A stretch of 64,000 nt of DNA from a virus: positions 1 to 64,000 of IMG/VR virus record IMGVR_UViG_3300022699_000302; one strand, given 5' to 3'. Numbering within the stretch: the first letter of the stretch is position 1; the number at the start of each line of letters is the position of its first letter. This document shows, one piece after another, positions 1-64,000 of this stretch. The notes under the pieces were generated by a model. It made no database searches. It saw only the letters and a list, made by a program, of their open reading frames with translations, and was not told where the DNA came from. Both the position numbers and the translations under genes were made by a program.

Positions 1-1209
1 CGCTACCGAACCGGGGTTTTTCTGTCGGTCCTTTTTCGAGCGTGCTGTTTCCTCCAAACCCTCGTCCAGCAAGCAAACTGCTCCCGCAGCGTTGTAGAGA
101 ATCATCGACAACATCTTGCCGTCGTTGTACTTGAACGTGAAATTACGAGCCTCTTCCCGGGTCATCAGCCCAGCATCGACCAGGATCTTTCGGCCCATCT
201 CTATCAGCTCTTTCTCGAGCTTCTCTTCTTCGGGTCGAATCTTCTTCTCGTCGATGAGCTTCAGACGCTTACGGCTAAAGGCGAACCCACAGAGCTCAGC
301 ATCAGTAGCGGCATCGCCGCAGATCCTCTCGATATTCGCCCACTTAAGCATGCGCCGCTTCAGCAAACGCTTTCTGAAGTAGAAGAACAACCGAAGGCAG
401 ATCTCCGCGTCGATTCGGGCATACTTACGAAACAAGTATTCGCGACGCTTAATCAACTTATCGTACTCTTTCTTCATCCGATCGAGTCGCCGGTTCACTG
501 CTCGTATGATTTTGGGGGTGGGATCCTCGACGTTTTTGAAATTCTTGCCAAAGGGTTCTTTGAATTTGGCCTTGAGTTCCCGCCGCTCTTTAGGGGTCAG
601 ATCGGGATCAGCGTCCACCATGAGACGGTATTCTTTGTATGCTGCCCGTGCTTTTTTACGTCTATGGGTGGTCAACTTCCTCACCAAGACAGGAACCCGC
701 TTCTTCATCTTCTTAGCGGTTTTCTCCAGCTCTTTGAGGCGGTCGGGAATCTCGCCTTTCTTGAACAACTCCTTCAACGTCATCATCTTCCCGGTGCCCA
801 GGTACTTCTGCCCCAAGGCATCCAGACCAAGCGGCTTAGGCTCCTTATTGTTGCCACGATTGTCGTAGAGCCAGGCCAGGTTCATCGTGTCGATCACCGT
901 CGCCTTGACCTCTCGGATCGGACAGACATACCGATGGATGAACTTCATGTCGTAGGGCTTGTTATGCCATACGATCCGCATCTTGGGGTTGCGGAAGAAT
1001 GACTCGAGAATTCGGTAAGTGTTCTTGTTGTGCTCAACGATCGCGGACTTCAAGGCACTGCCTCGGCCGGCCGCAATCGAGTAGAAGTAGGGTTTAGCAG
1101 TGCGGGAATCCGCTGATGATGCTTCTGTGTCCAGAGCAAGGACCCCATCCTTCATGGCCTGCTCAAAGACCTCGTCGGGCTTGTTAGGCCCTAATTTCTT
1201 CGTAGACAT
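1..1209 (-). CDS. Family A DNA polymerase, N-terminal 3'-5' exonuclease part (partial)
   Basis: The reading frame is open from an ATG at 1209 to the left edge, giving 403 codons, so the polymerase part is outside the window. An AAGGAGT SD precedes the ATG. The DnaQ-like exonuclease motifs are visible: Exo I DTE at residues 27-29, Exo II HNKPYD at 82-87 (N83, D87), and Exo III YARID at 263-267. Between Exo II and Exo III is a long basic stretch (about 140-255). In family A phage polymerases this domain proofreads the replicating strand. The gene lies downstream of the ssDNA-binding, primase and helicase genes, which fits a replisome operon. A stand-alone exonuclease is possible because the catalytic polymerase motifs cannot be seen. 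Confidence 0.85.
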   Translation of the reverse strand, partial: MSTKKLGPNKPDEVFEQAMKDGVLALDTEASSADSRTAKPYFYSIAAGRGSALKSAIVEHNKNTYRILESFFRNPKMRIVWHNKPYDMKFIHRYVCPIREVKATVIDTMNLAWLYDNRGNNKEPKPLGLDALGQKYLGTGKMMTLKELFKKGEIPDRLKELEKTAKKMKKRVPVLVRKLTTHRRKKARAAYKEYRLMVDADPDLTPKERRELKAKFKEPFGKNFKNVEDPTPKIIRAVNRRLDRMKKEYDKLIKRREYLFRKYARIDAEICLRLFFYFRKRLLKRRMLKWANIERICGDAATDAELCGFAFSRKRLKLIDEKKIRPEEEKLEKELIEMGRKILVDAGLMTREEARNFTFKYNDGKMLSMILYNAAGAVCLLDEGLEETARSKKDRQKNPGSVA

Positions 1210-1289
1210 TTCTACTCCTTGGCCTGTTCGCTCAGCAAGTCGCTGTCCGGTAGGCGATTCCGTGTCGTTTATGAGGTAGGAGGAGGACT

Positions 1290-1309
1290 GGCCGGGCACT
1301 ACCCCGGCC
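1290..1309 (-). terminator. GC-rich hairpin between SSB-like and polymerase genes
   Basis: GGCCGGG (1290-1296) pairs with CCCGGCC (1303-1309) around a 6-nt loop. No T-run follows on either strand, so this is at best a weak attenuator or an mRNA-processing structure in the 152-nt gap. I see no gene in that gap. Confidence 0.35.
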
Positions 1310-1361
1310 TTTGCAGCTGAACAGAGCAAAGCCGCGTCCTCTCTCCTCTATATGTCTAATT

Positions 1362-2852
1362 CTAGGCTTTAGCCTTCTTCTTTTTACCTCCTTTCTTCTT
1401 TTTGGAGCTCTTCTTCGAAGACTTGGCCTTAGTTGACTTCTTCTTGCCTGAGGTTGCCTTCTTCTTTTTCTTCTTGGGCTTCTCTTCTTCCTCAGGATTC
1501 TCGTCAACGTAATCGAAGGCTTCAGGATCGTCATCCTTGAGGGGCACTACGTCCTCAGTGTCATCCTCGGTCGGAAGTTCTGCGGCGTCGAGTTCGATAT
1601 CCTCTTCTGCTAGCTCGTCGGGCTCGTCCTCGTCGTCTTCGTCCTCTTCAGACTCTTCCTCATTTTCGTCGGAGTCATCGGAGTCTTCTTCCTCGCCTTC
1701 ATCTTCTTCATCCGACTCTTCTTCATCCGACTCTTCTTCACCGTCGTCGGATTCTTCTTCATATTCCTCCTCTTCTTCGTCCTCGCCAAAAAGGGCAGCT
1801 TCTTCCTCTTCTTCCTCTTCCTCGCCGTCGTCCATTTGATCAGCGATTTTGTCCTTCAAGCCCGACAGAGAAGCTTCACCGAATAGATCGATGTCCTCGT
1901 CGTCGTCATCATCGTCGATATCGGTCGAGATGATGTCGTCTTCTTTGACGAAGCGAAACTTGTTGTTGAGGGAAGTAGCGTTGGCGATCAGAAGCTTCTG
2001 CTCTTCAGGAGAGGCCACCGGGAATGCATCCTCAATACGAAGCCAAGAGATCTTCTTCTGCTTCGCCATTTTCTTCAGCTTCTTGAGAAACGCGACCGGA
2101 TCGGTCAGCTTCGGCTTGTCGTTCATGTCGCGGTCGATCTCCAGACGTTCTCCGATTGCTCGGGATTGCTGGTTGGTACCGCGACTGATGATGTAGTGCG
2201 CGCCGATCAGCGTGCCGTCTTCGAAGTGATCAGACTTACGCTTGAAGCCGTAGCGCCCGAAGTCCTTAGCCAGGGTGTCGAGGAGAGCAGTATCTCGTTC
2301 AGTAATCACGAGATAGACCAGACGCGGCCCGATTTTCTCTCCGTTCTTCTTGGTGTAGGTGTGATCGGTGTACGCAATGCAGACTGCGTAAGCCTTGGGC
2401 TCATTGCCGAAGAGCTCGTGCTCACAGTACTGGCACTTCGCCGAGTCTTCGCCGGCGACCATGTCAAACCCGTCTTCCCTCGGAATGAGATCGGTGACAC
2501 GGCTGCATCGCTGCAAGGTGTAATCCGCCTTACCCCAACGATCGTTCCAGCGCGTCGGCATCATGTGACCAGCGAACCAAACCAGGTCCGTGGCCAGGAT
2601 CAACCGGGCCTCTTCACCGCGCTGAAGACGGAACGTGTTCTCAAACTTCGGTCCTTCCCTCTTGGCTTTACCGGGGTACTGGAATCCCCTCATCGCTGCC
2701 TCTGAATTAGCCGCTTGGCCCTTCATACCTACCACGCCCTTATAAGGCGAGTTCTTGAGCCGCTTGGCTAAGAGGTCGTCCGCCGACGATCCGAAGACGT
2801 CAGCCGACTCAGAAGCCTTTCGAGACTTTTTCGACTTCCTTTTCTTTGCCAT
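1362..2852 (-). CDS. Probable single-stranded DNA-binding protein with acidic then basic C-terminal tails
   Basis: This is a 496-residue protein. Residues 1-30 are basic, and the folded part (about 50-320) contains a possible zinc site: a Cys near 115 followed by CQYCEH around 138. Residues about 310-460 are almost entirely Asp/Glu/Ser, and the last 45 residues are Lys-rich and histone H1-like. A zinc site plus an acidic tail, located between primase and polymerase, suits a gp32-like ssDNA-binding protein whose acidic tail recruits replisome partners. That is inference from layout, since no diagnostic SSB motif was recognised. A GGGGA SD precedes the start. The first 28 codons overprint the end of the primase gene. 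The added Lys tail after the acidic tail is unusual. Confidence 0.6.
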   Translation of the reverse strand: MAKKRKSKKSRKASESADVFGSSADDLLAKRLKNSPYKGVVGMKGQAANSEAAMRGFQYPGKAKREGPKFENTFRLQRGEEARLILATDLVWFAGHMMPTRWNDRWGKADYTLQRCSRVTDLIPREDGFDMVAGEDSAKCQYCEHELFGNEPKAYAVCIAYTDHTYTKKNGEKIGPRLVYLVITERDTALLDTLAKDFGRYGFKRKSDHFEDGTLIGAHYIISRGTNQQSRAIGERLEIDRDMNDKPKLTDPVAFLKKLKKMAKQKKISWLRIEDAFPVASPEEQKLLIANATSLNNKFRFVKEDDIISTDIDDDDDDEDIDLFGEASLSGLKDKIADQMDDGEEEEEEEEAALFGEDEEEEEYEEESDDGEEESDEEESDEEDEGEEEDSDDSDENEEESEEDEDDEDEPDELAEEDIELDAAELPTEDDTEDVVPLKDDDPEAFDYVDENPEEEEKPKKKKKKATSGKKKSTKAKSSKKSSKKKKGGKKKKAKA

Positions 2853-3814
2853 AGATCTTCCCCAATCGTGAGTGTGCTCTTGTACTGCTCGGCTGTCATT
2901 TCCTTGGGATCAGCCGGCAACTTTGGTGTGTAAATTACAGCTTCCGGATAATACTTCCTCATTACCTTTTTTGACTTCTTGATTCCCTCCTGTCCGGCTA
3001 CATCTGGATCGAGAAGCAGCCAAATCGTATCGATCTCCATGTGACGCAAAAGCTTTGCCTGGCCGGGTCGGATCGAAGATCCGAAGCAGGCAGCTGTGTT
3101 ATTCACTCCGACTTCATAAGCGTGTACCGCATCTAGCGGGCCCTCAAAGAGAGCCGCTTCACTGGGCTCGAGCAGTCCCTCGGTTCCGAGTAGATGCTCG
3201 CCGAACAAGTGGTCCCTGGCATTGAATTTCAGGGTCGTTAAATACTTGTTTTCGCTAGAGTTTTCAGCCACGGACCGAGATTGGGCGCCTACTATTCGGC
3301 CGTCTCGAGTCACGCAAGGCAGCATAATCGAGCCTGATTCAATGTCAACGCCGATCTTGAACGCTTTCGTTCCCCTGCCCGTAACCCCCTTCGATTTCAA
3401 CCACTTCCGAGGAAGCAACTTTTTGTGTTTCCTGTATTGCTTGTAGTAGAGTTTGGTGTAGTCGATATCGTCGGGATCGTAGGTCAGGTCAATCTCAGCC
3501 TTGAATCTGCGCCCTCCGCTCTTTTCAAGCTGTTCTGCTAACTTCAGAGCTGACTTGAATCGAGGGGATTTCTCGCAGGCTTTCCGTAGCAGCTGGACAA
3601 GCGGCATCTTCGTGTCGCAAACCCAGCATCCCGCCCAGCTCTCCCCGTCATCACAGATGCGAGCCCATCCATGGGTTTTACGGCTGATTTGGTATTTGTG
3701 CTCCCGAGAGTAGGGAGCCATGAAACAAGGAAAAGCGATGTGATCGTCGCCAGATCGCTTGATCGGTACAGCGTCGAGTTGTCGGAGTACGTCTACAAGC
3801 GAGTGATAGTCCAT
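2768..3814 (-). CDS. DnaG-like primase with TOPRIM domain
   Basis: This 348-residue protein makes RNA primers for replication. An N-terminal zinc-binding region carries C30, C54, C63 and C66. The TOPRIM core shows EGPLD at 224-228 and LLLDPD at 266-271, the acidic residues that bind metal in DnaG. It is shorter than bacterial DnaG (about 580 residues) because it lacks the C-terminal helicase-binding domain, as many phage primases do. The 3' end overlaps the downstream SSB-like gene by 85 nt. The helicase and its probable loader lie immediately upstream in the same block. Confidence 0.88.
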   Translation of the reverse strand: MDYHSLVDVLRQLDAVPIKRSGDDHIAFPCFMAPYSREHKYQISRKTHGWARICDDGESWAGCWVCDTKMPLVQLLRKACEKSPRFKSALKLAEQLEKSGGRRFKAEIDLTYDPDDIDYTKLYYKQYRKHKKLLPRKWLKSKGVTGRGTKAFKIGVDIESGSIMLPCVTRDGRIVGAQSRSVAENSSENKYLTTLKFNARDHLFGEHLLGTEGLLEPSEAALFEGPLDAVHAYEVGVNNTAACFGSSIRPGQAKLLRHMEIDTIWLLLDPDVAGQEGIKKSKKVMRKYYPEAVIYTPKLPADPKEMTAEQYKSTLTIGEDLWQRKGSRKSLERLLSRLTSSDRRRTTS

Positions 3815-3816
3815 AT

Positions 3817-4014
3817 CTACACCCAGCTTTCCAGGGCATCAACTAACCCAACAGGACCGAGACGATCGGTTAGATAGCGTACCATCTCCTCTTCTCCTGC
3901 AGCGGATAGCTCGTCGGATTCGTGATCTTTTTCGGCGCGAACCGCCATAGAGAGGACCCGTAGCAGCTCCTCTTCTCCGTGTTTTTCTCGGAAGTCTTCA
4001 ATCCTGTTTGTCAT
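3817..4014 (-). CDS. Small acidic protein, unknown function
   Basis: 65 residues, mostly predicted helix, rich in Glu and Arg. A GAGG SD lies upstream of the ATG. The start overlaps the end of the preceding gene by 17 nt and the stop is 2 nt before the primase start, so it is translationally coupled within the replication operon. No motif recognised. Confidence 0.7.
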   Translation of the reverse strand: MTNRIEDFREKHGEEELLRVLSMAVRAEKDHESDELSAAGEEEMVRYLTDRLGPVGLVDALESWV

Positions 4015-4312
4015 CGAGGTCCTCCCAGTCTTCGACGCTCACCGGCATTTTGGTTTCGATCCAGACCCGAGCGCCGCAACTCAGCGGCTTCTCCGGCCTG
4101 TAGACCACAACAGCGAGGTCGTTTCCTTCTTCGTCGTAAATGATTAAGCGTCGTCCCTTGAGATTCTCCTTACCGGTTTTGCACGTTATCACCGGGTCCT
4201 GGGTCCCGTGCTTCTGGTTCTTTTTGATCGCATGCTGATTTATGTGAATCCGCTTGATTCGTTTCGAGAAGTCACCTGTTGACTTCTTCAGTGGTCCATC
4301 TAATAGGCCCAT
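3998..4312 (-). CDS. Small basic protein of a type common in phage replication operons
   Basis: 104 residues with a GGGAGG SD. The middle reads HINQHAIKKNQKHG, then a beta-rich half with KPLSCGARVWIET. From memory, short proteins with an INQH...N-K...PLSCGARVWIET pattern recur in actinophage genomes, but their role is not known to me. It sits between helicase and primase genes and overlaps the next gene by 17 nt, so a replication accessory role is plausible. Confidence 0.7.
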   Translation of the reverse strand: MGLLDGPLKKSTGDFSKRIKRIHINQHAIKKNQKHGTQDPVITCKTGKENLKGRRLIIYDEEGNDLAVVVYRPEKPLSCGARVWIETKMPVSVEDWEDLDDKQD

Positions 4313-4323
4313 CTTGGCCTCCC

Positions 4324-5637
4324 TTACATTATTTTCGCTTCCGCATCTTCGAGCTCTTCTGGGCTCTGTTTCTTCAGTGATTTAATGAAGTCCCAATTGC
4401 ATGCATTGAGGTCGGCTTTGTACCGAAACCCTACATCGGTTGCTCCCTCACGAGCCTTGAGACAGGTGATATCGATAAACTCCTGTTTAGCCCTAGCTTG
4501 CCAGATAAAGCTGGAGTATGCGTTGATAGCGTCTCCGTAAGCCGTCGCAGACATTCCGCTCTGACCACTGCGGTTTTGGTGCGAGGTGAACATGCAGGCA
4601 AATTTCCGTCGAACAACCATGTCTTTCAGACGGATAAAAAGATGGCGTACTTTGACGTGATCATCGTCCGAAGATTCATCGGTAACAAGCCCGATAATGT
4701 TGTCGAGGAACGCGACCGAGCATCCAAAGTCGTCCATCTGGGACTCGATCGACTCAACAGTGGTAATCGATGAGGGCCCTGCAACATGCAGGTTCTGTCG
4801 AAGGGGACGCCACTTTTTCAGCTTGAATGCTTTCTTCAATCTCTTTTCGTCTTCAGCATCAAGAGCACCGTGACAGAACTTGGTGTAGGGTAGATTGAAG
4901 AGAAGAGCAGCGACTCGCCATCGGGTCTCGAGTTGTGACATTTCAGTCGAGTGCAGCAGGGTCTTGTAGCCGGCTTGAGCAGAATGGCCGGCACAGAAGT
5001 CGAGCAGGAAGGTCTTCTTCATGCCCGGTCGTGCCAGTAATCCTACCAAGTGCCCGTATGGGAGACCTCGCATATGGAACGAGATCTGAGGAAAAGGCAA
5101 CGGAATGCCGTAAGCCTCACCGCTCTTTCGAGCCATGTACTCCTCGAGGACGTCCTCTCCTCGCCCATATTTCTCAGTCTTTTCGGTGTAGTCGGTTTGC
5201 AGGTCTTCGAGAGTCGAAACTCTTTTTCTAAGGGTATCGATGAGGTCCTTGAGCTCCTCCTCTTCCATGGGGGTAAAGAGGTCCTCTTCCTCCTCGATTT
5301 CCTCTGCTCCCTGGACTCTTTCTATGACCGGTCCGCACATCGCTTGAAGATCGGCATAGGTGGTTAACGCCTCCCGGGTAGCCACCTCCCGAATAGCAGC
5401 GTCCACGACATAACGAACCGGCTCATCGGTAGGTGTGAAGGTCAGTCCCTCGAATTTCTTCGATACGATGTCCGAAGATGGGGCCTTCTTGAACTTCGAG
5501 TGAAACTGGAATATCGAGTTGACTATTGCCCTTTCGCGTTCCTCGAACACTTCGGGATTAAGGCTGGTCTTCTTCACCGCCTTACAGCGCCGACCGTCGG
5601 TCAAGGTCCATAGGAGTTTATTGAACGCTGCACCCAT
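4324..5637 (-). CDS. DnaB-like replicative helicase with an altered Walker A
   Basis: A 437-residue RecA-fold ATPase. The P-loop region at 201-210 reads LARPGMKKTF, where DnaB normally has GARPSMGKT. A catalytic Glu follows in STEMS (230-234), Walker B is SVAFLD at 307-312, and TSHQNR (351-356) matches the TqlnR-type sensor region. The N-terminal 170 residues are helical with an acidic patch (111-130). The protein should unwind DNA as a hexamer ahead of the polymerase. It overlaps the start of its probable loader by 1 nt and has a GGGAGG SD. The lost glycines of the P-loop are odd, but the gene is otherwise intact. Confidence 0.85.
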   Translation of the reverse strand: MGAAFNKLLWTLTDGRRCKAVKKTSLNPEVFEERERAIVNSIFQFHSKFKKAPSSDIVSKKFEGLTFTPTDEPVRYVVDAAIREVATREALTTYADLQAMCGPVIERVQGAEEIEEEEDLFTPMEEEELKDLIDTLRKRVSTLEDLQTDYTEKTEKYGRGEDVLEEYMARKSGEAYGIPLPFPQISFHMRGLPYGHLVGLLARPGMKKTFLLDFCAGHSAQAGYKTLLHSTEMSQLETRWRVAALLFNLPYTKFCHGALDAEDEKRLKKAFKLKKWRPLRQNLHVAGPSSITTVESIESQMDDFGCSVAFLDNIIGLVTDESSDDDHVKVRHLFIRLKDMVVRRKFACMFTSHQNRSGQSGMSATAYGDAINAYSSFIWQARAKQEFIDITCLKAREGATDVGFRYKADLNACNWDFIKSLKKQSPEELEDAEAKIM

Positions 5638-6182
5638 TAGAGCCTCCCTGTGTCCTTATAAAACTTCGGGTCCCAATACAGCACGGTTCGCCCGATTCGT
5701 GACGACAGCAAAGGGTAACCAGAATACCCGTCGATTGTTTCAGCTTCATGACGAGACCTGGCAGGGGGTATGTTGTAGCCACATACGATAGTTCGCTGGT
5801 CTTCGGCCCATCGCCGATAGATATACCCGTCAAGGATGGACGAGACGCTGGAAGGCACTAGGGACAACTCAGAGATCACCATTACCTCAGCGTCTTCCAG
5901 CATCTCTTCAGCACTGTCGAATCCGCAAATCGCCCCGTTTCGTTTGATCATTCCCATGTATCGGGTAGCACTGAAGTACCCCAAGGTCTGCCCGGTTTCT
6001 CGGCACAGAGTCATGGCCAGAGCTGCGGCTGAGATAAGAGATTCGGCATAGAGACCGGGAACATCCACGATATGGTCTAACTCGGCCGCGCATGCTGCAA
6101 CTTCAGCCAGGACGTCTTTGTGCTTCTTCCTGACAAGATTAGCTAACCGCTCTACTTTGGGCGGAAACACGTTTTCTATCAT
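5637..6182 (-). CDS. DnaC/IstB-like AAA+ protein lacking a Walker A motif (probable helicase loader)
   Basis: 181 residues directly upstream of the helicase. A Walker B-like strand (VMVISEL, 100-106), a sensor I-like TIVCGYN (131-137) and SSRIGR (160-165, the arginine position seen as GSRL/SSRI in DnaC and IstB) occur in the order and spacing of the DnaC family. The P-loop that should come near residues 40-50 is absent; VPGLYAESL stands there. Helicase loading is the best inference from fold pattern and neighbour. If so, it may act without its own ATP hydrolysis, or contribute an arginine finger to a partner. Confidence 0.6.
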   Translation of the reverse strand: MIENVFPPKVERLANLVRKKHKDVLAEVAACAAELDHIVDVPGLYAESLISAAALAMTLCRETGQTLGYFSATRYMGMIKRNGAICGFDSAEEMLEDAEVMVISELSLVPSSVSSILDGYIYRRWAEDQRTIVCGYNIPPARSRHEAETIDGYSGYPLLSSRIGRTVLYWDPKFYKDTGRL

Positions 6183-7015
6183 CTGCCCTCCTTTGCTTTC
6201 TCAATCACGTCTAAGACGTATTCGTTGGCAATGTGCTTTTTGTATTCCTCCAATCGATACCGATAGACTTCTATTTCGTCTCCAAATTCATCAAGGATCC
6301 TGATAAGGACGAGGGAGCCACGTACTGCGGCTTCGGCTGTATACTCGTCTTTGGCTGAATCACTGGCCAAAAACCAGTCCACAGTCCCAACAGGCAAGAG
6401 CCGGTCTCGACACTTATCCCCCAGTGTTGAGCGGTATGCGGCTAAGCGCCGCAGGCTCAGGGGGTGGGACGGAAGGCCCATGTCTTTGCAGATAGCTCGG
6501 ATGTTTTTAGCGATCCAATAAAGGCTTCTACATATCCCTCGAGGAGATGCTTCTAGGCGTCGGAACTCCTTAACTATTGAGCCAAAAATCTGGGTGACTT
6601 TGGCGTAAGAGTCTCCTTCTTCCATTCCTCGAATCTCGACAACTTCGATGTCTCGGGGAAGGAGTCGGAGGAACTCTTCAAGATAATCCCGGAAGGTCCA
6701 TCGCTTGAGGTCGGCATCCAAGCCTTCATTGTCATATCGGTACTTTGTGTTGAATCGAACAGAGATCGGTTGTTCCAGTTTTTTCTTTTCCCGTCTCTTA
6801 CGTTTCTTCCGGTATTTCTCCTGTCGTGCCCTCGTCTTTCCCGAGGTGTCCTCAAAGAAGTTCGACATCGACTTTTCATCGCCGTCGTCTTCAACTTCTT
6901 CGGGTCGTTCTCCTGTGAGCTTAGCTACAAAATCGGCCGCTCTTGTAGTTCTTCTTCGATTGCTTTTAGAAACATGGTTGGATCCAGAAGAGCCCGATTT
7001 ACGACGACGCGCCAT
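6179..7015 (-). CDS. Basic protein of the replication operon, unknown function
   Basis: 278 residues. The first 30 are Arg/Lys/Ser-rich and residues 60-85 form a second, very basic, probably coiled segment. The rest is mixed helix with many Arg and Glu. It starts at ATG 7015 with AAGGAG, and its first 30 codons overprint the 3' end of the upstream gene. It ends 4 nt into the loader-like gene. Position suggests DNA binding or replisome assembly; no domain was recognised. Confidence 0.72.
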   Translation of the reverse strand: MARRRKSGSSGSNHVSKSNRRRTTRAADFVAKLTGERPEEVEDDGDEKSMSNFFEDTSGKTRARQEKYRKKRKRREKKKLEQPISVRFNTKYRYDNEGLDADLKRWTFRDYLEEFLRLLPRDIEVVEIRGMEEGDSYAKVTQIFGSIVKEFRRLEASPRGICRSLYWIAKNIRAICKDMGLPSHPLSLRRLAAYRSTLGDKCRDRLLPVGTVDWFLASDSAKDEYTAEAAVRGSLVLIRILDEFGDEIEVYRYRLEEYKKHIANEYVLDVIEKAKEGR

Positions 7016-7572
7016 TGGTTCTCCTTCTCTTCGAGCAGCAGAGGGATTGTACGCATTACCGCCACCCGTGCTGCATGGGTCAATGCAGACAAGAGATACC
7101 GGATATACCGCTGCAGCAAGACAGCCTTATAGCCCTGGGCTGCTGAAATCAGACCTGTCCGTACATTACGGTCTTGTTTGTGTGCTGCCGATGATTTCTC
7201 GAATACCTCCCTTTGCCGACGATAATCTCCAATGCACCGGGTGAGATCAGTGCAAAAGCCACGGATATTTTTCGTCGTGTGGTCGATATTACCGTCCAGC
7301 TTTACGGCATTCAAGTAATGAGCGAGTTCGTCTTCGATATCCGACGGATACTCCTTCAGGTTCGTGGGTGGTGTGCTAGACGGATAAGAGGAGTAACTGG
7401 ATTGGGCCAGGGATCGGATGTGCTTGGGGTGTGCACCGAGCGTTGTTGCGGCCCCCAGGATTTCGTTGTCACGAAAGACTTTTTCTGTCGCCTCAGCTGC
7501 TTTTTCTTGGGGAAGATTGAAGACAGTGTGAATCACTACATCACCTTCAATCTGTACTCTTCCGTACAGCAT
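6925..7572 (-). CDS. Unknown protein at the head of the replication operon
   Basis: I place the start at ATG 7572 because it follows a good SD (CAGGAGATGCA); an earlier in-frame start at 7611 has none. 215 residues, mostly alpha-helical after residue 70, with a Pro/Ser/Tyr-rich stretch near 55-70. It begins 29 nt after the terminator hairpin that closes the previous transcription unit, so a promoter may lie in that gap. No motif recognised. Confidence 0.7.
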   Translation of the reverse strand: MLYGRVQIEGDVVIHTVFNLPQEKAAEATEKVFRDNEILGAATTLGAHPKHIRSLAQSSYSSYPSSTPPTNLKEYPSDIEDELAHYLNAVKLDGNIDHTTKNIRGFCTDLTRCIGDYRRQREVFEKSSAAHKQDRNVRTGLISAAQGYKAVLLQRYIRYLLSALTHAARVAVMRTIPLLLEEKENQWRVVVNRALLDPTMFLKAIEEELQERPIL

Positions 7573-7600
7573 TGCATCTCCTGGTAAAAATGAATGAATA

Positions 7601-7626
7601 AAAGGGGGCACCTTGACGGTGCCCCC
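7601..7626 (-). terminator. Intrinsic terminator
   Basis: On the minus strand a perfect 9-bp stem GGGGGCACC / GGTGCCCCC with a 5-nt loop is followed by TTTTATT. It lies 16 nt past the stop of the 7642-9705 gene and separates it from the replication genes. Confidence 0.9.
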
Positions 7627-7641
7627 AATTAGTGATCCAGG

Positions 7642-9705
7642 TTACGAAATGACCGTAGACCGCACCGCTAGCTCCTTCTGAAGGAGTGTAATGAGCAGTT
7701 TTCGATCATCGTCGCTATAGCTGGTATCAGCTTCCAGCTCCTGGATTCGTTTCATGATTTCATCGGGTGTTGAGCCTTCCATAATCGAGGCACGATTGAT
7801 CAGTTCTATCTCGCGCTTCGATACCTCTGTAATGAGGTCGGAAGGCACCGAATTATCCGGTATCTGGCTCTCGTACTTTTCATTGGGTGGACCCGCTACG
7901 AACATCCACTTGTCCTTCGGACAGTGCCACGCCCCGCCCTCGAATCCCTTCGGAAGCGTCAGCGGCTTCACGTTTGCCGGGATCTTATCGTAGTGGCGGT
8001 AGCTGTTGTCGTCGCACTTTGCGAATCCGTGGGGGCAGTCCGGAAAATCTTTTGGGTCCGGTATCATCTCGAGGTTATGGGGCTTGATCGTCAGAGGAAG
8101 ATCTGAGTCAGAAGTCGCAGAAGAGCTCCCCGAAGAGCCCCGGCCACCCCCCGAATTCGCCGAGGAACCGTGCTTCGTCCTCGTCGACCTCTGACTTTTG
8201 GGAGGGTTTTTGGAACCCTTCCCTCCTTTCTCCTTGGGAGGTTCGACATACGTGCCGTCCTTTTTCTGCTGGGCAACACGTTTGTCCCACTCCGTACTGG
8301 ATTCGTCCCACGACCGCATCTTGAAGCCTTTGTATTCGCAATTCCACGGATCGAGGATGTACTCGTACTCGGCTTCAGGAATGTCAGGCGGGTCCGTCTC
8401 GTATTCGACAGCATCTTTCCGAGCCAGGATAATCGAAAGCTGCCATTTCGCGGGAATCTTATCGCGAGGGGCTAAGAACTCAGCGTGTCCGCCACCGGCG
8501 GCGTAGCTGGGAGATTTCGATGATCCTTGGACTCGTGTCGAGTAGAAGACGATAGATCCGGGGAACGGGCGGTCGTGGAACTCAAACCGGAATTGTTTGT
8601 AGACCTCAGAGGCCAGCTCCGAGAACTGCTCGTCCGGCATCTCCTTCCCGTCGTTATCCTTGCGGTATTGATCGAGGAAAGCCTCGATGAAATCATCGTT
8701 GGAGATGCTGTGATCCTGGATTGCCATGGGGTTGATCCCGAGGACTTGCATCCAGGCCGGCGCGTCTTTGTGGGTCGACATTCCTTTGCGGACCCTGACA
8801 CCGGAGATTCGGAGATTGTATGGCCCAACCAGCTTGTTGATCACGGTGCAAGCAGTACTGAGAGGTAAGCCGGTGTGTTCGACCAGCGGACACTCCTTGT
8901 ACCACGACTCATCAGTATTGGCCAACGAGCCGCCGTGCATGCACTCGATGTACTTCTTGGTCGCACGATAGGCGCAGTCAAGGACACTGCCTCGATTGGC
9001 TGTCTTTTTCTCCTTTGTCCATCCAGCTTTATCGATGGTATAGAGTTCGTAGGACAGGCTACTGTCTTTCGGCGAGAAGGTTGTCGGTTTGATACCAGCA
9101 GCCTTCAGAGCTCCAAGCAGTTTCTTCTCTGTCGATGACCAAACATAGTCATCGTACTTCTCCTGGCCTCCCGAGTCGGTGTACCCGATATAGAACTTCG
9201 GTACCGTTGTCGAAGAGGAGGAGTAGAACCCTCCAGAATTCCAGTTTTTGTTTTTCCCCATATCGTTCTCATCGTCCCATCCCGAGCTGTAAGGATAACC
9301 GGAAGAACCTCCCCAGCTGGACCCGATCGGAACATCGACATCGGTGTCTTTGGGACCCAGCTTCAGGAGCGTGCCCGAGGGATACTTGAAATCAAACCCC
9401 ATGGCCGGATCGATTGAAGACTTGGCCTTTTTCAGGATTTCGAACACGTTCTGGGAGATCGAGACGATCTCGGAGACCTTAGATCCCCCGATGATCTTCT
9501 GCCTCTTCTCCTGTGCTTTCCTGCCTCGCACATTATGGTAGAGGCAGGTGACCATCGTCCCGTTGATCGTCAGCCACTTACCGTCACCCTTCTGATTGGG
9601 TGGCGGCTGGTTCTTCTTGTTCTTCTTGCTCTTCCCGGACTTCTTCTTGCTCGAGTTTTTCGGCTTGCCCGGTTTCTGATTCTTCTTCTTGGTCTGGTTC
9701 GCCAT
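7642..9705 (-). CDS. Large protein with a papain/transglutaminase-like Cys-His-Asp pattern
   Basis: 687 residues. The first 33 are almost all Lys/Asn/Pro/Ser. A central region has the order expected for a papain-fold peptidase or transglutaminase-like enzyme: SVLDCAYRA (C244 at the start of a helix), GGGHAEFLAP (H407 in a strand) and ILDPWN (D452). Residues 500-545 are Ser/Gly-rich, and the C-terminal 60 residues are helical. The start at 9705 has AAGAAGG upstream and overlaps the ThiF-like gene by 122 nt. Next to an E1-like gene, a deconjugating or processing peptidase is an attractive inference. A structural protein with a chance pattern cannot be excluded. Confidence 0.5.
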   Translation of the reverse strand: MANQTKKKNQKPGKPKNSSKKKSGKSKKNKKNQPPPNQKGDGKWLTINGTMVTCLYHNVRGRKAQEKRQKIIGGSKVSEIVSISQNVFEILKKAKSSIDPAMGFDFKYPSGTLLKLGPKDTDVDVPIGSSWGGSSGYPYSSGWDDENDMGKNKNWNSGGFYSSSSTTVPKFYIGYTDSGGQEKYDDYVWSSTEKKLLGALKAAGIKPTTFSPKDSSLSYELYTIDKAGWTKEKKTANRGSVLDCAYRATKKYIECMHGGSLANTDESWYKECPLVEHTGLPLSTACTVINKLVGPYNLRISGVRVRKGMSTHKDAPAWMQVLGINPMAIQDHSISNDDFIEAFLDQYRKDNDGKEMPDEQFSELASEVYKQFRFEFHDRPFPGSIVFYSTRVQGSSKSPSYAAGGGHAEFLAPRDKIPAKWQLSIILARKDAVEYETDPPDIPEAEYEYILDPWNCEYKGFKMRSWDESSTEWDKRVAQQKKDGTYVEPPKEKGGKGSKNPPKSQRSTRTKHGSSANSGGGRGSSGSSSATSDSDLPLTIKPHNLEMIPDPKDFPDCPHGFAKCDDNSYRHYDKIPANVKPLTLPKGFEGGAWHCPKDKWMFVAGPPNEKYESQIPDNSVPSDLITEVSKREIELINRASIMEGSTPDEIMKRIQELEADTSYSDDDRKLLITLLQKELAVRSTVIS

Positions 9706-10411
9706 GGACGCGTACCTTCTTGCTCGAGTCTACTTGGTGAAATTCCGGGAGGCTCTTGAAGCACACCATAGTGCCTTCCGGCGGCTCCGAGCCGCCGAAT
9801 ACCTTATCCGGATCTTTGCCGAAGTAGAGCGACGTCGCCTTGGCACTGGCCATCGATGTCTGGAGACAGAGCATCCCAAACTCCAACATCTCGCAGGGAG
9901 GCAGCTTTTCATCAGCTGCTTTCTCCGCGCCCTGCTTGGTATTGCCTTGCAGGCGGCCTTTAAGGCCCATATTGAAGTAGTGATCCCAGCCCTTTGCAGT
10001 CCAGATCGACATACCATGGCCGGCCTTCGACACGCCGGCGTGCATGCATGCGATATCGTGTTTTGCGCTCATCAGCCACGCCAAAGTGCGGGCCTCTGCG
10101 TTATCGACCATGTCGAGCATGACTTTCGTCTTCTCGGGGTCGATCAATGATTCAACATTGTTTTCGTCAATTTTCTCGACAACCGGGATGGCGTCGAGAC
10201 CGTATCCGCGAATGCGCTCGGCAACGATCTCGGCCTTGGACTTGCCTTTGTGTTCAAGAGTGAAGAACTGATTGGCGTAATTCCGGTCATCGACCTCATC
10301 GAAATCGATGATACGAATCGGAATCACGATGCTCAGAGCCTTCAATCTCTTGGCCAAAAAGTCGAGAGTCCAAGAGCCGAGAGCGCCGGCGCCGATTGCT
10401 ACTATCTCCAC
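9584..10411 (-). CDS. ThiF/MoeB/E1-like adenylating enzyme
   Basis: 275 residues starting at GTG 10411 (GAAAGG SD). It shows a Rossmann nucleotide-binding loop GAGALGS (7-13), DFDEVDDRNYANQ (36-48; the family's DxDxVxxxNxxRQ element, with Ala for Arg), and DMVDNAEAR (100-108; the adenylation-site VDN). Candidate catalytic cysteines are C122, C173 and C182. Members activate the C-terminus of a ubiquitin-like or sulfur-carrier protein as an acyl-adenylate. The last 40 residues are Glu/Gln-rich and overprint the Lys-rich start of the downstream gene. No CxxC zinc pair was seen. The target may be one of the small neighbours. Confidence 0.82.
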   Translation of the reverse strand: MEIVAIGAGALGSWTLDFLAKRLKALSIVIPIRIIDFDEVDDRNYANQFFTLEHKGKSKAEIVAERIRGYGLDAIPVVEKIDENNVESLIDPEKTKVMLDMVDNAEARTLAWLMSAKHDIACMHAGVSKAGHGMSIWTAKGWDHYFNMGLKGRLQGNTKQGAEKAADEKLPPCEMLEFGMLCLQTSMASAKATSLYFGKDPDKVFGGSEPPEGTMVCFKSLPEFHQVDSSKKVRVHGEPDQEEESETGQAEKLEQEEVREEQEEQEEPAATQSEG

Positions 10412-10417
10412 GTTGAA

Positions 10418-11935
10418 TTAGCCTTTCTTCGTCGGCACCTTCAGCGGCGCTGCCGCCTCCATTGGCGGTTTGCTGCTGATCTTCTGGTTGTAATTCATCA
10501 GCGCTTCCAGGTCCTTGGAGGGAATTTTGTGCTTGAACACCTTCACGCCAGGGAACTCTTTGTGAGACTTCTGGAATTGCTGGCGGTATGCACCGATGAT
10601 CCATTGGTACATGGTCCGCTTGGGCTGCGAGTACAGGTCGATCTCGCCACTGGCGATAGTAGACCCGGTCCCGCGTTTCACGTTAGCATCGTTCCTCATG
10701 CACCAATCACAGCACATGAAGAAGAAATCGATCTCTTCGCCATGGAGGTTCGGGCGTTCCCATACCTCCTCAAGCACGTCGGGACGGTGCTCCTTGAGCA
10801 TCTCCTCGTACCAGTCGTGTTTGATCGCGAAGGACACGCAATTCTTGAATGACGTCGCGTGTTTGTTCTCTTCGAGTTCGAGAAAGAATCGCACTGCTAC
10901 GGCTTTTCCGACATAGATTGACGGATAGCCGTCATTGCCTCGTTCGGCTTTGCCGTACTCGAACTTCGAGTAATCCGGCGCTTTCTTCTGGATGATATCG
11001 CCGGTCTGGGCGAGCACCCACTTGGCCGGGAGCTTGGCGAACTTGATCGTGTCATTGTCGTCATTGATCTTTTTGTCGTACATGTTGCAGTTGACCGCTT
11101 CCGGTGTGACTTCCCCGCCGTCGCTCATGTATTGCAGCATGGTGAATCGGAGGAGGGAAAGTCGCAGAGGAATCTTGTCGTTCCTGCTGCACTCCTTCTG
11201 GAGTTGACGAAACAGTGCGGGTGTCGTCTCCCATTCGACCGGAGTCGGCGGGTTGTAGACGAAGGGGGAAAGAGTGTCGGTGTACTTTTTGTGGGCGTAC
11301 TTCAGCAGCTTGGTATGGTCGACCCCGATGGGAATCGGGAGACCACAGTAGAAGCTACCTTTGTAGAAGATACCACAGCAAAATCTGCTGTAGTCTTGGA
11401 TCTTGTAGTTACCGGTTGTTTTTCCACTTCCGATAATGTTGGTCCCACCCACTGACACGCTGACAGGAAAGCTCGGAAGCTTCAGCGAGCTGTCACTGTC
11501 CTCCTTGAGCGCTTTGAACGTCAAGGAACGCATAACGGGTTGGGCAGAACCAGCGCGGGAATTGTCCGCGATGGTGATCGCAGTACGCCACTTGGTGTTG
11601 CTTGCCGCCTTTGTCGCTGCCGTCGCAGTCGGAACAAATACGCCATTTTCCTGGAGCTCTTCCACTGAGTCGGCCGACATCGGTACGAAGAGAGGAGCGT
11701 TGTTGTCCTTGGTGCTCCAGACATTGCCTTGCGGATCGTACTTCTCTTTGACGATCTTTTCGATCGTGTCCATGTCGAAGTACCCCGCATCCTGGACCTC
11801 AATCTGCATATCGATCGGACGAATCGTGTCAGCGAATTCGCCTTTATCGACAATGCCGAGGTCCTTATTCGTGAATACTGACAGGGTCAGTAATACATGA
11901 CCCTGACTGTTCGGACTTAGGTGGACTACTCTCAT
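10418..11935 (-). CDS. Unknown 505-residue protein upstream of the ThiF-like gene
   Basis: A start at 11935 follows CAGGAAATC. The N-terminal half is beta-rich. Cysteines cluster at SRFCCGIFYKGSFYCGLP in the middle and FFFMCCDWCMRN towards the end, suggesting metal sites or catalytic thiols. The C-terminal 60 residues are basic and Pro-rich. It ends 6 nt before the ThiF-like start, so both are very probably co-translated. An E2-like role was considered but no HPN...C pattern is visible, so I leave the function open. Confidence 0.7.
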   Translation of the reverse strand: MRVVHLSPNSQGHVLLTLSVFTNKDLGIVDKGEFADTIRPIDMQIEVQDAGYFDMDTIEKIVKEKYDPQGNVWSTKDNNAPLFVPMSADSVEELQENGVFVPTATAATKAASNTKWRTAITIADNSRAGSAQPVMRSLTFKALKEDSDSSLKLPSFPVSVSVGGTNIIGSGKTTGNYKIQDYSRFCCGIFYKGSFYCGLPIPIGVDHTKLLKYAHKKYTDTLSPFVYNPPTPVEWETTPALFRQLQKECSRNDKIPLRLSLLRFTMLQYMSDGGEVTPEAVNCNMYDKKINDDNDTIKFAKLPAKWVLAQTGDIIQKKAPDYSKFEYGKAERGNDGYPSIYVGKAVAVRFFLELEENKHATSFKNCVSFAIKHDWYEEMLKEHRPDVLEEVWERPNLHGEEIDFFFMCCDWCMRNDANVKRGTGSTIASGEIDLYSQPKRTMYQWIIGAYRQQFQKSHKEFPGVKVFKHKIPSKDLEALMNYNQKISSKPPMEAAAPLKVPTKKG

Positions 11936-11959
11936 GATTTCCTGTTAGAAACAAAAGAA

Positions 11960-11989
11960 ATACGGGGCGCCCCGAAGGACGCCCCGTAT
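11960..11989 (-). terminator. Intrinsic terminator after the 141-residue protein gene
   Basis: ATACGGGGCG pairs with CGCCCCGTAT over a 10-nt loop, and the minus-strand product ends in TTTCTTTTG. It lies 22 nt after the stop at 12012 and 24 nt before the next start, so the 12012-12437 gene appears to be its own unit or a partly attenuated one. Confidence 0.85.
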
Positions 11990-12011
11990 ACGTGATTCGA
12001 GCTGTTTCGGC

Positions 12012-12437
12012 TTAGCCGAAGACGGTCTGCAGCTCGAGGAGGTAGTCGCCATCGGGGTCCTGGGAGAGGACGATGTCCTCTTCCTTGATGACGAACTTGC
12101 CCGGGTTGTCCGAGGTGGAGATCTTGTCGCCGTGGTGCTCGACCAGCCACTTCACCGCGTAGGCCCGGATCTGGTCCTGCTTGCTCAGCCCACCGTGGGC
12201 CTGGGCCTGCGAGAAGGCCTTGTTCGCCTCGCTCTGCGCGCCCTCGAGATCCTTCAGGTCCTTGAGCTGATCAGCGATCGATTTGCCGCTGGTCAGGCTC
12301 GCGGTGGCCTGCTTGACGTCGAATTTGGGCGCTGACGTCAGGTCTTCAAATTCCGGGAGGTTGATCTGGTCGTTGATCGCCAGGAACTTCCCGTTCGGGC
12401 CTCGCCCGTGTACGTTGAATGTCAACTTGTTGCTCAT
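12012..12437 (-). CDS. Small, probably highly expressed protein ending in Gly (possible carrier)
   Basis: 141 residues: an N-terminal beta segment (KLTFNVHGRGPNGKFLAI), a charged helical middle, and a C-terminal beta segment finishing LLELQTVFG. Codons are strongly GC-ending compared with flanking genes, and the gene has its own leader hairpin (12465-12487), SD (AGAGGAAG) and terminator. That pattern suggests an abundant product. Its single C-terminal Gly and place beside an E1-like gene raise the idea of a ubiquitin-like carrier. A beta-grasp fold is not demonstrable by eye, and a structural protein is the alternative. Confidence 0.68.
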   Translation of the reverse strand: MSNKLTFNVHGRGPNGKFLAINDQINLPEFEDLTSAPKFDVKQATASLTSGKSIADQLKDLKDLEGAQSEANKAFSQAQAHGGLSKQDQIRAYAVKWLVEHHGDKISTSDNPGKFVIKEEDIVLSQDPDGDYLLELQTVFG

Positions 12438-12464
12438 CGCTTCCTCTTTCTCCGGAGAAAAACG

Positions 12465-12487
12465 TTGGTTGCGTCCGATGCAACCAA
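12465..12487 (-). promoter_or_regulatory. Recurrent leader hairpin, copy 1
   Basis: A perfect 8-bp stem TTGGTTGC/GCAACCAA with loop ATCGGAC, read on the minus strand, ends 27 nt before the start at 12437. It is one of seven related hairpins upstream of starts in this window. Confidence 0.75.
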
Positions 12488-12497
12488 TCTACTGAAT

Positions 12498-12884
12498 TCA
12501 GGTGTTCGCTTCATCGACCTTAGCTTCGCCGACAAATGCCTCAAGCATTCCCTGTTCTTCGAGAATTTCCTTCACTTGAGCCATCTGTTCTTCAGCAAAA
12601 CCAACGTCGGACATCCACTCCCAGATCGGGAGTATGAGCGGGTTTTCGGGGTTATGGCACACCCCCGGTCCGCGATCGCCGTTCTCGGCCCAGCCGGTCC
12701 CCGTGTACGGGTAAATCGACCCCTTCTTGCACTGGATGCCCTGGAAGTAGAACCCATGCTTCGGGTGCCTTCCAAGAATACAGCGCGCAGACAGATCCTC
12801 CGTGGTAAGTGTTACCTCGAAGATCTCTCCCAGGGACTTCTCCTGTACCGAAGCCGGCTGATCCTGGGTCTCGGTATTGCTCAT
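12498..12884 (-). CDS. Unknown 128-residue protein
   Basis: It starts at ATG 12884 after ACAGGAGG. Residues 18-95 contain ARCILGRHPKHGFYFQG, a second Cys in GIQCKKG, and GVCHNPENPLILP followed by a Trp-containing helix. The C-terminal third is acidic helix. The order strand, HP, G-x-C, then helix loosely recalls an E2-type conjugating fold, but this is weak. Its start overlaps the preceding stop by 4 nt. Confidence 0.68.
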   Translation of the reverse strand: MSNTETQDQPASVQEKSLGEIFEVTLTTEDLSARCILGRHPKHGFYFQGIQCKKGSIYPYTGTGWAENGDRGPGVCHNPENPLILPIWEWMSDVGFAEEQMAQVKEILEEQGMLEAFVGEAKVDEANT

Positions 12885-13630
12885 GCATCCTCCTGTCGAA
12901 ACAATTGAACTACGACCGCTCTCCCGTGACCGATGATTGTCCAGTGATGGTTGGTCATCACCGCCAGAACTCTGCTCTGACCGTGGAAGAAAGAGCCTAT
13001 ATCCGCCACGATTATTATTGGAGCAGAAGGCGACTCGGCTTGAACCGAATCTTGTCTGACAAACTTGCCCCCTTCAAAAGACAACCAAAGGAGCTGGCGC
13101 CTCGACTTCTTTCGAGGGACTTCTCGAGTAATCGCATCGAGCCTGAGCGGCTGCAGTTGCTCAGGATCGTACTCGATCATGTCCTCCGTAAGAAGCCTCA
13201 GAGCCTCTTGACACCTCTTGACGTAGTCGTGTTTCCGCTTAGCGCCCCTAACAGAAAACACGGCTGGTCGCCAAAAGTAAGTTGCTGTAACAGCACAGCT
13301 TTTAACCGACTGATACGCGTCGTCAGTCGATAATTGAACTGCAAATATGTCTTCGCTCTCGATAGCTTCTTCGATGATCACGGGTTTATCGAATAGCCGT
13401 CTCTGTTTCTTCGACACTTCCGCTGCGGTCGTAATTGTTTCGGAAGGTACAAGTTCAGAGAAGTAAAATGAGAGCGGGTTTTCTTGTCGTTTCTTGGCAG
13501 TAAAAAGAGACTTCAGGGCTCCCTGAAGCACTCGTCGGGCGTACTCGACTTCCGTGGAATCGGGGCGAAAATTGTAAAGCTCTTCCACATAGTCTTGGAT
13601 CACTTTATCGGGGATTTTTAGATCCGGCAT
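12881..13630 (-). CDS. Unknown 249-residue protein
   Basis: No domain recognised. The N-terminal half is helical and charged; the C-terminal 90 residues alternate strands and basic segments (PRKKSRRQLLWLSFEGG). It overlaps the upstream small gene by 26 nt and the downstream gene by 4 nt, so it belongs to the same minus-strand unit. Confidence 0.68.
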   Translation of the reverse strand: MPDLKIPDKVIQDYVEELYNFRPDSTEVEYARRVLQGALKSLFTAKKRQENPLSFYFSELVPSETITTAAEVSKKQRRLFDKPVIIEEAIESEDIFAVQLSTDDAYQSVKSCAVTATYFWRPAVFSVRGAKRKHDYVKRCQEALRLLTEDMIEYDPEQLQPLRLDAITREVPRKKSRRQLLWLSFEGGKFVRQDSVQAESPSAPIIIVADIGSFFHGQSRVLAVMTNHHWTIIGHGRAVVVQLFRQEDA

Positions 13631-13808
13631 CTTTCAACAGCCTTTCTCGTATGACATGAGTGGCTTGCTCAGCCGTGGAGCTGGTTGCACTGATTCGGTC
13701 CAGAGATCTATCGATAGACTCTCGAATTTCACTACTGACCTCTCCTGCGGCTATAGCAACTGTCAGCAGCCACATCGATTGCTCGATCAGTTGTTCTCTG
13801 TCGGTCAT
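13605..13808 (-). CDS. Small helical protein
   Basis: 67 residues from ATG 13808, chosen over an upstream in-frame ATG because AAAGGTAG precedes it and the upstream one lies in the terminator. Rich in Glu, Ser and Arg and wholly helical in appearance. Function unknown. First gene after the terminator at 13821-13850. Confidence 0.62.
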   Translation of the reverse strand: MTDREQLIEQSMWLLTVAIAAGEVSSEIRESIDRSLDRISATSSTAEQATHVIRERLLKDAGSKNPR

Positions 13809-13820
13809 TTCTACCTTTCG

Positions 13821-13850
13821 TAAAATAGCGGGGCGCATCTATCGCCCCGC
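13821..13850 (-). terminator. Intrinsic terminator
   Basis: GCGGGGCG/CGCCCCGC, an 8-bp stem with a 7-nt loop, is followed on the minus strand by TATTTTA. It closes the 13922-14614 gene. Confidence 0.85.
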
Positions 13851-13921
13851 TTCGTCCCGTTTACGTGCATGGTGCAGCTCAAGCAGCTACGGTGAGACTG
13901 TCCACCACGCTGCGAGCCGCG

Positions 13922-14614
13922 TCATGACGTAGACGAGGCGCGACACTTTGACGCTCCTTTCTTTTTCCTTCTGAAAGTCCCCGCGAAGTAGTGTCCCTTG
14001 ATCGGGAGCTGCCACTTCAACTCTTTCGGTGTATCGCTGAGCATTTGCTCACACACCAGCCGGCCGAACCCGCAGATGATATCTGCGTTGAATGGGTTGA
14101 TCACCTCGAGTCGGCGGCCATCCTTGTCATCGTTAATCTTTACCCGAATGAGATTGGGTATCACTTCTTCGGGGTTGCCAAGCGCGAGTCGACGTAGGTC
14201 TTCGAGGCGGACCAACCAGTTGTAGTCCCGCCTGAACGTCAGTTCGTCGTACTTGCAACGGAGCGTTTTCAGCATTTCCTGCAGGGTCATCGAAGCTGCC
14301 GACCAGGATCCGGTCGGTATCTTTTGTTGGGCCTTCAATGCCTGGTGCAGAGACCACACCCGCTTCGACGAATATTTCGCCGTTGCCAGTGCGATCAGTG
14401 CCGGAGCTGTGTCGAAATATCGCAGGAGCTTTTCCATCACTCCTACCGTACAGACACCGCTGCCCATCAACTCACATTGATGCACAGTGATGCTGGCTGC
14501 TACTTCTTCGATTGAATCGTGTTCCTTAGCGCGGATCTCTTCTTTGATCTCGTCGAGCTTGGCCAGATCAAAGGAAGAGAACCGCTCTGCGTCCCCATCA
14601 TCTTCGTCAGTCAT
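13922..14614 (-). CDS. Unknown 230-residue protein
   Basis: The N-terminus is acidic; the C-terminus is strongly basic (FRRKKKGASKCR). Helical in the middle, with two nearby cysteines around residues 47 and 55. An AAAGGGG SD and a GGCCTAAGA element (14657-14665) precede it, and a terminator follows, so it looks like a one-gene unit. No family recognised. Confidence 0.7.
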   Translation of the reverse strand: MTDEDDGDAERFSSFDLAKLDEIKEEIRAKEHDSIEEVAASITVHQCELMGSGVCTVGVMEKLLRYFDTAPALIALATAKYSSKRVWSLHQALKAQQKIPTGSWSAASMTLQEMLKTLRCKYDELTFRRDYNWLVRLEDLRRLALGNPEEVIPNLIRVKINDDKDGRRLEVINPFNADIICGFGRLVCEQMLSDTPKELKWQLPIKGHYFAGTFRRKKKGASKCRASSTS

Positions 14615-14656
14615 TCATCCCCTTTCATGTATTGCTCGACATAAGAACTGCCACTT

Positions 14657-14665
14657 TCTTAGGCC
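14657..14665 (-). promoter_or_regulatory. GGCCTAAGA element, copy 1
   Basis: Exact 9-mer on the minus strand, 42 nt before the start at 14614 and 22 nt after the stop of the upstream gene. Confidence 0.7.
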
Positions 14666-14687
14666 GCATGTTAGACGGTGTTTGGGT

Positions 14688-16721
14688 TTAGGTCTTGCTG
14701 TACCCTTCCATCAATCCTCCGCCCATGAGGACAGTGATCTGCTGGAACATGAACCGGGTGTTCTTTTTCGTCTCGTCACTGAGCTGGATCGGGTTATTCA
14801 CCATGTAATTGATGTTCTCCCGAAGTATCTCACGCCTCTTGAATAGCTCCGACACGGTGACATTGACCGGAACTCCTTTGAGATAGTATTGGACTGCTTT
14901 CGGCGGAACGAAGGTGACGAGAGCGAGATCAACCATGCCTTGCTCTTCTCCTCGCATGTTGAACAGCGGTGCTTGGCCGGACTCTTCAGAAGTACGCTGA
15001 ACCAACCCGGCATAGTTGTGCGGGTGCGTACTTTCCATCGGCCAGACCGGCGCCATCTCTACCAGCTCGTCCGACCCCGGCAACTTCATCAGAAACACCG
15101 GAGGCATGCCGTCTTCACGGAATTCTTCGTTGATCCACGGATCGTATGTGTTGGTGCGAGACTCGCTGGACCCCTTTCGGATCTCCTCTACCTCTGAGAG
15201 CGTAGCTTCCATCTCAGCCTGAGTTTCCGCAACCGTGGCGGCCAGGTCTTCGATGCGCGAAGAGGAGGCTTGGTTGAAGAAATGGCCGGCACCCCAGATG
15301 ATGGCGCTTTCCAGCTTGGAGAAAAAGTTGATGCCCGACCCCGACACGGTGCAGGCGAATTTCTCCTTGGTCCCGTCGTAGTACAGCGAGAATTCGCTTC
15401 CACCAGCGTCGAATGCATTTCGATTCGGATTGTCCCGAAGAACCATCGAGAGAACCTCTCGGCTGATGACTCCCTGAAGTGCGGGTGTCTTCGATGAGAA
15501 CTTCCCCTCTTCTGTCGGACAAAGATGGAGATTCCCGATCAGGGCTGTCACAGGGAATTCCAGTCCTTCGATATCGAGAGTCGCTCCTTCAAGGAGAATT
15601 TCACCGTTATCGCGGTCGTCGCTGTCATCGCTTCCTTTGATCTCGAGCTCGTCCTCCTCCGAGAGTTCAAGGTCCTCAGGAACTCCTGCCGTGACGTAGT
15701 CACCGATCAAAGAGTCGGCAACCTCAACACGGAATTCCTCGAATCGCTTGTAATACGCTTTGCACAGTTTCTCCCTGTGCTCCTCACACATATCGGACAA
15801 CTTGGGCGACACCCCGGTAACTCCGTGCACCAGCTCGCCAAGCCGACTGTAGACCGTTGCCGTACAGTGATGGTGGATCATCGCCGCGATCTGGTAGATC
15901 TGTTCCAGCATTTCATTGACGACCGTCTCGGAGGTCTCAAAGGCGGCGTCAGGATCATCTTGTAGATGCTGAAGCATACCGATAACGTCCAAGAGGATGT
16001 CGCAGCAATCCTCCCGTAAGTCAGGGGTGCCCTCGAAGTCCAGGCCGTAATCCGACAGCCCCTCGTAGTCCTTCAATGCAATGCGTACGACGTCGTCGAC
16101 AGTCCACCCCTGCTCGAAAATCGGCCCGTCGTAATCGATGTCGCTGGTAGTGGACTTGTAGTGCTTAAATATTGAGGTTGCCACGAATGCGACATCAGCC
16201 GATCTCTCCGGCCGGTTCTCGAGTTTCCCTGTGATGAGGTGTTCGATTTCCGTTTTGACCTTCTCGATGTCCGTGCTGTAGAGTCGGAAGTTTGCGGTGT
16301 CTCCTCCTTCTTCGAGGTCTCGGCCGTTATGCAGTTTGGCCGGGTCTACATCGTTCAGATCAGTGACGAACGGCGGGATCGGGTAGTCTTTATCCCTTTT
16401 CTTGTAGTGGGACTTCGAGACGAATCGGAAGGAGTTCAGAACGTCTCTCGGCGTCCCCAAGATTTCCGCTACCTTCTGGAAAGATTCGGACTGCGGCAGA
16501 TCCTGATCGATCCCCATGATCATCAGATCACCGTTGGTCATGTTGTCGATCTTAATTGGGTGTTCACTGCCTTCGGGAATGCGGTATACTCTGACACCGC
16601 CGCTGCGCTTGACAGCCTCTTCAATGGCCGAACGCGCATCGTATAAATGGTTCTGATTCTTTCCGAAGATCGGGAAGATGTCTTTGGCACAGGGGCCGTA
16701 TAGTTGAGCAGTTTGTGTCAT
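14688..16721 (-). CDS. Unknown 677-residue protein
   Basis: A large soluble protein. The acidic linker at 355-385 (Glu/Asp/Ser-rich) separates a mostly helical N-terminal half, which has HHH near 290 and several Cys, from a beta-rich C-terminal half ending in helices. It is transcribed divergently from the tail chaperone gene with only 20 nt between start codons. By size and place it could be a virion or morphogenesis protein, but nothing specific was recognised. Confidence 0.75.
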   Translation of the reverse strand: MTQTAQLYGPCAKDIFPIFGKNQNHLYDARSAIEEAVKRSGGVRVYRIPEGSEHPIKIDNMTNGDLMIMGIDQDLPQSESFQKVAEILGTPRDVLNSFRFVSKSHYKKRDKDYPIPPFVTDLNDVDPAKLHNGRDLEEGGDTANFRLYSTDIEKVKTEIEHLITGKLENRPERSADVAFVATSIFKHYKSTTSDIDYDGPIFEQGWTVDDVVRIALKDYEGLSDYGLDFEGTPDLREDCCDILLDVIGMLQHLQDDPDAAFETSETVVNEMLEQIYQIAAMIHHHCTATVYSRLGELVHGVTGVSPKLSDMCEEHREKLCKAYYKRFEEFRVEVADSLIGDYVTAGVPEDLELSEEDELEIKGSDDSDDRDNGEILLEGATLDIEGLEFPVTALIGNLHLCPTEEGKFSSKTPALQGVISREVLSMVLRDNPNRNAFDAGGSEFSLYYDGTKEKFACTVSGSGINFFSKLESAIIWGAGHFFNQASSSRIEDLAATVAETQAEMEATLSEVEEIRKGSSESRTNTYDPWINEEFREDGMPPVFLMKLPGSDELVEMAPVWPMESTHPHNYAGLVQRTSEESGQAPLFNMRGEEQGMVDLALVTFVPPKAVQYYLKGVPVNVTVSELFKRREILRENINYMVNNPIQLSDETKKNTRFMFQQITVLMGGGLMEGYSKT

Positions 16722-16725
16722 GCAG

Positions 16726-16738
16726 TTCTCCAGGAGAA
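16726..16738. promoter_or_regulatory. Palindrome supplying both divergent SD sequences
   Basis: TTCTCC-A-GGAGAA is a perfect 13-nt palindrome in the 20-nt gap between divergent starts. Read in either direction it gives GGAGAA 3-4 nt upstream of an ATG (16721 minus, 16742 plus). Confidence 0.8.
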
Positions 16739-16741
16739 ACC

Positions 16742-17452
16742 ATGGAAAAAGGAAAAGCCTCCGCAGGCTCTTTTCAAAGCAAGGAAAAGATTGAAGAGCA
16801 GATTCGTCGAGACCGGACTGAGCAGGCTGCTAAGGCCGCGCAGAACGAGCGTCTCAAGGAGGAAGCTGAATCTGAAGGTGAAGAAAAGAAAGAGGACAGC
16901 CCTACGGCTATCCCGAAAAAGGTTCCGTGCGCAGTCCACGGAAAAGAAATTCCGTTTGAAAAATTCCGTAAGAGGTATGAGGACGTATTCGATCAAGTCA
17001 AAGACAAGGTTCATCTCAGCCGGGGATGTGTAGAGTTTTCAGCCTCTGTTGGGGGTGGGCAGAGAATCAAGGTTAAGACTCTGAGCTCAGGTGAACAAAA
17101 ATTCGTCTCTCATATGTCTAAGGCCACAAATTCAGGCTTTTCTAAGGCGGTAGACCAAGACGAGTTCTACCGATGGACGTTGATCTTCGCTTTGATTCAG
17201 TACGGGACGCAGAACGTGTCTGTGGCCGCTCCTCCTCGTGTGTTTTCTAGTGGACCGTTTCAGGAAAAATCAGAAGAGGACGTTGAAGCCTATCTCGGCC
17301 TGGGGGAAATAGAATCTGACTCTAAAGTGCGGGAGAAATTGGATTTGATCGACTCTCTCCCCCAGATGGTCTACAACGAGATCACTGGAATCGTCGTAGA
17401 TGTTATGCAGGCCACTAGCCTCGCTATCCAGGAGGATGTGGTAAACCCCTAA
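16742..17452 (+). CDS. Tail assembly chaperone, frame-0 product (G-like)
   Basis: 236 residues from ATG 16742 (GGAGAA SD). The N-terminal 50 residues are charged helix; the rest is a compact domain ending V-V-N-P. The gene lies upstream of the tape-measure candidate, and its last codons form an A_AAC_CCC slip site directly before the TAA. This is the classic arrangement of lambda G/GT-type tail chaperones, which hold the tape measure during tail assembly. Sequence similarity to known G proteins was not judged; the call rests on the frameshift and gene order. Confidence 0.78.
   Translation: MEKGKASAGSFQSKEKIEEQIRRDRTEQAAKAAQNERLKEEAESEGEEKKEDSPTAIPKKVPCAVHGKEIPFEKFRKRYEDVFDQVKDKVHLSRGCVEFSASVGGGQRIKVKTLSSGEQKFVSHMSKATNSGFSKAVDQDEFYRWTLIFALIQYGTQNVSVAAPPRVFSSGPFQEKSEEDVEAYLGLGEIESDSKVREKLDLIDSLPQMVYNEITGIVVDVMQATSLAIQEDVVNP
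17443..17449 (+). other. -1 ribosomal frameshift heptamer A_AAC_CCC
   Basis: Zero-frame codons are GTA AAC CCC TAA. The heptamer fits X_XXY_YYZ, and the stop codon comes immediately after it. Slippage by -1 joins the frame to the following 130 codons without a stop. A weak stem (ACCCC with GGGGT about 15 nt apart) follows. Confidence 0.85.
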
Positions 17453-17841
17453 GAACCCCACAGGCCTTGTTCAGGGGTCAGCTCATCCTGCAGGGGTTCG
17501 ATTACCAGAGCTGGCCTAATGAGGACCCGTTTGATCACCACCGTGAGATTACAGCTCTGGCTGTTTTATCTCGTAATAATGCTCTTGAGTTAGCATCTCG
17601 TATTGCATCGGTATACACGAATGCGCGTTCTGAAGAGCACGCCACCAAGCTGGTTGAAGCGCTCAAGTCTTTGTACCTCATCGGTCACGACGAGCGTAAA
17701 AAGGTTCAACAAGCCGAAGAGCATAAGAAATTCATCAAACTGATGAGTGAGGGAATCCAGATCACACCGGTGGGTCGGGATGGCCCGGTTACTGGTCGCA
17801 TGGTCGAAATTGATCGTCAGACCGGCCAGCAAATCAGCTAA
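17449..17841 (+). CDS. Tail assembly chaperone, -1 frame extension (T-like)
   Basis: 130 codons reached by -1 slippage at 17443-17449; the fused protein would be 366 residues. The frame has no plausible start of its own (only a TTG at 17467 without SD), which supports translation as an extension. The sequence is helical with a basic middle. It ends 8 nt before the tape measure gene. In lambda-like phages the longer form is made at a few percent of the short one and binds the tape measure. Confidence 0.82.
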   Translation, partial: LRTPQALFRGQLILQGFDYQSWPNEDPFDHHREITALAVLSRNNALELASRIASVYTNARSEEHATKLVEALKSLYLIGHDERKKVQQAEEHKKFIKLMSEGIQITPVGRDGPVTGRMVEIDRQTGQQIS

Positions 17842-17849
17842 GGATTTCT

Positions 17850-20627
17850 ATGGCAGGCGGATCGTTTATCGGGGAACAAGATTTCGGCCCGTACCAGCAG
17901 CAGGTCAACCCTGCCATGGCTCAGTATTTCCAGACCATGAGAAGTCTGGAAGCCTCTCGTTCTCGTTTGATGGAAGTCAGCCAAGGCGTGGTCGGAGCCA
18001 TGCCTGGTGCGGTCAATGTCGCACAACAAGGCTTAGCCCAGACCCAGCGCGCTTTCGGAATGCTAGGAGCTCAGGCCTCCGCGTTCCATGGCGGGTTTGT
18101 CAGCGGATACCAGACCTACCAGGGACCGTTGACTGCGCATCAGACTGCAGGACTGGGAACACAGCTGGCAACTTCTGCACCTCTGTCAACTCTGACTGCT
18201 CCTTTTACTGCCCCCTTTGCGCCCTTTGCCGGCGCTATCCCCGGCAGTCAAGGCATGTTTATTCAGGGACGATACGGCTACGAAGGTGGCGCAATCGCTC
18301 AAGACATGCTGATGCAGAACCTCAATATCGGGGCGCGTAACGCAGCACGTACTGCCGCAACCGATATTGCCCCGAATTTGATGATGATGGGTGGCGCGCT
18401 CTATGGTGGTCCTCTCGGAATGGCCGTTGCCGGGGTAGGCGCTATCGGCGCAATGGGTGGCGCAGATATTGCTCTTCGCGCTACCGGAGCCGATGCTTGG
18501 TTGAATAAGGAACATGCACGTCGGACTATTCAGAGAGCCCTGGGTTCGCGGTTAGGTGATCTTGGGGGTGCCGAGCGTTTCCGTGTGGGTCGAGGTACAG
18601 TGGATGAAGCTACTGAAGCCTACACCGAATTTGTTCAAGACGTGCAGTCTCAATACGGCTTATTTGCCCCTGGTGAAGAGGAGTTCCGTCCTCTGCTTGG
18701 CGCGGCTATTCAAACTACCAAGGACCAGGATCTCCCCAGATTAATCAAAAAGGGGGCAGATGGTCTTAAGGAACGTCTCCAGGATCTGCGTACTGCTGCT
18801 GCTGAGCTCAATATGCAATACAACGAGGTCGCAGAGCTTGCAGTGGAGTTTGGTGAAGAAGGGGGTGTGGGCGGAACCTTCGAACAGTTCATGGGGGATG
18901 TCTCCCGAGCGGCGACACGCGGTCGCGGCCTGAACCGTCGCATGTTAGCTAGTCTAGCTATTCAGCAGAGAAATCAGGCCATATCTCGAGGCTTCCAAGG
19001 CGAGTCGGCTCAACGAGGAGTCATGGAACTCGCTGCTGATATCCAGCAACAAGCCAACTTAGGACTAATCCCTCGGGATGAGCTTTTCATGTTTGGCGGA
19101 AGAACCCAAGCCGAAGCTGCCATGAACACAGCGGTGGCCCGACAAAATATGGAGTTCCAAATGGCCGAAGGACCTTTCGGTCAAATGGCTTTGGCTCGTC
19201 AGATCTCGGGGCGTCGAGTCGGCGGTGGTTTGATGCAGAACCTGGGCGGCCTTGGACAGACTTTCGCTCAAGACCCGTTCGGGTTCATGGCCCAGAACCT
19301 GCGGCCCGGTGCCCGTTCTGCAGCTGCGCGTGAGGCTCCTTGGCAGATGTTCCGTCAGTTCAAGGGACTCTTCGGCGGTGGTGATGCGGCTCGTGTTCTG
19401 TTCTCGCAATCTTTGGCCCAGCAGACCGGAATGTCTCCTCAGCAGGCCAGCGCCATGTTTAGTCAGTTCCAGAGAGATGAGCGCATTGCTGCTGAATTTG
19501 GAGAGTCTCTAGACCTGAAAGCAGACACAATCGTTCAGGCCGCGATCAATGCTCGCGCAGTAGACCCCGGGATGACTGTCCAAGGATTTACGCAGCTCGG
19601 TCTGAACAGAGGTCAGGTCGAGGAGATGGCGAGTGGCCGCGCCGGCGCACTATTTTTTGAGGGGATCGGCACTCGAGGAGGTGTTGGTCGTACAATTCTT
19701 TCTGATGAAGAAATTCGCCAACAAGCCGAGATCAATGCTCTGGCCGCAAACCCTGAATTTGGACGAAAAGGGTTCTTTGAAGAATTAGAGGAAAGAGCAG
19801 GTCCTATGCCCACTTCCGACAAGTGGACTTGGGAAGGATTCAAGGATCGTATGGCTAGAGGTGCCAGGGAGGCTGGAGCCCTTGGTGGTATGATTCTTGA
19901 GGGGTATGGAGCTGTATTCGATAAAGGGAAACAAGCAGAGTGGCAACGAGCGGTTGATCGTGAAGAAGCCCGAATTCGAAAAGAGCAGGATCTGCTCAGA
20001 GGTGCCGGTACGTCTACGCAGATGGTAACTGATTTCCTCTCTAGGAGTCGTGGTAATCTTCGTACCCTTGGATTGATCGATGCGGATACAGCTACCGGTG
20101 AGTTAGGTCAGGAACTGGTGCGGCATCTTACCGGATTCGAAGGAGACTTCGACCTGGATCGATTAGCTGCTATGGGTGTCGAAAAAGACGAGCTTCAATT
20201 CCTGCGTGCTATGCGAAAATCCTATAGGGATCCTGGTGGAGCAACAGAAGTCGCTCTCCGCCCCGAAGAAATGGCAGAAAGGTTTTTTGCGCTGAATCAG
20301 GGCGAAACTGCCAGGCTTGCGATAAATGAGCTCATGGCAGAGGGCGAGGACTTGCAGGATCGTCTCGAAGCGGCCGATTTCATTCGTGACGGGCTGACCA
20401 AAGAAGAAATGCGTAAGGCCGAGAACCAAGACGCTATCCAACGTCTCGGAGTCACGATGTTCGATAGAGGGTTGACTCGAAACCGAATATCTAAGCTGTT
20501 AGGTAGTGTTTCAACAGGCATTCTGCAGCCTGTGCTGGGGAATCAGGAAACGACGCAGCAAAATGCTTTCAGCAAGTTGAGTAATTTGAGTTTCGACGGT
20601 GACAAGCTGAGAGTCACTACAGACTAA
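17850..20627 (+). CDS. Tape measure-like protein
   Basis: 925 residues starting at ATG 17850 (AAGGAT SD). Mostly helical, Ala/Gly/Gln-rich, with hydrophobic Gly/Ala/Met stretches at about 165-205 (two short membrane-like segments) and long Arg/Glu helices after that. No Cys-rich or enzymatic motif. Its position right after the frameshifting chaperone pair is the main evidence. At the usual 0.15 nm per residue it would span roughly 140 nm. The final 30 residues are polar and non-helical. An internal ejection protein would look similar. Confidence 0.72.
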   Translation: MAGGSFIGEQDFGPYQQQVNPAMAQYFQTMRSLEASRSRLMEVSQGVVGAMPGAVNVAQQGLAQTQRAFGMLGAQASAFHGGFVSGYQTYQGPLTAHQTAGLGTQLATSAPLSTLTAPFTAPFAPFAGAIPGSQGMFIQGRYGYEGGAIAQDMLMQNLNIGARNAARTAATDIAPNLMMMGGALYGGPLGMAVAGVGAIGAMGGADIALRATGADAWLNKEHARRTIQRALGSRLGDLGGAERFRVGRGTVDEATEAYTEFVQDVQSQYGLFAPGEEEFRPLLGAAIQTTKDQDLPRLIKKGADGLKERLQDLRTAAAELNMQYNEVAELAVEFGEEGGVGGTFEQFMGDVSRAATRGRGLNRRMLASLAIQQRNQAISRGFQGESAQRGVMELAADIQQQANLGLIPRDELFMFGGRTQAEAAMNTAVARQNMEFQMAEGPFGQMALARQISGRRVGGGLMQNLGGLGQTFAQDPFGFMAQNLRPGARSAAAREAPWQMFRQFKGLFGGGDAARVLFSQSLAQQTGMSPQQASAMFSQFQRDERIAAEFGESLDLKADTIVQAAINARAVDPGMTVQGFTQLGLNRGQVEEMASGRAGALFFEGIGTRGGVGRTILSDEEIRQQAEINALAANPEFGRKGFFEELEERAGPMPTSDKWTWEGFKDRMARGAREAGALGGMILEGYGAVFDKGKQAEWQRAVDREEARIRKEQDLLRGAGTSTQMVTDFLSRSRGNLRTLGLIDADTATGELGQELVRHLTGFEGDFDLDRLAAMGVEKDELQFLRAMRKSYRDPGGATEVALRPEEMAERFFALNQGETARLAINELMAEGEDLQDRLEAADFIRDGLTKEEMRKAENQDAIQRLGVTMFDRGLTRNRISKLLGSVSTGILQPVLGNQETTQQNAFSKLSNLSFDGDKLRVTTD

Positions 20628-20636
20628 AGGTGAACA

Positions 20637-21020
20637 GTGTCATATCCGATCACAGGCGGTAGTCACCGAATAAAACTGGGGTCTGCCCAAAGGTCTGAGA
20701 AGCGAGCATTTAAGGGGCTGAGCGGTCTCAAGGCCATGGGCTTGCGAAAGCTAAAGCCTGGAGGGTTGGGCCGTAAGTTGCTGAAAAACCCCATGGCGCC
20801 AATGATGGCAGGCATGGGCATGCAGATGAGCGATAACCCCACGTTGCAGACCATTGGCACGGGCCTAACCTTCTTGCCTATGATGGGTGGCGGCCGTACC
20901 CCAGCGGCTCAGCGTAAAGGTAGTCCGGGCAAGAATCTCCCGAGCCAGACAGATGCACAGAGGTCTGCGGCTAGGCGCCGATACTGGTCCAAGCAGCAAG
21001 GCCAGAAAGAAATGTTCTAA
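20637..21020 (+). CDS. Small basic protein after the tape measure
   Basis: 127 residues from GTG 20637 (AAAGGTGA SD; 9 nt after the previous stop). Rich in Arg, Lys and Gly, with a Met/Gly-rich hydrophobic centre (MAPMMAGMGMQM) and a basic C-terminus. Likely a virion component or tail assembly factor by position; unrecognised. Confidence 0.65.
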   Translation: MSYPITGGSHRIKLGSAQRSEKRAFKGLSGLKAMGLRKLKPGGLGRKLLKNPMAPMMAGMGMQMSDNPTLQTIGTGLTFLPMMGGGRTPAAQRKGSPGKNLPSQTDAQRSAARRRYWSKQQGQKEMF

Positions 21021-21026
21021 AAGAAA

Positions 21027-21048
21027 AAGGGGGAGCGAACTCCCCCTT
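21027..21048. terminator. Bidirectional terminator
   Basis: AAGGGGGAG-CGAA-CTCCCCCTT with A-run upstream and T-rich CTTTCT downstream. It lies between the converging stops at 21020 (plus) and 21053 (minus). Confidence 0.92.
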
Positions 21049-21052
21049 CTTT

Positions 21053-22123
21053 CTACTGTTCTGAGATACGAACGAACTCAGGGTCGTTCTCAGGGAGCGG
21101 CCCTTCTCGGCGAAGGGCCTTCCGCATTGCCTCGGGATCCACGTCTTTCGACTGAATCTTTTTGCGGGTCAACCAGTGTGCTTTCTTCAGAGCGCTGGAG
21201 AAGTTGGGGTCCGCACGAACTTTCGAGACCATCTCGTCGTACCTGTCCCGAAGATCCTCATCTTCGGTGAAGCAGATTGCGTGGCCGACGATTGCGGCGC
21301 TGAGTACTCGATCGAGATCGTGATGATCGAACACAGTGCCCTTCATTCGCTCCTGCAGGTCCTCGATCTGTTTGGCTCGTTTTTTGACGTCGTCGCGAAG
21401 ATCCTTGGTTTTCTCTTTGAGGTTTTTGAGCTCTTTTTGTTGCTCATTGATTGTCTTGTTGAGTCGGCGGTTCTTGTCTCTGAGCTTCTTAGTGGCCTTT
21501 TCTACCTCGTCCTCCAGCACAGTCTCGGCACGGGCTCGTGCACGCTCTTCTGTGTTCTTGGAGTCTGCTCGGAGTTTGCGGAGTTCGGCTTCCAGCTCGT
21601 CGGTTTGCTGTCTCAGGTTTTCAGCTTTTTCGGCTTGGCGTAGGGCTTCTTCGTCGGACTCTTCTCGTAACGCCTTTTCCTTTTCCAGCCGGGCCTCGTA
21701 GGCCTCACGCATTCCGGCAAGTGCTGCCTGGATCGGGTCGTCAGAGGGTGCGGGGACGTGCTCGGTTTCGCGTTCGCCTCCGTATGATTTCTTTTCCGGC
21801 TCAGGCTCTGGTTCGGGTTCGGGCTCTACAATCTCAAAGTTGTCTTGTAATGCTTGTAGTACTGCAGCTTTTCGTTCGTGAAAGAGCACGGGGATTTCGT
21901 GTTTCTTAGCCCACTCTATCCACATCTCTTTCAGCGGTTCGGTAACTGCTTTTGTTACAACCACCACGACCTGCACTTTGCGAAGATCTTCCTTTGGTGG
22001 ATCGTTCCGTTTACTGGCTACTGAATAGTGGTCAAAGGCGCCTCCCACTGTACGTGCCAGCAAGTCGATGTTGCTGACGACCAGGCCATGAATCGGCCGT
22101 TGTAAAACTCTATGCTTGCTCAT
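21053..22123 (-). CDS. Coiled-coil protein with a DUF2325-like N-terminal domain
   Basis: 356 residues from ATG 22123, chosen because AAGGAGA precedes it; a longer frame runs back through the leader hairpin. Residues 1-100 have alternating strands and helices with VVVVVTKAVTEPLKE and KKHEIPVLFHERK. That matches the pattern of DUF2325, where a strand ending in Thr is followed by a helix and an 'ipv' strand. An EPEPEPEPE linker (about 108-120) leads into a long coiled coil (140-290) and a small C-terminal helical domain. Function unknown; perhaps a nucleic-acid-associated scaffold. Confidence 0.65.
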   Translation of the reverse strand: MSKHRVLQRPIHGLVVSNIDLLARTVGGAFDHYSVASKRNDPPKEDLRKVQVVVVVTKAVTEPLKEMWIEWAKKHEIPVLFHERKAAVLQALQDNFEIVEPEPEPEPEPEKKSYGGERETEHVPAPSDDPIQAALAGMREAYEARLEKEKALREESDEEALRQAEKAENLRQQTDELEAELRKLRADSKNTEERARARAETVLEDEVEKATKKLRDKNRRLNKTINEQQKELKNLKEKTKDLRDDVKKRAKQIEDLQERMKGTVFDHHDLDRVLSAAIVGHAICFTEDEDLRDRYDEMVSKVRADPNFSSALKKAHWLTRKKIQSKDVDPEAMRKALRREGPLPENDPEFVRISEQ

Positions 22124-22151
22124 ATGGGTCTCCTTGGGAACCGAGGTACGC

Positions 22152-22231
22152 AGTGAGGGCTCCCGTGTCCAGGAGGTTAGCTCTGGGCCCTCGCATGTTT
22201 CCAAAACGAGGTAGTGTCGGGAGCCCTCACT
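22152..22231 (-). promoter_or_regulatory. 14-bp inverted repeat in the 5' leader of the coiled-coil gene
   Basis: AGTGAGGGCTCCCG (22152-22165) and its exact complement (22218-22231) enclose 52 nt. In the minus-strand mRNA this forms a long hairpin ending 28 nt before the start codon, so it may control translation or stability. Confidence 0.7.
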
Positions 22232-22242
22232 GTATATCTCGG

Positions 22243-22265
22243 TTGGTTGCATTCGATGCAGCCAA
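22243..22265 (-). promoter_or_regulatory. Recurrent leader hairpin, copy 2 (diverged)
   Basis: Minus-strand stem TTGGCTGC/GCAACCAA (one G-U pair) with loop ATCGAAT, 119 nt upstream of 22123 and just upstream of the 14-bp inverted repeat. Confidence 0.6.
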
Positions 22266-22291
22266 GTAAAACGGGAAGCGGGAGCGAGGGA

Positions 22292-22329
22292 GAGGGCGCT
22301 CGTCGGGGGATGATCGAACGAGCACCCTC
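22292..22329 (-). terminator. Hairpin downstream of the 161-residue membrane protein gene
   Basis: GAGGGCGCTCGT and ACGAGCACCCTC pair with one mismatch over a 14-nt loop. No good T-run follows, so termination is uncertain. The remaining 22330-22416 stretch shows nothing else. Confidence 0.45.
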
Positions 22330-22416
22330 ATCGGATGCAGTACTACTAGGACCTCAATAGGCCCGTCTCAGCCTCAACAGGCTCTAACCTCTGACATCCG
22401 TCCCTCTCGTCGACGG

Positions 22417-22902
22417 CTATGCGGAAGCGCCGGCGACTTCCGGCTCTTCCTTCTTGGCTTCCTTCTCCTTCTTGCCGTCCTCCTTCTTGCTTTCCTCGAA
22501 CGGGTCCTTCTCCTGCGCTTTGGCGACGTTCTCCGCCATGAGCAGGAGGGTTTCGTCGTCCTCGGCGATCTGCTTCTCGAACTCAATCGAGATGCCCATC
22601 TTTTCCGAGTAGGTTCCCTCCTTGCGGACGGCCTTGGCCTGCTTGAGCTGGGCCAGGGCATCGGCGAGCTCGGGGTCCTTCTCGGCCATCTTGATGGCCT
22701 TGTCGAGCTGTTCCTCCGACGGCCACATGTCGCAGATTACTGCGCGCGGGACGCCGTCCTTGTCGGCTTCCTTCTTGGCCTTCTCGAGGCGCTTCTTGTG
22801 CGCCTCGACCTCTTTGTCCTTGGTCATCTCCTGGACGGCCAAGGTGCCGCCCACACCAACGGCAGTGCCGCCGGCGAATGCTGCCATAAGTTGCCAGATC
22901 AT
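22417..22902 (-). CDS. Small membrane-anchored acidic protein
   Basis: 161 residues. Residues 2-22 form a Gly/Ala-rich transmembrane helix (WQLMAAFAGGTAVGVGG); the remainder is charged helix with many Lys and Glu and an acidic, low-complexity C-terminus. GC-ending codons suggest strong expression. It carries the GGAGGTTAGC leader also seen before the 35357, 41904 and (with one change) 61475 starts, and a GGCCTAAGA element. Function unknown. Confidence 0.75.
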   Translation of the reverse strand: MIWQLMAAFAGGTAVGVGGTLAVQEMTKDKEVEAHKKRLEKAKKEADKDGVPRAVICDMWPSEEQLDKAIKMAEKDPELADALAQLKQAKAVRKEGTYSEKMGISIEFEKQIAEDDETLLLMAENVAKAQEKDPFEESKKEDGKKEKEAKKEEPEVAGASA

Positions 22903-22950
22903 GCTAACCTCCTTCTGGTTGTTAGAGATAAGTAATTCTCTCCTGCATCT

Positions 22951-22959
22951 TCTTAGGCC
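22951..22959 (-). promoter_or_regulatory. GGCCTAAGA element, copy 2
   Basis: Exact 9-mer on the minus strand, 48 nt upstream of the start at 22902. Confidence 0.72.
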
Positions 22960-23104
22960 GAATTCGAGCCCTATATTTTGGGCTTTTTGAGACCTACCAC
23001 TACATCCGGCGTAGCCCCTATTTTTAGTTCTTCCAGCCCCATAGTTTTAGTTGAACCTGGGGTGGACTAGGACTAGATTGGTCGGACTTGATTCAGAAGG
23101 AGGT

Positions 23105-23129
23105 AGGGGGTCGGTTAGACCGACCCCCT
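23105..23129 (+). promoter_or_regulatory. 11-bp perfect hairpin in a 295-nt gap
   Basis: AGGGGGTCGGT-TAG-ACCGACCCCCT, without a T-run. It lies 69 nt before the winged-helix gene and could be an operator or leader hairpin. The rest of 22960-23197 holds AT-rich segments (TATTTTTAG, ATAGTTTTAG) but no gene I can support. Confidence 0.55.
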
Positions 23130-23197
23130 GCTAGCAAAGGAAGGGCAATGTGATTACCCGTGGCTGCGGAGGCAACTATAGCGGTGGAAGGAAACCC

Positions 23198-23782
23198 ATG
23201 CAAGTCCAGAAAGAAGAAATTTTGGCTGAAGCCATTCGGGCTAAAGCTTTTGTTTTTCGCAATGATCCCGAGGCATCCGTGGAAATATTGGATGACCGAG
23301 AACCTCATCAGATCGCATCTCTGTTACTAGAATACGGTCACGGAGAGCTGGTCTATGCTTTTCGTCAGGCCAAACATGCCGGTGTTCCCGAGCATGAAGC
23401 GACCAAGTATGCGATGAAGGTTGTCCAGAATAGAAAGAAGGAGATGACGGATCCTGAGCTGATCAAACCCGGTACCTTCGCAGTCAAAGCGGAGAAGTGG
23501 ACATGGGCCCAGATCCCTAATGAACTGATCACCGACACCGAGATAACGCACCTTTCGATGCGGGTCTGGTGCCTGCTTCGGACCTATGCTAAGTCGGACG
23601 GATCTGAGGCGTACCCGAATCAGGAGAGGGCAGCTGATCAGCTCAACGTGTCTTCTCGATCGGTACAGCGAGCCATAGCGGAGTTGAAAGAAGCGGGGTG
23701 GTTGTCGGTGGATACCCGTCCGTGTCCTGGAGCAGGGGCTAGGCACTACAACGTGTATACCCTGCACTTAGAAAAGAGGTAA
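23198..23782 (+). CDS. Winged-helix DNA-binding protein (replication initiator or regulator)
   Basis: 194 residues from ATG 23198 (GGAAGGAAA SD); a GTG at 23150 is possible but lacks an SD. Residues about 105-185 match the helix-turn-helix domain seen in RepA/DnaD-type and phage regulators: LSMRVWCLLRTYAKSDG, YPNQERAADQLNVSSRSVQR, AIAELKEAGWL. Three 22-bp iteron-like repeats begin 13 nt after its stop, so it probably binds them, as plasmid and phage initiators do. A transcriptional repressor of the downstream gene is the alternative. Confidence 0.75.
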   Translation: MQVQKEEILAEAIRAKAFVFRNDPEASVEILDDREPHQIASLLLEYGHGELVYAFRQAKHAGVPEHEATKYAMKVVQNRKKEMTDPELIKPGTFAVKAEKWTWAQIPNELITDTEITHLSMRVWCLLRTYAKSDGSEAYPNQERAADQLNVSSRSVQRAIAELKEAGWLSVDTRPCPGAGARHYNVYTLHLEKR

Positions 23783-23794
23783 ACCACAATATAC

Positions 23795-23862
23795 CCGCAC
23801 GACACATATGTCGTCCCCCGCACGACACATATGTCGTCCGCCGCACGACACAGGTGTCGTCC
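23795..23862 (+). repeat. Three 22-bp iteron-like direct repeats
   Basis: Copies at 23795-23816, 23818-23839 and 23841-23862, a 23-bp period. Copies 1 and 2 are identical; copy 3 differs at two bases. Each holds the dyad ACGACA-CATA-TGTCGT. An AT-rich stretch with TATTAAC twice follows (23870-23900). Candidate origin or operator. Confidence 0.85.
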
Positions 23863-23944
23863 AAACTATACCCATATTAACTAGACCCGTATTAACGAGA
23901 CCCAATAAAAAACCATCTGCGCCAGGCGAGCTGGCGCGTGTTGA

Positions 23945-23950
23945 TATACT
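23945..23950 (+). promoter_or_regulatory. TATACT -10-like box, leaderless arrangement
   Basis: TATACT, 7 nt, then ATG at 23958, with no SD between. The same arrangement occurs at 36676 and 55314. Confidence 0.5.
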
Positions 23951-23957
23951 GGATGTG

Positions 23958-24533
23958 ATGACGGACTTCTTCGCACAAGAAATGGTAGATGCTTTCGTCC
24001 CTGTGTACCAAAACGGACTCAGGGATGTGCGGAACCGTTCGCTCGCACCGTACTGGACTCTTACGCCTCGATCTCTTCCTACCGATGAGGACTTCGAAGA
24101 ACGCTATGCCTCGATCCAGGAAGCTGCCTCTGAATCCGATAACACAACGCCGATGCCGGTATCGGAGTGGGCGTCCCTGTTCCCCCCAGCTGAGGGTCAG
24201 CGCATCTTCATCGAAATGTTGCTGAGGCACGGGCTCGAGAGGACTCTGGTCGACGACCTCGAGACTGAGGAGGTTGATCAGTTGGCTCTTCGTTCTGCTG
24301 AGTTGGTCGACCTATCGATTCAGCAGCAGGTACGAGGAGAGAGATTCAGTATTTCGTATATTCAGGATGTACTCGCTCGCTCTGAGGGACTCGAAGGTCT
24401 CGATGTCGTAGAGACTCTGCACTTCATTGAAGATGAACAGGAAAACGACGCATACGATGCGGATCGCAAAGCCCTCCAGCGTATTTCTCAGATGATGCAG
24501 TACATCACCGATCTTCTCGGGGAGTTGTCGTAA
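23958..24533 (+). CDS. Unknown acidic protein downstream of the iterons
   Basis: 191 residues from ATG 23958. The frame is open back to 23808, but that part is iteron DNA and unlikely to be coding. The protein is acidic and helical throughout (DVVETLHFIEDEQENDAYDAD). Its stop overlaps the next start by 1 nt. No family recognised. Confidence 0.65.
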   Translation: MTDFFAQEMVDAFVPVYQNGLRDVRNRSLAPYWTLTPRSLPTDEDFEERYASIQEAASESDNTTPMPVSEWASLFPPAEGQRIFIEMLLRHGLERTLVDDLETEEVDQLALRSAELVDLSIQQQVRGERFSISYIQDVLARSEGLEGLDVVETLHFIEDEQENDAYDADRKALQRISQMMQYITDLLGELS

Positions 24534-24997
24534 TGTTGTCACTTGCTGTTGCGGATGCATGGGTAGACGAGGTGAAGCAGGCCGATTATCGAAAGGCCAT
24601 GGGTGAGAAGCTCCTCAGAAACCAGGACAAATACAAAGAGATGATCCGAGAGAGATTGGTTTCATCCCAAGCAACCAAGAAACCGTTCAAACCGGTTAAA
24701 CGTCGAGTGAAGTTCAAGTCTCGCCAGAAGGTCGGTGGGTATTTGGGCTCTGATGTCTACCTGATGGTTTCGGAGTTGCTGAAAGAAGGCATGACTCCGG
24801 CGATGCGTAAAGCGATGCCCTGGATGAAAGGAGGACCGGCCTCGAAGATGAAACCGCCGGCCTCGGGCATCCTCCCCAAAGCGCCGAAGGGAACGGCTGC
24901 TAGGGAAATGGCTGCACGTAAACGTCCCTTTGAAGCACCCGACCCCTCCATCCAGTCGAAGATGAGGCGGAAGAAACGACGAAAACCTGTAGCATAA
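24533..24997 (+). CDS. Basic protein, unknown
   Basis: 154 residues, strongly basic, with a Pro/Lys/Gly-rich second half and a C-terminus of Arg/Lys (KMRRKKRRKP). Coupled to the upstream gene by a 1-nt overlap. The acidic-basic gene pair may form a complex (inference). Could bind DNA. Confidence 0.66.
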   Translation: MLSLAVADAWVDEVKQADYRKAMGEKLLRNQDKYKEMIRERLVSSQATKKPFKPVKRRVKFKSRQKVGGYLGSDVYLMVSELLKEGMTPAMRKAMPWMKGGPASKMKPPASGILPKAPKGTAAREMAARKRPFEAPDPSIQSKMRRKKRRKPVA

Positions 24998-25068
24998 AAA
25001 ATATAAAAATCGGCACAAAACAGCTTGACCGATATCTCGTTTGCCCGATCCTGTATGTAGGAGATAGG

Positions 25069-25085
25069 CACTACGTGTTGTAGTG
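25069..25085 (+). promoter_or_regulatory. Dyad CACTAC-GTGTT-GTAGTG in a promoter-like gap
   Basis: A 6-bp dyad 20 nt before the start at 25106. TTGACC at 25025 provides a possible -35 box. The -10 is unclear. Possible operator. Confidence 0.4.
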
Positions 25086-25105
25086 TCAACCATATAGGAG
25101 GCAGG

Positions 25106-25429
25106 ATGATGACGGAAGTAACGAAGCTGATCGCTTCACTTCCGCGTGATCAGGTTCATGCCCTTGAGTTTGTTCTCTCTAATGAGTTGAGCAAGATGCT
25201 CCTGCGGCTGGCTCAGAACATGGCGGAAGTGGCACGGGGTGAATCGCCCTCATTCCCCCGCTCCCAAGCGATGACCTACGAAGTCGAGAAGATTCTCGGC
25301 AGCGTAGATACGCTTAGGGCTTTGATGACCAATCTGGGTCTGGAATCGAAAGAGGGACAGTACAGCGCAGAACTATTGAACACCGCACGGCACTGGCTGG
25401 CGGGTCGTCGCCCCGCACAGGTTGCGTAG
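25106..25429 (+). CDS. Small helical protein, unknown
   Basis: 107 residues after a strong AGGAGG SD. Leu-rich amphipathic helices throughout; no Cys. A stand-alone unit between the 24998-25105 gap and a terminator. Function not recognised. Confidence 0.7.
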   Translation: MMTEVTKLIASLPRDQVHALEFVLSNELSKMLLRLAQNMAEVARGESPSFPRSQAMTYEVEKILGSVDTLRALMTNLGLESKEGQYSAELLNTARHWLAGRRPAQVA

Positions 25430-25437
25430 TAAAAAAG

Positions 25438-25464
25438 AAAGGGGCCGGTTATTCCGGCCCCTTT
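25438..25464. terminator. Bidirectional terminator
   Basis: AAAGGGGCCGG-TTATT-CCGGCCCCTTT between converging genes. The minus-strand gene's stop codon (25449) lies within it. Confidence 0.9.
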
Positions 25465-25784
25465 ACTGATATCACCTCAGCATCGATCACTTTAGAAGTC
25501 GCTCTCCGATAACGACTCCTCAAATGATCAAAGACCTTTTTGCGGTCTTCCCATTCCAACCGAATCTCGTACATCAAGAAGTTCGCCATCCCTGGGCCCA
25601 TCATCTGGTTTTCGTATGTTTCCGGGGTCGATCGACTGTGAAATCGAAACGACTGGACCGAGTAAGATTCCGGTCGATTCGATAGCATGATCAGGTAATG
25701 GATCGTAGTCTCTGCAGTTCCTCGACTGAAACACAAGACAACGGGTCCCCAGGGACAGCGAATGACGTCGTATCTACGTTTCAA
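25449..25784 (-). CDS. Unknown 111-residue protein
   Basis: Starts at TTG 25784, overlapping the previous gene by 11 nt; no convincing SD, so the exact start is unsure. Basic, beta-rich first half and helical second half (RLEWEDRKKVFDHLRSRYRR). Unrecognised. Confidence 0.55.
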   Translation of the reverse strand: MKRRYDVIRCPWGPVVLCFSRGTAETTIHYLIMLSNRPESYSVQSFRFHSRSTPETYENQMMGPGMANFLMYEIRLEWEDRKKVFDHLRSRYRRATSKVIDAEVISVKGPE

Positions 25785-26487
25785 CCGAGAAGAAGTCTTT
25801 CACGGCGTCGTCCATCTCGACGATCTCGCGATCGCTGGAGGCGACGTCGGGCTTTGCGGTGTCACCGATCTTTTCGGATCGAATGGCGTTATCCGCATTG
25901 ATCAGCAGCAGGTAAACCTCCTTCAGATTTACCTCAGCCTTTTCTCCCGGCTTCTTCGGGGGGTCCATCAATAAGGGATGGAGATCCCGTCGGTATGCGA
26001 TTTCGCACACGTCGTCTTTCTCGATGTCGGTGGATTCGTGGACACCCTTGACCTCGTAGTAGGCGTTGAGTCCGTTGGGTCGCGGGACCGGGAACACGGT
26101 ACCCTGCTTGACCGTCAGAGGGTCGATTTGGGCCATGGCCGTGTTGCGGATCTTTTCGTAGAGACCGCGAATCTTCTTGGCTTCTTTTTCGGAGACGGTC
26201 TTTTCTGAGAGGTCTGAGGTGCCGGCTTCGAAGACGTGGCCCCGGAGGTCGAGAGGTTGGGCCACTGCTACTCGTGCGGGTCCCTCTTCCTCATCGGACT
26301 CTAGCACCACGACAACTGTGCCTTTCGGTGTGTCGCCGACCTTCTTGGTTAATTTGTAATACTCGTTGGGCACGCCAACCTCCTTCTTTTTCTTGACCGC
26401 TGACTTAGTCTTCTTGACTGCTTTCTTTTTCACAGCCTTTTTCTTCGCCAACGGTTTCTTCTTTTTCTTTTTTGACTTGTCTGCCAT
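25774..26487 (-). CDS. Protein with a histone-like Lys-rich N-terminal tail
   Basis: 237 residues. Residues 1-36 are nearly all Lys/Ala/Val (KKKKKKPLAKKKAVKKKAVK), like bacterial H1-type tails. Residues 40-230 form an ordinary mixed domain. Probably DNA- or RNA-associated through the tail (inference). It begins 2 nt before the end of the upstream zinc-ribbon gene's region and is likely cotranscribed with it. Confidence 0.68.
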   Translation of the reverse strand: MADKSKKKKKKPLAKKKAVKKKAVKKTKSAVKKKKEVGVPNEYYKLTKKVGDTPKGTVVVVLESDEEEGPARVAVAQPLDLRGHVFEAGTSDLSEKTVSEKEAKKIRGLYEKIRNTAMAQIDPLTVKQGTVFPVPRPNGLNAYYEVKGVHESTDIEKDDVCEIAYRRDLHPLLMDPPKKPGEKAEVNLKEVYLLLINADNAIRSEKIGDTAKPDVASSDREIVEMDDAVKDFFSVET

Positions 26488-26488
26488 G

Positions 26489-26716
26489 TCAGTCCTTTTC
26501 GAACGGTTCTACCTGACTGATGCGAGAAAGAGTGAACACCTCGCGATAGTGTTCTCCACAACTGCAGCATCTGATTTGATTCCATGCTCGGATGCCTTCG
26601 CAATCCCACGAACCAGGCAGGACTTCAAGGTTGTTAGACCTACAGGAAGGGCACGCTGCGGCTTGCCCTTCCTCGATGTAACGCCGGATTACATCAGGGG
26701 TAAACTCCTGAGTCAT
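26489..26716 (-). CDS. Small zinc-ribbon protein
   Basis: 75 residues with two Cys pairs: CPSC (22-25) and CCSCG (about 50-54), the spacing of a zinc ribbon. An acidic end follows. Starts by a 4-nt overlap with the upstream gene. Likely binds nucleic acid or a protein partner. Confidence 0.7.
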   Translation of the reverse strand: MTQEFTPDVIRRYIEEGQAAACPSCRSNNLEVLPGSWDCEGIRAWNQIRCCSCGEHYREVFTLSRISQVEPFEKD

Positions 26717-27162
26717 TTCCTTGGCTTTTTCTTCTTTCGGGATTTACCCGGGTATCGGCTCTTTTTGTATCTGCTCCACTTTCGTCTATTCGAGGCATTG
26801 AGGGTTTGTACGTCTCGAGCGGATAAAAAGATATTGTCGTCGGTTTCGACCAATTTCGGGCCACCCTTCTTGGTCTCAACCCAACAGTGTGCCGGCGTTG
26901 GCCGGGATCCCTCGATGAATCGGACCTGAAACCCCTTGCCGCTAGACCCACGGTGAGCGAACTCCTTGGAGAAATTGACTGAACGTACGATTTCACCAAG
27001 GAACATGTCTCGCTTTCCTGTGGGGGCGAAATTTGTGAGGCACAGAACCTGGGTGCCGGGGGTGCGGCCCGACGGCGGAGTATCATCGATCTCGATATCG
27101 AAATCGTCGTCCTCGTCCAGAATCAGGTCTTCAACAACATCGCCTTTTGCCTTCTTTGCCAT
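26713..27162 (-). CDS. Unknown protein with acidic N- and basic C-terminus
   Basis: 149 residues from ATG 27162, chosen because GAGGAGG lies just upstream. Residues 10-30 are Asp/Glu-rich (LILDEDDDFDIEIDD), the middle is beta-rich with one Cys-x-x-Thr and a CWVETKK strand, and the last 20 residues are Lys/Arg. Function unknown. Confidence 0.68.
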   Translation of the reverse strand: MAKKAKGDVVEDLILDEDDDFDIEIDDTPPSGRTPGTQVLCLTNFAPTGKRDMFLGEIVRSVNFSKEFAHRGSSGKGFQVRFIEGSRPTPAHCWVETKKGGPKLVETDDNIFLSARDVQTLNASNRRKWSRYKKSRYPGKSRKKKKPRK

Positions 27163-27178
27163 AAACCTCCTCTCCGTC

Positions 27179-27769
27179 TTAGTCCTTACTTGGGTTCGAA
27201 ATTGCGAGAGTTGCATAGTACTGGCCGGAAGTGGCGGCTACCTCGCCCACGGTTTGCTTAATCGAGTTCATCATTACGACTCCCTCGGTACCCAGCGTTT
27301 CATGGAGAAGAGTTCGCAACTTGTCTTCACCGACCTTATCGAACAGCCGGATCAAGAGACGGCTCGCTGCTCCTTCCGCATTCAATTTTTTGTTCAGAGC
27401 ATCTGCGATATGGAGGTAGTTGGAGTACTCGGCAAGCCCGGGAGTTGCCGGAGCCTCCCTTACTTCGGGCTTACCGTATAGGGTGGTGTAGTGCTCCATG
27501 AAGTAATCGGTTACCGGCTTAATCAATTCATGTTGTCTGAACCGTGCCTCTTCGACACGGTTCCACCCGTAGAGCACCGATGAGTGGTCGAGTCCTCCCA
27601 TCTCGCTCCCGATCTTGGTCACACCCAACGGAGTCCATGTTCGGGCCAACCACATGATGATGTGCTTAGCCATCGACACGGGTTTTGTCTTTCTGTTGAG
27701 TTGCGACTTGGGGACCTTCAGGTAGGAAGTCACGTCATTGGTGATCTTATGTACTGTCAGATGTTCCAT
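27179..27769 (-). CDS. DnaA domain IV-like DNA-binding protein (no AAA+ domain)
   Basis: 196 residues. Residues 20-75 match the DnaA C-terminal helix-turn-helix: a basic lead-in, AKHIIMWLARTWTPLGVTKI, then GGLDHSSVLYGWNRVE, the counterpart of the DnaA signature GGRDHTTVLHAYRKI. Domain III (AAA+) is missing, and the remaining 120 residues are helical and unlike DnaA. It could recognise DnaA boxes to steer or block host initiation, or serve as an origin-binding factor for the phage. Start SD is weak (GGAT). Confidence 0.78.
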   Translation of the reverse strand: MEHLTVHKITNDVTSYLKVPKSQLNRKTKPVSMAKHIIMWLARTWTPLGVTKIGSEMGGLDHSSVLYGWNRVEEARFRQHELIKPVTDYFMEHYTTLYGKPEVREAPATPGLAEYSNYLHIADALNKKLNAEGAASRLLIRLFDKVGEDKLRTLLHETLGTEGVVMMNSIKQTVGEVAATSGQYYATLAISNPSKD

Positions 27770-27793
27770 GGTTCATAGATCCGTGGTCAGGGT

Positions 27794-28390
27794 TTAGAAC
27801 GGTGTGCTGTAGAAGTCCTCGTCGTAATCTTCCGGACCGTCCCCCATCACGAACTCGCGGAGCTCGTCATCATTCACTTTGAGACTTTCCGGCAGATTGT
27901 ATGCAGTCGTTCCCTGGTCTTCGTCTCCGAAGAACATGCTGAGGAATTTCAGGTTCTTCTCCCTCCAGACTGCTTCAAGTTGGCCGCGAGTGACGTACTC
28001 AATTCGGGGACCTGTGTTACTGGAGTACAGCGGCATATCGACCTTGGCGGCTCCGATCCAGTTGTAATGGAGCGCGGTATCGAACAGGTTTTGATCACGC
28101 GATTCTCGCGTGGCGAAAGGCCCCACCATCTCTTTCGCTTCGATCGAGTCGGGCATCTTGATGAAGTAATAGAGTGTGGGGAGAACTCGGCGGAGTTTGG
28201 CCACCACCCGACCGATATACCAGTCCGCTTTTACTTCGTCACAATCGGCTGTTTCGGGCTCTTCATGTGCGTGGAATGTTGATTCGGCATCCTCCAGGGA
28301 GTAGTCGGAGGCCCCCTCGATCCATGCAAGAAGGGCACCAGCCTCGGCTTGGTTAAGTCCGACTACAAAGTCGTCTTTGTCGTTTTTCAT
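27794..28390 (-). CDS. Unknown acidic protein
   Basis: 198 residues, very acidic at the C-terminus (DGPEDYDEDFY). Mixed alpha/beta. It overlaps the upstream gene by 4 nt. No motif recognised. Confidence 0.7.
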   Translation of the reverse strand: MKNDKDDFVVGLNQAEAGALLAWIEGASDYSLEDAESTFHAHEEPETADCDEVKADWYIGRVVAKLRRVLPTLYYFIKMPDSIEAKEMVGPFATRESRDQNLFDTALHYNWIGAAKVDMPLYSSNTGPRIEYVTRGQLEAVWREKNLKFLSMFFGDEDQGTTAYNLPESLKVNDDELREFVMGDGPEDYDEDFYSTPF

Positions 28391-29181
28391 GAAGTTTTCA
28401 CCACCGGTGATTTAGAGGGAATGAGCTGAACACCGTCGCAGCCACCCGCTGCAACGACTTTCGACTCAAGGATTCTGACCCGAGCGAACAGTTCCTCGGG
28501 TAGTGATTCGAACGGGAGTTCGACCACGATCTTTCCGTTTTTCTGGATCTTGAAGCTGAAGAGGGAGTTGTCGACCATACCCAACTGTTTGCTCAACCAG
28601 GCATTGACCCGTTCTTCGTCGGGCTGAAAATCGATGAACTGATCCGGTACGGCTTTGAGATCGGTAACTTCGGCACGTTGGACATCTTTGAAGTAGAGCT
28701 TCGCGCCGTCAGCCTCGATGATCTGCGTGGCCGGCTCTACCAAAGCGGCCTCAGCTGCACTGAGCTCGCCATATTCTTCTTCGAGAGCAAAGATGCGATT
28801 TTCAGCGTACTCGGTGACAGCTTCTCGTGCCTCACCGTCGATGCGCTTGAGCTGGCTCTCGACATCTTTGAATGGTTGGAGGGCCTCGTCCCGGTCCGAT
28901 TTAACAGCCGTCAGCTTCTCGGCTTGCTTGTCGACCTTCTCTTTCCACTTCTTCGACAGCCCTTGTCGGCTCGGCGTCAGTTTCTTCAGCGTGTTCTTGA
29001 TGGCAGCGGCAACCACTAAGAACGACTCGATATCTTTCTCGGTCTTGAGTTCGTGGACCTCAATGCCTGACAACTTCTTGGCCAGCTTCTCTAAAACGGA
29101 AGTGTCGGCAGATTGAGCAGTCGGCGTGGACTCTACCACAGCCAGGATCTTTCCAGCAGGACTTGATTTTGCAACGGGCAT
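28387..29181 (-). CDS. Coiled-coil protein resembling phage recombination-associated proteins
   Basis: 264 residues from ATG 29181 (AGGAGA SD). Residues 30-165 are a coiled coil with Lys/Glu; residues 185-245 carry KDVQRAEVTDLKAVPDQFID, similar to the 'w.aeVvDlskVP.eyl' element of phage proteins encoded near recT/erf-type genes. The C-terminus is a small beta domain. No recombinase is visible next to it here, so the assignment is tentative. A GGCCTAAGA element lies at 29217-29225. Confidence 0.55.
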   Translation of the reverse strand: MPVAKSSPAGKILAVVESTPTAQSADTSVLEKLAKKLSGIEVHELKTEKDIESFLVVAAAIKNTLKKLTPSRQGLSKKWKEKVDKQAEKLTAVKSDRDEALQPFKDVESQLKRIDGEAREAVTEYAENRIFALEEEYGELSAAEAALVEPATQIIEADGAKLYFKDVQRAEVTDLKAVPDQFIDFQPDEERVNAWLSKQLGMVDNSLFSFKIQKNGKIVVELPFESLPEELFARVRILESKVVAAGGCDGVQLIPSKSPVVKTS

Positions 29182-29216
29182 AGCGTCTCCTATGTCGTAA
29201 ATGGGTGACCTCAACT

Positions 29217-29225
29217 TCTTAGGCC
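29217..29225 (-). promoter_or_regulatory. GGCCTAAGA element, copy 3
   Basis: Exact 9-mer on the minus strand, 35 nt before the start at 29181. The divergent plus gene begins 16 nt away on the other side. Confidence 0.72.
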
Positions 29226-29241
29226 ACACGAGTGAGAGATA

Positions 29242-29583
29242 ATGGCTGAGAACTATTACCGGACCGGAGAGTATTACCTGGTTCCCGGGCACAACACCGA
29301 CGAGAAGTTTCCTCAGAAGCTGATCGAGTTTCGAGGCAGTTGCGGGGATCGTAGGTGCGCGCGGATGTGTCCGGGTATGCTTGTGTTTGAGTCAGGCCAG
29401 ACTTTGTGTCCTCTTTTGCAGGAGGGCTATACCGGAGTGAAGTTCAAGAAGGCGCCTCCGACGCCGGCATGGCGCGCTCTCGAAAAATTTGTAGAGGCGG
29501 TCAATGGTCGTAAGAAGCGGTTTATCATTGAGTTATGGGACGGCCGAGAAGTTCTGATTACGGTTCGAGAGAAAAAGGGTTGA
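29242..29583 (+). CDS. Cys-containing small protein, unknown
   Basis: 113 residues; GAGTGAGAG lies upstream of the ATG. Four cysteines (GSCGDRRCARMC then C about 13 residues later) may bind a metal. The C-terminus is a basic beta segment. First gene of the nucleotide-metabolism block. Confidence 0.68.
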   Translation: MAENYYRTGEYYLVPGHNTDEKFPQKLIEFRGSCGDRRCARMCPGMLVFESGQTLCPLLQEGYTGVKFKKAPPTPAWRALEKFVEAVNGRKKRFIIELWDGREVLITVREKKG

Positions 29584-29636
29584 TCCTCTCAGTCAGCCTC
29601 GATATAACCGGGGCGGCTGCTACACAAAGGAAAACC

Positions 29637-30242
29637 ATGACCCTCACCGGACCCGCAATCCGCGCGGCATGTGATCGCGGCGATATCGAGATTCGCCCTT
29701 TCAAAGACAAACAACTCAGCGTCAACAGCTATGACATGACGCTGTTCCCTCAGCTTCTGACCTATAACAAGAAAGTCAACGCTGGAGAGAATGCGGCTTA
29801 CTTCAACCCAGCTGGGCACCGGATCGACTACGAGCCCCTCGACCCCAAGATCGACAACCCCTGGAGGCGCTACGACATTCCCGAAGACGGTTTTGTGGTC
29901 GTGCCGGGGGAGCTCTACCTTGCTCGGACTAATGAGGTCGCAGGATCGAAGATCTATCTTTCTGAGGCTGATGGCAAGTCTTCGGTCGGACGCCTTGGTA
30001 TTGGCGTGCACGTTACCGCAGGACGTGGTGACGTCGGATTCGTCGGTACCTGGACCCTTGAGATTTGGTGTGTCCGGCCCGTGATCCTTTACCCCAACAT
30101 GCCTATTGCGCAGGTCTATTTTGAGCGCATAGAAGGCGACGTCGAACAGTACTCTGGTAAGTACCAGAATCAGTACGAAATCACCCCGTCACGGCTCTAC
30201 CGCCATTGGCAGGGACAACGTCACTTTCAGCCCAAGGAGTAG
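29637..30242 (+). CDS. dcd: dCTP deaminase
   Basis: 201 residues from ATG 29637 (AAAGGAAAACC leader). The dUTPase-superfamily core is clear: KSSVGRLGI (114-122, with the catalytic-site Ser and Arg119), HVTAGRGDVGFVG (125-137) and WTLEIW (139-144, catalytic Glu142). The enzyme deaminates dCTP to dUTP to feed thymidylate synthesis; a bifunctional deaminase/dUTPase cannot be ruled out. It is followed within 1 kb by thymidylate kinase and ThyX. No separate dUTPase gene is seen, which makes the bifunctional option worth testing. Confidence 0.9.
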   Translation: MTLTGPAIRAACDRGDIEIRPFKDKQLSVNSYDMTLFPQLLTYNKKVNAGENAAYFNPAGHRIDYEPLDPKIDNPWRRYDIPEDGFVVVPGELYLARTNEVAGSKIYLSEADGKSSVGRLGIGVHVTAGRGDVGFVGTWTLEIWCVRPVILYPNMPIAQVYFERIEGDVEQYSGKYQNQYEITPSRLYRHWQGQRHFQPKE

Positions 30243-30244
30243 GC

Positions 30245-30655
30245 ATGGGTAAGTATGCTCGCCCCCCAGTACGTGAATGCAGAACGGTGGGGTTCCGCGT
30301 CGGCGCACACCATATCCACATCGGGATGTCGCATCGACCCGATGACGACGAGGAACAACCCGGGAAAGTATTCGAGGTGTTCTACCACAACCACAAAGAA
30401 GGCTCGCCTTACGGGTCGTCGCTGCAGGTACTCTGCGCTTTGATCAGTCGTAATCTGCAGAGAGGTGATACCCCGGAACAGATGTTAGACGGAACCGTGG
30501 GTATGCTTCCTTACGAGCCGGCAGGGAGGGCTTTTCTGCTCGGTGACGACGGAGAATCCTATGTCGGTGATGTGGTTTCGGTGCCGAACCTTATTTTACG
30601 AACTATTATCTGGGCTAATGATGGTTACGGGGAGCTGGCTTTCGATGCTGATTAG
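30245..30655 (+). CDS. Stand-alone TSCPD-domain protein
   Basis: 136 residues, AAGGAG SD, 2 nt after dcd. The stretch GKVFEVFYH, KEGSPYGSSLQVLCALI and SRNLQRGDTPEQMLD corresponds to the TSCPD domain found at the C-terminus of B12-dependent ribonucleotide reductases and as a separate phage protein. HHIHIGM near the N-terminus could bind metal. Likely linked to dNTP supply; the precise role is unknown. Confidence 0.75.
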   Translation: MGKYARPPVRECRTVGFRVGAHHIHIGMSHRPDDDEEQPGKVFEVFYHNHKEGSPYGSSLQVLCALISRNLQRGDTPEQMLDGTVGMLPYEPAGRAFLLGDDGESYVGDVVSVPNLILRTIIWANDGYGELAFDAD

Positions 30656-30677
30656 AGACACATCGAGAGGTGGAATT

Positions 30678-30932
30678 ATGTCTGACCCTGTTCAATGGCC
30701 GGAAGATCGCCGGCGCCTTATCAACGAATTTCTTAACGATGTTGGAATCCTGGAAGCAGACTCGTTTCGTCGCTGTGAAGAAATTGAAGATCTGTTCATC
30801 TCCCACACGATTACCCGTAAGGAGCGGGTGAAGCGGTTGGACGCAGAAAAAGATCTGCGTCGGGACATCATCTACGCGATGCGGGATTTCATGGGGCTTA
30901 AGGAAAAAGAAGTCCCTAAGGATGTGGTCTAA
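30678..30932 (+). CDS. Small helical charged protein
   Basis: 84 residues from ATG 30678 (AGGTGG SD). Wholly helical, rich in Asp, Glu and Arg. Overlaps the kinase start by 1 nt. Unrecognised. Confidence 0.65.
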   Translation: MSDPVQWPEDRRRLINEFLNDVGILEADSFRRCEEIEDLFISHTITRKERVKRLDAEKDLRRDIIYAMRDFMGLKEKEVPKDVV

Positions 30933-31531
30933 TGTCATACCTTTTCGTAGAAGGATGTGACGGATCAGGCAAGACCTACGCCTGTGACTTCATCCGGGAC
31001 CATCTCGAAAAGAAAGATTACACTGTCGTTCCTTTGCAGTTTCCGACAGACCTGTGGGTAGGAAATACCACAGATGATAGATCGGCACATGGCTTTCTTG
31101 TCGATATTGCGAGTGAGCTGATCAGGAACGTTCCTGTGAATCCCCGTACAGTTGTGCTGTGCGATCGAAGTTTCGTATCCACCATGGTGTATCAGAACGT
31201 CAAGTGGATCGAGGTTGCTCAGTACCTGCCACCTATGGTCCTGCAGGAGAAGTTCACAGTTCTTCGCCTCCAGTGGCCGGTTCAGCGGCTGGTCCAGCAC
31301 ATGAAGGGACGAGGTGATAGTCGGGTCGGAGCGGATACTGAGTATACCGACGAAGAGCTAGAGCAAAAACTCAATGCGATGAACGCCCGATACGATCGTG
31401 CCATGAATCAACTGTTTCAGGCTTGGCTGACTAACCCAAAACGCGTGCTCTATTCGATTCGTCCCGGTGATCACGATACGTGGGGAGACATGAATGCAAG
31501 TATCGACCGCATGCTGAACTCTTACTTCTAA
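30932..31531 (+). CDS. tmk: Thymidylate kinase-like dNMP kinase
   Basis: 199 residues. P-loop GCDGSGKT at 8-15, the family's DRS at 78-80 followed by a Tyr/Gln helix (FVSTMVYQ), and a LID-like Arg region (KGRGDSR). It phosphorylates dTMP to dTDP. It sits between dcd and ThyX, completing a dCTP to dUMP to dTMP to dTDP route. Possible deoxynucleoside kinase activity cannot be excluded by eye. Confidence 0.88.
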   Translation: MSYLFVEGCDGSGKTYACDFIRDHLEKKDYTVVPLQFPTDLWVGNTTDDRSAHGFLVDIASELIRNVPVNPRTVVLCDRSFVSTMVYQNVKWIEVAQYLPPMVLQEKFTVLRLQWPVQRLVQHMKGRGDSRVGADTEYTDEELEQKLNAMNARYDRAMNQLFQAWLTNPKRVLYSIRPGDHDTWGDMNASIDRMLNSYF

Positions 31532-31533
31532 AC

Positions 31534-31556
31534 TTGGTTCCATCGGATGCAACCAT
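31534..31556 (+). promoter_or_regulatory. Recurrent leader hairpin, copy 3, overlapping the ThyX start
   Basis: TTGGTT...AACCA stem with ATCGGAT loop; the ATG of thyX (31555) is inside the 3' arm. The loop GGA is 7 nt from the ATG and is the only SD-like sequence. Confidence 0.65.
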
Positions 31557-32556
31557 GGCTTTTTTGAGTCATCACGACTTTCAGAAAATAGTAGCGTATT
31601 GGCGTCGTACCGAGATCGAGACACTGAAGAGCGGTGCTGAAGGTGCGACCCCCGGGTATGTCCGATTGGTAGATGTCATGGGGTCCGACGAGGCTATCGT
31701 CCGGTCTGCTCGAATGTCGACCCGTCGAGGGGATCGGGATTTCATCGGAGATACCAAAGAGGAAGCTAAGGCTGAGGGGCTTCTTCGTTACCTGATTCGG
31801 CATCATCATACCACTCCTGTCGAGACTGGTGCCCGAGCCTGCTTCGAGTTGAAAATGCCTGTGTTCGTCTACCGACAGAACTTCCGGCATCGCAGTGCGA
31901 GCCAAAATCTGCTGGCTGAAGAAGGGTACGTAGCAGAGACCAATGACACCTCGTTCATGAGGTATTCGGTCAACAACGAGATGTCGGCGCGATACTCTGA
32001 ACTTCCGAAGGAGTGGTGGCTTCCCTCCAGAGAGGATTGGCGGGCTCAGTCGAAGTCGAACCATCAAGGCAGTAGCGATGACGTAGTCGGGATCGATACC
32101 ATAGCTGACTCGATCTATGAACTCCCCGAGAAAGCCTTTCACACCTATCATCAATTACTCGAGAAGGGTACGGCTAAAGAGCTGGCTCGGTGTCTCCTAC
32201 CGAACTGCTTTCACACCAAGCTCGTCTGGAACATCGATCTTCACAACCTGTTCCACTATCTCGGGCTGAGGATGCACGGACACGCTCAGAAAGAGATCCG
32301 AGATTATGCCGAGGCTATTGCTCGGATTGTCGCGGACATTTTCCCGGTATCCTGGAAAGCCTTTACTGATTTCAGGCTGGGCGGAATGACGTGGACTAAG
32401 CCAGAAACGGAAGTGATGCAGCAGGCGTTCTCCTACGAGTGGGCTCTTCAGGCCCTGAGGATGTTGAAGAATAAGGGTGTGACTAAGCGAGAGCTCAAGG
32501 AGTTTTGGGCCAAGGTCCGGCCGGGTCACGCCATGCCAAAAGACTCTGAATACTAA
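31555..32556 (+). CDS. thyX: Flavin-dependent thymidylate synthase ThyX
   Basis: 333 residues, starting at ATG 31555. It makes dTMP from dUMP using FAD and methylenetetrahydrofolate. Seen: HHHTTPVE (83-90), RHRSAS (111-116) and NEMSARYSELP (141-151), the two halves of the ThyX signature. In known enzymes the halves are contiguous (RHRxxSxNExSxRYS); here about 22 residues stand between them. The C-terminal region carries an LPNCFHTKLVWNIDLHNLFHY-type strand and helix, typical of the family, and an Arg-rich end. At 333 residues it is longer than many bacterial ThyX. Confidence 0.9.
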   Translation: MAFLSHHDFQKIVAYWRRTEIETLKSGAEGATPGYVRLVDVMGSDEAIVRSARMSTRRGDRDFIGDTKEEAKAEGLLRYLIRHHHTTPVETGARACFELKMPVFVYRQNFRHRSASQNLLAEEGYVAETNDTSFMRYSVNNEMSARYSELPKEWWLPSREDWRAQSKSNHQGSSDDVVGIDTIADSIYELPEKAFHTYHQLLEKGTAKELARCLLPNCFHTKLVWNIDLHNLFHYLGLRMHGHAQKEIRDYAEAIARIVADIFPVSWKAFTDFRLGGMTWTKPETEVMQQAFSYEWALQALRMLKNKGVTKRELKEFWAKVRPGHAMPKDSEY

Positions 32557-32566
32557 GTAAAAAGAA

Positions 32567-32592
32567 AAGACCCGGTTATTTCACCGGGTCTT
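32567..32592. terminator. Bidirectional terminator
   Basis: AAGACCCGGT-TATTTC-ACCGGGTCTT between the converging thyX stop and the minus-strand stop at 32576. Confidence 0.9.
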
Positions 32593-33145
32593 CTCCATCG
32601 TCACGAATCTGTCTTCGAAGTCTTTTATTCACAGACTTCAGATGACTGATTCGACGGCGTACCCGCCAGAGCATGCAGACAGCAAAGGTCTCCCCTCTAG
32701 GATCTGTCTTTCCGGGAACGAAGGATTTCTCGGTGATACCAAACTTCTCTATCTCTTTGATGAGTCGACGCAGAGAAGCGGTGTCGTCAGGAGAAGCATT
32801 GGGAGAGCTGAAGCGGGCGTCTTCCTTCAGTCTCTCCCTCATGGAATCGGTGAAGGTCCCGAGGTATTCATCGAGCTCCACTACGAGTGCCATGATAGTG
32901 GTAAGGCCGGTTTTGGCCTTTTCGAGGTCTGCGCTCGTTTCGAGCGAGTGCATGGTGTCATCCAATCGGGTGTAGACAGCCTCGACAAGTGACCGCGCTA
33001 GATCTGCTTCTGCAATTAGGTCCTCTTTCGAGGTAGCTTGTTGAGCTATGACGCCCCCCTTTCTTTTTAGATGCGAGTCAGAGCCAGCTCGACGCAACGC
33101 GAGGGAGTGAACCCCGGCCAGAAGAAGAACGAAGAGAGTCGGCAT
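32576..33145 (-). CDS. Helical protein, unknown; start uncertain
   Basis: Up to 189 residues. The first 30 codons overlap the upstream gene by 79 nt and may not be translated. A strong purine SD (AAAGAAAGGGGGG) lies near 33060, but the following codons are GTC ATA, not a standard start. The clear coding part (from about 33050) is Leu-rich helix with many Glu and Arg and a basic C-terminus. Function unknown. Confidence 0.6.
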   Translation of the reverse strand: MPTLFVLLLAGVHSLALRRAGSDSHLKRKGGVIAQQATSKEDLIAEADLARSLVEAVYTRLDDTMHSLETSADLEKAKTGLTTIMALVVELDEYLGTFTDSMRERLKEDARFSSPNASPDDTASLRRLIKEIEKFGITEKSFVPGKTDPRGETFAVCMLWRVRRRISHLKSVNKRLRRQIRDDGEDPVK

Positions 33146-34122
33146 TCACCCGCAGATTCGTGCTTCCGGATCCAGTCGTGCGGTTCGTACGCCGCCGAAG
33201 AGATCGACTCCTTGATCGCGTTGTCTACTCCTTGGAGAAGTTTTTCCACTTTACCGAAGCTTTTGGCGAGACGAGTCCACGACGAAGAGTTGATAAACCA
33301 GTGGTTCTTGAGCAACTTGTCCACCGTCACCGACGCGGGATAGGTGGTGATGCCGCTCTTCTTCCAGAATTGATTGGTTCTAAGCATCATCGAGAGCTCG
33401 CCCCGCCTGGAGCCCCAGTAGATGCCGGGCAGACTGTGGTTTTCGATTTTCCCGGTAGAGCTGGCTTCGAGGATGACGGCTTCAATAGTTTTGCAGATGT
33501 CAGTGACAAGCTTAGCGGTTTTGTCCCCAGCATCCCTGTTGTTTGCCAGTGCAACAGCCCATTCAGGTACGGTCTCGACGTAGATTTCCTTATTGAGCTC
33601 GAAAGGCGGGCACGTATTCAGCCAGCTCCTACGGACCTCCGCGCCGACTGTACCGCCGGGTCGAGTGATCTGGAGAATCACGTCTTTCGGGACTCCTTTG
33701 TGGATGAGGTCCTTAATGGGCACCACATCCGCGAGGGGCACGACATCCGCATTGTCCTTGGCCGCCTTGCTCTTAGCCGCGCGCAGCTGATCCTCTAACG
33801 ACTGGCCTTCCAACAACAGCGTTTTGTTGCTTTGGATCGCCTCCTCTCGTTGTTTTGCGAGTGCGGCGTAGTTATTGGACAAGTCGTGGAGCCGGCTGTT
33901 GAGCTTTTGTGTATCCCCCTTCTTTCTCTCAAGGAGTGTTTGGATCTCTTCGATCTGATTGTCTTTCTCTTGGCACTCGGCATGAAGGTCAGAGACCTTC
34001 TCCCTCAACCGAGTGATTTCTTCATCCTTGGACGTAGGCAGGCCCAGTTGCTGGTTGACCATGTCCAAGATCCCAGGTTTCCCGGGAGGGCAGGGTTTCA
34101 TCTCAGAATCCTGTTCGTGCAT
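33067..34122 (-). CDS. Coiled-coil protein with a C-terminal globular domain
   Basis: 351 residues, AGGAGA SD. Residues 30-125 form a coiled coil; a Val/Pro linker (DVVPLADVVPIKDL) leads into a mixed alpha/beta domain of about 210 residues with WIRKHESAGECR near the end. No catalytic motif recognised. Confidence 0.7.
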   Translation of the reverse strand: MHEQDSEMKPCPPGKPGILDMVNQQLGLPTSKDEEITRLREKVSDLHAECQEKDNQIEEIQTLLERKKGDTQKLNSRLHDLSNNYAALAKQREEAIQSNKTLLLEGQSLEDQLRAAKSKAAKDNADVVPLADVVPIKDLIHKGVPKDVILQITRPGGTVGAEVRRSWLNTCPPFELNKEIYVETVPEWAVALANNRDAGDKTAKLVTDICKTIEAVILEASSTGKIENHSLPGIYWGSRRGELSMMLRTNQFWKKSGITTYPASVTVDKLLKNHWFINSSSWTRLAKSFGKVEKLLQGVDNAIKESISSAAYEPHDWIRKHESAGECRLSSFFFWPGFTPSRCVELALTRI

Positions 34123-34131
34123 GAAAATCTC

Positions 34132-34965
34132 CTAAATCTGTGACGGAAGAGGAGCGAGATAGAAGTCTTCGCTCATGTCTTGTTCGATTTCGTATATTTC
34201 AGTGGGATACGATGCCCACTCGATCGGCTCGGACGGAGGATCGATAGGTTGGCGGGACCAGGTCTGAGGATCCCAGTTTTGGGCGACGACGTGTTCGGTT
34301 CCGATCTCCACATCTTGGAAGCGGATGAAGAGGCTGCACTCCACATCGCTCCAACTCTGCTTGTGGTTCACCTCTCGCCATGAGTCGAGGTTTACCCTGC
34401 CGGTCCACATCTGATAGGTGCTCGGTGAGACGATTCGCTGGTGATTGTTCCACTCGTGATCGTCATTGATCAGCTTACGGGCGAGACGAAAAGAGCCTTC
34501 CGGGAACTCGATAGTCAGCGGATTGATCACGCAGTTCTGGATCATGTCTTTCACATAATCATCTTTTTCGGGGACCTTGATATTTTTCCAACTGGACTGG
34601 GTTACTTGTTCATTGCCGTGGAACACCGAGAATTTCACTTTGCTGGGGAGACCTCCTGATTTCAGTCGATACGACCCAATTACGAACCGATTGGTTGTCG
34701 GGTAAGCGACTACAAAACTGAGATTGTTGAACGCTTCTGATGACCAATAGACAGGGATGAAAATCCCTGAGCTCATAAGGCCATCTTCGAGACAGTCGGC
34801 AAAGCTGTTACACCACTCCAGGGCCTTGTCCCCGCAGCCTCCCTCGGCGGCTTGGCGTAAGCAGCCCTTCAGGTCTGTTTTTCCAGTGTGGACTCGGAAA
34901 ACTTTGTCCGGCGGGACGGCATCGGCTTTCCGGCTGCCGATAGCGAGATCCAATGCATTTGTCAC
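34132..34965 (-). CDS. Unknown 277-residue protein
   Basis: Starts at GTG 34965 behind AGGAGG. Cysteines cluster in residues 34-58 (CLRQAAEGGCGDKALEWC). The rest is beta-rich with many aromatic residues; the C-terminus is acidic and Pro-rich. Ends 9 nt before the coiled-coil gene. Confidence 0.7.
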   Translation of the reverse strand: MTNALDLAIGSRKADAVPPDKVFRVHTGKTDLKGCLRQAAEGGCGDKALEWCNSFADCLEDGLMSSGIFIPVYWSSEAFNNLSFVVAYPTTNRFVIGSYRLKSGGLPSKVKFSVFHGNEQVTQSSWKNIKVPEKDDYVKDMIQNCVINPLTIEFPEGSFRLARKLINDDHEWNNHQRIVSPSTYQMWTGRVNLDSWREVNHKQSWSDVECSLFIRFQDVEIGTEHVVAQNWDPQTWSRQPIDPPSEPIEWASYPTEIYEIEQDMSEDFYLAPLPSQI

Positions 34966-34986
34966 GAAATCCTCCTATAAAAGAAA

Positions 34987-35009
34987 GGCCCCCGCACAGG
35001 TCGGGGGCC
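34987..35009 (-). terminator. Intrinsic terminator
   Basis: GGCCCCCG/CGGGGGCC, an 8-bp stem with a 7-nt loop, then TTTCTTTTAT on the minus strand. It closes the 35034-35357 gene. Confidence 0.92.
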
Positions 35010-35033
35010 AGTGACCATCTTCTTCTGTGCTTG

Positions 35034-35357
35034 TTACATGACCTGATCGATGAAGAGCACTTCACCGGGTCGGGTGAACTCCTTGGTCCATTCAACAAAG
35101 AACGGTTCGCAAGGACGGCTCTCATGCAGACGAGCCTCAACAGCCGCGATCGCGTCAACCTTGGTTTTACTAAAACCTGTGCTGACGGTGATCACGTCGT
35201 TGTGGGAAACCAGAACACGCCAGAAGAATCTCTGTGTGTCCTGGGGGATGATATCGATGATGACGGCACGGCCGTCCTCTTCGATGGTGGAGCTGTGCTC
35301 GGCCATGTTATCCAGGAACTCCTGGATATCGTGCATTGACTCAAGTTCTTCTGACAT
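35034..35357 (-). CDS. Small acidic protein, unknown
   Basis: 107 residues, a single-gene unit with a GGCCTAAGG element, the GGAGGTTAGC leader and its own terminator. N-terminal acidic helix and a beta-rich remainder ending FTRPGEVLFIDQVM. Function not recognised. Confidence 0.7.
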   Translation of the reverse strand: MSEELESMHDIQEFLDNMAEHSSTIEEDGRAVIIDIIPQDTQRFFWRVLVSHNDVITVSTGFSKTKVDAIAAVEARLHESRPCEPFFVEWTKEFTRPGEVLFIDQVM

Positions 35358-35387
35358 GGCTAACCTCCATGAAAATCCTGCTCAACT

Positions 35388-35396
35388 CCTTAGGCC
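35388..35396 (-). promoter_or_regulatory. GGCCTAAG(G) element, copy 4
   Basis: GGCCTAAGG on the minus strand, 30 nt before the start at 35357. On the plus strand three spaced GGTT(G)(T)TACA-like repeats follow at 35430-35470. Confidence 0.68.
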
Positions 35397-35499
35397 ATAA
35401 AAATTCTGGTTCTATGACAGATTCAGATTAGGTTGTTACAAATGGTTGCACACCGTTTGGTTACACCATACAGTAGCACTAACTCTCAGGAGACATAGT

Positions 35500-36126
35500 A
35501 TGGCCCGAATCATAATCAATCTATCCGATTCGTTGTTGGAGCGTCTCGGTGTCGAGGATGATAATAAAGATGTCGTCATGGAAGTCGACGAACTTTTCAT
35601 GCGGAGGTCTCGGTCCGATGAAGGTGTGGTACTTACCGGCATTGTAGGCTACACCGTAGCTCCTGATGAGCTCTCCGAATCTATTCGGGACAAGATCGGG
35701 GATTTTGACACTACTGCTGGATCGTTGGCAGTGGAACTCCGCGAGCAGATTTTCAACTGGTCGTCCCCTAAACCCAACACTGAGCTCCATCCTCCTGAAC
35801 CAGAAACTCCTGAGAAGAAAGAAGGAACTGGCCTCTATAAACCAGATCCCTCGAATTTCGAAGTTCATATTCCCCGAGCTGACGGTAGTACCGAAATCAA
35901 GAAAGTCAAAGAACTCGATTACTACGACGGGGGGACTGCTCAGAAGAAGTTGGCGCCCGATACCGTATTCGGGGAAGATGATCCTCGTCTCTACGAAGAA
36001 ACATTCATCGATCCCGAAACAAAAGAGAAGGAAGTATGCACGGCTCTTACCCTCGAAGTGGATCCGATCCGCAACGAAGGTAAGCGTCAGCGCGTAATTA
36101 AATTGACGCCTGTGAAGCCCAAATAG
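35500..36126 (+). CDS. Unknown acidic protein opening the baseplate block
   Basis: 208 residues from ATG 35500 (CAGGAGA SD). The N-terminus is a beta/alpha segment (ARIIINLSDSLLERLG); the middle is Pro/Glu-rich; the C-terminus has DP-rich segments (DPETKEKEVC). Probably a tail or baseplate assembly component by position only. Confidence 0.65.
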   Translation: MARIIINLSDSLLERLGVEDDNKDVVMEVDELFMRRSRSDEGVVLTGIVGYTVAPDELSESIRDKIGDFDTTAGSLAVELREQIFNWSSPKPNTELHPPEPETPEKKEGTGLYKPDPSNFEVHIPRADGSTEIKKVKELDYYDGGTAQKKLAPDTVFGEDDPRLYEETFIDPETKEKEVCTALTLEVDPIRNEGKRQRVIKLTPVKPK

Positions 36127-36134
36127 GAGATGAT

Positions 36135-36449
36135 GTGGCGGACGAGCCGACGAAGAAAGAACCGCCGATTACGGCGCAGATGATGGTGGATCTTTTGGGG
36201 GAGAACGATCAGTTCTCAGAGATGGTGAAGGGTAAGCAATTCGCGGAAGTCATGCAGGCCTTGGTGAACTGGGTGGCCAACACGTTCGATTCGGAATGGG
36301 ACAAAGAGCTGGTCCAGATCATGGTCAGCTCTAGCTCCGGTACCGCGATCGCTCGGTGCGCTATGCAGAAGCAGAGCCTGGTCCAACATGTTCCCGAATC
36401 TGAACTTCAGCATCTCGTGAATATGAAACCGGAAAAGCGTGAGCCGTAA
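36135..36449 (+). CDS. Small helical protein, unknown
   Basis: 104 residues from GTG 36135 (AGGAGATGAT). Amphipathic helices; one Cys. Could be a tail chaperone-sized factor, but no frameshift is evident. Overlaps the next gene by 11 nt. Confidence 0.62.
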   Translation: MADEPTKKEPPITAQMMVDLLGENDQFSEMVKGKQFAEVMQALVNWVANTFDSEWDKELVQIMVSSSSGTAIARCAMQKQSLVQHVPESELQHLVNMKPEKREP

Positions 36450-36678
36450 AGGACAGAACAACGAGAAGAGGCTGGCTGAGGCTGCAGCCGTAGAGGCATT
36501 GAAAAACCGAGGAGTAGATCTCTCGGTTATCCGCTTAGTCGTGGTTCGGCTCAGCGCCGGCCGACCCGATGTTAGTTTTGTCTGTGCCTCGGGTACTGCC
36601 ACCCATGGCGGGTATCTCTTTTTCGTTTCGGAGCTAGAAGACAAGTTGGATGACGACGGATCCGGCGGTTTCATCTAA
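36439..36678 (+). CDS. Small protein, unknown
   Basis: 79 residues from GTG 36439 inside the end of the previous gene. Basic N-terminal helix, then beta strands (VIRLVVVRL, YLFFVSEL) and an acidic C-terminus; resembles a small nuclease-like or VRR-type fold only superficially. Confidence 0.55.
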   Translation: MSRKGQNNEKRLAEAAAVEALKNRGVDLSVIRLVVVRLSAGRPDVSFVCASGTATHGGYLFFVSELEDKLDDDGSGGFI

Positions 36679-36681
36679 ACT
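36676..36681 (+). promoter_or_regulatory. TAAACT -10-like box, leaderless arrangement
   Basis: TAAACT, 6 nt, then ATG at 36688, no SD. It overlaps the previous stop codon. Confidence 0.5.
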
Positions 36682-36687
36682 GTCGGT

Positions 36688-37353
36688 ATGGCGTTGAATG
36701 CTCCAAACAAAGAGGTTCTTCAAAGAACTGACCTACTTTTCGGACCGCTCCCTCGAGAAGCCGTCATCCCTCCTGAGAGATTTAGGGAGGATGACGCTAT
36801 CCGCCGTGCCGAAGAAAAAGAGGGGGCGAACTACCTCGTTTATTTCGAGGGGGCTAAGCGTGTTATCTTCGATCAGTTTCTGATCAGCTCCTGGCAAAAG
36901 AACGTGAACGACATTGCAGTTCCGCAGTATACTCGCGGTCAGCCGGTCATCGAAGTCTTCGGGTCCGGTCAGGTACTCGTACAGGTAGAGCTGAAGTTGT
37001 TCGACAGCCGGACCACTGTCGAGTTCTTGGACGCTAATAGAGGAACGGGGTACGTCGGGTCCTCCATCAAGGAATTCGTGAAGAACTACGATCGCTATTT
37101 CAGAGGATCCGCCGGAGCTAAGAAAGACGCATTTGCGGCCCTGAACGTGAAGGGGCGAAGGGACTACGGGTACCTGACACAGTTCGCGTTCGATCGTGTG
37201 TCGCCTAATGATTATGAGATCACATGTTCGTTTAGTTTTTGGTCTTTTTTCTCTGAGATTGATGACGTAGGCAAGACCCTGGCAGAAGCCTTGATCGCCC
37301 GTACTGCTTCTCCTGGGGCTATCCAAGTCGACATTCCTGAGGATCAATTCTAA
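36688..37353 (+). CDS. Baseplate/tail-type protein A
   Basis: 221 residues. Beta-rich, with the order F-Q-x-I-x-S-W, G-x-x-V-I-x-V-x-G-S-G, L-K-L-F-D-S, a YFR helix and a final FSFWSFFSEI strand. The next gene product follows the same order of elements, so the two look like distant paralogs. They head an operon with the large hub-like protein, which fits baseplate wedge or tail tube/completion roles. No enzymatic motif. Confidence 0.6.
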   Translation: MALNAPNKEVLQRTDLLFGPLPREAVIPPERFREDDAIRRAEEKEGANYLVYFEGAKRVIFDQFLISSWQKNVNDIAVPQYTRGQPVIEVFGSGQVLVQVELKLFDSRTTVEFLDANRGTGYVGSSIKEFVKNYDRYFRGSAGAKKDAFAALNVKGRRDYGYLTQFAFDRVSPNDYEITCSFSFWSFFSEIDDVGKTLAEALIARTASPGAIQVDIPEDQF

Positions 37354-38060
37354 TGGCGGGACAACAGCGTCTCAGTACTCAGGCTCTCCCCGAGCGATCC
37401 AGCTTTTTGTTCGGGTTCACCGATGGGCCGTCAGACAAAGAACGTCTTCGTCTGGAGCTCTACCTTCAAAACGGAGAGCGACTCTTCCGGTATGACCAGA
37501 TGATCGTCCAGCAAGTCAGTGACATGGACGTTGAAAAAGTCCAGTTCGAGATCTCATCGCACGGTCTGATCAAAGGCCTGTTCTTCAACCGTAACGTTAA
37601 AGCTGTTTCGATCTCGGCTGTTCTCACAGACCTGGTTCAGGACGAAGTCGATCAAGAAAGCTTAGTGGTTCACGACCAGTTGTCGCTTTTCGAGTACCTC
37701 TATCGCCGCTACTTTCGAGCTTCACAGGTGGCACGACACAAATATCAACTCGAAATGACGGTTCGTGGGCATACCTATATCGGGTTGATGGCAAACGCGA
37801 TTTTTGGGCTTGCTTCGGATGATGACACAATCGGCGCTGTGTCGTTCACTTATTTGGTCTTGGATGAACAGCTGGAAATACCCGAAACTCCCGAAGTATT
37901 TGCTGGTGACACCTCGGCTGGTCCTGCTACCTTTAGTCGTGAGACTGCTGAAGAACTAGAACATGAAGGCGACATCCCCCAGGGGGAAGTCCCCAGCTCG
38001 CGGAGAAGTGCGCGCGGAAGTCTAGGCCAGATTATCGATAGTCGTTCCGAGTCGTTTTAA
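37353..38060 (+). CDS. Baseplate/tail-type protein B (paralog-like)
   Basis: 235 residues, sharing its first base with the previous stop. Elements FRYDQMIVQQVSDMD, an SSHGLIKGLFF strand, YLYRRYFRAS and GAVSFTYLVLDEQLE parallel the upstream protein. The C-terminal 50 residues are acidic then Ser/Arg-rich and probably flexible. Likely virion assembly; function not assigned. Confidence 0.6.
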   Translation: MAGQQRLSTQALPERSSFLFGFTDGPSDKERLRLELYLQNGERLFRYDQMIVQQVSDMDVEKVQFEISSHGLIKGLFFNRNVKAVSISAVLTDLVQDEVDQESLVVHDQLSLFEYLYRRYFRASQVARHKYQLEMTVRGHTYIGLMANAIFGLASDDDTIGAVSFTYLVLDEQLEIPETPEVFAGDTSAGPATFSRETAEELEHEGDIPQGEVPSSRRSARGSLGQIIDSRSESF

Positions 38061-41000
38061 TGCCGAACAAGACCAAGTACTCGATGCGGCACCACGACTT
38101 CATCGTCTTTATCGATGGAGTCGAGATCCCCTGGCTCACCCTGCAGATGACTGCGGCTATGGGGCAGCCCTCGACTGTTGATATCTACATCGAGCCGGAT
38201 GACTTGATGGAACGGGTCAGGCCTAAAGCTCTTGTCCACGTCTTCATGTCTGATCCCTTCAGGAAGGCGGACGACGCAGATCCAGTCCCTGAAAACGAAG
38301 GGGATAGGCCTCAAAAATATTACCGCAAAAACTACTTCTTAGCTTTTGAGGGCGAGCTCCAGACCATTACGGAGACATGGACCGATAACAGCGCAGCTTT
38401 GGTTCTGGGTTGTTCGGACCTGACCAACATCATCCACAACACATCGCTCGATCTGGTTCAGTTGACTTCTGGCATCCGTATTCCCTTGATCAACGGTTCA
38501 ACGTTCTACGGGGACTTCCTGTCATTGTCCGGCACGAACTCAGCGATGAATGCTGTCATTTACGCTGCCATGGGATTTGACCCCGAAGAGGTCGCTAGTC
38601 AACAAGGCAAGACTGCTGAGGCAAAACTGGCGGCATCCCAGGCCATTCCCGTACTCAAAGACAAAATCTCCACAGACCCGGATGAGTACTACTACCACGA
38701 AGCGGTGCGCATTGCCCTGAAGTACTTTACTCAGTTCAATGCCTCGTACCGCTTGCAGGCGCTCCGTACTCGTTTGTTTGATAAGATCAGTGGGATCCCC
38801 GACCAGACTTTTCGTCGGCTTATGTCGGCTCGAGTAGCTCAAACGCTTATTACGAGTGGTTTCCAGAATGTGCCTAATCGATCATTGGGGCAGTTGTTGA
38901 ACTTCATGCTAAACATGGGGCTCCACCAGCCGACCTCTGTGTTCTTCCCGGTCAAGACAGGAGGAGAACGTAATGCTTGGTCGCAGTATCTGTTCCTTCC
39001 GAACTTGTACTATGCGATTCCGCCTTCTTGTAATTGGCTCTTCAAAGAGAATCTGACGACTATCAACTCTTCACGAGCATTCCTTCGGGAACCCACTCGT
39101 TTGATGGTTCGAGATCCCATGGTGGGCAACCTGGGACTTGTTCATATGGCCCCGCGCAGTTTGACCTCATTTCTGCAGTCAACTGGCAGTGGGGCTCCGG
39201 TGCCCCACACAGTTGATGGTGTACGTAGCCCGCTGACGTTTAATGCTGCGCGTACTGAAGAAGATTTCACTACAGACCCCAATATTAGGGGCGAAGCGGC
39301 CCTGGATCGGGCACCTTTCACGCTGAATCCTGATAGCGATGAGAGCGAATCTAACCCTAACCTTCTCAAGTACCTCACTCCCCTCGAGGTCGAGAAGGGC
39401 ATCCTTTTCCGTACATCAGATATGTCGATCGAGTACTTTGCCGGCAAAAGCACAGTACGCTCCGCATTTGGGGCCAGCGTGGACGCTGATGATGACGAGG
39501 AGCGACGTCAAGACCTGAATGCACAGGTCGAACGAGCCATTCAGAACGATGACTCGTATATCCGATACATGCAGAGTCTCGCGAATTACCGACTGAGCCT
39601 TGAGCAGCTGAATCGAGACATTAACGCTAACGGCCCCTTCAATCCGTGGGCGACCCCCGGCTTCCCCGCTATGATCTGTCGACCAGATCGCAGCTATCGA
39701 GGTTTGTTGACCAAGGTTACCCACACGATCTCGTCTACAGGAACAGCCCAAACCCTGTACGATTTTGCAGTTACTACCCTTTTCCGGCCTAAAACAGGCA
39801 CGCGTAACGAGATTGCTGATCAAAGACGTCTCGAGAATCAGCTTGACGAGGCCGAGGTAGAGCTGAACAGGGCTATTGAGGAATTCAATGAGTCCCTGGA
39901 TTTAGAGGTTGATGAAAGAGATATTTCTGATCTAGAAGAGATTGTCCGTAAGAGCGTCGAACCAACAGACCGAACGCCTTATATCGAAGAGATCAGTACT
40001 TTTCGGGATTGGCGAGGAGTCGAGATCAATCGTGGTTTATTGATGGCGTGGTATGCCATCAGGAAAGCTCGTGATGACCTTCGTGGAGAAGTGAATCTCA
40101 ACCCCCCTCTCGAGCGTCTTCGGCATATCGTGAACTTCGACATCGATCGGAGTCGAGACTATTTCAAACTGAGATCCGCTCCCGTACCGGAGTTGCAGAT
40201 CGTAGAGGGAGAGTCTACTACTGTCTATCGCGACGTTGATTTCACGCCTTTCTTGGACGATAAGTTGGAGGCTGGTCAAATAGCCTTGAATTACTCCCCC
40301 GAGGTATTCATTGGACCGGCAGGAGAGCGCGAGATCCAGCGAAACAACCAGAGACTGGAGTTAACGTATTGGAGTGGAGACTCTAAGGATGGTGATCCCG
40401 GTTCTGTGTCACTTCTGTTTGGCGAGGCGGTGCTTGACCCTAGCGGGTTAGCTAGCGATCTCAAACAGTTCCTCCAGGATATCCAAGCCAACTACGGTCG
40501 GGCTGTAGTCCGAGGAGAGTTTACTGACCTCCAAGTTTCTGGGTCTGATATTACGGTAGAGACTGAATCTGGGGGGACTCAAGTCATCTCGGATCTCGGC
40601 GGTGTTGTCGACTTTCTTCTTGACGATGCGTTAGCACGGCTTCAAGCCGGTCAGCAAGCTGCTAGGATCGCGAATATTAGAGAGCGCAAGCAGGCCCGCG
40701 ATACCGCTCAACTCAACCTGAGGGAGTCCCTGGGTCTTTTCGAAGAAGCTGTAGAGCAGCCCCCAGTGCCTGACTTTCTCAACACTAATTTGCTTGATCC
40801 CCTGAGCGTGGAGAAAGTGTATGAGCCTGTTCTCGGATCTAGCACTGCTCTGTCCCAGACTTTTGACTACTCCGGAGACAGTCCGCCCCCGCTTCTTCGC
40901 CGAAGCGACGGCTCTCTATCAGCTGCTACTCTTCAAGCCAGAGACGCGATCATCACCCTCGCTCTCCGAATTTATGATTTCAGCGAGGACATTAATCCCT

Positions 41001-41440
41001 CACTGGATCAAGCCGAAGAAGAGGGAGACCCGTTTAGAGCCACACCTCTCTATTCTCAGTGGGAAAATGAGGGCGATATCCCGCAACGCATCAATGAGTT
41101 TGCCCGACGAAGCTATGACGACATGGTAACGCTGGACGACTTTTTGAGGATCAACGGCTTGCAGTTGAAGACTGAGGCAGCTTCGTTTGGACCGGTCCAG
41201 CGGTCTTTCTTCCGTATGACCAATAATACCGGACGACAGTCCTACTTCGACAAGCTTCACGACGGCAACACAGGTCAGGAAGGAAGCGACTCTTCGAATT
41301 CGGCTCTGGATGGCATTAACGACGTCAGACAGGTATACCCGCCATCGCTCTACAAATTTCTCTATGAGGCTGGCCGGCAGGAGTTCTTGTTGGAATACGC
41401 GCGCCGCCACTTCGTGCCTCGAGGACTCTCTGGCAAGTAA
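38060..41440 (+). CDS. Large baseplate hub-like structural protein
   Basis: 1126 residues, beginning with a strand pattern DFIVFIDGVEIPWLTLQM, then IEPDDLMERVRPKALVHVFM, as in gpD/gp27-type hub proteins where a field is defined by 'ip.g..V.vf..d'. The middle (380-500) is a flexible, Asp/Asn-rich part; 600-660 is coiled; the C-terminal 250 residues are mixed. Size and operon place suit a central baseplate or tail-tip protein. No lysozyme or peptidase motif was noticed. A terminator follows. Confidence 0.6.
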   Translation: MPNKTKYSMRHHDFIVFIDGVEIPWLTLQMTAAMGQPSTVDIYIEPDDLMERVRPKALVHVFMSDPFRKADDADPVPENEGDRPQKYYRKNYFLAFEGELQTITETWTDNSAALVLGCSDLTNIIHNTSLDLVQLTSGIRIPLINGSTFYGDFLSLSGTNSAMNAVIYAAMGFDPEEVASQQGKTAEAKLAASQAIPVLKDKISTDPDEYYYHEAVRIALKYFTQFNASYRLQALRTRLFDKISGIPDQTFRRLMSARVAQTLITSGFQNVPNRSLGQLLNFMLNMGLHQPTSVFFPVKTGGERNAWSQYLFLPNLYYAIPPSCNWLFKENLTTINSSRAFLREPTRLMVRDPMVGNLGLVHMAPRSLTSFLQSTGSGAPVPHTVDGVRSPLTFNAARTEEDFTTDPNIRGEAALDRAPFTLNPDSDESESNPNLLKYLTPLEVEKGILFRTSDMSIEYFAGKSTVRSAFGASVDADDDEERRQDLNAQVERAIQNDDSYIRYMQSLANYRLSLEQLNRDINANGPFNPWATPGFPAMICRPDRSYRGLLTKVTHTISSTGTAQTLYDFAVTTLFRPKTGTRNEIADQRRLENQLDEAEVELNRAIEEFNESLDLEVDERDISDLEEIVRKSVEPTDRTPYIEEISTFRDWRGVEINRGLLMAWYAIRKARDDLRGEVNLNPPLERLRHIVNFDIDRSRDYFKLRSAPVPELQIVEGESTTVYRDVDFTPFLDDKLEAGQIALNYSPEVFIGPAGEREIQRNNQRLELTYWSGDSKDGDPGSVSLLFGEAVLDPSGLASDLKQFLQDIQANYGRAVVRGEFTDLQVSGSDITVETESGGTQVISDLGGVVDFLLDDALARLQAGQQAARIANIRERKQARDTAQLNLRESLGLFEEAVEQPPVPDFLNTNLLDPLSVEKVYEPVLGSSTALSQTFDYSGDSPPPLLRRSDGSLSAATLQARDAIITLALRIYDFSEDINPSLDQAEEEGDPFRATPLYSQWENEGDIPQRINEFARRSYDDMVTLDDFLRINGLQLKTEAASFGPVQRSFFRMTNNTGRQSYFDKLHDGNTGQEGSDSSNSALDGINDVRQVYPPSLYKFLYEAGRQEFLLEYARRHFVPRGLSGK

Positions 41441-41446
41441 AAAAGA

Positions 41447-41466
41447 AAGACCCCCTAGAGGGTCTT
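41447..41466. terminator. Bidirectional terminator
   Basis: AAGACCC-CCTAGA-GGGTCTT between converging genes; the minus-strand stop codon (41455) is inside. Confidence 0.88.
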
Positions 41467-41904
41467 CCCAAGATAGACAGCGCCACTGAACAATGCGATG
41501 ACCAGGCTGCCGCCGACCAGGTAGCCAAGTGTTTCTTCGACCATTTCTTCCTCTTTCCGGGCTTCGGCCATAGATCGCCGAAGCCTCTGGATCGAGTTGC
41601 CGTACTTCTTGTTGGAGGCATCCCGTTCGACCTTGCTGTGGATGTCTTCGGTCATCAGCTCCTCTTGGAGTTGAGACCTTCGGCGGAATCTCCTGGTAAT
41701 ATTTTGAAGCTTCTCATGGCGCCTTGCGCCAATCAGGACAGTGTTCTCGTGCTTGTCCCACTCTTCTTGGGACATCTCTCCAAGCCCTTGGAAATCAGCG
41801 ACTTTGGGCTTACTTTTTGGGTTGGCCTTCTTGGTTCCTTTCTTTTTAGGCGGGCTGTCTCCTTTATCTGGCTCGATCTCACGCCACCCCGGATCTTTCG
41901 ACAT
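41455..41904 (-). CDS. Tail-anchored membrane protein
   Basis: 149 residues. The N-terminal 45 are Lys/Pro-rich, residues 50-122 are basic coiled helix, and the last 23 residues form a single hydrophobic helix (GYLVGGSLVIALFSGAVYL). It should insert by its C-terminus with the charged domain in the cytoplasm. Monocistronic, with a GGCCTAAGA element and the GGAGGTTAGC leader. An effector at the membrane or a lysis regulator is possible. Confidence 0.72.
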   Translation of the reverse strand: MSKDPGWREIEPDKGDSPPKKKGTKKANPKSKPKVADFQGLGEMSQEEWDKHENTVLIGARRHEKLQNITRRFRRRSQLQEELMTEDIHSKVERDASNKKYGNSIQRLRRSMAEARKEEEMVEETLGYLVGGSLVIALFSGAVYLGKTL

Positions 41905-41949
41905 GCTAACCTCCTCTCTTGCTCTCTTGGGTGAAAAGGGTCTCTATAG

Positions 41950-41958
41950 TCTTAGGCC
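41950..41958 (-). promoter_or_regulatory. GGCCTAAGA element, copy 5
   Basis: Exact 9-mer on the minus strand followed by CTATAGAG, 45 nt before the start at 41904. A leader hairpin for the plus gene abuts it. Confidence 0.75.
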
Positions 41959-41962
41959 ATAC

Positions 41963-41985
41963 TTGGCTGCGTCGGATGCAGCCAA
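41963..41985 (+). promoter_or_regulatory. Recurrent leader hairpin, copy 4
   Basis: Perfect 8-bp stem TTGGCTGC/GCAGCCAA with loop GTCGGAT, 27 nt before the start at 42013. TATACT (41988-41993) follows it as a possible -10 box. Confidence 0.78.
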
Positions 41986-42012
41986 CATATACTGGTCGAG
42001 AGAGGACCAGAA

Positions 42013-42963
42013 ATGGCGAAAATCAAAATCTCACAAGACAACGCGTTTGTCTACGGGTACGACGACGGCACCAATATGCCGGAGTACTCAACTGACCATG
42101 GAGCTACGTGGAATGCCATCGGCGGGAGCGGAGGCGCTTTTCAGATTACTGCAGGTGGTGGCGCTGTCGCCGAGAACATCCACGATACTCGATCCACTCC
42201 TGGTGCCAATACTGTTGACGGCACAGCTGACGGTCAGTTCAACGCAGGTGTAGAGCCTGGCCTATTAGGTGGCGCACCCTATGGCACTGACGACGATTAC
42301 GCGACTGTGGGAGGCGGGTCCGACAACTATGCCGGCGCTCCTGGGTCCACCGTGGCAGGCGGTCAAGGAAACAGGATTGCCATAGCGGCTGACGACGCGT
42401 TTTCATGGGGTCGTGAGAATGATGTCGATCTTCCTGCAGGTTCTGCTACAGGCTATGAATCACAGGCTCGTAATACCAACGAGCGAGCTCATGCCTACCA
42501 GGAATACGCCGAAGGTAAGCAGCAGGAGCGGGTTGTTCTTTTGACCCGCGAATTTGATATCGGGGAAGGCGACAATCTTCCTCTTTACACTAACTTCATT
42601 GCCGGCGGTACCGAAGAATTCATCACTCTTTCTGACCACAGCTACCACGTTTCTGTGATGGTTCAGGGTAACCGTCTCGATGCTATCGCCGGGATGGCTA
42701 TGGCAGCCTGGCGTCTTGAAGCAGGGTTCTATCATTGGTCGGGAACCGGACTTGTTCTGGCAACTCCTGGTGTTTCGACGACATTCATCTGTAATACTAA
42801 TTCTTCGGTGTTCGACGTTGTTCCAACTCTTGCGGTAAGCGGCACAAACATTCGAGTGACCGGGTCTGATGATGGCTTGTCTCAGGGACCGATTCGATGG
42901 ATCGCCCGGATGGTTGTGACTGAGCTGGCACCGCTTCCGTTCTTCGGCGGCGGAGGAGCATAA
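42013..42963 (+). CDS. Fibre-like virion protein with YadA-head-like repeats
   Basis: 316 residues. Residues 90-150 contain repeats of the type YATVGGGSDNYA and STVAGGQGNRIA, like the beta-roll heads of trimeric adhesins. The C-terminal half is beta-rich and ends in FFGGGGA. Such proteins form trimeric tail fibres or receptor-binding parts. SD GAGAGGA. First gene of the fibre/structural block. Confidence 0.7.
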   Translation: MAKIKISQDNAFVYGYDDGTNMPEYSTDHGATWNAIGGSGGAFQITAGGGAVAENIHDTRSTPGANTVDGTADGQFNAGVEPGLLGGAPYGTDDDYATVGGGSDNYAGAPGSTVAGGQGNRIAIAADDAFSWGRENDVDLPAGSATGYESQARNTNERAHAYQEYAEGKQQERVVLLTREFDIGEGDNLPLYTNFIAGGTEEFITLSDHSYHVSVMVQGNRLDAIAGMAMAAWRLEAGFYHWSGTGLVLATPGVSTTFICNTNSSVFDVVPTLAVSGTNIRVTGSDDGLSQGPIRWIARMVVTELAPLPFFGGGGA

Positions 42964-42972
42964 GGATCTGAT

Positions 42973-43704
42973 ATGGCGAATGTACGGTTTCCCAGAGACA
43001 ATTTTGATGCTACTTCCGATCCCGGAGTTGGTGACGACATCAATGACGGATACGGTCCGGGGTCTCGGTGGTACAACACCTCGTCAGGCGAGCTGTTCAT
43101 GTGCGATGATGCTTCGGTAGGCGCCGCTTCCTGGATCAACTTGAGCACGGCCGGAGGAGGCCTCTCCAAAGCCTCGCAGTTCATCTACGGTCACCTGGCA
43201 GAAGAGTTTGCTTTCGGAACGGCCTTCGGATCAGGGAAAGTTGTTATTCCGAACACCGATTTTACGGTCACGGATACCAACTTTCCTTCCAACTCGATCA
43301 TGACCATCGATGCCGGTTTCGTATTTAGGGTCAATTCTGGAGGAGGCCCGACGGGTGTCGCGGCCGATGTTCACCTTTCTTTGGATGGCGCCACACAATC
43401 TGTGGGTCGATCCTACGACACCAGTGGCATAGCTGAATTCGATATGGGGGTACGGTTCCAGGTGATCCGTGATAGTACGGACAAGTACCGTCGCGTAGGT
43501 CAAGTTATTGGCAACGACGAGAATGCGGTGGCGATCTTCAACGTCTTTGATGATCTAGGGTCTCCTCTTCCGACGCTCCCTGCTCGTCCCTTCACTGCAG
43601 AGCTGGAGTGGTTTGTCGGCTACAACTCTGCTGACGTAAGCATCGGAATGTACACGTACTCCGTTCAGATCTCTCAGCTGACCAGCGGCAGTATCGCATC
43701 CTAG
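42973..43704 (+). CDS. Fibre/attachment-type virion protein
   Basis: 243 residues. The N-terminus (DINDGYGPGSRWYNTSSGEL, then D-A-S-V-G-A-A-S-W) is the short segment often found in phage fibre and appendage proteins. The remainder is a beta-sandwich-like domain with no Cys except near the N-terminus. Starts 9 nt after the previous gene. Confidence 0.65.
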   Translation: MANVRFPRDNFDATSDPGVGDDINDGYGPGSRWYNTSSGELFMCDDASVGAASWINLSTAGGGLSKASQFIYGHLAEEFAFGTAFGSGKVVIPNTDFTVTDTNFPSNSIMTIDAGFVFRVNSGGGPTGVAADVHLSLDGATQSVGRSYDTSGIAEFDMGVRFQVIRDSTDKYRRVGQVIGNDENAVAIFNVFDDLGSPLPTLPARPFTAELEWFVGYNSADVSIGMYTYSVQISQLTSGSIAS

Positions 43705-43707
43705 TCC

Positions 43708-43741
43708 TATACTGGTTACCGTTCGGTGGGTTTGCCACCGA
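43708..43741 (+). promoter_or_regulatory. Promoter box and 5' stabilising hairpin
   Basis: TATACT (43708-43713) directly after the previous stop, then a perfect hairpin TCGGTGG-GTTTG-CCACCGA (43723-43741) at the expected mRNA 5' end, then a GGAG SD and ATG at 43761. Confidence 0.6.
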
Positions 43742-43760
43742 GATTTGAAATGGAGAAAGT

Positions 43761-45125
43761 ATGTCTACGAACCCTCTCGGCTCCCAACTGAAGTTGGCTT
43801 CCCGGGAAGATCGTCTGGCTCAGGAAATTGTCCAGATGCTGTCGACTATTCGTCGTGCTAGCGAAGGCAAGTTCCTCGAAGCTACGGCGCTTCTGTCTCG
43901 TGCGCGTGTTCCGGTTCGCGAGAGCCGCCTGCGTGTGGCCGACCTTCCGACTCTGCAGGCTGGCCACCTGCTCTTGACCGGCTTTGTCGATGAAGCCCTG
44001 CGTACCCGAAGCCTCACTGTTCCGTCTCGTGTCCGAGGCCCGCTCGATGTGGCTGGTATGGACGGTGGTCTGACGGCTGCTTCGACCGAACTCTTCACCC
44101 TCGAGGGTGCGGATGGCGCGGTTTACGATGCATTCGTATCTCACGGTACCACCAGCGATAGTCTTTTCGGTGCCTTTGGCTCCGGCGATCTCGGCGGTAC
44201 GACCACGAACTTCGCTCAGATCCAGGCTGGTGACGCGGTGCAACCGATCGTGTCCCTGCAGACCAACCGTACGGCTCTGGCCCGTTGCACCCAGGCAGCG
44301 GCGTTTAATGTGTTCCCCTGCACTATCGACTCGACCGGGTCGGTGGCTGTGGGCGCCGCGATTGGTGGTCTGACCGGTGTGGGTACCGATCGCCCGGTGA
44401 CTCGGGACTACACCGACGGGCGTTACCTCTGGTGCATCACGCAGGATACAGTCGGCACGCAGATTCGTCTGCACAAGCTCAATCTGAGTGACGGCACCGA
44501 GGAAGGTTACGAAACGATTACGGCTACTGCCGCTGGTGTGGGCCCTGTTGCGGTCTTCGCCTTTGGTGATGATGCTGTGGTTGTGGTCGAAGACTCTGGC
44601 GGTGTTCTGCGTGCCAACTACATCACGATTGCTGACGGCGCGGGTGCTGGTGCGGGTGTTGCCGCAACTGCGGGAACTGCGCTTCAGACGCCTGGCGGTG
44701 ACGAGCTGGAGAACCCTCTGGTCTCTGCTCCGTTCGATGATGTCGGCGGTTTGCCTAGCGGTCTTCGTCTGTTCTTGGATCCCGAAACGATTCCGAGCTC
44801 GGAGCCGCAGCAACGCATCGACATCTATCCCGCTGAAGGTGCGGCCGGTAACGTCCAGACCAGTATCCTGGGTCTCAACGGTTTCCGTACTGGAGGTGAT
44901 GTAGGAGTCTCTGGATCGGGTCGTAACATCGTTGCGATTGATGATGCGGCTGATGACATCGCGGTGCTCTACGATGTGGTCAATGGCGAACAGCTCGCGG
45001 TCCAAGATCTCGGCAAGTTTGTTGCCGCGATCGACCGAGTCGCTCCTGTGTCGGTCAACGATCAGATCTTGCTGAATGCAACCTACGCCACGGTCGAACA
45101 GATCCTGGAAGTTTCGATTGAGTAA
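43761..45125 (+). CDS. Abundant virion structural protein (probable)
   Basis: 454 residues with strongly biased codons (CGT, GGT, CTG, ACC), its own promoter box, 5' hairpin and a very strong terminator; together these mark a highly expressed gene. The protein is Ala/Gly/Thr/Val-rich and beta-rich with one helical N-terminal arm. It could be a major decoration, tail or fibre protein. A capsid fold is not evident. An antisense frame of 429 codons overlaps it but is judged a shadow. Confidence 0.65.
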   Translation: MSTNPLGSQLKLASREDRLAQEIVQMLSTIRRASEGKFLEATALLSRARVPVRESRLRVADLPTLQAGHLLLTGFVDEALRTRSLTVPSRVRGPLDVAGMDGGLTAASTELFTLEGADGAVYDAFVSHGTTSDSLFGAFGSGDLGGTTTNFAQIQAGDAVQPIVSLQTNRTALARCTQAAAFNVFPCTIDSTGSVAVGAAIGGLTGVGTDRPVTRDYTDGRYLWCITQDTVGTQIRLHKLNLSDGTEEGYETITATAAGVGPVAVFAFGDDAVVVVEDSGGVLRANYITIADGAGAGAGVAATAGTALQTPGGDELENPLVSAPFDDVGGLPSGLRLFLDPETIPSSEPQQRIDIYPAEGAAGNVQTSILGLNGFRTGGDVGVSGSGRNIVAIDDAADDIAVLYDVVNGEQLAVQDLGKFVAAIDRVAPVSVNDQILLNATYATVEQILEVSIE

Positions 45126-45157
45126 GGTACCCTATCCCAGTCAAGGGTGGTGCTCGG

Positions 45158-45193
45158 GAAGAGGTCGGTTCGCCGGCCTCTTCTCTTTTTTAT
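45158..45193 (+). terminator. Strong intrinsic terminator with TTCG loop
   Basis: GAAGAGG-T-CGG, TTCG tetraloop, CCG-G-CCTCTTC, then TCTTTTTTAT. It follows the abundant structural gene. Confidence 0.95.
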
Positions 45194-45425
45194 CTATCAA
45201 CTTGACTTGTCTTCATGTTCGAAGTGAAATGCAGGTGGTCACGCCCTATTCCTCCATTACCAAAATTCGCAGGTATTGTGGTCTAAGGGATTGAGTAGGA
45301 CGTTTAGCTGGTGAAACGGCGACACACAAGTTCAAGCGCTTAGCTTTTGTTTTAGAGTGTTGTCGGCGTGGCCCACGAGCATTCGTTCTTTTGTTTTTTC
45401 TTCCAGGAAGATTGGAGATTTTCTG
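45194..45425 (+). other. 232-nt gap without a supported gene
   Basis: It contains a -35-like TTGACT near 45203, a degenerate GGTCTAAGG at 45280-45288 (7 of 9 matches to the GGCCTAAGA element), AAGCGCTT, and CGTGG-C-CCACG near 45368. A small RNA or leader is possible; no tRNA fold could be made. Confidence 0.4.
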
Positions 45426-45839
45426 ATGGACAAGACTGACAAGTTGATCAATGTCGTCGAGAACATGAACGAGCGTCAGGACCGAGTCAACTCGGACATC
45501 GACGGTCGTCTCACGCGTCTCGAGAAGGGCAAGGTCAAGGCCGTGCGCCCGTCCAAGCCCTTCGGTCAGCGTGTTTCCGGTGCCGCCAAGGTCGCGGCCT
45601 ACGCTGGCCCCCGCTTCGGCCTGTTCGTCATCGTGACGCTCGCCTCGATCGCCGGCGCAATGCTGGGCTACGAGGCCGTGTTCACCGATGCCGGACTCTC
45701 GCAGCCGGCCTGGATCGGCCTCTTCGGCTGCTCTGCCATGGTGCTGCCTCTGAGCATCGCCACGTTCGTCACCCGCAAGAAGAACGCCTACAAGGCCGTC
45801 AAGGTGAACGACGTCGGGAGCCGCTACGCCAACTTTTAG
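45426..45839 (+). CDS. Two-helix membrane protein A
   Basis: 137 residues from ATG 45426 (TTGGAG SD). Residues 1-45 are charged coil, then two transmembrane helices (FGLFVIVTLASIAGAMLGY and WIGLFGCSAMVLPLSIATF) and a basic tail. GC-ending codons imply high expression. The next gene has the same plan. A holin or other membrane protein of late infection is possible; no lysin is next to it. Confidence 0.72.
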   Translation: MDKTDKLINVVENMNERQDRVNSDIDGRLTRLEKGKVKAVRPSKPFGQRVSGAAKVAAYAGPRFGLFVIVTLASIAGAMLGYEAVFTDAGLSQPAWIGLFGCSAMVLPLSIATFVTRKKNAYKAVKVNDVGSRYANF

Positions 45840-45876
45840 TCCAAGGCTTTAGAGCCAAAGACTGAAGGAGGGTCTT

Positions 45877-46509
45877 ATGAGGTTCTTCCGAAAGAAGAGG
45901 CGGTACAAGGAAGCCGACATGTCTTCCGAGTTGAAGCAGATCCGACAGACTGCGCAGGCAACTGAGCAGCCCAGTTGGGACGATCGACTCGAGGAAATGG
46001 CGGTGGAAGTGTCCCACCTCGCATCCCTTCTGGAACACCAGAAGGACACGGCTCCTCAGTCGAAGGTGGAGGGACCCAATGCTGGTTCGGATCTTGAGCG
46101 TCGTCTCAATGCGTTGATCGACATCGTCGATCAGCTCAACGAGAAGGATGTCAAGATGCAGGACAGCATCGCAGACCTCCGACGGAGAGTGAGTCGTAAC
46201 GAAGCCGAGACCGAGGAAATCGCATCCACGGTTCAAAAGCTTCGTGACGAGTACGAGCCGAAAGACTTTCGAGGGTTGCTGCAGAACTCTCCGAAGTGGG
46301 TACAAAAGATGTACTTCCCGGCACGCACGGCCCTGGCCGTATCGATTGCAGGCATCATTCTGAGCGTCAGCGGAGGCCACGCTGCCGGCGCCTTGGAATG
46401 GTCTTCCCTGCAAGAGGTAGGTCATGCCGCCGGCGCGATGTTCCTGGGAACCGCTATCGCGATGGCTCTGCTGTCGTGGGTGACCAGGCCCAGGAAGTTC
46501 AAGTTCTAG
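45877..46509 (+). CDS. Two-helix membrane protein B with long coiled coil
   Basis: 210 residues, AAGGAGG SD. Basic start (RFFRKKRRYK), coiled coil over about 20-145, then two transmembrane helices (ALAVSIAGIILSVSGG and AMFLGTAIAMALLSW) and a basic end (TRPRKFKF). Same order as the upstream protein, with similar '[FW]VTR' after the last helix, so the two may be paralogs or partners. Function unknown. Confidence 0.72.
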   Translation: MRFFRKKRRYKEADMSSELKQIRQTAQATEQPSWDDRLEEMAVEVSHLASLLEHQKDTAPQSKVEGPNAGSDLERRLNALIDIVDQLNEKDVKMQDSIADLRRRVSRNEAETEEIASTVQKLRDEYEPKDFRGLLQNSPKWVQKMYFPARTALAVSIAGIILSVSGGHAAGALEWSSLQEVGHAAGAMFLGTAIAMALLSWVTRPRKFKF

Positions 46510-46514
46510 AGTTG

Positions 46515-46566
46515 GGGGAGGACAGCCGCGTCCGCTGTCCTCCCCTCTCTCACTCCTTTCTTTTTT
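46515..46566 (+). terminator. Terminator hairpin
   Basis: GGGGAGGACAGC pairs with GCTGTCCTCCCC over a 7-nt loop; a T-rich run (TTTCTTTTTT) ends the element after a short pyrimidine spacer. Confidence 0.8.
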
Positions 46567-46645
46567 GATCAAGTATCAGGCCCTAGCTACCCCCGTGGCT
46601 GAGGGCCGTTTTTATCCGTCAAGTGAACGGGGATTCTACGAAAAT

Positions 46646-46668
46646 ATGGCTGCGTCGGATGCAGCCAA
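46646..46668 (+). promoter_or_regulatory. Recurrent leader hairpin, copy 5
   Basis: TGGCTGC/GCAGCCA stem with loop GTCGGAT, 11 nt before the start at 46680. It precedes the first gene of the WW-tail array. Confidence 0.78.
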
Positions 46669-46679
46669 GAGGAGGTGCA

Positions 46680-47531
46680 ATGTTCAACCCAGACCATTGG
46701 CTGTGTCCTGGATGTGGGTCGGGACTAGAAAATATCGTAGTCGTGAATGAAGAGTACTCGTCTCAGGTTAATCTGTATGGTCCCGTATTTTCATCGAAGT
46801 CCCCGGGTACACCGCTCACTGATGAGTACATAAAAACTGTTCATGACAATGTTCATGATGAGGGCTGCATAGGCTATGAGTGTCAGGCCTGCACCCTGGA
46901 GTTCTCCAGTCTTGTTCCGGCTGAAGACTCCATCGATAAGGCTTTGTTTGAAGCTCAGAATGACCCTGCATTCGCCGAGCTCATCTCAGTGGTACCCGAA
47001 GGGTTCCGTATGCTTTTCCTCCAACCCAACGGATCTATTTTTGCTGGTGTAAATGCACCCCTACCATCGCCAGGTGGTTGGATACACGGTGGTCCTCTGT
47101 CCTACCAAGGAACCATTGCTCCGATCGTCGAGCATGTGCCCGAGCACATGGATCAGATCACCAAGCTTTACCGTAACCACACCGAACACACCATGCTTGG
47201 AGAACGATTTCTCCACGACGACTTAGACCGGTATCTCTGGACGACGACCTACAACGAAATCGTCATCCATCAAGCGGCCAAAACGGCTGCCCTCTTCCCT
47301 CAGTCGGTGGTTAATGGCGCGCTCTACGATAGCGTGGTGGAAGCTCGCCAGAAGGTCTTGAAGTCGTTTACGTGTTACAAAGACGAGAAAACAGGGGTCA
47401 CCAAGATTGACTTCGCCGCCCCCGTAAAAGCCAAGATGCCGGAGAGCGATCATCCTCTCTCGGGATCTAAAGGGAATGAACCTTGGTGGAAGGTTCGTAG
47501 CTTAATTGAAATGAGTATGGTGACACCATGA
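46680..47531 (+). CDS. WW-tail family protein 1, with zinc-finger-like N-terminus
   Basis: 283 residues from ATG 46680 (AGGAGGTG SD), longest of the array. Two Cys pairs (CPGC at 9-12 and CQAC further on) may bind zinc. The shared core reads LFLQPNGSIFAGVNAP, and the end is EPWWKVRSLIEMSMVTP, a match to the array's terminal signature. Middle region of unknown fold with several His. It overlaps the next gene by 4 nt. Function unknown; as the leading member it might be a partner or scaffold for the rest. Confidence 0.72.
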   Translation: MFNPDHWLCPGCGSGLENIVVVNEEYSSQVNLYGPVFSSKSPGTPLTDEYIKTVHDNVHDEGCIGYECQACTLEFSSLVPAEDSIDKALFEAQNDPAFAELISVVPEGFRMLFLQPNGSIFAGVNAPLPSPGGWIHGGPLSYQGTIAPIVEHVPEHMDQITKLYRNHTEHTMLGERFLHDDLDRYLWTTTYNEIVIHQAAKTAALFPQSVVNGALYDSVVEARQKVLKSFTCYKDEKTGVTKIDFAAPVKAKMPESDHPLSGSKGNEPWWKVRSLIEMSMVTP

Positions 47532-48220
47532 AGAAACTGAACAGGCTGATCTATAAAGCGCTAACACCTTTGATGTGGGTTGTTGGAGTGATTGTCGGCG
47601 GCATGTCTTGGATCCATGCAAGGCTTTGGAGGCGCGTAGCTCAGCCCGAACTTCCCAAATCTTTTGAGCCCAAACAGTTGAAGGCTTCTTATGGGCCGAC
47701 TGCGTACTTCCAGTCGACATACACACAGTCGACATATACGCCGTTGGCGTACAAAGGAGGAGGCTTTGGCTTGGGTGCGGGCATCTTCAATGCTGCTCTC
47801 CCCCATCAAGGACTCACTGCTGCACAGATCCAGATCTCAAGATACTTTCAACTGCATCAGTCGATCTTATCGGTCCAACAATGGCTTCAGGGACTGAGTA
47901 GGCAGGGGGAGATACGGGATATTAGCTTTGGATGCGCAAAGGCTGAAGTCCTGGATGATCCGGCTTTTTCTGTCAGCACAAAGACCGAAATAAAGATTCC
48001 GATTTTTGCATCGGTAGAATCCAATAAGCAGGTCCTGGAGAGATCCCGAGTATTCTCTCTGTCCTCTCTTGTCCCGCTCAGTCAGTTCTTGACCAAAGCA
48101 CAGGCCCTCGCCGACCGTTATGTCACGATTTCACCAAAACCAGAAATTCAGCTGATCGAACGATTGTGGTGGAACAGACCACGGTTCGATGAGCTTCATC
48201 TCCAAAAGAAGGGCGCTTAG
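47528..48220 (+). CDS. WW-tail family protein 2, membrane-anchored
   Basis: 230 residues. Residues 7-30 form a transmembrane helix (ALTPLMWVVGVIVGG), followed by a Tyr/Thr/Gln-rich low-complexity stretch (FQSTYTQSTYTPLAY) and a Gly-rich segment. The rest is mixed and ends RLWWNRPRFDELHLQ. The stop codon is inside the loop of a terminator. The only array member with an obvious membrane anchor. Confidence 0.7.
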   Translation: MKKLNRLIYKALTPLMWVVGVIVGGMSWIHARLWRRVAQPELPKSFEPKQLKASYGPTAYFQSTYTQSTYTPLAYKGGGFGLGAGIFNAALPHQGLTAAQIQISRYFQLHQSILSVQQWLQGLSRQGEIRDISFGCAKAEVLDDPAFSVSTKTEIKIPIFASVESNKQVLERSRVFSLSSLVPLSQFLTKAQALADRYVTISPKPEIQLIERLWWNRPRFDELHLQKKGA

Positions 48221-48236
48221 GCGCCCTTTTCTTTTA
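48209..48236 (+). terminator. Intrinsic terminator in the array
   Basis: AAGGGCGC-TTAG-GCGCCCTT then TTCTTTTAG; the loop contains the stop codon of the upstream gene. Confidence 0.92.
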
Positions 48237-48243
48237 GTTCTAT

Positions 48244-48252
48244 GGCCTAAGA
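48244..48252 (+). promoter_or_regulatory. GGCCTAAGA element, copy 6
   Basis: Exact 9-mer on the plus strand just after the terminator and 25 nt before the start at 48278. Confidence 0.75.
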
Positions 48253-48277
48253 AGATGAGTCCTTTTTGGAGAGTCTT

Positions 48278-48727
48278 ATGCCAACATACGCTAAATCCCT
48301 AAGGCCCGTCCTTCCGATGCGAAAAGCGCTGCCTGAGTCTCGTGGGGAGCTAAGGTCTGCAGCTTGTCGGGCCTACAGGGCGTCCGATGGGTGGCTTTAT
48401 GTTTTACCGGCAGCAGATTATTTGCCTCCTGAAGTAGTTTCTCAGGCTATCGACCACGGGTTCAAGACCATCACGCTGGGAAAAGACTGTTTCAACTACT
48501 TCGACAAGGATCCGTCTGCTAGCTGGTGTTCCGGTCACGGAGGGGATTGGCCGGGATATCATGGGAAATCGGATACGTATTTTCACCGAATCTTAATTTC
48601 AAAGATCTCCGCTGTCACAGTTTTCCGTGTCGATGAATTCGGTCGTGAGTGGTGGAAATCGCCGGCTCTGCATGAGCTGAACATGGGAGCGCAGTCAGGA
48701 GGGTCTAATAGTGAAAGAGTCGAGTGA
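48278..48727 (+). CDS. WW-tail family protein 3
   Basis: 149 residues from ATG 48278 (GGAGAG SD). Core segment CRAYRASDGWLYVLPAADY, one His/Gly-rich loop (SGHGGDWPGYHG), then REWWKSPALHELNMG. About 12 residues follow the signature, more than in most members. Overlaps the next gene by 17 nt. Confidence 0.7.
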   Translation: MPTYAKSLRPVLPMRKALPESRGELRSAACRAYRASDGWLYVLPAADYLPPEVVSQAIDHGFKTITLGKDCFNYFDKDPSASWCSGHGGDWPGYHGKSDTYFHRILISKISAVTVFRVDEFGREWWKSPALHELNMGAQSGGSNSERVE

Positions 48728-49211
48728 CGTCAATACAGAGAGACAGATCAACCTAGCCCTCACCCGCATGACTTACGAATTGACAGACCTTTTGCCTCGC
48801 ACCACCTTACAGGAGTATGTGGGAGAGTTGTTTGATCGTGCGGCGTACATCTCAGTCGACGGTTCTGGAAGTGTATGGGCATGGACTGTCAAACCTCGTC
48901 TTCACACGCCTTACAATGGAGCCGTTATTTGGGATGCTCCTTTTGAAGAGGAGCCTGATGATGTCGGCTGTCACCTCGTAGGGCTTAGTACTGTCCTGGC
49001 GGGTGTCATGGCCTCGTGTCATCTTACCCCTTTTGTTTGGTTCGACGAGGGTGAGAATGCCTGGTGGATGAACGCCGACGAGGCATGCCTGGAGCTTACC
49101 CCCAATCTCACCTTCCAGGACATATTCCTGAGTCTGCTGGGTGGTCGGAAAAAGATTGAAAGAGACTGGTGGAACCACACCAGTTTCAGGGAGCTTATTC
49201 TTCATGAATAG
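48711..49211 (+). CDS. WW-tail family protein 4
   Basis: 166 residues from GTG 48711 (AGGAGGG SD). N-terminal helices, core YISVDGSGSVWAWTVKPRL, an extra WW near residue 117, then LLGGRKKIERDWWNHTSFRE at the end. A clear full-length family member: strand-turn-strand core, LLG helix and terminal signature. Confidence 0.74.
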   Translation: MKESSDVNTERQINLALTRMTYELTDLLPRTTLQEYVGELFDRAAYISVDGSGSVWAWTVKPRLHTPYNGAVIWDAPFEEEPDDVGCHLVGLSTVLAGVMASCHLTPFVWFDEGENAWWMNADEACLELTPNLTFQDIFLSLLGGRKKIERDWWNHTSFRELILHE

Positions 49212-49728
49212 CAATAACGAATTTCGTGACAAACAGGTGTTGCGACGTGCTATTATCAGGTCTTACTTCTCGAATTACTTGAGAGGTGTAGGCTCCTCAG
49301 AGTCTTTATGGCGTTCCGCTACCACTTACATCCAAGAGCGGGCGTTATCGCTGACTTCGGAGTCTGCTGCATTCATGGCGATTGATCCTTATTTCCAGTT
49401 CTACGCGTACTCAGCCAAGCCGATTTGGAGAGGGGGTGTGTTTACTCGGCCGGAGTGGCACCCGAATGGCTCTCGATGGTCGAAGATGACTTGTTTGAGT
49501 TTGAGAGGATTGTCGGCGCGTGACGCCCTTTCGGAAATGCTACTGATCGACACCCAGACCGAGGGGTGGGGCGACGGTTTCTACTGGGATCGCGCCATCA
49601 TCAGTAGAGACGAGTCTATCTCAATATTGCTCGATAGGTTGCTGGGTTTTTGCCCCGGAATTGAGTTGTCGAAGAAGGAGTGGTGGAAATTTCCCGTGAT
49701 GTCGGAACTGGTAATGCATAGGGCCTAA
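49204..49728 (+). CDS. WW-tail family protein 5
   Basis: 174 residues from ATG 49204 (AGGGAGC). Core FMAIDPYFQFYAYSAKPIW, helix ILLDRLLGFCPG, then KEWWKFPVMSELVMHRA. The N-terminal 60 residues are basic helix. Its stop codon overlaps a GGCCTAAGA element. Confidence 0.74.
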   Translation: MNSNNEFRDKQVLRRAIIRSYFSNYLRGVGSSESLWRSATTYIQERALSLTSESAAFMAIDPYFQFYAYSAKPIWRGGVFTRPEWHPNGSRWSKMTCLSLRGLSARDALSEMLLIDTQTEGWGDGFYWDRAIISRDESISILLDRLLGFCPGIELSKKEWWKFPVMSELVMHRA

Positions 49729-49730
49729 GA
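49722..49730 (+). promoter_or_regulatory. GGCCTAAGA element, copy 7
   Basis: Exact 9-mer overlapping the upstream stop, 29 nt before the start at 49760. Confidence 0.74.
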
Positions 49731-49759
49731 CAACAGAGAAACTTCAACCAGGAGAGGGT

Positions 49760-50020
49760 ATGACTGAGTTTAGTAAGACCTCAGAAGAGGCAGAGTACTT
49801 TGTGATCGCAAACAACAAGGATGAATTCTTGTTGGACAAGAACAACAAGGAATTTCCTTCAATTGTTTTCGTACGACAATTGCGTCGAGCTCATCGGTAC
49901 ACCAAACTAGAGGTGGCTGAAGCCGACGCAATCCATTTCAAGAAGGCGTTGAACCTTGCCGACATCTATGTCGTGGAGGTCAAAGAAACGATCGATTACG
50001 CGATGAGATCATGTCTATAA
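49760..50020 (+). CDS. Small protein within the array, without the WW tail
   Basis: 86 residues, CAGGAGAGGG SD. Mixed alpha/beta, Lys and Asn-rich start. It lacks the array signature. It overlaps the next ATG (50011) by 10 nt, so it is coupled to member 6. Function unknown. Confidence 0.68.
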   Translation: MTEFSKTSEEAEYFVIANNKDEFLLDKNNKEFPSIVFVRQLRRAHRYTKLEVAEADAIHFKKALNLADIYVVEVKETIDYAMRSCL

Positions 50021-50545
50021 ACAAAAAAGGGCCAACCCCCTAAGTCCTTTGCCGAACAGCTCAAGCAGGCCGAGAAGCAAAAGGTCAAATGGCTGGAGTC
50101 GGTGATCAAGAAAATGAAAGCGAAATATATAACAATGAGTAGTGGCTATCCCTTCGAAAAGTATGAACAACACAACTACCGTGTTCTCCAGGAAGATGAG
50201 GAAAAACGGGAAGACTTCTTTCAGAAGCTGTCGCACCGAACCGGATTCGAGGTTCGCGCGATCTCCTGGGTCCGAGATCGTGGGTGGGTAGCTTGGAGTT
50301 ATGACATCGAGTACGACCGATTGCCTTTTGTCGGCATCGCGTCGAATTGGAGGAAGGCAGGGGGCCGGCCGCTCTTACCTCAGGACCACAGTTCCCGTAT
50401 CTTGGATTGCCAAATCACGATGGTCCCTCCGGTCGGGGTAAACCAGGAAGAAGCGACCCTAGTTTTGCGGTATCCCCGTGACCCCAGCAGGTGGTGGATC
50501 TACCCCAGATTCGAAGAGCTGAGGACTTGCCGGCAATCGGCATAG
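50011..50545 (+). CDS. WW-tail family protein 6, needs a +1 frameshift (or carries a 1-nt deletion)
   Basis: From ATG 50011 the frame runs 10 codons to CCC TAA (50038-50043). In the +1 frame it continues with AAG TCC TTT through 50545 as a helix-forming, clearly coding sequence (KSFAEQLKQAEKQKVKW). A GTG at 50102 could start a shorter 147-residue form. Core ISWVRDRGWVAWSYDIEY; end SRWWIYPRFEELRTC. CCC-stop is a known +1 slip context in phage PSA. A lost C in the C5 run is the simple alternative. Confidence 0.6.
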
Positions 50546-50568
50546 ACTTATTCATTCATTTCTATTTC

Positions 50569-50591
50569 GAAGCGCGGACGAACCGCGCTTC
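50569..50591 (+). terminator. Intrinsic terminator in the array
   Basis: GAAGCGCGG-ACGAA-CCGCGCTTC followed by TTTCATT. Confidence 0.85.
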
Positions 50592-50609
50592 TTTCATTGG
50601 GGAGGAGTT

Positions 50610-51110
50610 ATGGAAGAAGACGCTGAAGCATCGAATGAGAATCTTCCTGATATTCTAGAAGAACTAGAGCTGCTCGATGCCACAGAGGACGCCCAGGAGG
50701 CTCACGGAATCCCTCCGACGGTCGAATACCCTTTCAGGTTACTGAAGAGGTCCGCTGAAGCACGAGCCGAGCTCTTCGCTATGATCGAGGAAAGATCCTC
50801 GCTAAAAGGTCCGTTCAAGTGTGTGGTCTATCAGCCCACCCTCAGGTCATGGATTACAACCACTGGGATGGTTGAGTTTGAGGGTAAAGCGTGGTTTTGG
50901 GCACGGGGTAAAAACGGAAACCGGTTATACGGCAATACCAAGGACCTGGTGAGTCTTCGGTTGGATGTGGTTCTTCTGTCAGATCTGGACAAAAAGCTCA
51001 GCTTCCAGAATCGAATCATTATCAACGACCGATTCAATCGGTTTTCCCGGCGGGAGTGGTGGAAGGAGGCCCGCATGGCTGAGATGAGGATGGTGAACCA
51101 TGGCGACTAA
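50610..51110 (+). CDS. WW-tail family protein 7
   Basis: 166 residues, GGGGAGGAG SD. The first 35 residues are very acidic (a feature of its own), the core is CVVYQPTLRSWITTTGMVEF, and the end is RREWWKEARMAEMRM. Starts a new run of genes after the terminator. Confidence 0.72.
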   Translation: MEEDAEASNENLPDILEELELLDATEDAQEAHGIPPTVEYPFRLLKRSAEARAELFAMIEERSSLKGPFKCVVYQPTLRSWITTTGMVEFEGKAWFWARGKNGNRLYGNTKDLVSLRLDVVLLSDLDKKLSFQNRIIINDRFNRFSRREWWKEARMAEMRMVNHGD

Positions 51111-51588
51111 TGATTCAACCCAGACCTATCAGGCCTGGTACATCGGATACAAACCCGACGGAACCAATTCGCCTCCTGCATATGCAGGGATAAATAACTC
51201 TTGGACTATGGTGCTGAACTACGAAAGGGTGAAATCGGATCCCGAGTATCGGAATAGGGTGCTTAAGACTATTCTCAACGATAAGGGGTGGGAAAACAGT
51301 CAATGCATATTTCTTGGGCGGAAACGCAGCGGCGTCTGGATGGTTTATTCTTATCCGACCCGGTGGAGCTCTTATTTCCAGAACTGGCTTCTGGACGAGG
51401 ATCGTGGAGCTTCTATCCCTCTAAGCGATCATAGATCTCGTCCTCTGGCTGAATTTGGTATCGACCTAATTACTGACAAAGATCTTAGCGAGCCCGTAGG
51501 TATGTACCTCCTGGGCGAGGATCTGCCTATTCAGCGGGACTGGTGGAAGCACAGTAGATTCAAGGAGATCACATGCAGGAAGGCTTAA
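51100..51588 (+). CDS. WW-tail family protein 8
   Basis: 162 residues, starting inside the end of member 7 (11-nt overlap). Core CIFLGRKRSGVWMVYSYPTR, then QRDWWKHSRFKEITCRKA. The N-terminus is polar and aromatic-rich. Coupled translation with both neighbours. Confidence 0.72.
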   Translation: MATNDSTQTYQAWYIGYKPDGTNSPPAYAGINNSWTMVLNYERVKSDPEYRNRVLKTILNDKGWENSQCIFLGRKRSGVWMVYSYPTRWSSYFQNWLLDEDRGASIPLSDHRSRPLAEFGIDLITDKDLSEPVGMYLLGEDLPIQRDWWKHSRFKEITCRKA

Positions 51589-52103
51589 CGCCTCAGACGA
51601 TCCAGGATCGTCTTTCCATAATTGCGAACTCTATTTTTGAGCTAACTAAGGACGTAGCGGTCTGGGAGATCGACCAGATCTACCACGTCGTTTATTTTCC
51701 GAATTCATGGGCTCGTTTTCTGGTCTTTCCTCTCAATACCGAATTTACTTTTCTTGACGACAAATACCTGGTCATGTGGCCGACTAGTGTGACTCCGATT
51801 CCGACATGTCGAACCGACGGTCTTAGTTTAGAAAGCTCCCTCAAGAAAGCAGGTCTTTGTCCTGATCAGGAGCGTGGGTTGATCTTCAACATGGTGCTCT
51901 CAGATCCTGAGGGTTCATGGGAGCATGAGGCCCGAGCCACAAGGTCTTCCTATGTCATTGATCATATCGGCGGCGGTGTGCTGATCCCTTTGTCTCGATG
52001 GCTTGCGCGCCCCGCCCTCATGAAAACATGGTGGAACCACTCCCACCTGAAGGAGCTTGTGTTGGTCGCATCGGATGCAGCCAAGGAGGAGATCAGTGAC
52101 TGA
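51573..52103 (+). CDS. WW-tail family protein 9
   Basis: 176 residues, overlapping member 8 by 16 nt. Core VVYFPNSWARFLVFPLNTEF; end KTWWNHSHLKELVLV, followed by 12 acidic residues. The codons after the signature also form the leader hairpin of the next gene, which may explain the longer tail. Confidence 0.72.
   Translation: MQEGLTPQTIQDRLSIIANSIFELTKDVAVWEIDQIYHVVYFPNSWARFLVFPLNTEFTFLDDKYLVMWPTSVTPIPTCRTDGLSLESSLKKAGLCPDQERGLIFNMVLSDPEGSWEHEARATRSSYVIDHIGGGVLIPLSRWLARPALMKTWWNHSHLKELVLVASDAAKEEISD
52062..52084 (+). promoter_or_regulatory. Recurrent leader hairpin, copy 6 (inside a coding end)
   Basis: TTGGTCGC/GCAGCCAA stem with loop ATCGGAT, 11 nt before the GTG at 52096, encoded within the last codons of member 9. 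Confidence 0.7.
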
Positions 52104-52539
52104 ATTCTACATGAAGCAAATCATTGTTGCTGAGGACTGGAACGAGCTCCTCAACTCAGCAATGAGGCAAATCATCGCTAAGGCAGTTCGCAAGGCAGTT
52201 CGCAAGGCGAGGCCTCCTCACATAGATACATCCCAGCTGTGGCTGTATTGGTCTGCTCTTTTGAATGAGTGGTGTGTGGCGACACAAAAACTGGAGTTCG
52301 ACTCATATACAGCGGTCTGGAACTGGCCCAAGGACATGCCACCGTACGACCGGAGGCACCGGAGGCAATGGAGAGCTTTCCTGCTGAAGACCTTCAATAT
52401 TCATTTGAAGCTCGAAAACATAGATCTCCCTGATAACCAAGAGGAGCGGATCATCCCGTTGACCAGCACCCCCGATCTTCGGGATTGGTGGAATCACTCC
52501 CACCTGAAAGAGCTGCAATGTGTAAGGAGCAGATCATGA
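52096..52539 (+). CDS. WW-tail family protein 10
   Basis: 147 residues from GTG 52096 (AAGGAGGAG SD); ATG 52111 is the alternative. A 12-bp tandem duplication (52181-52210) encodes KAVRKAVRKA. Core LWLYWSALLNEWCVATQKL; end RDWWNHSHLKELQC, nearly the same signature as member 9, suggesting recent duplication of that end. Confidence 0.72.
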   Translation: MTEFYMKQIIVAEDWNELLNSAMRQIIAKAVRKAVRKARPPHIDTSQLWLYWSALLNEWCVATQKLEFDSYTAVWNWPKDMPPYDRRHRRQWRAFLLKTFNIHLKLENIDLPDNQEERIIPLTSTPDLRDWWNHSHLKELQCVRSRS

Positions 52540-53057
52540 CACCAGAACAACAATTGAAATCTATCAGAAAGCAGTTATTCGCTCTCATCAAGGGTTGGTT
52601 CGACGATTACGGTATACCTCTTTCCACGGTATTGATCTGGGAAGAAGCGGTCGAGGCTGCGTATCAGAGGAAACTCGACGGAAATAAGATACAAGCGGTA
52701 ACCATTGAAAAGTACGAAATCGAGGATACCTGGTCGGTCTATGCACACCTGGTCGATCCGATCTACTCGAAGGAGGGGGAGGAGTGGCTCCCCTTCCACG
52801 AAAGTGACTTCCCTTCGATGATCGCCAAGTGTGTGGAGATCACCGCAGTCAACAAGACTCTTTCCGAATGCTTTCTTGACCTTCAGATCGACCCCAACGC
52901 ACATGCCACGCCGGAAAAGGCAGTGATCTATCGCGGTAGGAGCGAGAGTACTTTTGAGCTTCTGGTCGAAAGGATGCTGGGTCTTGCTGCCTCCGGAACC
53001 TTGGTCGAGCCGGATTGGTGGAACCACCGCAGGTTTAAGGAGTTGATCCATGGATAA
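52536..53057 (+). CDS. WW-tail family protein 11
   Basis: 173 residues, ATGA overlap with the previous stop and AAGGAG SD. Core VTIEKYEIEDTWSVYAHLVD, helix FELLVERMLGLAASG, end PDWWNHRRFKELIHG; together the clearest copy of the C-terminal module. Acidic on balance. Confidence 0.75.
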   Translation: MTPEQQLKSIRKQLFALIKGWFDDYGIPLSTVLIWEEAVEAAYQRKLDGNKIQAVTIEKYEIEDTWSVYAHLVDPIYSKEGEEWLPFHESDFPSMIAKCVEITAVNKTLSECFLDLQIDPNAHATPEKAVIYRGRSESTFELLVERMLGLAASGTLVEPDWWNHRRFKELIHG

Positions 53058-53562
53058 AGTCCCTCAACCCAGTGCGTACTGGGTGTTGTACGATCAATTG
53101 AAGCGAAATGTAGATAGTCTCAACGAGCTCGATATCTGGGACCATGCCAAGAAGGACTCCGAAGCTGGTTACGTCTCGGGGTTCAACCCTTTAGCAATAG
53201 CCATGGATCGTGATTTTTCGTGCTATGCCTACGCAGACACGCCGAGATTCACGGACTACGTAGGCATATGGTACCCCCTGGCACTTGCGAAGCCTCCAGC
53301 GCTCGGACGGTATATCAAGTTGGCTGAGCTCACCAATCAGCTTTTGAGAGCAGTAGCGGATCTCGGCTGGAGTGGTGATCTCCGCATACCCTTTCCGCAA
53401 AACGCGGTTGTTCTCTGTGGGGAGCAATCTCCAACACTTGATCTGCTGTTGAAGCGTGCGTTCGGCATAAGAAGCGGTCCTGCTGAAGCAACTCCGGGAC
53501 CCAGTGTTCCGAGGAAATGGTGGACCCACCACCGATTCCGATTGGAGGTCGGTCATGCATGA
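53050..53562 (+). CDS. WW-tail family protein 12
   Basis: 170 residues, overlapping member 11 by 8 nt. Core IAMDRDFSCYAYADTPRF then VGIWYP, helix LDLLLKRAFGI, a Pro-rich linker and RKWWTHHRFRLEVGHA. The signature is slightly diverged at FxEL (FRLE). Confidence 0.74.
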   Translation: MDKVPQPSAYWVLYDQLKRNVDSLNELDIWDHAKKDSEAGYVSGFNPLAIAMDRDFSCYAYADTPRFTDYVGIWYPLALAKPPALGRYIKLAELTNQLLRAVADLGWSGDLRIPFPQNAVVLCGEQSPTLDLLLKRAFGIRSGPAEATPGPSVPRKWWTHHRFRLEVGHA

Positions 53563-54016
53563 TGTTTCCCTAGCCAGCCGGAGAGCCCGTCTCGAACAGA
53601 TTTCATCAATGTTGGAGCGGATATCTCCCTGGAAGTTGGCTGATGAGAGTTTGGGAGTTTACTGCCCCTCTGGTGAAGGTGTTGCGCAGTATCTAGCCAT
53701 AGACTACGACGGGAGCGTATATACATACGAGGGAAAGCCTGTCTTCGACACAAGGGCAGGGGTTTGGATGCCCTCACAGAAACACCCAGACTGCTACACT
53801 CGGGTATCTCCCCTCTCTGACTTGGTTTGCAGCCTTCCGAAGGAGTGTCGTCTCAGCCATACATCGCCGAATCATGAGACGGTGAAACGAGCCTTTGTCA
53901 AACGGGAATCACCGTTCATCATCGCTGTACAGAATTTCCTCGGTCTTGGCGGATACGCCGAACGCGATTGGTGGAATCACTTACGGTTCGAAGAAATGAT
54001 GTTGTCTACGGCCTAA
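53555..54016 (+). CDS. WW-tail family protein 13
   Basis: 153 residues from ATG 53555 (GGAGGTC SD). Core YLAIDYDGSVYTYEGKPVF then AGVWMPS, the best example of the shared strand-turn-strand; helix IIAVQNFLGLGG and end RDWWNHLRFEEMMLSTA. Last array member; a GGCCTAAGA element covers its stop. Confidence 0.75.
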   Translation: MHDVSLASRRARLEQISSMLERISPWKLADESLGVYCPSGEGVAQYLAIDYDGSVYTYEGKPVFDTRAGVWMPSQKHPDCYTRVSPLSDLVCSLPKECRLSHTSPNHETVKRAFVKRESPFIIAVQNFLGLGGYAERDWWNHLRFEEMMLSTA

Positions 54017-54018
54017 GA
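54010..54018 (+). promoter_or_regulatory. GGCCTAAGA element, copy 8
   Basis: Exact 9-mer followed by CAATAGAG, overlapping the stop of array member 13 and 42 nt before the start at 54061. Confidence 0.75.
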
Positions 54019-54060
54019 CAATAGAGCTGATTAGCCGTTCCTAATGGAACAGGAGTTTTT

Positions 54061-54633
54061 ATGTATCCAAAACCCGACTTAGAGGGAGAAGAGGAGGAAT
54101 TGCCGCCTAAGCCCAAACCTAAGAAGCCCAGGCCCAAGCCCGGGCCCAAGTCCAAGCATAAGGCGGTGCCTCCCGGTTTCCCCGAACCACTGGATGAATC
54201 CCAGGAAAGAAAGGAGTTGCTGGAACAGAAGCATCTGGTCAATTACGACAGCTTGGCCAAGTCTGAGCGGAACATGCTCAAGACTACTGCGGAGACCTCA
54301 GTTGAGCTGGAAAAGGCTCGAGAGGTCACAGCGGACCGGTACAACAAACTGTGTGAGGCCGAGTACGAAGTAGAGGATGTCGAGTACGGTTTAGCCAAAG
54401 CAGAACAGAAGCTGGAGGATTACCAGCAATCAACGGTTGGCCGGCTCAAGGCACGCCTGATCAAGCTGATAAGCGGTTACCCCATTATCGATAAGCTTGA
54501 GGAGGAGATCGCAGCCCTACACATCAAGCAGGAGACTGCCATGAATGAGTATGAGGCTGCAACGAAAGCATGGCAGGACGCTCTGGAGAAGGAGCGCCGA
54601 ATCGCGGAGATCAACCGCAAAGACAACCCGTAG
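54061..54633 (+). CDS. Pro/Lys-rich then coiled-coil protein
   Basis: 190 residues, CAGGAG SD. Residues 8-50 are Pro/Lys/Glu-rich (PPKPKPKKPRPKPGPKSK), and 50-185 is a long helical coil. Likely an elongated structural or scaffold-like protein. No family recognised. Confidence 0.68.
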   Translation: MYPKPDLEGEEEELPPKPKPKKPRPKPGPKSKHKAVPPGFPEPLDESQERKELLEQKHLVNYDSLAKSERNMLKTTAETSVELEKAREVTADRYNKLCEAEYEVEDVEYGLAKAEQKLEDYQQSTVGRLKARLIKLISGYPIIDKLEEEIAALHIKQETAMNEYEAATKAWQDALEKERRIAEINRKDNP

Positions 54634-54651
54634 CTAAGGGGGATAGAGTAC

Positions 54652-55245
54652 ATGGGTAAGACCAAGGACAAGGACAAGGCCGAGGAGACCGAGGAACGAG
54701 AGTTCCCGACGATCAAGCCGACGTTCCTGCCCGGCCAGATAGTCTGGCTGATCGATGACGACGACGTCGACGAAGAGTACGACTGTCCGGCCTGCAAGGC
54801 ACACGGACAGATCAAGCTCTACGACGAAGAAGCGTATGACTGCCCGAAGTGTCACGGCAAGGGTCAGCTCAAGCGCAAGGTCGTCGAGTTCTTCGTGAAG
54901 TCACCGGCACTGGTCTACGAGTTCGACTTCACCTGCACGCTCAAAGATCAGGCGGTCCGCGAGACCTACGATCTCAAGCTGCCGGAGAAACTCGCAGAGA
55001 ACGATGCCCGGTTCAAGACCGGCAAGGATCTCGACTGGGAGAACGCCACGGCATACCGCCGGGTCAACCGGATCGTGCCGCTCCTGATCGCACCGACCTA
55101 TGAAGAGGCGATCGAACGTGCTGAGACCCTGACGAAAACGGATCGAGAGGCCAAAGAACGAGAAGAGGCCGAGAAGCGGAAGAAGCAGCAGGAAGAGGCC
55201 AAGGAAAAGGCCCGCAAGAATGAGCTGATGTCCGCAATGAAGTAA
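54652..55245 (+). CDS. DnaJ-type zinc-finger-like protein
   Basis: 197 residues with GC-ending codons. Two CxxC pairs, CPACKAHGQ and CPKCHGKGQ (about residues 44-72), match half of a DnaJ Cys-rich domain. It has no J domain. The C-terminal 45 residues are a Lys/Glu coil. It may hold unfolded virion proteins or bind RNA (inference). Confidence 0.7.
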   Translation: MGKTKDKDKAEETEEREFPTIKPTFLPGQIVWLIDDDDVDEEYDCPACKAHGQIKLYDEEAYDCPKCHGKGQLKRKVVEFFVKSPALVYEFDFTCTLKDQAVRETYDLKLPEKLAENDARFKTGKDLDWENATAYRRVNRIVPLLIAPTYEEAIERAETLTKTDREAKEREEAEKRKKQQEEAKEKARKNELMSAMK

Positions 55246-55275
55246 CTGACTTGGTGATGTCGACACCACCAAGAG

Positions 55276-55307
55276 AAGGACCCTCATATCGGGGGTCCTT
55301 CTTTTTT
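55276..55307 (+). terminator. Intrinsic terminator
   Basis: AAGGACCC pairs with GGGTCCTT over a 9-nt loop, then CTTTTTT. Confidence 0.92.
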
Positions 55308-55313
55308 ACTTCG

Positions 55314-55319
55314 TATACT
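55314..55319 (+). promoter_or_regulatory. TATACT -10-like box, leaderless arrangement
   Basis: TATACT, 6 nt, then ATG at 55326, with no SD. It lies directly behind a terminator, so a new transcript must start here. Confidence 0.55.
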
Positions 55320-55325
55320 GGTTGC

Positions 55326-56699
55326 ATGAACAGCGTCACCCAGCAGATGAAGCTCAAAAAGGACCCGAACCGGAAGTCTACGGATAGTGATAAACTCCGT
55401 GACCCCGCCGAGGAGAACATGGGCGTGGAAGAAGCCAAGACCGGCAAAGAGAAGGTTCGTGAGAGCCTGAAAGAGCTGCATCAGATAATGTCGGATAAAG
55501 AGAAGCCGGAGCGATTCACATCCGCTACCCGTACCGCCTTGAAAGAACAAGGCAAGAAGCTGGATACCCGAGGGATCGAGAACATGTCGGGAGTATCTCC
55601 TACCGCTAAGGAAAAGCTGGCTCAAACCCAGAACACCTTAGCCCCTGTTCTTCGTGATGTCGGTCGGTATGCTCCTCTTGGTGCTGCCGGGGGTGCTGCC
55701 CTTGGTGCGATGAGTGCTGGTGAGGGTGAGAACAAAGGACAGAAGGCCCTACAGTTCGGAGCGATGGGCGCTCTTGGCGCCGGAGCCCTGGGTGGTTTGA
55801 CCGGCGAGGGGATTAAGCCCTTGCTCCAGAAAGGCAAGGATGTTGTCGAAGCTCCGGCGGCTAGGGCTCAGGCTCAGCAGGCCCAGGAAAAAGCTGTAGG
55901 ACAGGTAGCCAAGAAGAAAGACTTTAGTCGTGTTAAACCCAAGACTGTGCCGGGTAAGCCGCTGACTCAAAAAGGCGTCCAGTCGGCTCAGACCTTGAAG
56001 AAGAAACAGAAGACCCAGTCGGCCCTCAATGCTCGCCGACGTGTGAAAGGATTGCCCGTGAAAGCCGCTGAGAAACTTGCTGATGCGATGCAAGCGATTC
56101 GCTCTGCGATGAGGAACCCGGCTGCTGCAGGAGCGGCCGGCGGTTTAGCTGGTGCCGGTATTGGCGCTGGTGTTGGAGCCCTAACTGCAGGTAAAGATGA
56201 AGAAGGGAAGAAAAGACGAGGTCGAGGCGCTCTGCGTGGTGCTCTTGCTGGTGCTGGCCTGGGCACTGCTGCTGGTGCTGGAGGGGGGCTCTTAGCCCGC
56301 CGCATGGGCAAGTCTCGCCTGGGACGTGAAAACTTGAGAGCGGTGGCGCGAGGAGCGGATACCGGTAAAGCCAAGGCCACGGAAACTGCGGGCAAGGCTA
56401 AGACCAAGCTGAAGGAGCAGAAGGAAAAAATCCAGCAGGCTATCAAGCGGAGACAGGCTGAGGGTCAGGTCAAATCAACTCAGCACGACTACGCTCGTCG
56501 TAAACAAGATCCTGTTACCGGTTCTGGTCCTTCGATAGATAAGGCCAGGGCAGAGGCTGCACGCAAGGGCGAGGCCGAGAAGATCACAGAGAGCGTGACC
56601 GGCCAGAAGTCGAAGCCCGAACCCAAGCCCAAGAAGAAAAAGCGGTGGGGTAAGCGTCGGCCCAAACTCAAACTTCGTGGTGAGCGCAAGGGCAGGTAA
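55326..56699 (+). CDS. Glycine-zipper protein with long basic regions
   Basis: 457 residues from ATG 55326. Two Gly/Ala zipper clusters at about 115-165 and 275-325 (GAAGGLAGAGIGAGVGAL; GALAGAGLGTAAGAGGGLL), separated and followed by Lys/Arg/Ala helix. The C-terminus is extremely basic (KPKKKKRWGKRRPKLKLR). Such helices pack in membranes or oligomerise. With the next three genes this looks like a set of pore or ejection proteins (inference). Confidence 0.65.
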   Translation: MNSVTQQMKLKKDPNRKSTDSDKLRDPAEENMGVEEAKTGKEKVRESLKELHQIMSDKEKPERFTSATRTALKEQGKKLDTRGIENMSGVSPTAKEKLAQTQNTLAPVLRDVGRYAPLGAAGGAALGAMSAGEGENKGQKALQFGAMGALGAGALGGLTGEGIKPLLQKGKDVVEAPAARAQAQQAQEKAVGQVAKKKDFSRVKPKTVPGKPLTQKGVQSAQTLKKKQKTQSALNARRRVKGLPVKAAEKLADAMQAIRSAMRNPAAAGAAGGLAGAGIGAGVGALTAGKDEEGKKRRGRGALRGALAGAGLGTAAGAGGGLLARRMGKSRLGRENLRAVARGADTGKAKATETAGKAKTKLKEQKEKIQQAIKRRQAEGQVKSTQHDYARRKQDPVTGSGPSIDKARAEAARKGEAEKITESVTGQKSKPEPKPKKKKRWGKRRPKLKLRGERKGR

Positions 56700-57229
56700 T
56701 GCCTCAACAACATCAAGCCATAGACCCGAATCTTTTAGCTGATATGCCGCCGGAGCGGGCACGTCAGCTCGTTGTCGCTATCCTGAAGATGCAGGCGGTG
56801 ATGAAAGCCCGCATGGAACAGGAAGCGATGCGCCAGCAGGCCATGCAGGGTCAGCTCGAGCGCGCCATGATCAAGGAACGAATGATGAACAAAACATCAG
56901 CACAGAACTGGCTCAAACTCACTAGTGAAGCCCTGGAAGAAGGCATCAAAGAAGCTGCCGGCGATCCTATCGGAGGCGCTATCGGTGCTGGCCTGCTCAA
57001 CGCATTGCGTGGCGGACTCGGTGGGGCCGGCACAGGTGCTACTATTGGCGGGGCTGCTGGGCTTCTGGGTAAGCCTCAGGGCGATGAATCTCAGCTCGAT
57101 CTGATCTTGCGTCGTATGAAGAAAGGTTTGCTGCTTGGTGGCGGCATCGGTGCCGGCGTCGGCGGTCTTAGTGGTGCGGCTGGTGGTGCCGCGACAGGTA
57201 ACCCGTTTTTCCCCGTGAACGTGGAATAG
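56699..57229 (+). CDS. Glycine-zipper protein 2
   Basis: 176 residues. N-terminal Met/Gln/Arg helix (25-65), then Gly-zipper segments (GGAIGAGLLNALRGGLGGAG and GGGIGAGVGGLSGAAGGAA) around a short polar hairpin. Its first base overlaps the previous stop. Confidence 0.66.
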   Translation: MPQQHQAIDPNLLADMPPERARQLVVAILKMQAVMKARMEQEAMRQQAMQGQLERAMIKERMMNKTSAQNWLKLTSEALEEGIKEAAGDPIGGAIGAGLLNALRGGLGGAGTGATIGGAAGLLGKPQGDESQLDLILRRMKKGLLLGGGIGAGVGGLSGAAGGAATGNPFFPVNVE

Positions 57230-57234
57230 CCTTA

Positions 57235-57612
57235 ATGGACAAGTCAGCAGCTGAGATGTGGTTCGATCTCGCCAGTTCTGCCTTTGAGGAAGCGGTGAAA
57301 GAAGCCGGCCCTCTCGGGGCAGGGCTCGGTGCGTATGAAGGTGCTGCTCATCTCGGTCTTGGTAGTGCTTTGGGTGGGGGTGCTCTCGGCGGGTTAGCCG
57401 GGGTCATGGGTGTGCCGGATCGCGAGAAAGGCGAGACCCGCTGGGACCTGATCAAGAAGCGTCTGGGTAAAGGCTTGTTGTACGGAGGAGCTGCCGGTGC
57501 CGGGGTCGGTGCTGGCGCCGGCGGATACGCCGGTCATACCATGGAAGAAGGCGCGAATAAGCTTCTCAGCGGTTTGAGGAACAAGATTCAGATCACACCC
57601 GGTAATGTCTAA
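57235..57612 (+). CDS. Glycine-zipper protein 3
   Basis: 125 residues with the same order as protein 2: short helix (WFDLASSAFEEAVKEAG), zipper, polar loop with DREKGETRWDLIKKRLGKGL, second zipper. Protein 2 has the matching DESQLDLILRRMKKGLLLGG, so the two are paralogs. Weak SD (GGAA). Confidence 0.68.
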   Translation: MDKSAAEMWFDLASSAFEEAVKEAGPLGAGLGAYEGAAHLGLGSALGGGALGGLAGVMGVPDREKGETRWDLIKKRLGKGLLYGGAAGAGVGAGAGGYAGHTMEEGANKLLSGLRNKIQITPGNV

Positions 57613-58982
57613 TGAAGAAGCTCGGACTCACATCTGATGCGGCTATTGCTCTAGGGTCCCCTGTCGGAGGAGCTCTCCTTGGCGGGGGTGCTGGTGTGGG
57701 CCTGACCCATCTCTACAACAAGCTGTTGAAGCCGCAGGACCCCGAAGCCGAACCTGAGGACATGACAGAACAGGCCAACAAGGCACGCCTGTTACGGGGT
57801 GCGGGCCTTGGTGCAACCGCCGGCGGATTAGCGGGCTTACTCCCTGCTGTTGGTCTGATGGCTAAAGGTGGGGCTGCCGGGTCCACCATGATGGACGACC
57901 GTAATGATCATCACGATCAAATTCCCGGCGGTCTCGCCGATAAGAAGAAACCCGGCGACTTCAGTAAGGAACAGATCCGCAAGGGCATCAAGGTCGAGAT
58001 GGAACACACCGACGATCGGTCTAAAGCTCGTGAGATCGCCATGGACCACCTGACCGAGGACCCGAAGTACTACGACAAGCTCGAGACTATTGAGCCACAC
58101 CACAAAGAAGATGGAGATAAGAAGGCGGGAGATCCCAATATTAGGTCCGGCGATCCCTACCGAGCTCATGGCCAGCATACCCATCGCCGTAACGGCGGTC
58201 GTCCCCCCAAGGACAAGAAGAATTATATTCAAGAGCGGATCAAAGGTGCCGCCAAAGAAGATGCCCCGAATTACCGTAAGTCTGAGTCAGCGGCGATCTG
58301 TGGTAACTGTGCATTCAGCAAAAAAGCATTTTGCACCCGTTACTACTTCAAAGTCAAAGAAGACTGGACTTGTGATGCTTGGGCTGAGGAGAGCGACAAC
58401 AAAACAGCCGCTCAATACGGAGTAAACCCGATCCATGACGCTGTGGATGCCGTTGGGCAGAAAGGTGGGGTGATCCCTGCTGCGCTTTCAGCCCTGGTTC
58501 GAGGCCTGCAGGGTACCGGGAGAGTTGCCGGCAAAGGGATTAAAGCTGTGGGACGAGGAGCTCGACGTATGTTCCCCGAAGTTGAGGAAGCTAAGATGCA
58601 AAGAGGCAAGTACGGACATCGAGTCAAACAGGCCTACTCGGGCCAGAAGATGCTGCAGATGATGGACTCGGAGTATGCTCACGAGCCCTACACTCATTCA
58701 TTCGATGTGTTGAGCACGCCGGAGAAAGCGAACCACTTGCCGATGACTCTGGGTGGTGGTGTGCTGGGTGGTTTAGGAGGACTGGCCGCTACGATGAACC
58801 GTGGTGGTGCAGGCGCAGGACGCTGGGCAACGCCCCTTCTCGGAGGAGGCTTAGGGGCGTTGCTCGGCGGCGGTCTCGGCTACCTGACCAGCCGGTCGAC
58901 CCACGGAGCGGATCTCGAGCGTAAGAAGGATTTCCAGAACGCGGTAAGAGAGGCGATGGGCAGTGGAGAGCAAGGCGTATAA
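57612..58982 (+). CDS. Glycine-zipper protein 4 with DUF5661-like and Cys motifs
   Basis: 456 residues. Zipper pairs at about 15-30, 55-80 and 375-430. Residues 118-160 match DUF5661: IKVEMEHTDD, AREIAMDHLTEDPKYYDKL. Residues about 220-250 have ICGNCAFSKKAFC then WTCDAW, the four-Cys pattern that resembles HiPIP-type iron-sulfur sites and is often found beside Gly-zippers in phage proteins. Probable virion or membrane-penetrating protein; the metal is unproven. Confidence 0.7.
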   Translation: MKKLGLTSDAAIALGSPVGGALLGGGAGVGLTHLYNKLLKPQDPEAEPEDMTEQANKARLLRGAGLGATAGGLAGLLPAVGLMAKGGAAGSTMMDDRNDHHDQIPGGLADKKKPGDFSKEQIRKGIKVEMEHTDDRSKAREIAMDHLTEDPKYYDKLETIEPHHKEDGDKKAGDPNIRSGDPYRAHGQHTHRRNGGRPPKDKKNYIQERIKGAAKEDAPNYRKSESAAICGNCAFSKKAFCTRYYFKVKEDWTCDAWAEESDNKTAAQYGVNPIHDAVDAVGQKGGVIPAALSALVRGLQGTGRVAGKGIKAVGRGARRMFPEVEEAKMQRGKYGHRVKQAYSGQKMLQMMDSEYAHEPYTHSFDVLSTPEKANHLPMTLGGGVLGGLGGLAATMNRGGAGAGRWATPLLGGGLGALLGGGLGYLTSRSTHGADLERKKDFQNAVREAMGSGEQGV

Positions 58983-58984
58983 AC

Positions 58985-59007
58985 TTGGTTTCGTCGGATG
59001 CAACCAA
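58985..59007 (+). promoter_or_regulatory. Recurrent leader hairpin, copy 7
   Basis: TTGGTTTC/GCAACCAA stem with loop GTCGGAT, 18 nt before the start at 59026. Confidence 0.75.
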
Positions 59008-59025
59008 GATCCCAGGGAGATAGGA

Positions 59026-59277
59026 ATGACCAAAGAGACAGAGAAGGTCAAAAAGCCTGAAATCGAGCCCAAAGACATTTCACATGAGCTGTGGCGAGAA
59101 TACGAATTCGAGGGCAGGGTATACCGCATCGACGCGCCCAAGGAGCTCTATGTCGGTAAAACCACTCATCGTGTTGTCGATTCCGAGGGAGTTGCACATT
59201 GTTGCCCCGCACCCGGGCAGAGTGGTTGTGTGGTCCGCTGGAAGAACCCCGATGGGGAGCCCCCTGTTAATTTTTAG
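59026..59277 (+). CDS. Small protein with a CC motif, unknown
   Basis: 83 residues from ATG 59026 (AGGGAGATAGGA). A beta-rich centre with AHCCPAPGQSGCVVRW near the end. Function unknown. Confidence 0.66.
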   Translation: MTKETEKVKKPEIEPKDISHELWREYEFEGRVYRIDAPKELYVGKTTHRVVDSEGVAHCCPAPGQSGCVVRWKNPDGEPPVNF

Positions 59278-59301
59278 TTGACTCGCAGTGGTTGACGCGG
59301 A

Positions 59302-59382
59302 ACAATGCCGGTAGGGGCGAGAGTCCTTGTCCGGCATTGTGCTGTTCAAGCCTTTACGCTCCCCGCGTATACTCTCGCCCCT
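59302..59382 (+). ncRNA. Two interleaved perfect inverted repeats (pseudoknot-capable leader)
   Basis: Arm A ACAATGCCGG (59302-59311) pairs with 59331-59340; arm B AGGGGCGAGAGT (59313-59324) pairs with 59371-59382. The order A-B-A'-B' is that of an H-type pseudoknot. CTCTTTTAG follows. TATACT (59368-59373) overlaps B'. The 127-nt gap has no gene. Confidence 0.6.
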
Positions 59383-59404
59383 CTACTCTTTTAGTTGAGA
59401 TATT

Positions 59405-59593
59405 ATGCCGAAGCGGAAGCCCGAAACCATGATCAAGGCTCTGTTGAAGAATCCGCAGAAGCCGGCAACCCGTAAGCAATTGGCAGAAGCTCTGCAGCAC
59501 ATGCTCGATATCCGCGAACAGATGACCCAGTTGTCAGTCGGCGGAAGTTCTGATCGTGTTGCTTTGGACGTGATCAACGGCTACTACAAGTAA
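59405..59593 (+). CDS. Small basic helical protein
   Basis: 62 residues after the structured gap. Two helices with Lys/Gln and a short C-terminus. Weak SD (GAGATATT). Function unknown. Confidence 0.6.
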   Translation: MPKRKPETMIKALLKNPQKPATRKQLAEALQHMLDIREQMTQLSVGGSSDRVALDVINGYYK

Positions 59594-59606
59594 CCCAGGA
59601 GATGCT

Positions 59607-60149
59607 ATGTATTTGAATTTGCTGTCGATTTTTAATGGATCGAGTCCCGGTAATGTTTCCACCGGAGGAATCCCCTGGGGAACCGATTGCGGCGGATATA
59701 CCTCTTGTGAGGTTACAAGTACCCCTCCTGTCCAAATCGAAGTGACTTCGTCGTCTGACTCGGCTGAATGGACCCCTACCTTGGGAGAGTCGTTTAAGCA
59801 CTCGAGTCGAGGATCCGCAACTATTCTTGATGCGATCATAGATGCAATGAATCTGGAATATGAGCCCAATACGGTGATGGACGGCGGGGACATCAGCGAG
59901 TACGTCAACATCTACGGGAGTACGACCATTGATATCTGGGAGTACACGCTTCCCCGAGGACAGATCGTTCCTGATCTCTACACGCTTCGTAAGAAGGTCC
60001 GTGAGTCAGTACGGGAGTATCTCGAGGATGTCCCGGCTATTCGTAACTCCACGTTTTGCTGGACCGCATCAGTCAAAGACATTCCTCACCCCACCGGGGA
60101 AGGGTATGGCTACAAGATCTATATCGGATTCTCGCATTTGCCGAGGTAG
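59607..60149 (+). CDS. Unknown beta-rich protein
   Basis: 180 residues, CAGGAGATG SD. The N-terminal 75 residues are Ser/Gly/Thr-rich with two Cys (GTDCGGYTSC); a helical centre (ILDAIIDAMN) and a C-terminal beta part follow. Could be a virion protein. Confidence 0.66.
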   Translation: MYLNLLSIFNGSSPGNVSTGGIPWGTDCGGYTSCEVTSTPPVQIEVTSSSDSAEWTPTLGESFKHSSRGSATILDAIIDAMNLEYEPNTVMDGGDISEYVNIYGSTTIDIWEYTLPRGQIVPDLYTLRKKVRESVREYLEDVPAIRNSTFCWTASVKDIPHPTGEGYGYKIYIGFSHLPR

Positions 60150-60151
60150 GT

Positions 60152-60544
60152 ATGACCCGACTGAATCGATTCCTTCCGCCGTTCTTAGTCTTGTTGTTCA
60201 TCGGCGGGGTTGTGGCGAGTTATTTCACCGGTCCGAATCTTCTCCAGGATAGCCCAGGATCGACGTCAGAGCCCTTAGGGGCCCCTGGTATAGAGAAGGG
60301 GGTAGAGATCGTCGATATTGACGTTTCTGGTAGCTTGTTCCACCTCAAGTCGGACACTATGGGAGACATGTACGTCGACGAGATTCGATGGCCCTGGGTC
60401 AAACTCCGAAGAGAACACAAGCATATTCCCGGCACCTATTGGGTCAATTGGAACGAGGTCTCGCACTACCGCACAGCCGGTATGAAAGGTCACGACCGAG
60501 AGGTCGAGCGGAAAGACAGCCGGCACAGCCATACAGAAGAATGA
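60152..60544 (+). CDS. Single-pass membrane protein
   Basis: 130 residues from ATG 60152 (GAGGTAGG SD). Residues 7-28 are a transmembrane helix or uncleaved signal (FLPPFLVLLFIGGVVASYF). The outside part is beta-rich and ends in a His/Arg-rich tail. It overlaps the glycosylase gene by 4 nt. Confidence 0.68.
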   Translation: MTRLNRFLPPFLVLLFIGGVVASYFTGPNLLQDSPGSTSEPLGAPGIEKGVEIVDIDVSGSLFHLKSDTMGDMYVDEIRWPWVKLRREHKHIPGTYWVNWNEVSHYRTAGMKGHDREVERKDSRHSHTEE

Positions 60545-61107
60545 CACAGACCAAACTCGAGTGGAAATTGATCTACTCCGTTGTCGTCGCCGGCAAGAAT
60601 GCCAGGTTTGCCGAAGCGGTGATGGCTAAGCTCTTTGAGAAAAACGGGGCGGCGCCGCTGGATCAAGTCAGGTCCTGGGCCGATATCGATAAGCATCTTC
60701 GCAAAGCACGAAGCGGCAACTACAACAAGATCGCTAGATGTCTGGCACAGCTCATCAAGGACTGCCCCGACCTCGCCACCTGCGAACCACATGAGCTGGA
60801 GAAGTTTTACGGCATCGGACCCAAGACATCCCGCTTCTTCATTTTGTGGACCCGGCCACAGGCCAGATATGCCGCGTTAGATGTCCACATCTTGCGCTGG
60901 ATGTCAAACCAGGGCTACAACGTCCCCAAAGCAACACCTCAATCCATGAAGCGTTACAGGGCCATTGAGGAGCTTTTTCTGAAAGAGGCGGATGCCCGAG
61001 GCGTGCCGCCGGCAAAACTGGACTGGGCTATCTGGGTCGAGGGATCGGGATGGCCTGAGCGGAACGAAGAGACGGCGCTGTTGGTGCAGCCGTTGAATCT
61101 GAAGTAA
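60541..61107 (+). CDS. HhH-GPD DNA glycosylase/lyase (endonuclease III-like)
   Basis: 188 residues from ATG 60541. The helix-hairpin-helix is YGIGPKTS (90-97) with K95 at the position of the endonuclease III lyase Lys, and ALDVHILRW (112-120) supplies the catalytic Asp114. The C-terminal FeS cluster cysteines of endonuclease III are missing. The enzyme would remove damaged or modified bases and may cut the strand. It could repair phage DNA or attack modified host bases. A terminator follows. Confidence 0.78.
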   Translation: MTQTKLEWKLIYSVVVAGKNARFAEAVMAKLFEKNGAAPLDQVRSWADIDKHLRKARSGNYNKIARCLAQLIKDCPDLATCEPHELEKFYGIGPKTSRFFILWTRPQARYAALDVHILRWMSNQGYNVPKATPQSMKRYRAIEELFLKEADARGVPPAKLDWAIWVEGSGWPERNEETALLVQPLNLK

Positions 61108-61110
61108 AAG

Positions 61111-61129
61111 AAAAGCCCCCGGAGGGGCT
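61111..61129 (-). terminator. Intrinsic terminator (minus strand, probably both ways)
   Basis: AGCCCC-CGGA-GGGGCT; the minus product continues TTTTCTTTTA. Converging genes stop on either side. Confidence 0.88.
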
Positions 61130-61475
61130 AGTCTTTGTACTCCAAGTTGATCCGGTATTCGGCTACTTTTATCGCCTTCCATCCCACTAGGAGAATAGCC
61201 ACTGTACCAATCGAGAATATAGCGAGCACGATGGCTGTTGCTACGGTCTCGGGGATTCTGGGAAACCCTACGGTCATCACTACGAGGGACCCAAGGGGCC
61301 ACACACCGATGCCGCAGACCAGGGTACTCATCATGATCCTGTCCCACTTAACTTCTTTTCGCTTTGCCTCCTTTAGGAGTTTTTTCTCCTCCTCAGTTCT
61401 CTCTTTCTCTTTTCTCGGTAAATCAGCTGTCGTCGACAAACCAGCTGCCGCGAGCAATAGCAATAGAGTTTCCAT
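61128..61475 (-). CDS. Multi-pass small membrane protein
   Basis: 115 residues. An N-terminal hydrophobic segment (ETLLLLLAAAGLS), a Lys/Glu-rich cytoplasmic stretch, then two transmembrane helices (TLVCGIGVWPLGSLVVMTV and VATAIVLAIFSIGTVAILLV). Could be a holin-like or exclusion protein. Expressed from a GGCCTAAGA element. Confidence 0.7.
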   Translation of the reverse strand: METLLLLLAAAGLSTTADLPRKEKERTEEEKKLLKEAKRKEVKWDRIMMSTLVCGIGVWPLGSLVVMTVGFPRIPETVATAIVLAIFSIGTVAILLVGWKAIKVAEYRINLEYKD

Positions 61476-61512
61476 ACCAACCTCCTGAGTATTTGTAAGT
61501 TCTGCTCTATAG

Positions 61513-61521
61513 TCTTAGGCC
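61513..61521 (-). promoter_or_regulatory. GGCCTAAGA element, copy 9
   Basis: Exact 9-mer on the minus strand followed by CTATAGAG, 37 nt before the start at 61475. A terminator lies just upstream. Confidence 0.76.
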
Positions 61522-61541
61522 GTATCTGGAGTAAAAAGAAA

Positions 61542-61557
61542 AGCCCCCGAAGGGGCT
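61542..61557 (-). terminator. Intrinsic terminator with TTCG loop
   Basis: Minus strand AGCCCC-TTCG-GGGGCT then TTTCTTTTTAC. It separates the small-gene operon (61556-63638) from the membrane protein. Confidence 0.93.
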
Positions 61558-61837
61558 AATCTTTCGTTGCGTTCAGCCACCGGCCGAGCTTCTCGTGCAG
61601 GAGTTGCAACTCGTCGGGATCAAGCACACTGAACTCGAGGAACTTCTTGCCGGTGTCAGGATCGACCTGCAGCTCCTTCTCGAAATCAGTGCTATTGTCA
61701 AAGTAGATCTTCGCCTGAACACCAACAGTTCCGTCGAGCGGACTTCCAGAGCCCCGCTCATAGCTCTCGAATCCGACCTCATTGCCGAATTCATCACCGA
61801 TGTTCACGGTTTCGTTGATTACTTCTGATACCTTCAC
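61556..61837 (-). CDS. Small acidic beta-rich protein
   Basis: 93 residues from GTG 61837, chosen for the GGGAGGTTAGTC leader. Asp/Glu-rich with strands around VGVQAKIYF. Unrecognised. Confidence 0.66.
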   Translation of the reverse strand: MKVSEVINETVNIGDEFGNEVGFESYERGSGSPLDGTVGVQAKIYFDNSTDFEKELQVDPDTGKKFLEFSVLDPDELQLLHEKLGRWLNATKD

Positions 61838-61839
61838 GA

Positions 61840-62019
61840 CTAACCTCCCTTTGCTTTGCCCGTGGCGATCATGATGCCGTAGCATCCCTCTTCCTGGCAG
61901 GTGGGCATGTCGCCGGGCTCTACCTCACCTGCCCTGATCCACCGCTTTGCACCGCATTCGATGCACTTGGCTTCAGCTTTCGTCCTGTTTGCCCCCTTGG
62001 GCTTCTTCGGTTTTGCCAT
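61840..62019 (-). CDS. Small zinc-ribbon-like protein
   Basis: 59 residues from ATG 62019 (AAGGAAGAG). Basic start, CIECG and C...GC pairs, consistent with a zinc ribbon; ends in KAKGG. Coupled to the upstream gene by a 1-nt overlap. Confidence 0.7.
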   Translation of the reverse strand: MAKPKKPKGANRTKAEAKCIECGAKRWIRAGEVEPGDMPTCQEEGCYGIMIATGKAKGG

Positions 62020-62204
62020 CACTCTTCCTTTTTGCAGTTGGTGATCTCAGCGTAGTAGGCCTCCAGTTGGCCGTTCTGCTTCTCCAGGGCATCGGGGCCC
62101 ATGTTCTCGGCGATGATTTTAGCCGCTGTCTCGTTGTCGGCCTCGACCTCAACATCGCCGGCGTACACGGTGGTGACCGCGAAGCTGACTCGGTATTTCG
62201 GCAT
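62019..62204 (-). CDS. Small protein, unknown
   Basis: 61 residues, CGAGGAGGAATA SD. A beta strand pair (YRVSFAVTTVYAGDVEV) and one helix, similar in size to DUF-type phage accessory proteins. Its stop overlaps the next start by 1 nt. Confidence 0.66.
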   Translation of the reverse strand: MPKYRVSFAVTTVYAGDVEVEADNETAAKIIAENMGPDALEKQNGQLEAYYAEITNCKKEE

Positions 62205-62515
62205 TATTCCTCCTCGTGAAGTTTCTTGGTTGCATCTAATAGCTCCTCAGGAGCTATATGGACGCCTTTCTCGCCGAGTTTGAAAACTGTCTCGTTCACC
62301 AGTCGGGCCGCGTTGTCTATGATCCGATTCCTTTCCGTTTCGATGCCCAGCTCCAGCATCTCAATCAGGAACGCGGCCTTTTGCTGTCGTTGTTCGCGGC
62401 TTCCATAAGAGCAGCAACGGGCGCACCCCATGCTGGAAGTGGGAACTACACAGGTGCAGTTCTCTCGACACGGGTTGCCGTAGGTACAGGGGCACGATCG
62501 GTTAAGCTCCGCCAT
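62204..62515 (-). CDS. Cys-rich small protein
   Basis: 103 residues, GAGGAGA SD. Eight Cys in the first 35 residues (CPC, PCRENCTC, GCARCC), probably a metal site; the rest is one long helix. Function unknown. Confidence 0.7.
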   Translation of the reverse strand: MAELNRSCPCTYGNPCRENCTCVVPTSSMGCARCCSYGSREQRQQKAAFLIEMLELGIETERNRIIDNAARLVNETVFKLGEKGVHIAPEELLDATKKLHEEE

Positions 62516-62648
62516 AGGTTCTCCTCGCCATTTCGATCAAGATCTCGAGCTGGTCCTCTGTGACCTCCCGAACCGTCATGTCGGGGGTAGGCGCCACCAG
62601 CCATGATTCAGACGGGAAGCGGTGGGCGAGGTCAGAGTCAGCGCCCAT
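62502..62648 (-). CDS. Short possible gene
   Basis: 48 residues from ATG 62648, or 60 from TTG 62684; neither has a good SD. Acidic helix at the end, and 14-nt overlap with the next gene, which is typical here. An 8-codon frame (ATG 62706) lies upstream of it. Weak call. Confidence 0.4.
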   Translation of the reverse strand: MGADSDLAHRFPSESWLVAPTPDMTVREVTEDQLEILIEMARRTYGGA

Positions 62649-62703
62649 GGCGGCCTGCAGGAGCACACATCCCGGCCGCTTCAACGTAGTTCGTATGCAA
62701 TCT

Positions 62704-63105
62704 TCATTGCCCTCCTTCTCTCAAGTATTTTCTGATCGGTTCCCAGAGCAAATCCTCTTCGTAGAGGATACCAGTAGAGTGTTTGAGACAAAATTTGAGG
62801 CAGTCGAGCCAGTAGAGGGTCTGCAGGGCGCTGCAGCGCTCTGTCTCTGCCCGGATCGAGCCGATAGAGGCTCCTTTTTCCAAGTCTTTCAATGTGAATC
62901 CGAGAGGGCTCCACGATGTAATTCTCAGCATCTTGTCGTTCAAGCGGGTATAAATCGTCTCGGTATCCTTCTTCATGAAGGGAAACCAGATATTGAGGTG
63001 ATAGCCCTTCCCTATATGACGTAGGTAGGCGGCAGCCTCGGTTATATCTGGCTCGTTGATGTCCCGGAGGATTTGCCATCCCCGGTAGTCTCGTAGGCCT
63101 TCCAT
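62704..63105 (-). CDS. Unknown 133-residue protein
   Basis: AGGAGGACAC leader. Mixed alpha/beta with Trp-rich N-terminal part and a Cys-containing helix (WLDCLKFCLKH). No family recognised. Confidence 0.7.
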   Translation of the reverse strand: MEGLRDYRGWQILRDINEPDITEAAAYLRHIGKGYHLNIWFPFMKKDTETIYTRLNDKMLRITSWSPLGFTLKDLEKGASIGSIRAETERCSALQTLYWLDCLKFCLKHSTGILYEEDLLWEPIRKYLREGGQ

Positions 63106-63113
63106 GTGTCCTC

Positions 63114-63638
63114 CTATCGGGGTCTGGGTATTTGTTGGAATAGCTTTTCGATCTTCAGAAGAGCCTCTCGAGCTTGGTCGGCTCGATCTAGTGATGTCAC
63201 GGGCCGGCGGATGTTCTCGAGAGTCGTGATTGCGGTTTCCAGAATGTCGTAGATCTTCGCCATAACCTTTGGGTTGTGGGCTTCAATGAATAGCCCGTCT
63301 TCTTCCGCCATGACGACATAAGGCCCTTCGGTGTGAATTACATCAGTCCCGTAATCTTCAGGATCAAGCCGGATCTCGAAGTGTCCGACTCTGCGGTGGT
63401 ACCCCGGCATCTGGGTCACTACGCCTCCGCCATAACGCATCAACCAAGCTCCCGGGGACGCCGAGGAGACTCTCGCCCGCTGCAGGTCAATCCACTCGTG
63501 AAGAGTCACCTCTACTTTGTAATCGAGAGAGGCTTCAGCGGCGGCAGTACACTCGACGCACCAATGCCGTTCTCCATCCCAACCCCCGATAGTATGTCCT
63601 TCGATACCACAATCCGGTACTGGTTTCATTGAGTCCAT
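63114..63638 (-). CDS. Unknown protein with a possible zinc site
   Basis: 174 residues, AAGGAGTAGATAA leader. Residues 10-30 hold CGIEGH then HWCVEC, a C-H-C-C arrangement. The middle is beta-rich and the C-terminus helical. Unrecognised. Confidence 0.7.
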   Translation of the reverse strand: MDSMKPVPDCGIEGHTIGGWDGERHWCVECTAAAEASLDYKVEVTLHEWIDLQRARVSSASPGAWLMRYGGGVVTQMPGYHRRVGHFEIRLDPEDYGTDVIHTEGPYVVMAEEDGLFIEAHNPKVMAKIYDILETAITTLENIRRPVTSLDRADQAREALLKIEKLFQQIPRPR

Positions 63639-63645
63639 GGTTTAT

Positions 63646-63755
63646 CTACTCCTTGGGATTGGTATCTCCTCTGGTTTCTTGTCTGAACTTGCCCTCCATC
63701 TCTCGGGTCACTAGGTCTTCTTCGTCGATGGAGCAGTGTCGTATGCACTTTTCAT
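63646..63755 (-). pseudogene. Small frame interrupted by an apparent -1 shift
   Basis: ATG 63755 (AAAGGA SD) gives only 13 codons. A -1 shift in the first codons (within the AAAA run) would give a 36-residue acidic peptide with CIRHCSIDEEDL up to TAG at 63646. A sequencing slip in the A-run would explain it. Confidence 0.35.
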
Positions 63756-63763
63756 GGGGTCCT

Positions 63764-64000
63764 TTAGTTTAGTGAAGAGGAATCGAACGGATCGGCGTTG
63801 AAGTGCTCTACCTCGATTGGTGAAGCGGAATGCATCTCGACGATGTCGATGACGTCCTGATCACGAAACCCGTAATCGATCTTGAGCTTCTCGAAGCAAC
63901 CGCGTACCGTATCCCCCTCTTCTAGCCCTACGGTGAGCATGATCGGGCCAGTAGTTGACTTCTCGAAGTTGATGATCAGAACCCTCTTGAACGCGGAGTC
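63764..64000 (-). CDS. Unknown protein, C-terminal 78 residues (partial)
   Basis: Open from the right edge to TAA at 63764-63766. Beta strands (FKRVLIINFEKS), then an acidic C-terminus ending NADPFDSSSLN. The start is outside the window; unrecognised. Confidence 0.6.
   Translation of the reverse strand, partial: DSAFKRVLIINFEKSTTGPIMLTVGLEEGDTVRGCFEKLKIDYGFRDQDVIDIVEMHSASPIEVEHFNADPFDSSSLN

What the first reader, a model, noticed from the sequence alone, without database searches (positions are those of the whole stretch)
46680..54016. Tandem array of 13 divergent small proteins that share one C-terminal WW signature
Seen: genes at 46680, 47528, 48278, 48711, 49204, 50011, 50610, 51100, 51573, 52096, 52536, 53050 and 53555 all end in a motif close to [RK]xWW(N/K/T)xxxFxEL plus 1-15 residues (e.g. 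RDWWNHLRFEEM, PDWWNHRRFKEL, KEWWKFPVMSEL, REWWKEARMAEM). The rest of each sequence is highly diverged. The genes are adjacent and often overlap, and only one neighbour (49760) lacks the motif. Inference: a common C-terminal tag directs a set of variable proteins to one partner or place. Candidates are packaging into the head like T4 internal proteins, targeting to a phage compartment, or binding a shared receptor such as a host factor. Variable bodies with a fixed tag would suit an arsenal of anti-host or anti-defence effectors. I know of no described family with this layout.
Basis: partly seen in the sequence, partly recalled or inferred. Interest (0 to 1): 0.93.

Follow-up and report, generated by a model that had tools for sequence, protein, structure and literature searches.

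The report
Phage proteins sharing a WW tail
One uncultured large bacterial virus carries 17 small, otherwise very different proteins that all end in the same short double-tryptophan peptide, which looks like a docking tag for a single unknown partner and has been found in no other virus searched.

Summary
The 13 genes in the window end in R-[DEK]-W-W-[NK]-x-x-x-[FL]-x-E-[LM]-x-[LM], 11-23 residues before the stop. Four more lie on the opposite strand at 83.8-87.2 kb of the same 194-kb phage record, making 17. A 20-residue tail profile recovers every member at rank 1 in leave-one-out tests. Among 16,400 ORF ends of this genome and six relatives it hits exactly these 17, with no close runner-up. 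Codon choice at the motif follows genome usage, so the constraint is on protein, not DNA. Bodies are mostly unrelated by sequence: five (D, E, K, L, M) are clear paralogues with a small beta module resembling phrog_1972; one has two CxxC pairs, one a probable membrane helix; the rest match nothing. A phage promoter-like motif ties both clusters to the small-gene operons, not the virion block. No homologue turned up in IMG/VR, GTDB genomes, phage records, PHROGs, Pfam or PDB. Best reading: a lineage-specific set of accessory proteins, probably made before the virion genes, carrying a common C-terminal docking peptide. The partner is unknown. Packaging into the head is possible but has no positive evidence.

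The parts
46680..47531 (+). gene A, 283 aa; two CxxC pairs (Zn-ribbon-like, below cut-off); tail EPWWKVRSLIEMSM
47528..48220 (+). gene B, 230 aa; probable N-terminal membrane helix (mean KD 1.73); tail RLWWNRPRFDELHL
48278..48727 (+). gene C, 149 aa; tail REWWKSPALHELNM
48711..49211 (+). gene D, 166 aa, GTG start; phrog_1972-like module; tail RDWWNHTSFRELIL
49204..49728 (+). gene E, 174 aa; body paralogous to D, K, L, M; tail KEWWKFPVMSELVM
49760..50020 (+). gene X, 86 aa, neighbour without the tail
50021..50545 (+). gene F open frame (listed start 50102 GTG, 147 aa); true start uncertain; tail SRWWIYPRFEELRT
50610..51110 (+). gene G, 166 aa; tail REWWKEARMAEMRM
51100..51588 (+). gene H, 162 aa; tail RDWWKHSRFKEITC
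51573..52103 (+). gene I, 176 aa; tail KTWWNHSHLKELVL
52096..52539 (+). gene J, 147 aa, GTG start; tail RDWWNHSHLKELQC
52536..53057 (+). gene K, 173 aa; D/E/K/L/M body family; tail PDWWNHRRFKELIH
53050..53562 (+). gene L, 170 aa; D/E/K/L/M body family; Pro/Ala/Gly-rich linker; irregular tail RKWWTHHRFRLEVG
53555..54016 (+). gene M, 153 aa; phrog_1972-like module at residues 44-75 (E 9.8e-6); tail RDWWNHLRFEEMML
48244..48259 (+). promoter-like motif GGCCTAAGAAGATGAG, 34 bp before gene C
49722..49737 (+). promoter-like motif GGCCTAAGACAACAGA, 38 bp before gene X
54010..54025 (+). promoter-like motif GGCCTAAGACAATAGA at the end of gene M, before the next operon
48207..48230 (+). terminator-like hairpin after gene B, 10 pairs
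50569..50591 (+). terminator-like hairpin between F and G, 9 pairs

Best explanation
A lineage-specific, largely tandem set of 17 small accessory proteins of a large phage that has its own fused bacterial-type RNA polymerase. Each has a fast-diverging body and a conserved C-terminal peptide, R-[DEK]-W-W-[NK]-(H)-x-x-[FL]-x-E-[LM]-x-[LM]; in the one body family where it can be measured, the stretch joining body and tail varies in length. Shown: the 17 members, protein-level constraint, tail conserved more than body, two clusters on opposite strands, and a shared promoter-like motif class. Inferred: the peptide folds as a short helix and docks all the proteins onto one common partner, phage- or host-made, while the bodies have diversified to do different jobs, probably host-directed and before virion genes are made. 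The partner and the jobs are not identified.
For: Leave-one-out: 17/17 tails at rank 1, bodies mostly unrecovered. The tail profile separates exactly 17 ORF ends of 16,400 (worst member E 2.6e-4, next best 0.12). Synonymous codons in the motif match genome usage (170 same-codon pairs, 163 expected, p = 0.24), so neither a DNA element nor very recent copying explains it. Within the one confirmed body family, tails are 42% and bodies 21% identical, and the stretch before WW varies in length, Pro/Ala/Gly-rich in L. Bodies differ in kind: CxxC pairs in A, a probable membrane helix in B, a phrog_1972-like module in M, D and L. The distance from WW to the stop varies (11-23 residues), so a carboxy-terminal carboxylate is not what is read. 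GGCCTAAG occurs 30 times (3.7 expected), 22 of them intergenic; the only three plus-strand sites lie at the array and its 3' edge, and one at 88746 precedes the second cluster.
Against: No partner has been identified and there is no expression, structure or binding evidence. AlphaFold2 models have low confidence, so the tail could still be a folded part of a degenerate common domain. 'Early' rests on a motif, not on a time course; genes A-B and G have no recognised promoter of their own. No second genome carries the family, so conservation across species cannot be tested.
Confidence: 0.5

Rival explanations
1. The tail is not a tag but the best-conserved part of one rapidly diverging domain family; all 17 are paralogues whose bodies have drifted beyond recognition, with WW as a core helix of the fold.
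For: Five bodies are demonstrably paralogous. The genes are adjacent and similar in size. By eye most bodies have two beta strands followed by [P/E]-x-[aromatic] and a W. AlphaFold2 gives beta strands at 46-73 of M, weakly.
Against: The hairpin pattern is not significant in the other 12 bodies (Fisher p = 0.22; no better than control genes, p = 0.37). Body kinds differ (A with CxxC pairs and 283 aa, B with a membrane helix). Variable, in one case Pro/Ala/Gly-rich, linkers precede the tail.
Confidence: 0.22
2. Capsid-targeting peptide: the tail brings the proteins into the prohead, and [FLM]-x-E may be cut by the head protease, as for T4 internal proteins and giant-phage ejection proteins.
For: E is present in 15 of 17 and D in one, two residues after a conserved F/L/M. 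Head proteases of T4, phiKZ and SPN3US all cut after a glutamate, SPN3US at A-x-E (PMC5694885). Internal proteins are a known case of variable bodies with a shared short terminal peptide.
Against: T4's targeting peptide is N-terminal, and the processed SPN3US head proteins described have N-terminal propeptides (PMC5694885). A cut after E would leave WW on the protein. The clusters are far from the head genes and use the small-gene promoter class. No head protease was recognised among the proteins scanned.
Confidence: 0.13
3. Substrate tag for the membrane-anchored BCS1-like AAA ATPase encoded between WW genes P and Q (record 84228-85613), which would unfold or translocate the tagged proteins.
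For: Gene order P-AAA-Q with gaps of 2 and 4 bp. The best PDB relatives are mitochondrial BCS1 (E 3e-27), which by general knowledge moves folded protein across a membrane.
Against: Similar AAA proteins occur in 160 phage records and weakly in 3 of 24 relatives, none known to have the tail. Cluster 1 has no AAA gene. Adjacency only.
Confidence: 0.06
4. The tail is a membrane-targeting amphipathic helix.
For: Two tryptophans and several hydrophobic residues near the C terminus.
Against: Helical moment is low and scattered (0.02-0.36) and net charge runs from -3 to +5. Strict conservation of W, W and E points to a specific site.
Confidence: 0.04
5. Conservation reflects a nucleic-acid element, such as a ribosome-binding site for the next gene embedded in the codons for xEL.
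For: In D, H and K the codons for x-E (AGGGAG, AAGGAG) double as a Shine-Dalgarno-like site of the overlapping next gene.
Against: Synonymous codons follow genome usage. Tails without a close downstream gene (B, F, M) are equally conserved. It cannot explain WW.
Confidence: 0.02

Closest known systems
T4 internal proteins (IPI-III, Alt) with the capsid-targeting sequence
   Same: Several small phage proteins share one short terminal peptide that sends them to one place; conserved Glu in a protease-like motif.
   Different: T4's peptide is at the N terminus and cleaved off (PMC5694885); here it is C-terminal, on 17 genes in two clusters outside the head region, in the small-gene promoter class.
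phiKZ/SPN3US ejection-protein paralogue families
   Same: Expanded paralogues in large phages with multisubunit RNA polymerases; some share identical N-terminal segments (gp53/gp54, PMC5694885).
   Different: Long N-terminal propeptides on structural proteins; no C-terminal WW tail known to me; no profile match here.
phrog_1972 (small phage proteins of unknown function)
   Same: M, D and L match about 30 residues of its profile (E 9.8e-6 by hmmscan of M; 1.1e-6, 0.003 and 0.03 in the genome search for M, D and L).
   Different: Covers only the beta module, not the tail; the other members do not match convincingly.
F-x-[DR]-E-L-x-K-[IL]-A N-terminal peptide shared by several proteins in related phages
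   Same: Short terminal peptide shared by several, partly adjacent, otherwise different proteins.
   Different: N-terminal, other sequence, and found in relatives rather than in this phage.

Membership tests
T4-type internal head proteins | short N-terminal capsid-targeting peptide | tested here: not met
   no shared N-terminal peptide among the 17; the shared element is C-terminal
T4-type internal head proteins | present in the virion and processed by the prohead protease | not testable with these tools
   needs mass spectrometry; [FLM]-x-E is only compatible with cleavage
phrog_1972 | profile match | tested here: inconclusive
   partial match of M, D and L over about 30 of 160 positions; the one related-phage match carries no WW tail
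any Pfam, PHROG or PDB family covering the tail | profile match across the WW region | tested here: not met
ssrA-like C-terminal degron | fixed residues at the extreme C terminus | tested here: not met
   11-23 variable residues follow WW and final residues differ
membrane-targeting amphipathic helix | high hydrophobic moment and basic face | tested here: not met
   moment 0.02-0.36, net charge -3 to +5

The most novel reading that the evidence does not exclude
A hub-and-tag system: one receptor in the infected cell (phage-made scaffold or polymerase, or a host machine) collects a modular set of at least 17 largely unrelated effectors through one C-terminal peptide, so that new effectors can be added by acquiring the tail.
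Probability: 0.3. Interest if true: 0.85.

Novelty: new variant of a known kind. Interest (0 to 1): 0.62.

Why it matters
Large phages carry many small genes of unknown purpose that cannot be grouped by sequence. A shared docking peptide would give one handle on 17 of them at once: pulling down the tail's partner would say where the whole set acts. If the tags are modular it would be a way for a phage to assemble an effector set, comparable to but different from T4's capsid-targeting peptide.

Tried and rejected
Searches for relatives that found none: IMG/VR with the helicase, terminase, 1126-aa protein and three WW alignments or patterns (none of the 22 pattern hits was a matching gene end); GTDB genomes; plasmids; phage records with K, M and the tail (only chance-level or short module matches); the A1 profile in 50 related IMG/VR records plus Arash and Vibrio D69. 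A1 itself had no stretch conserved enough for a collection scan. Ab initio search for other shared C-terminal tails in six relatives gave nothing clearly above control. A common beta-hairpin in all bodies, convincing by eye, failed statistically. AlphaFold2 on K and M was too poor to use for a fold search. Nucleic-acid element, degron, membrane helix and AAA-tag readings were considered and ranked low. Literature searches found no precedent, within an open-access library only.

Full report
What the window is. The window is bases 1-64000 of a 194,114-base virus record. The phage has a fused beta-beta' RNA polymerase of 2034 aa at 149472-155576, a terminase at 159597-161204, a family A DNA polymerase and a glutaminyl/glutamyl-type tRNA synthetase and a major head protein at 172079-173224. 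Named relatives are distant: Vibrio phages D69, D148 and D181 and Salmonella phage Arash, 29-30% identical in the polymerase. IMG/VR holds many relatives of up to about 205 kb at about 30-35% and two short contigs at 65%.

The observation. All 13 genes are real open frames ending in the motif. One start is wrong: 50011 is out of frame with the WW frame of gene F. Four more tail genes, N, O, P and Q, lie on the minus strand at 87165-83762 of the record. The position profile is R10/17, D/E/K, W17, W17, N/K, H8, P6, R7, F9/L6/M2, any, E15, L11/M4, any, M6/L6. Chance is excluded: 12 pattern matches in the window against 0.07 expected; 15 in the record against 0 for the reversed control, while related records have 0 to 2.

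Tail versus body. Tail-only profiles recover each held-out member at rank 1 among 331 sequences; body-only profiles do so for three, one of them weakly. D, E, K, L and M form one body family, with 21% identity in the body and 42% in the tail. M, D and L contain a roughly 30-residue module matching phrog_1972, a family of unknown function. Gene A has two CxxC pairs and gene B a probable membrane helix. A shared hairpin in the other 12 bodies is suggested by eye but not supported. So the set is a mix of one real paralogue family and members whose bodies cannot be related by sequence; whether those bodies diverged or were joined to the tail cannot be decided here.

Level of conservation. Codons at conserved positions are as mixed as genome usage predicts (170 same-codon pairs, 163 expected, p = 0.24), so the constraint acts on protein and the copies are not recent. 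In three gene pairs the codons for x-E also look like the next gene's ribosome-binding site, which is a side effect, not the cause.

Regulation. GGCCTAAG, extended on many sites to GGCCTAAGAnnATAGA, occurs 30 times against 3.7 expected, 22 times in the 7.8% of the record that is intergenic. Twenty-seven sites are on the minus strand, many of them upstream of small-gene operons, including one upstream of the second WW cluster. The only three plus-strand sites are before gene C, before gene X and at the end of gene M. None precedes plus-strand virion genes. Terminator-like hairpins follow B and F. I infer that the WW genes are expressed with the small-gene class, likely before the virion genes; this has not been measured.

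Distribution. The tail profile finds exactly 17 of 16,400 ORF ends in this genome and six relatives, with a gap from E 2.6e-4 to 0.12. No relative was found in IMG/VR, GTDB genomes, plasmids or phage records, or in Pfam, PHROGs or PDB. The limits matter: pattern-based scans find only near relatives, and metagenome contigs were not searched.

Mechanism. The best-supported reading is a docking peptide on diversified accessory proteins (0.5). The main rival is a conserved core of a single fast-evolving domain (0.22). Capsid targeting (0.13) is compatible with the [FLM]-x-E signature, since head proteases cut after Glu (PMC5694885), but the position, the promoter class and the lack of a recognised protease count against it. 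A BCS1-like AAA gene sits between P and Q, but such genes are common in phages without the tail.

Verdict. A genuine, unusual feature, apparently confined to one lineage among everything searched; a tag is likely, its partner unknown. Scored 0.62; new variant of a known kind (sets of phage proteins with a shared terminal peptide), with a 0.3 chance of being a new kind of effector hub.

Noticed in passing
window 50011-50120: The WW frame of gene F is open and looks coding upstream of any start codon; an ATG at 50011 overlapping gene X runs 10 codons to CCC TAA in another frame. A +1 slip at CCC-U would join them: candidate programmed frameshift, or an assembly error.
   Followed up: partly
record-wide, e.g. 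window 12467, 22245, 41965, 46648, 52064; record 105055, 109857, 186675: About 25 dispersed copies of a 23-bp palindrome, TTGGTTGCATCGGATGCAACCAA, some in coding DNA, several immediately upstream of ribosome-binding sites (genes A, J, 109890). Operator-, centromere- or RNA-hairpin-like; function unknown.
   Followed up: partly
record-wide; window 14665, 22959, 29225, 35396, 41958, 48244, 49722, 54010, 61521: Promoter-like motif TnnGGCCTAAGAnnAT[AG][GA]A, 30 sites, mostly intergenic, 27 on the minus strand; absent from plus-strand virion genes.
   Followed up: partly
related records G045 (75082-77215), G046 (11584, 81908, 82987), G048 (134132, 170564, 174693), G015 (54857, 59340), G011 (79197): Several proteins, some of them neighbours, share an N-terminal peptide F[LARM][DR]EL.K[IL]A in related phages; possibly a virion- or core-targeting tag.
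   Followed up: partly
record 149472-155576 (L005:5472-11576): Single 2034-aa protein with RNA polymerase domains of both large subunits, shared with a large group of big phages; a second, 1171-aa protein at 177237-180752 has a partial match to a 'structural protein' of phage Arash.
   Followed up: partly
record 84228-85613 (L002:228-1613, minus): BCS1-like AAA ATPase with a probable N-terminal membrane helix, tightly between WW genes P and Q.
   Followed up: yes
record 166230-169055 (L006:2230-5055): 941-aa protein with Hint/intein and LAGLIDADG domains close to the head genes.
   Followed up: no
record 88763-90364: Full-length glutaminyl/glutamyl-type tRNA synthetase, while ARAGORN finds no tRNA gene in the window.
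   Followed up: no
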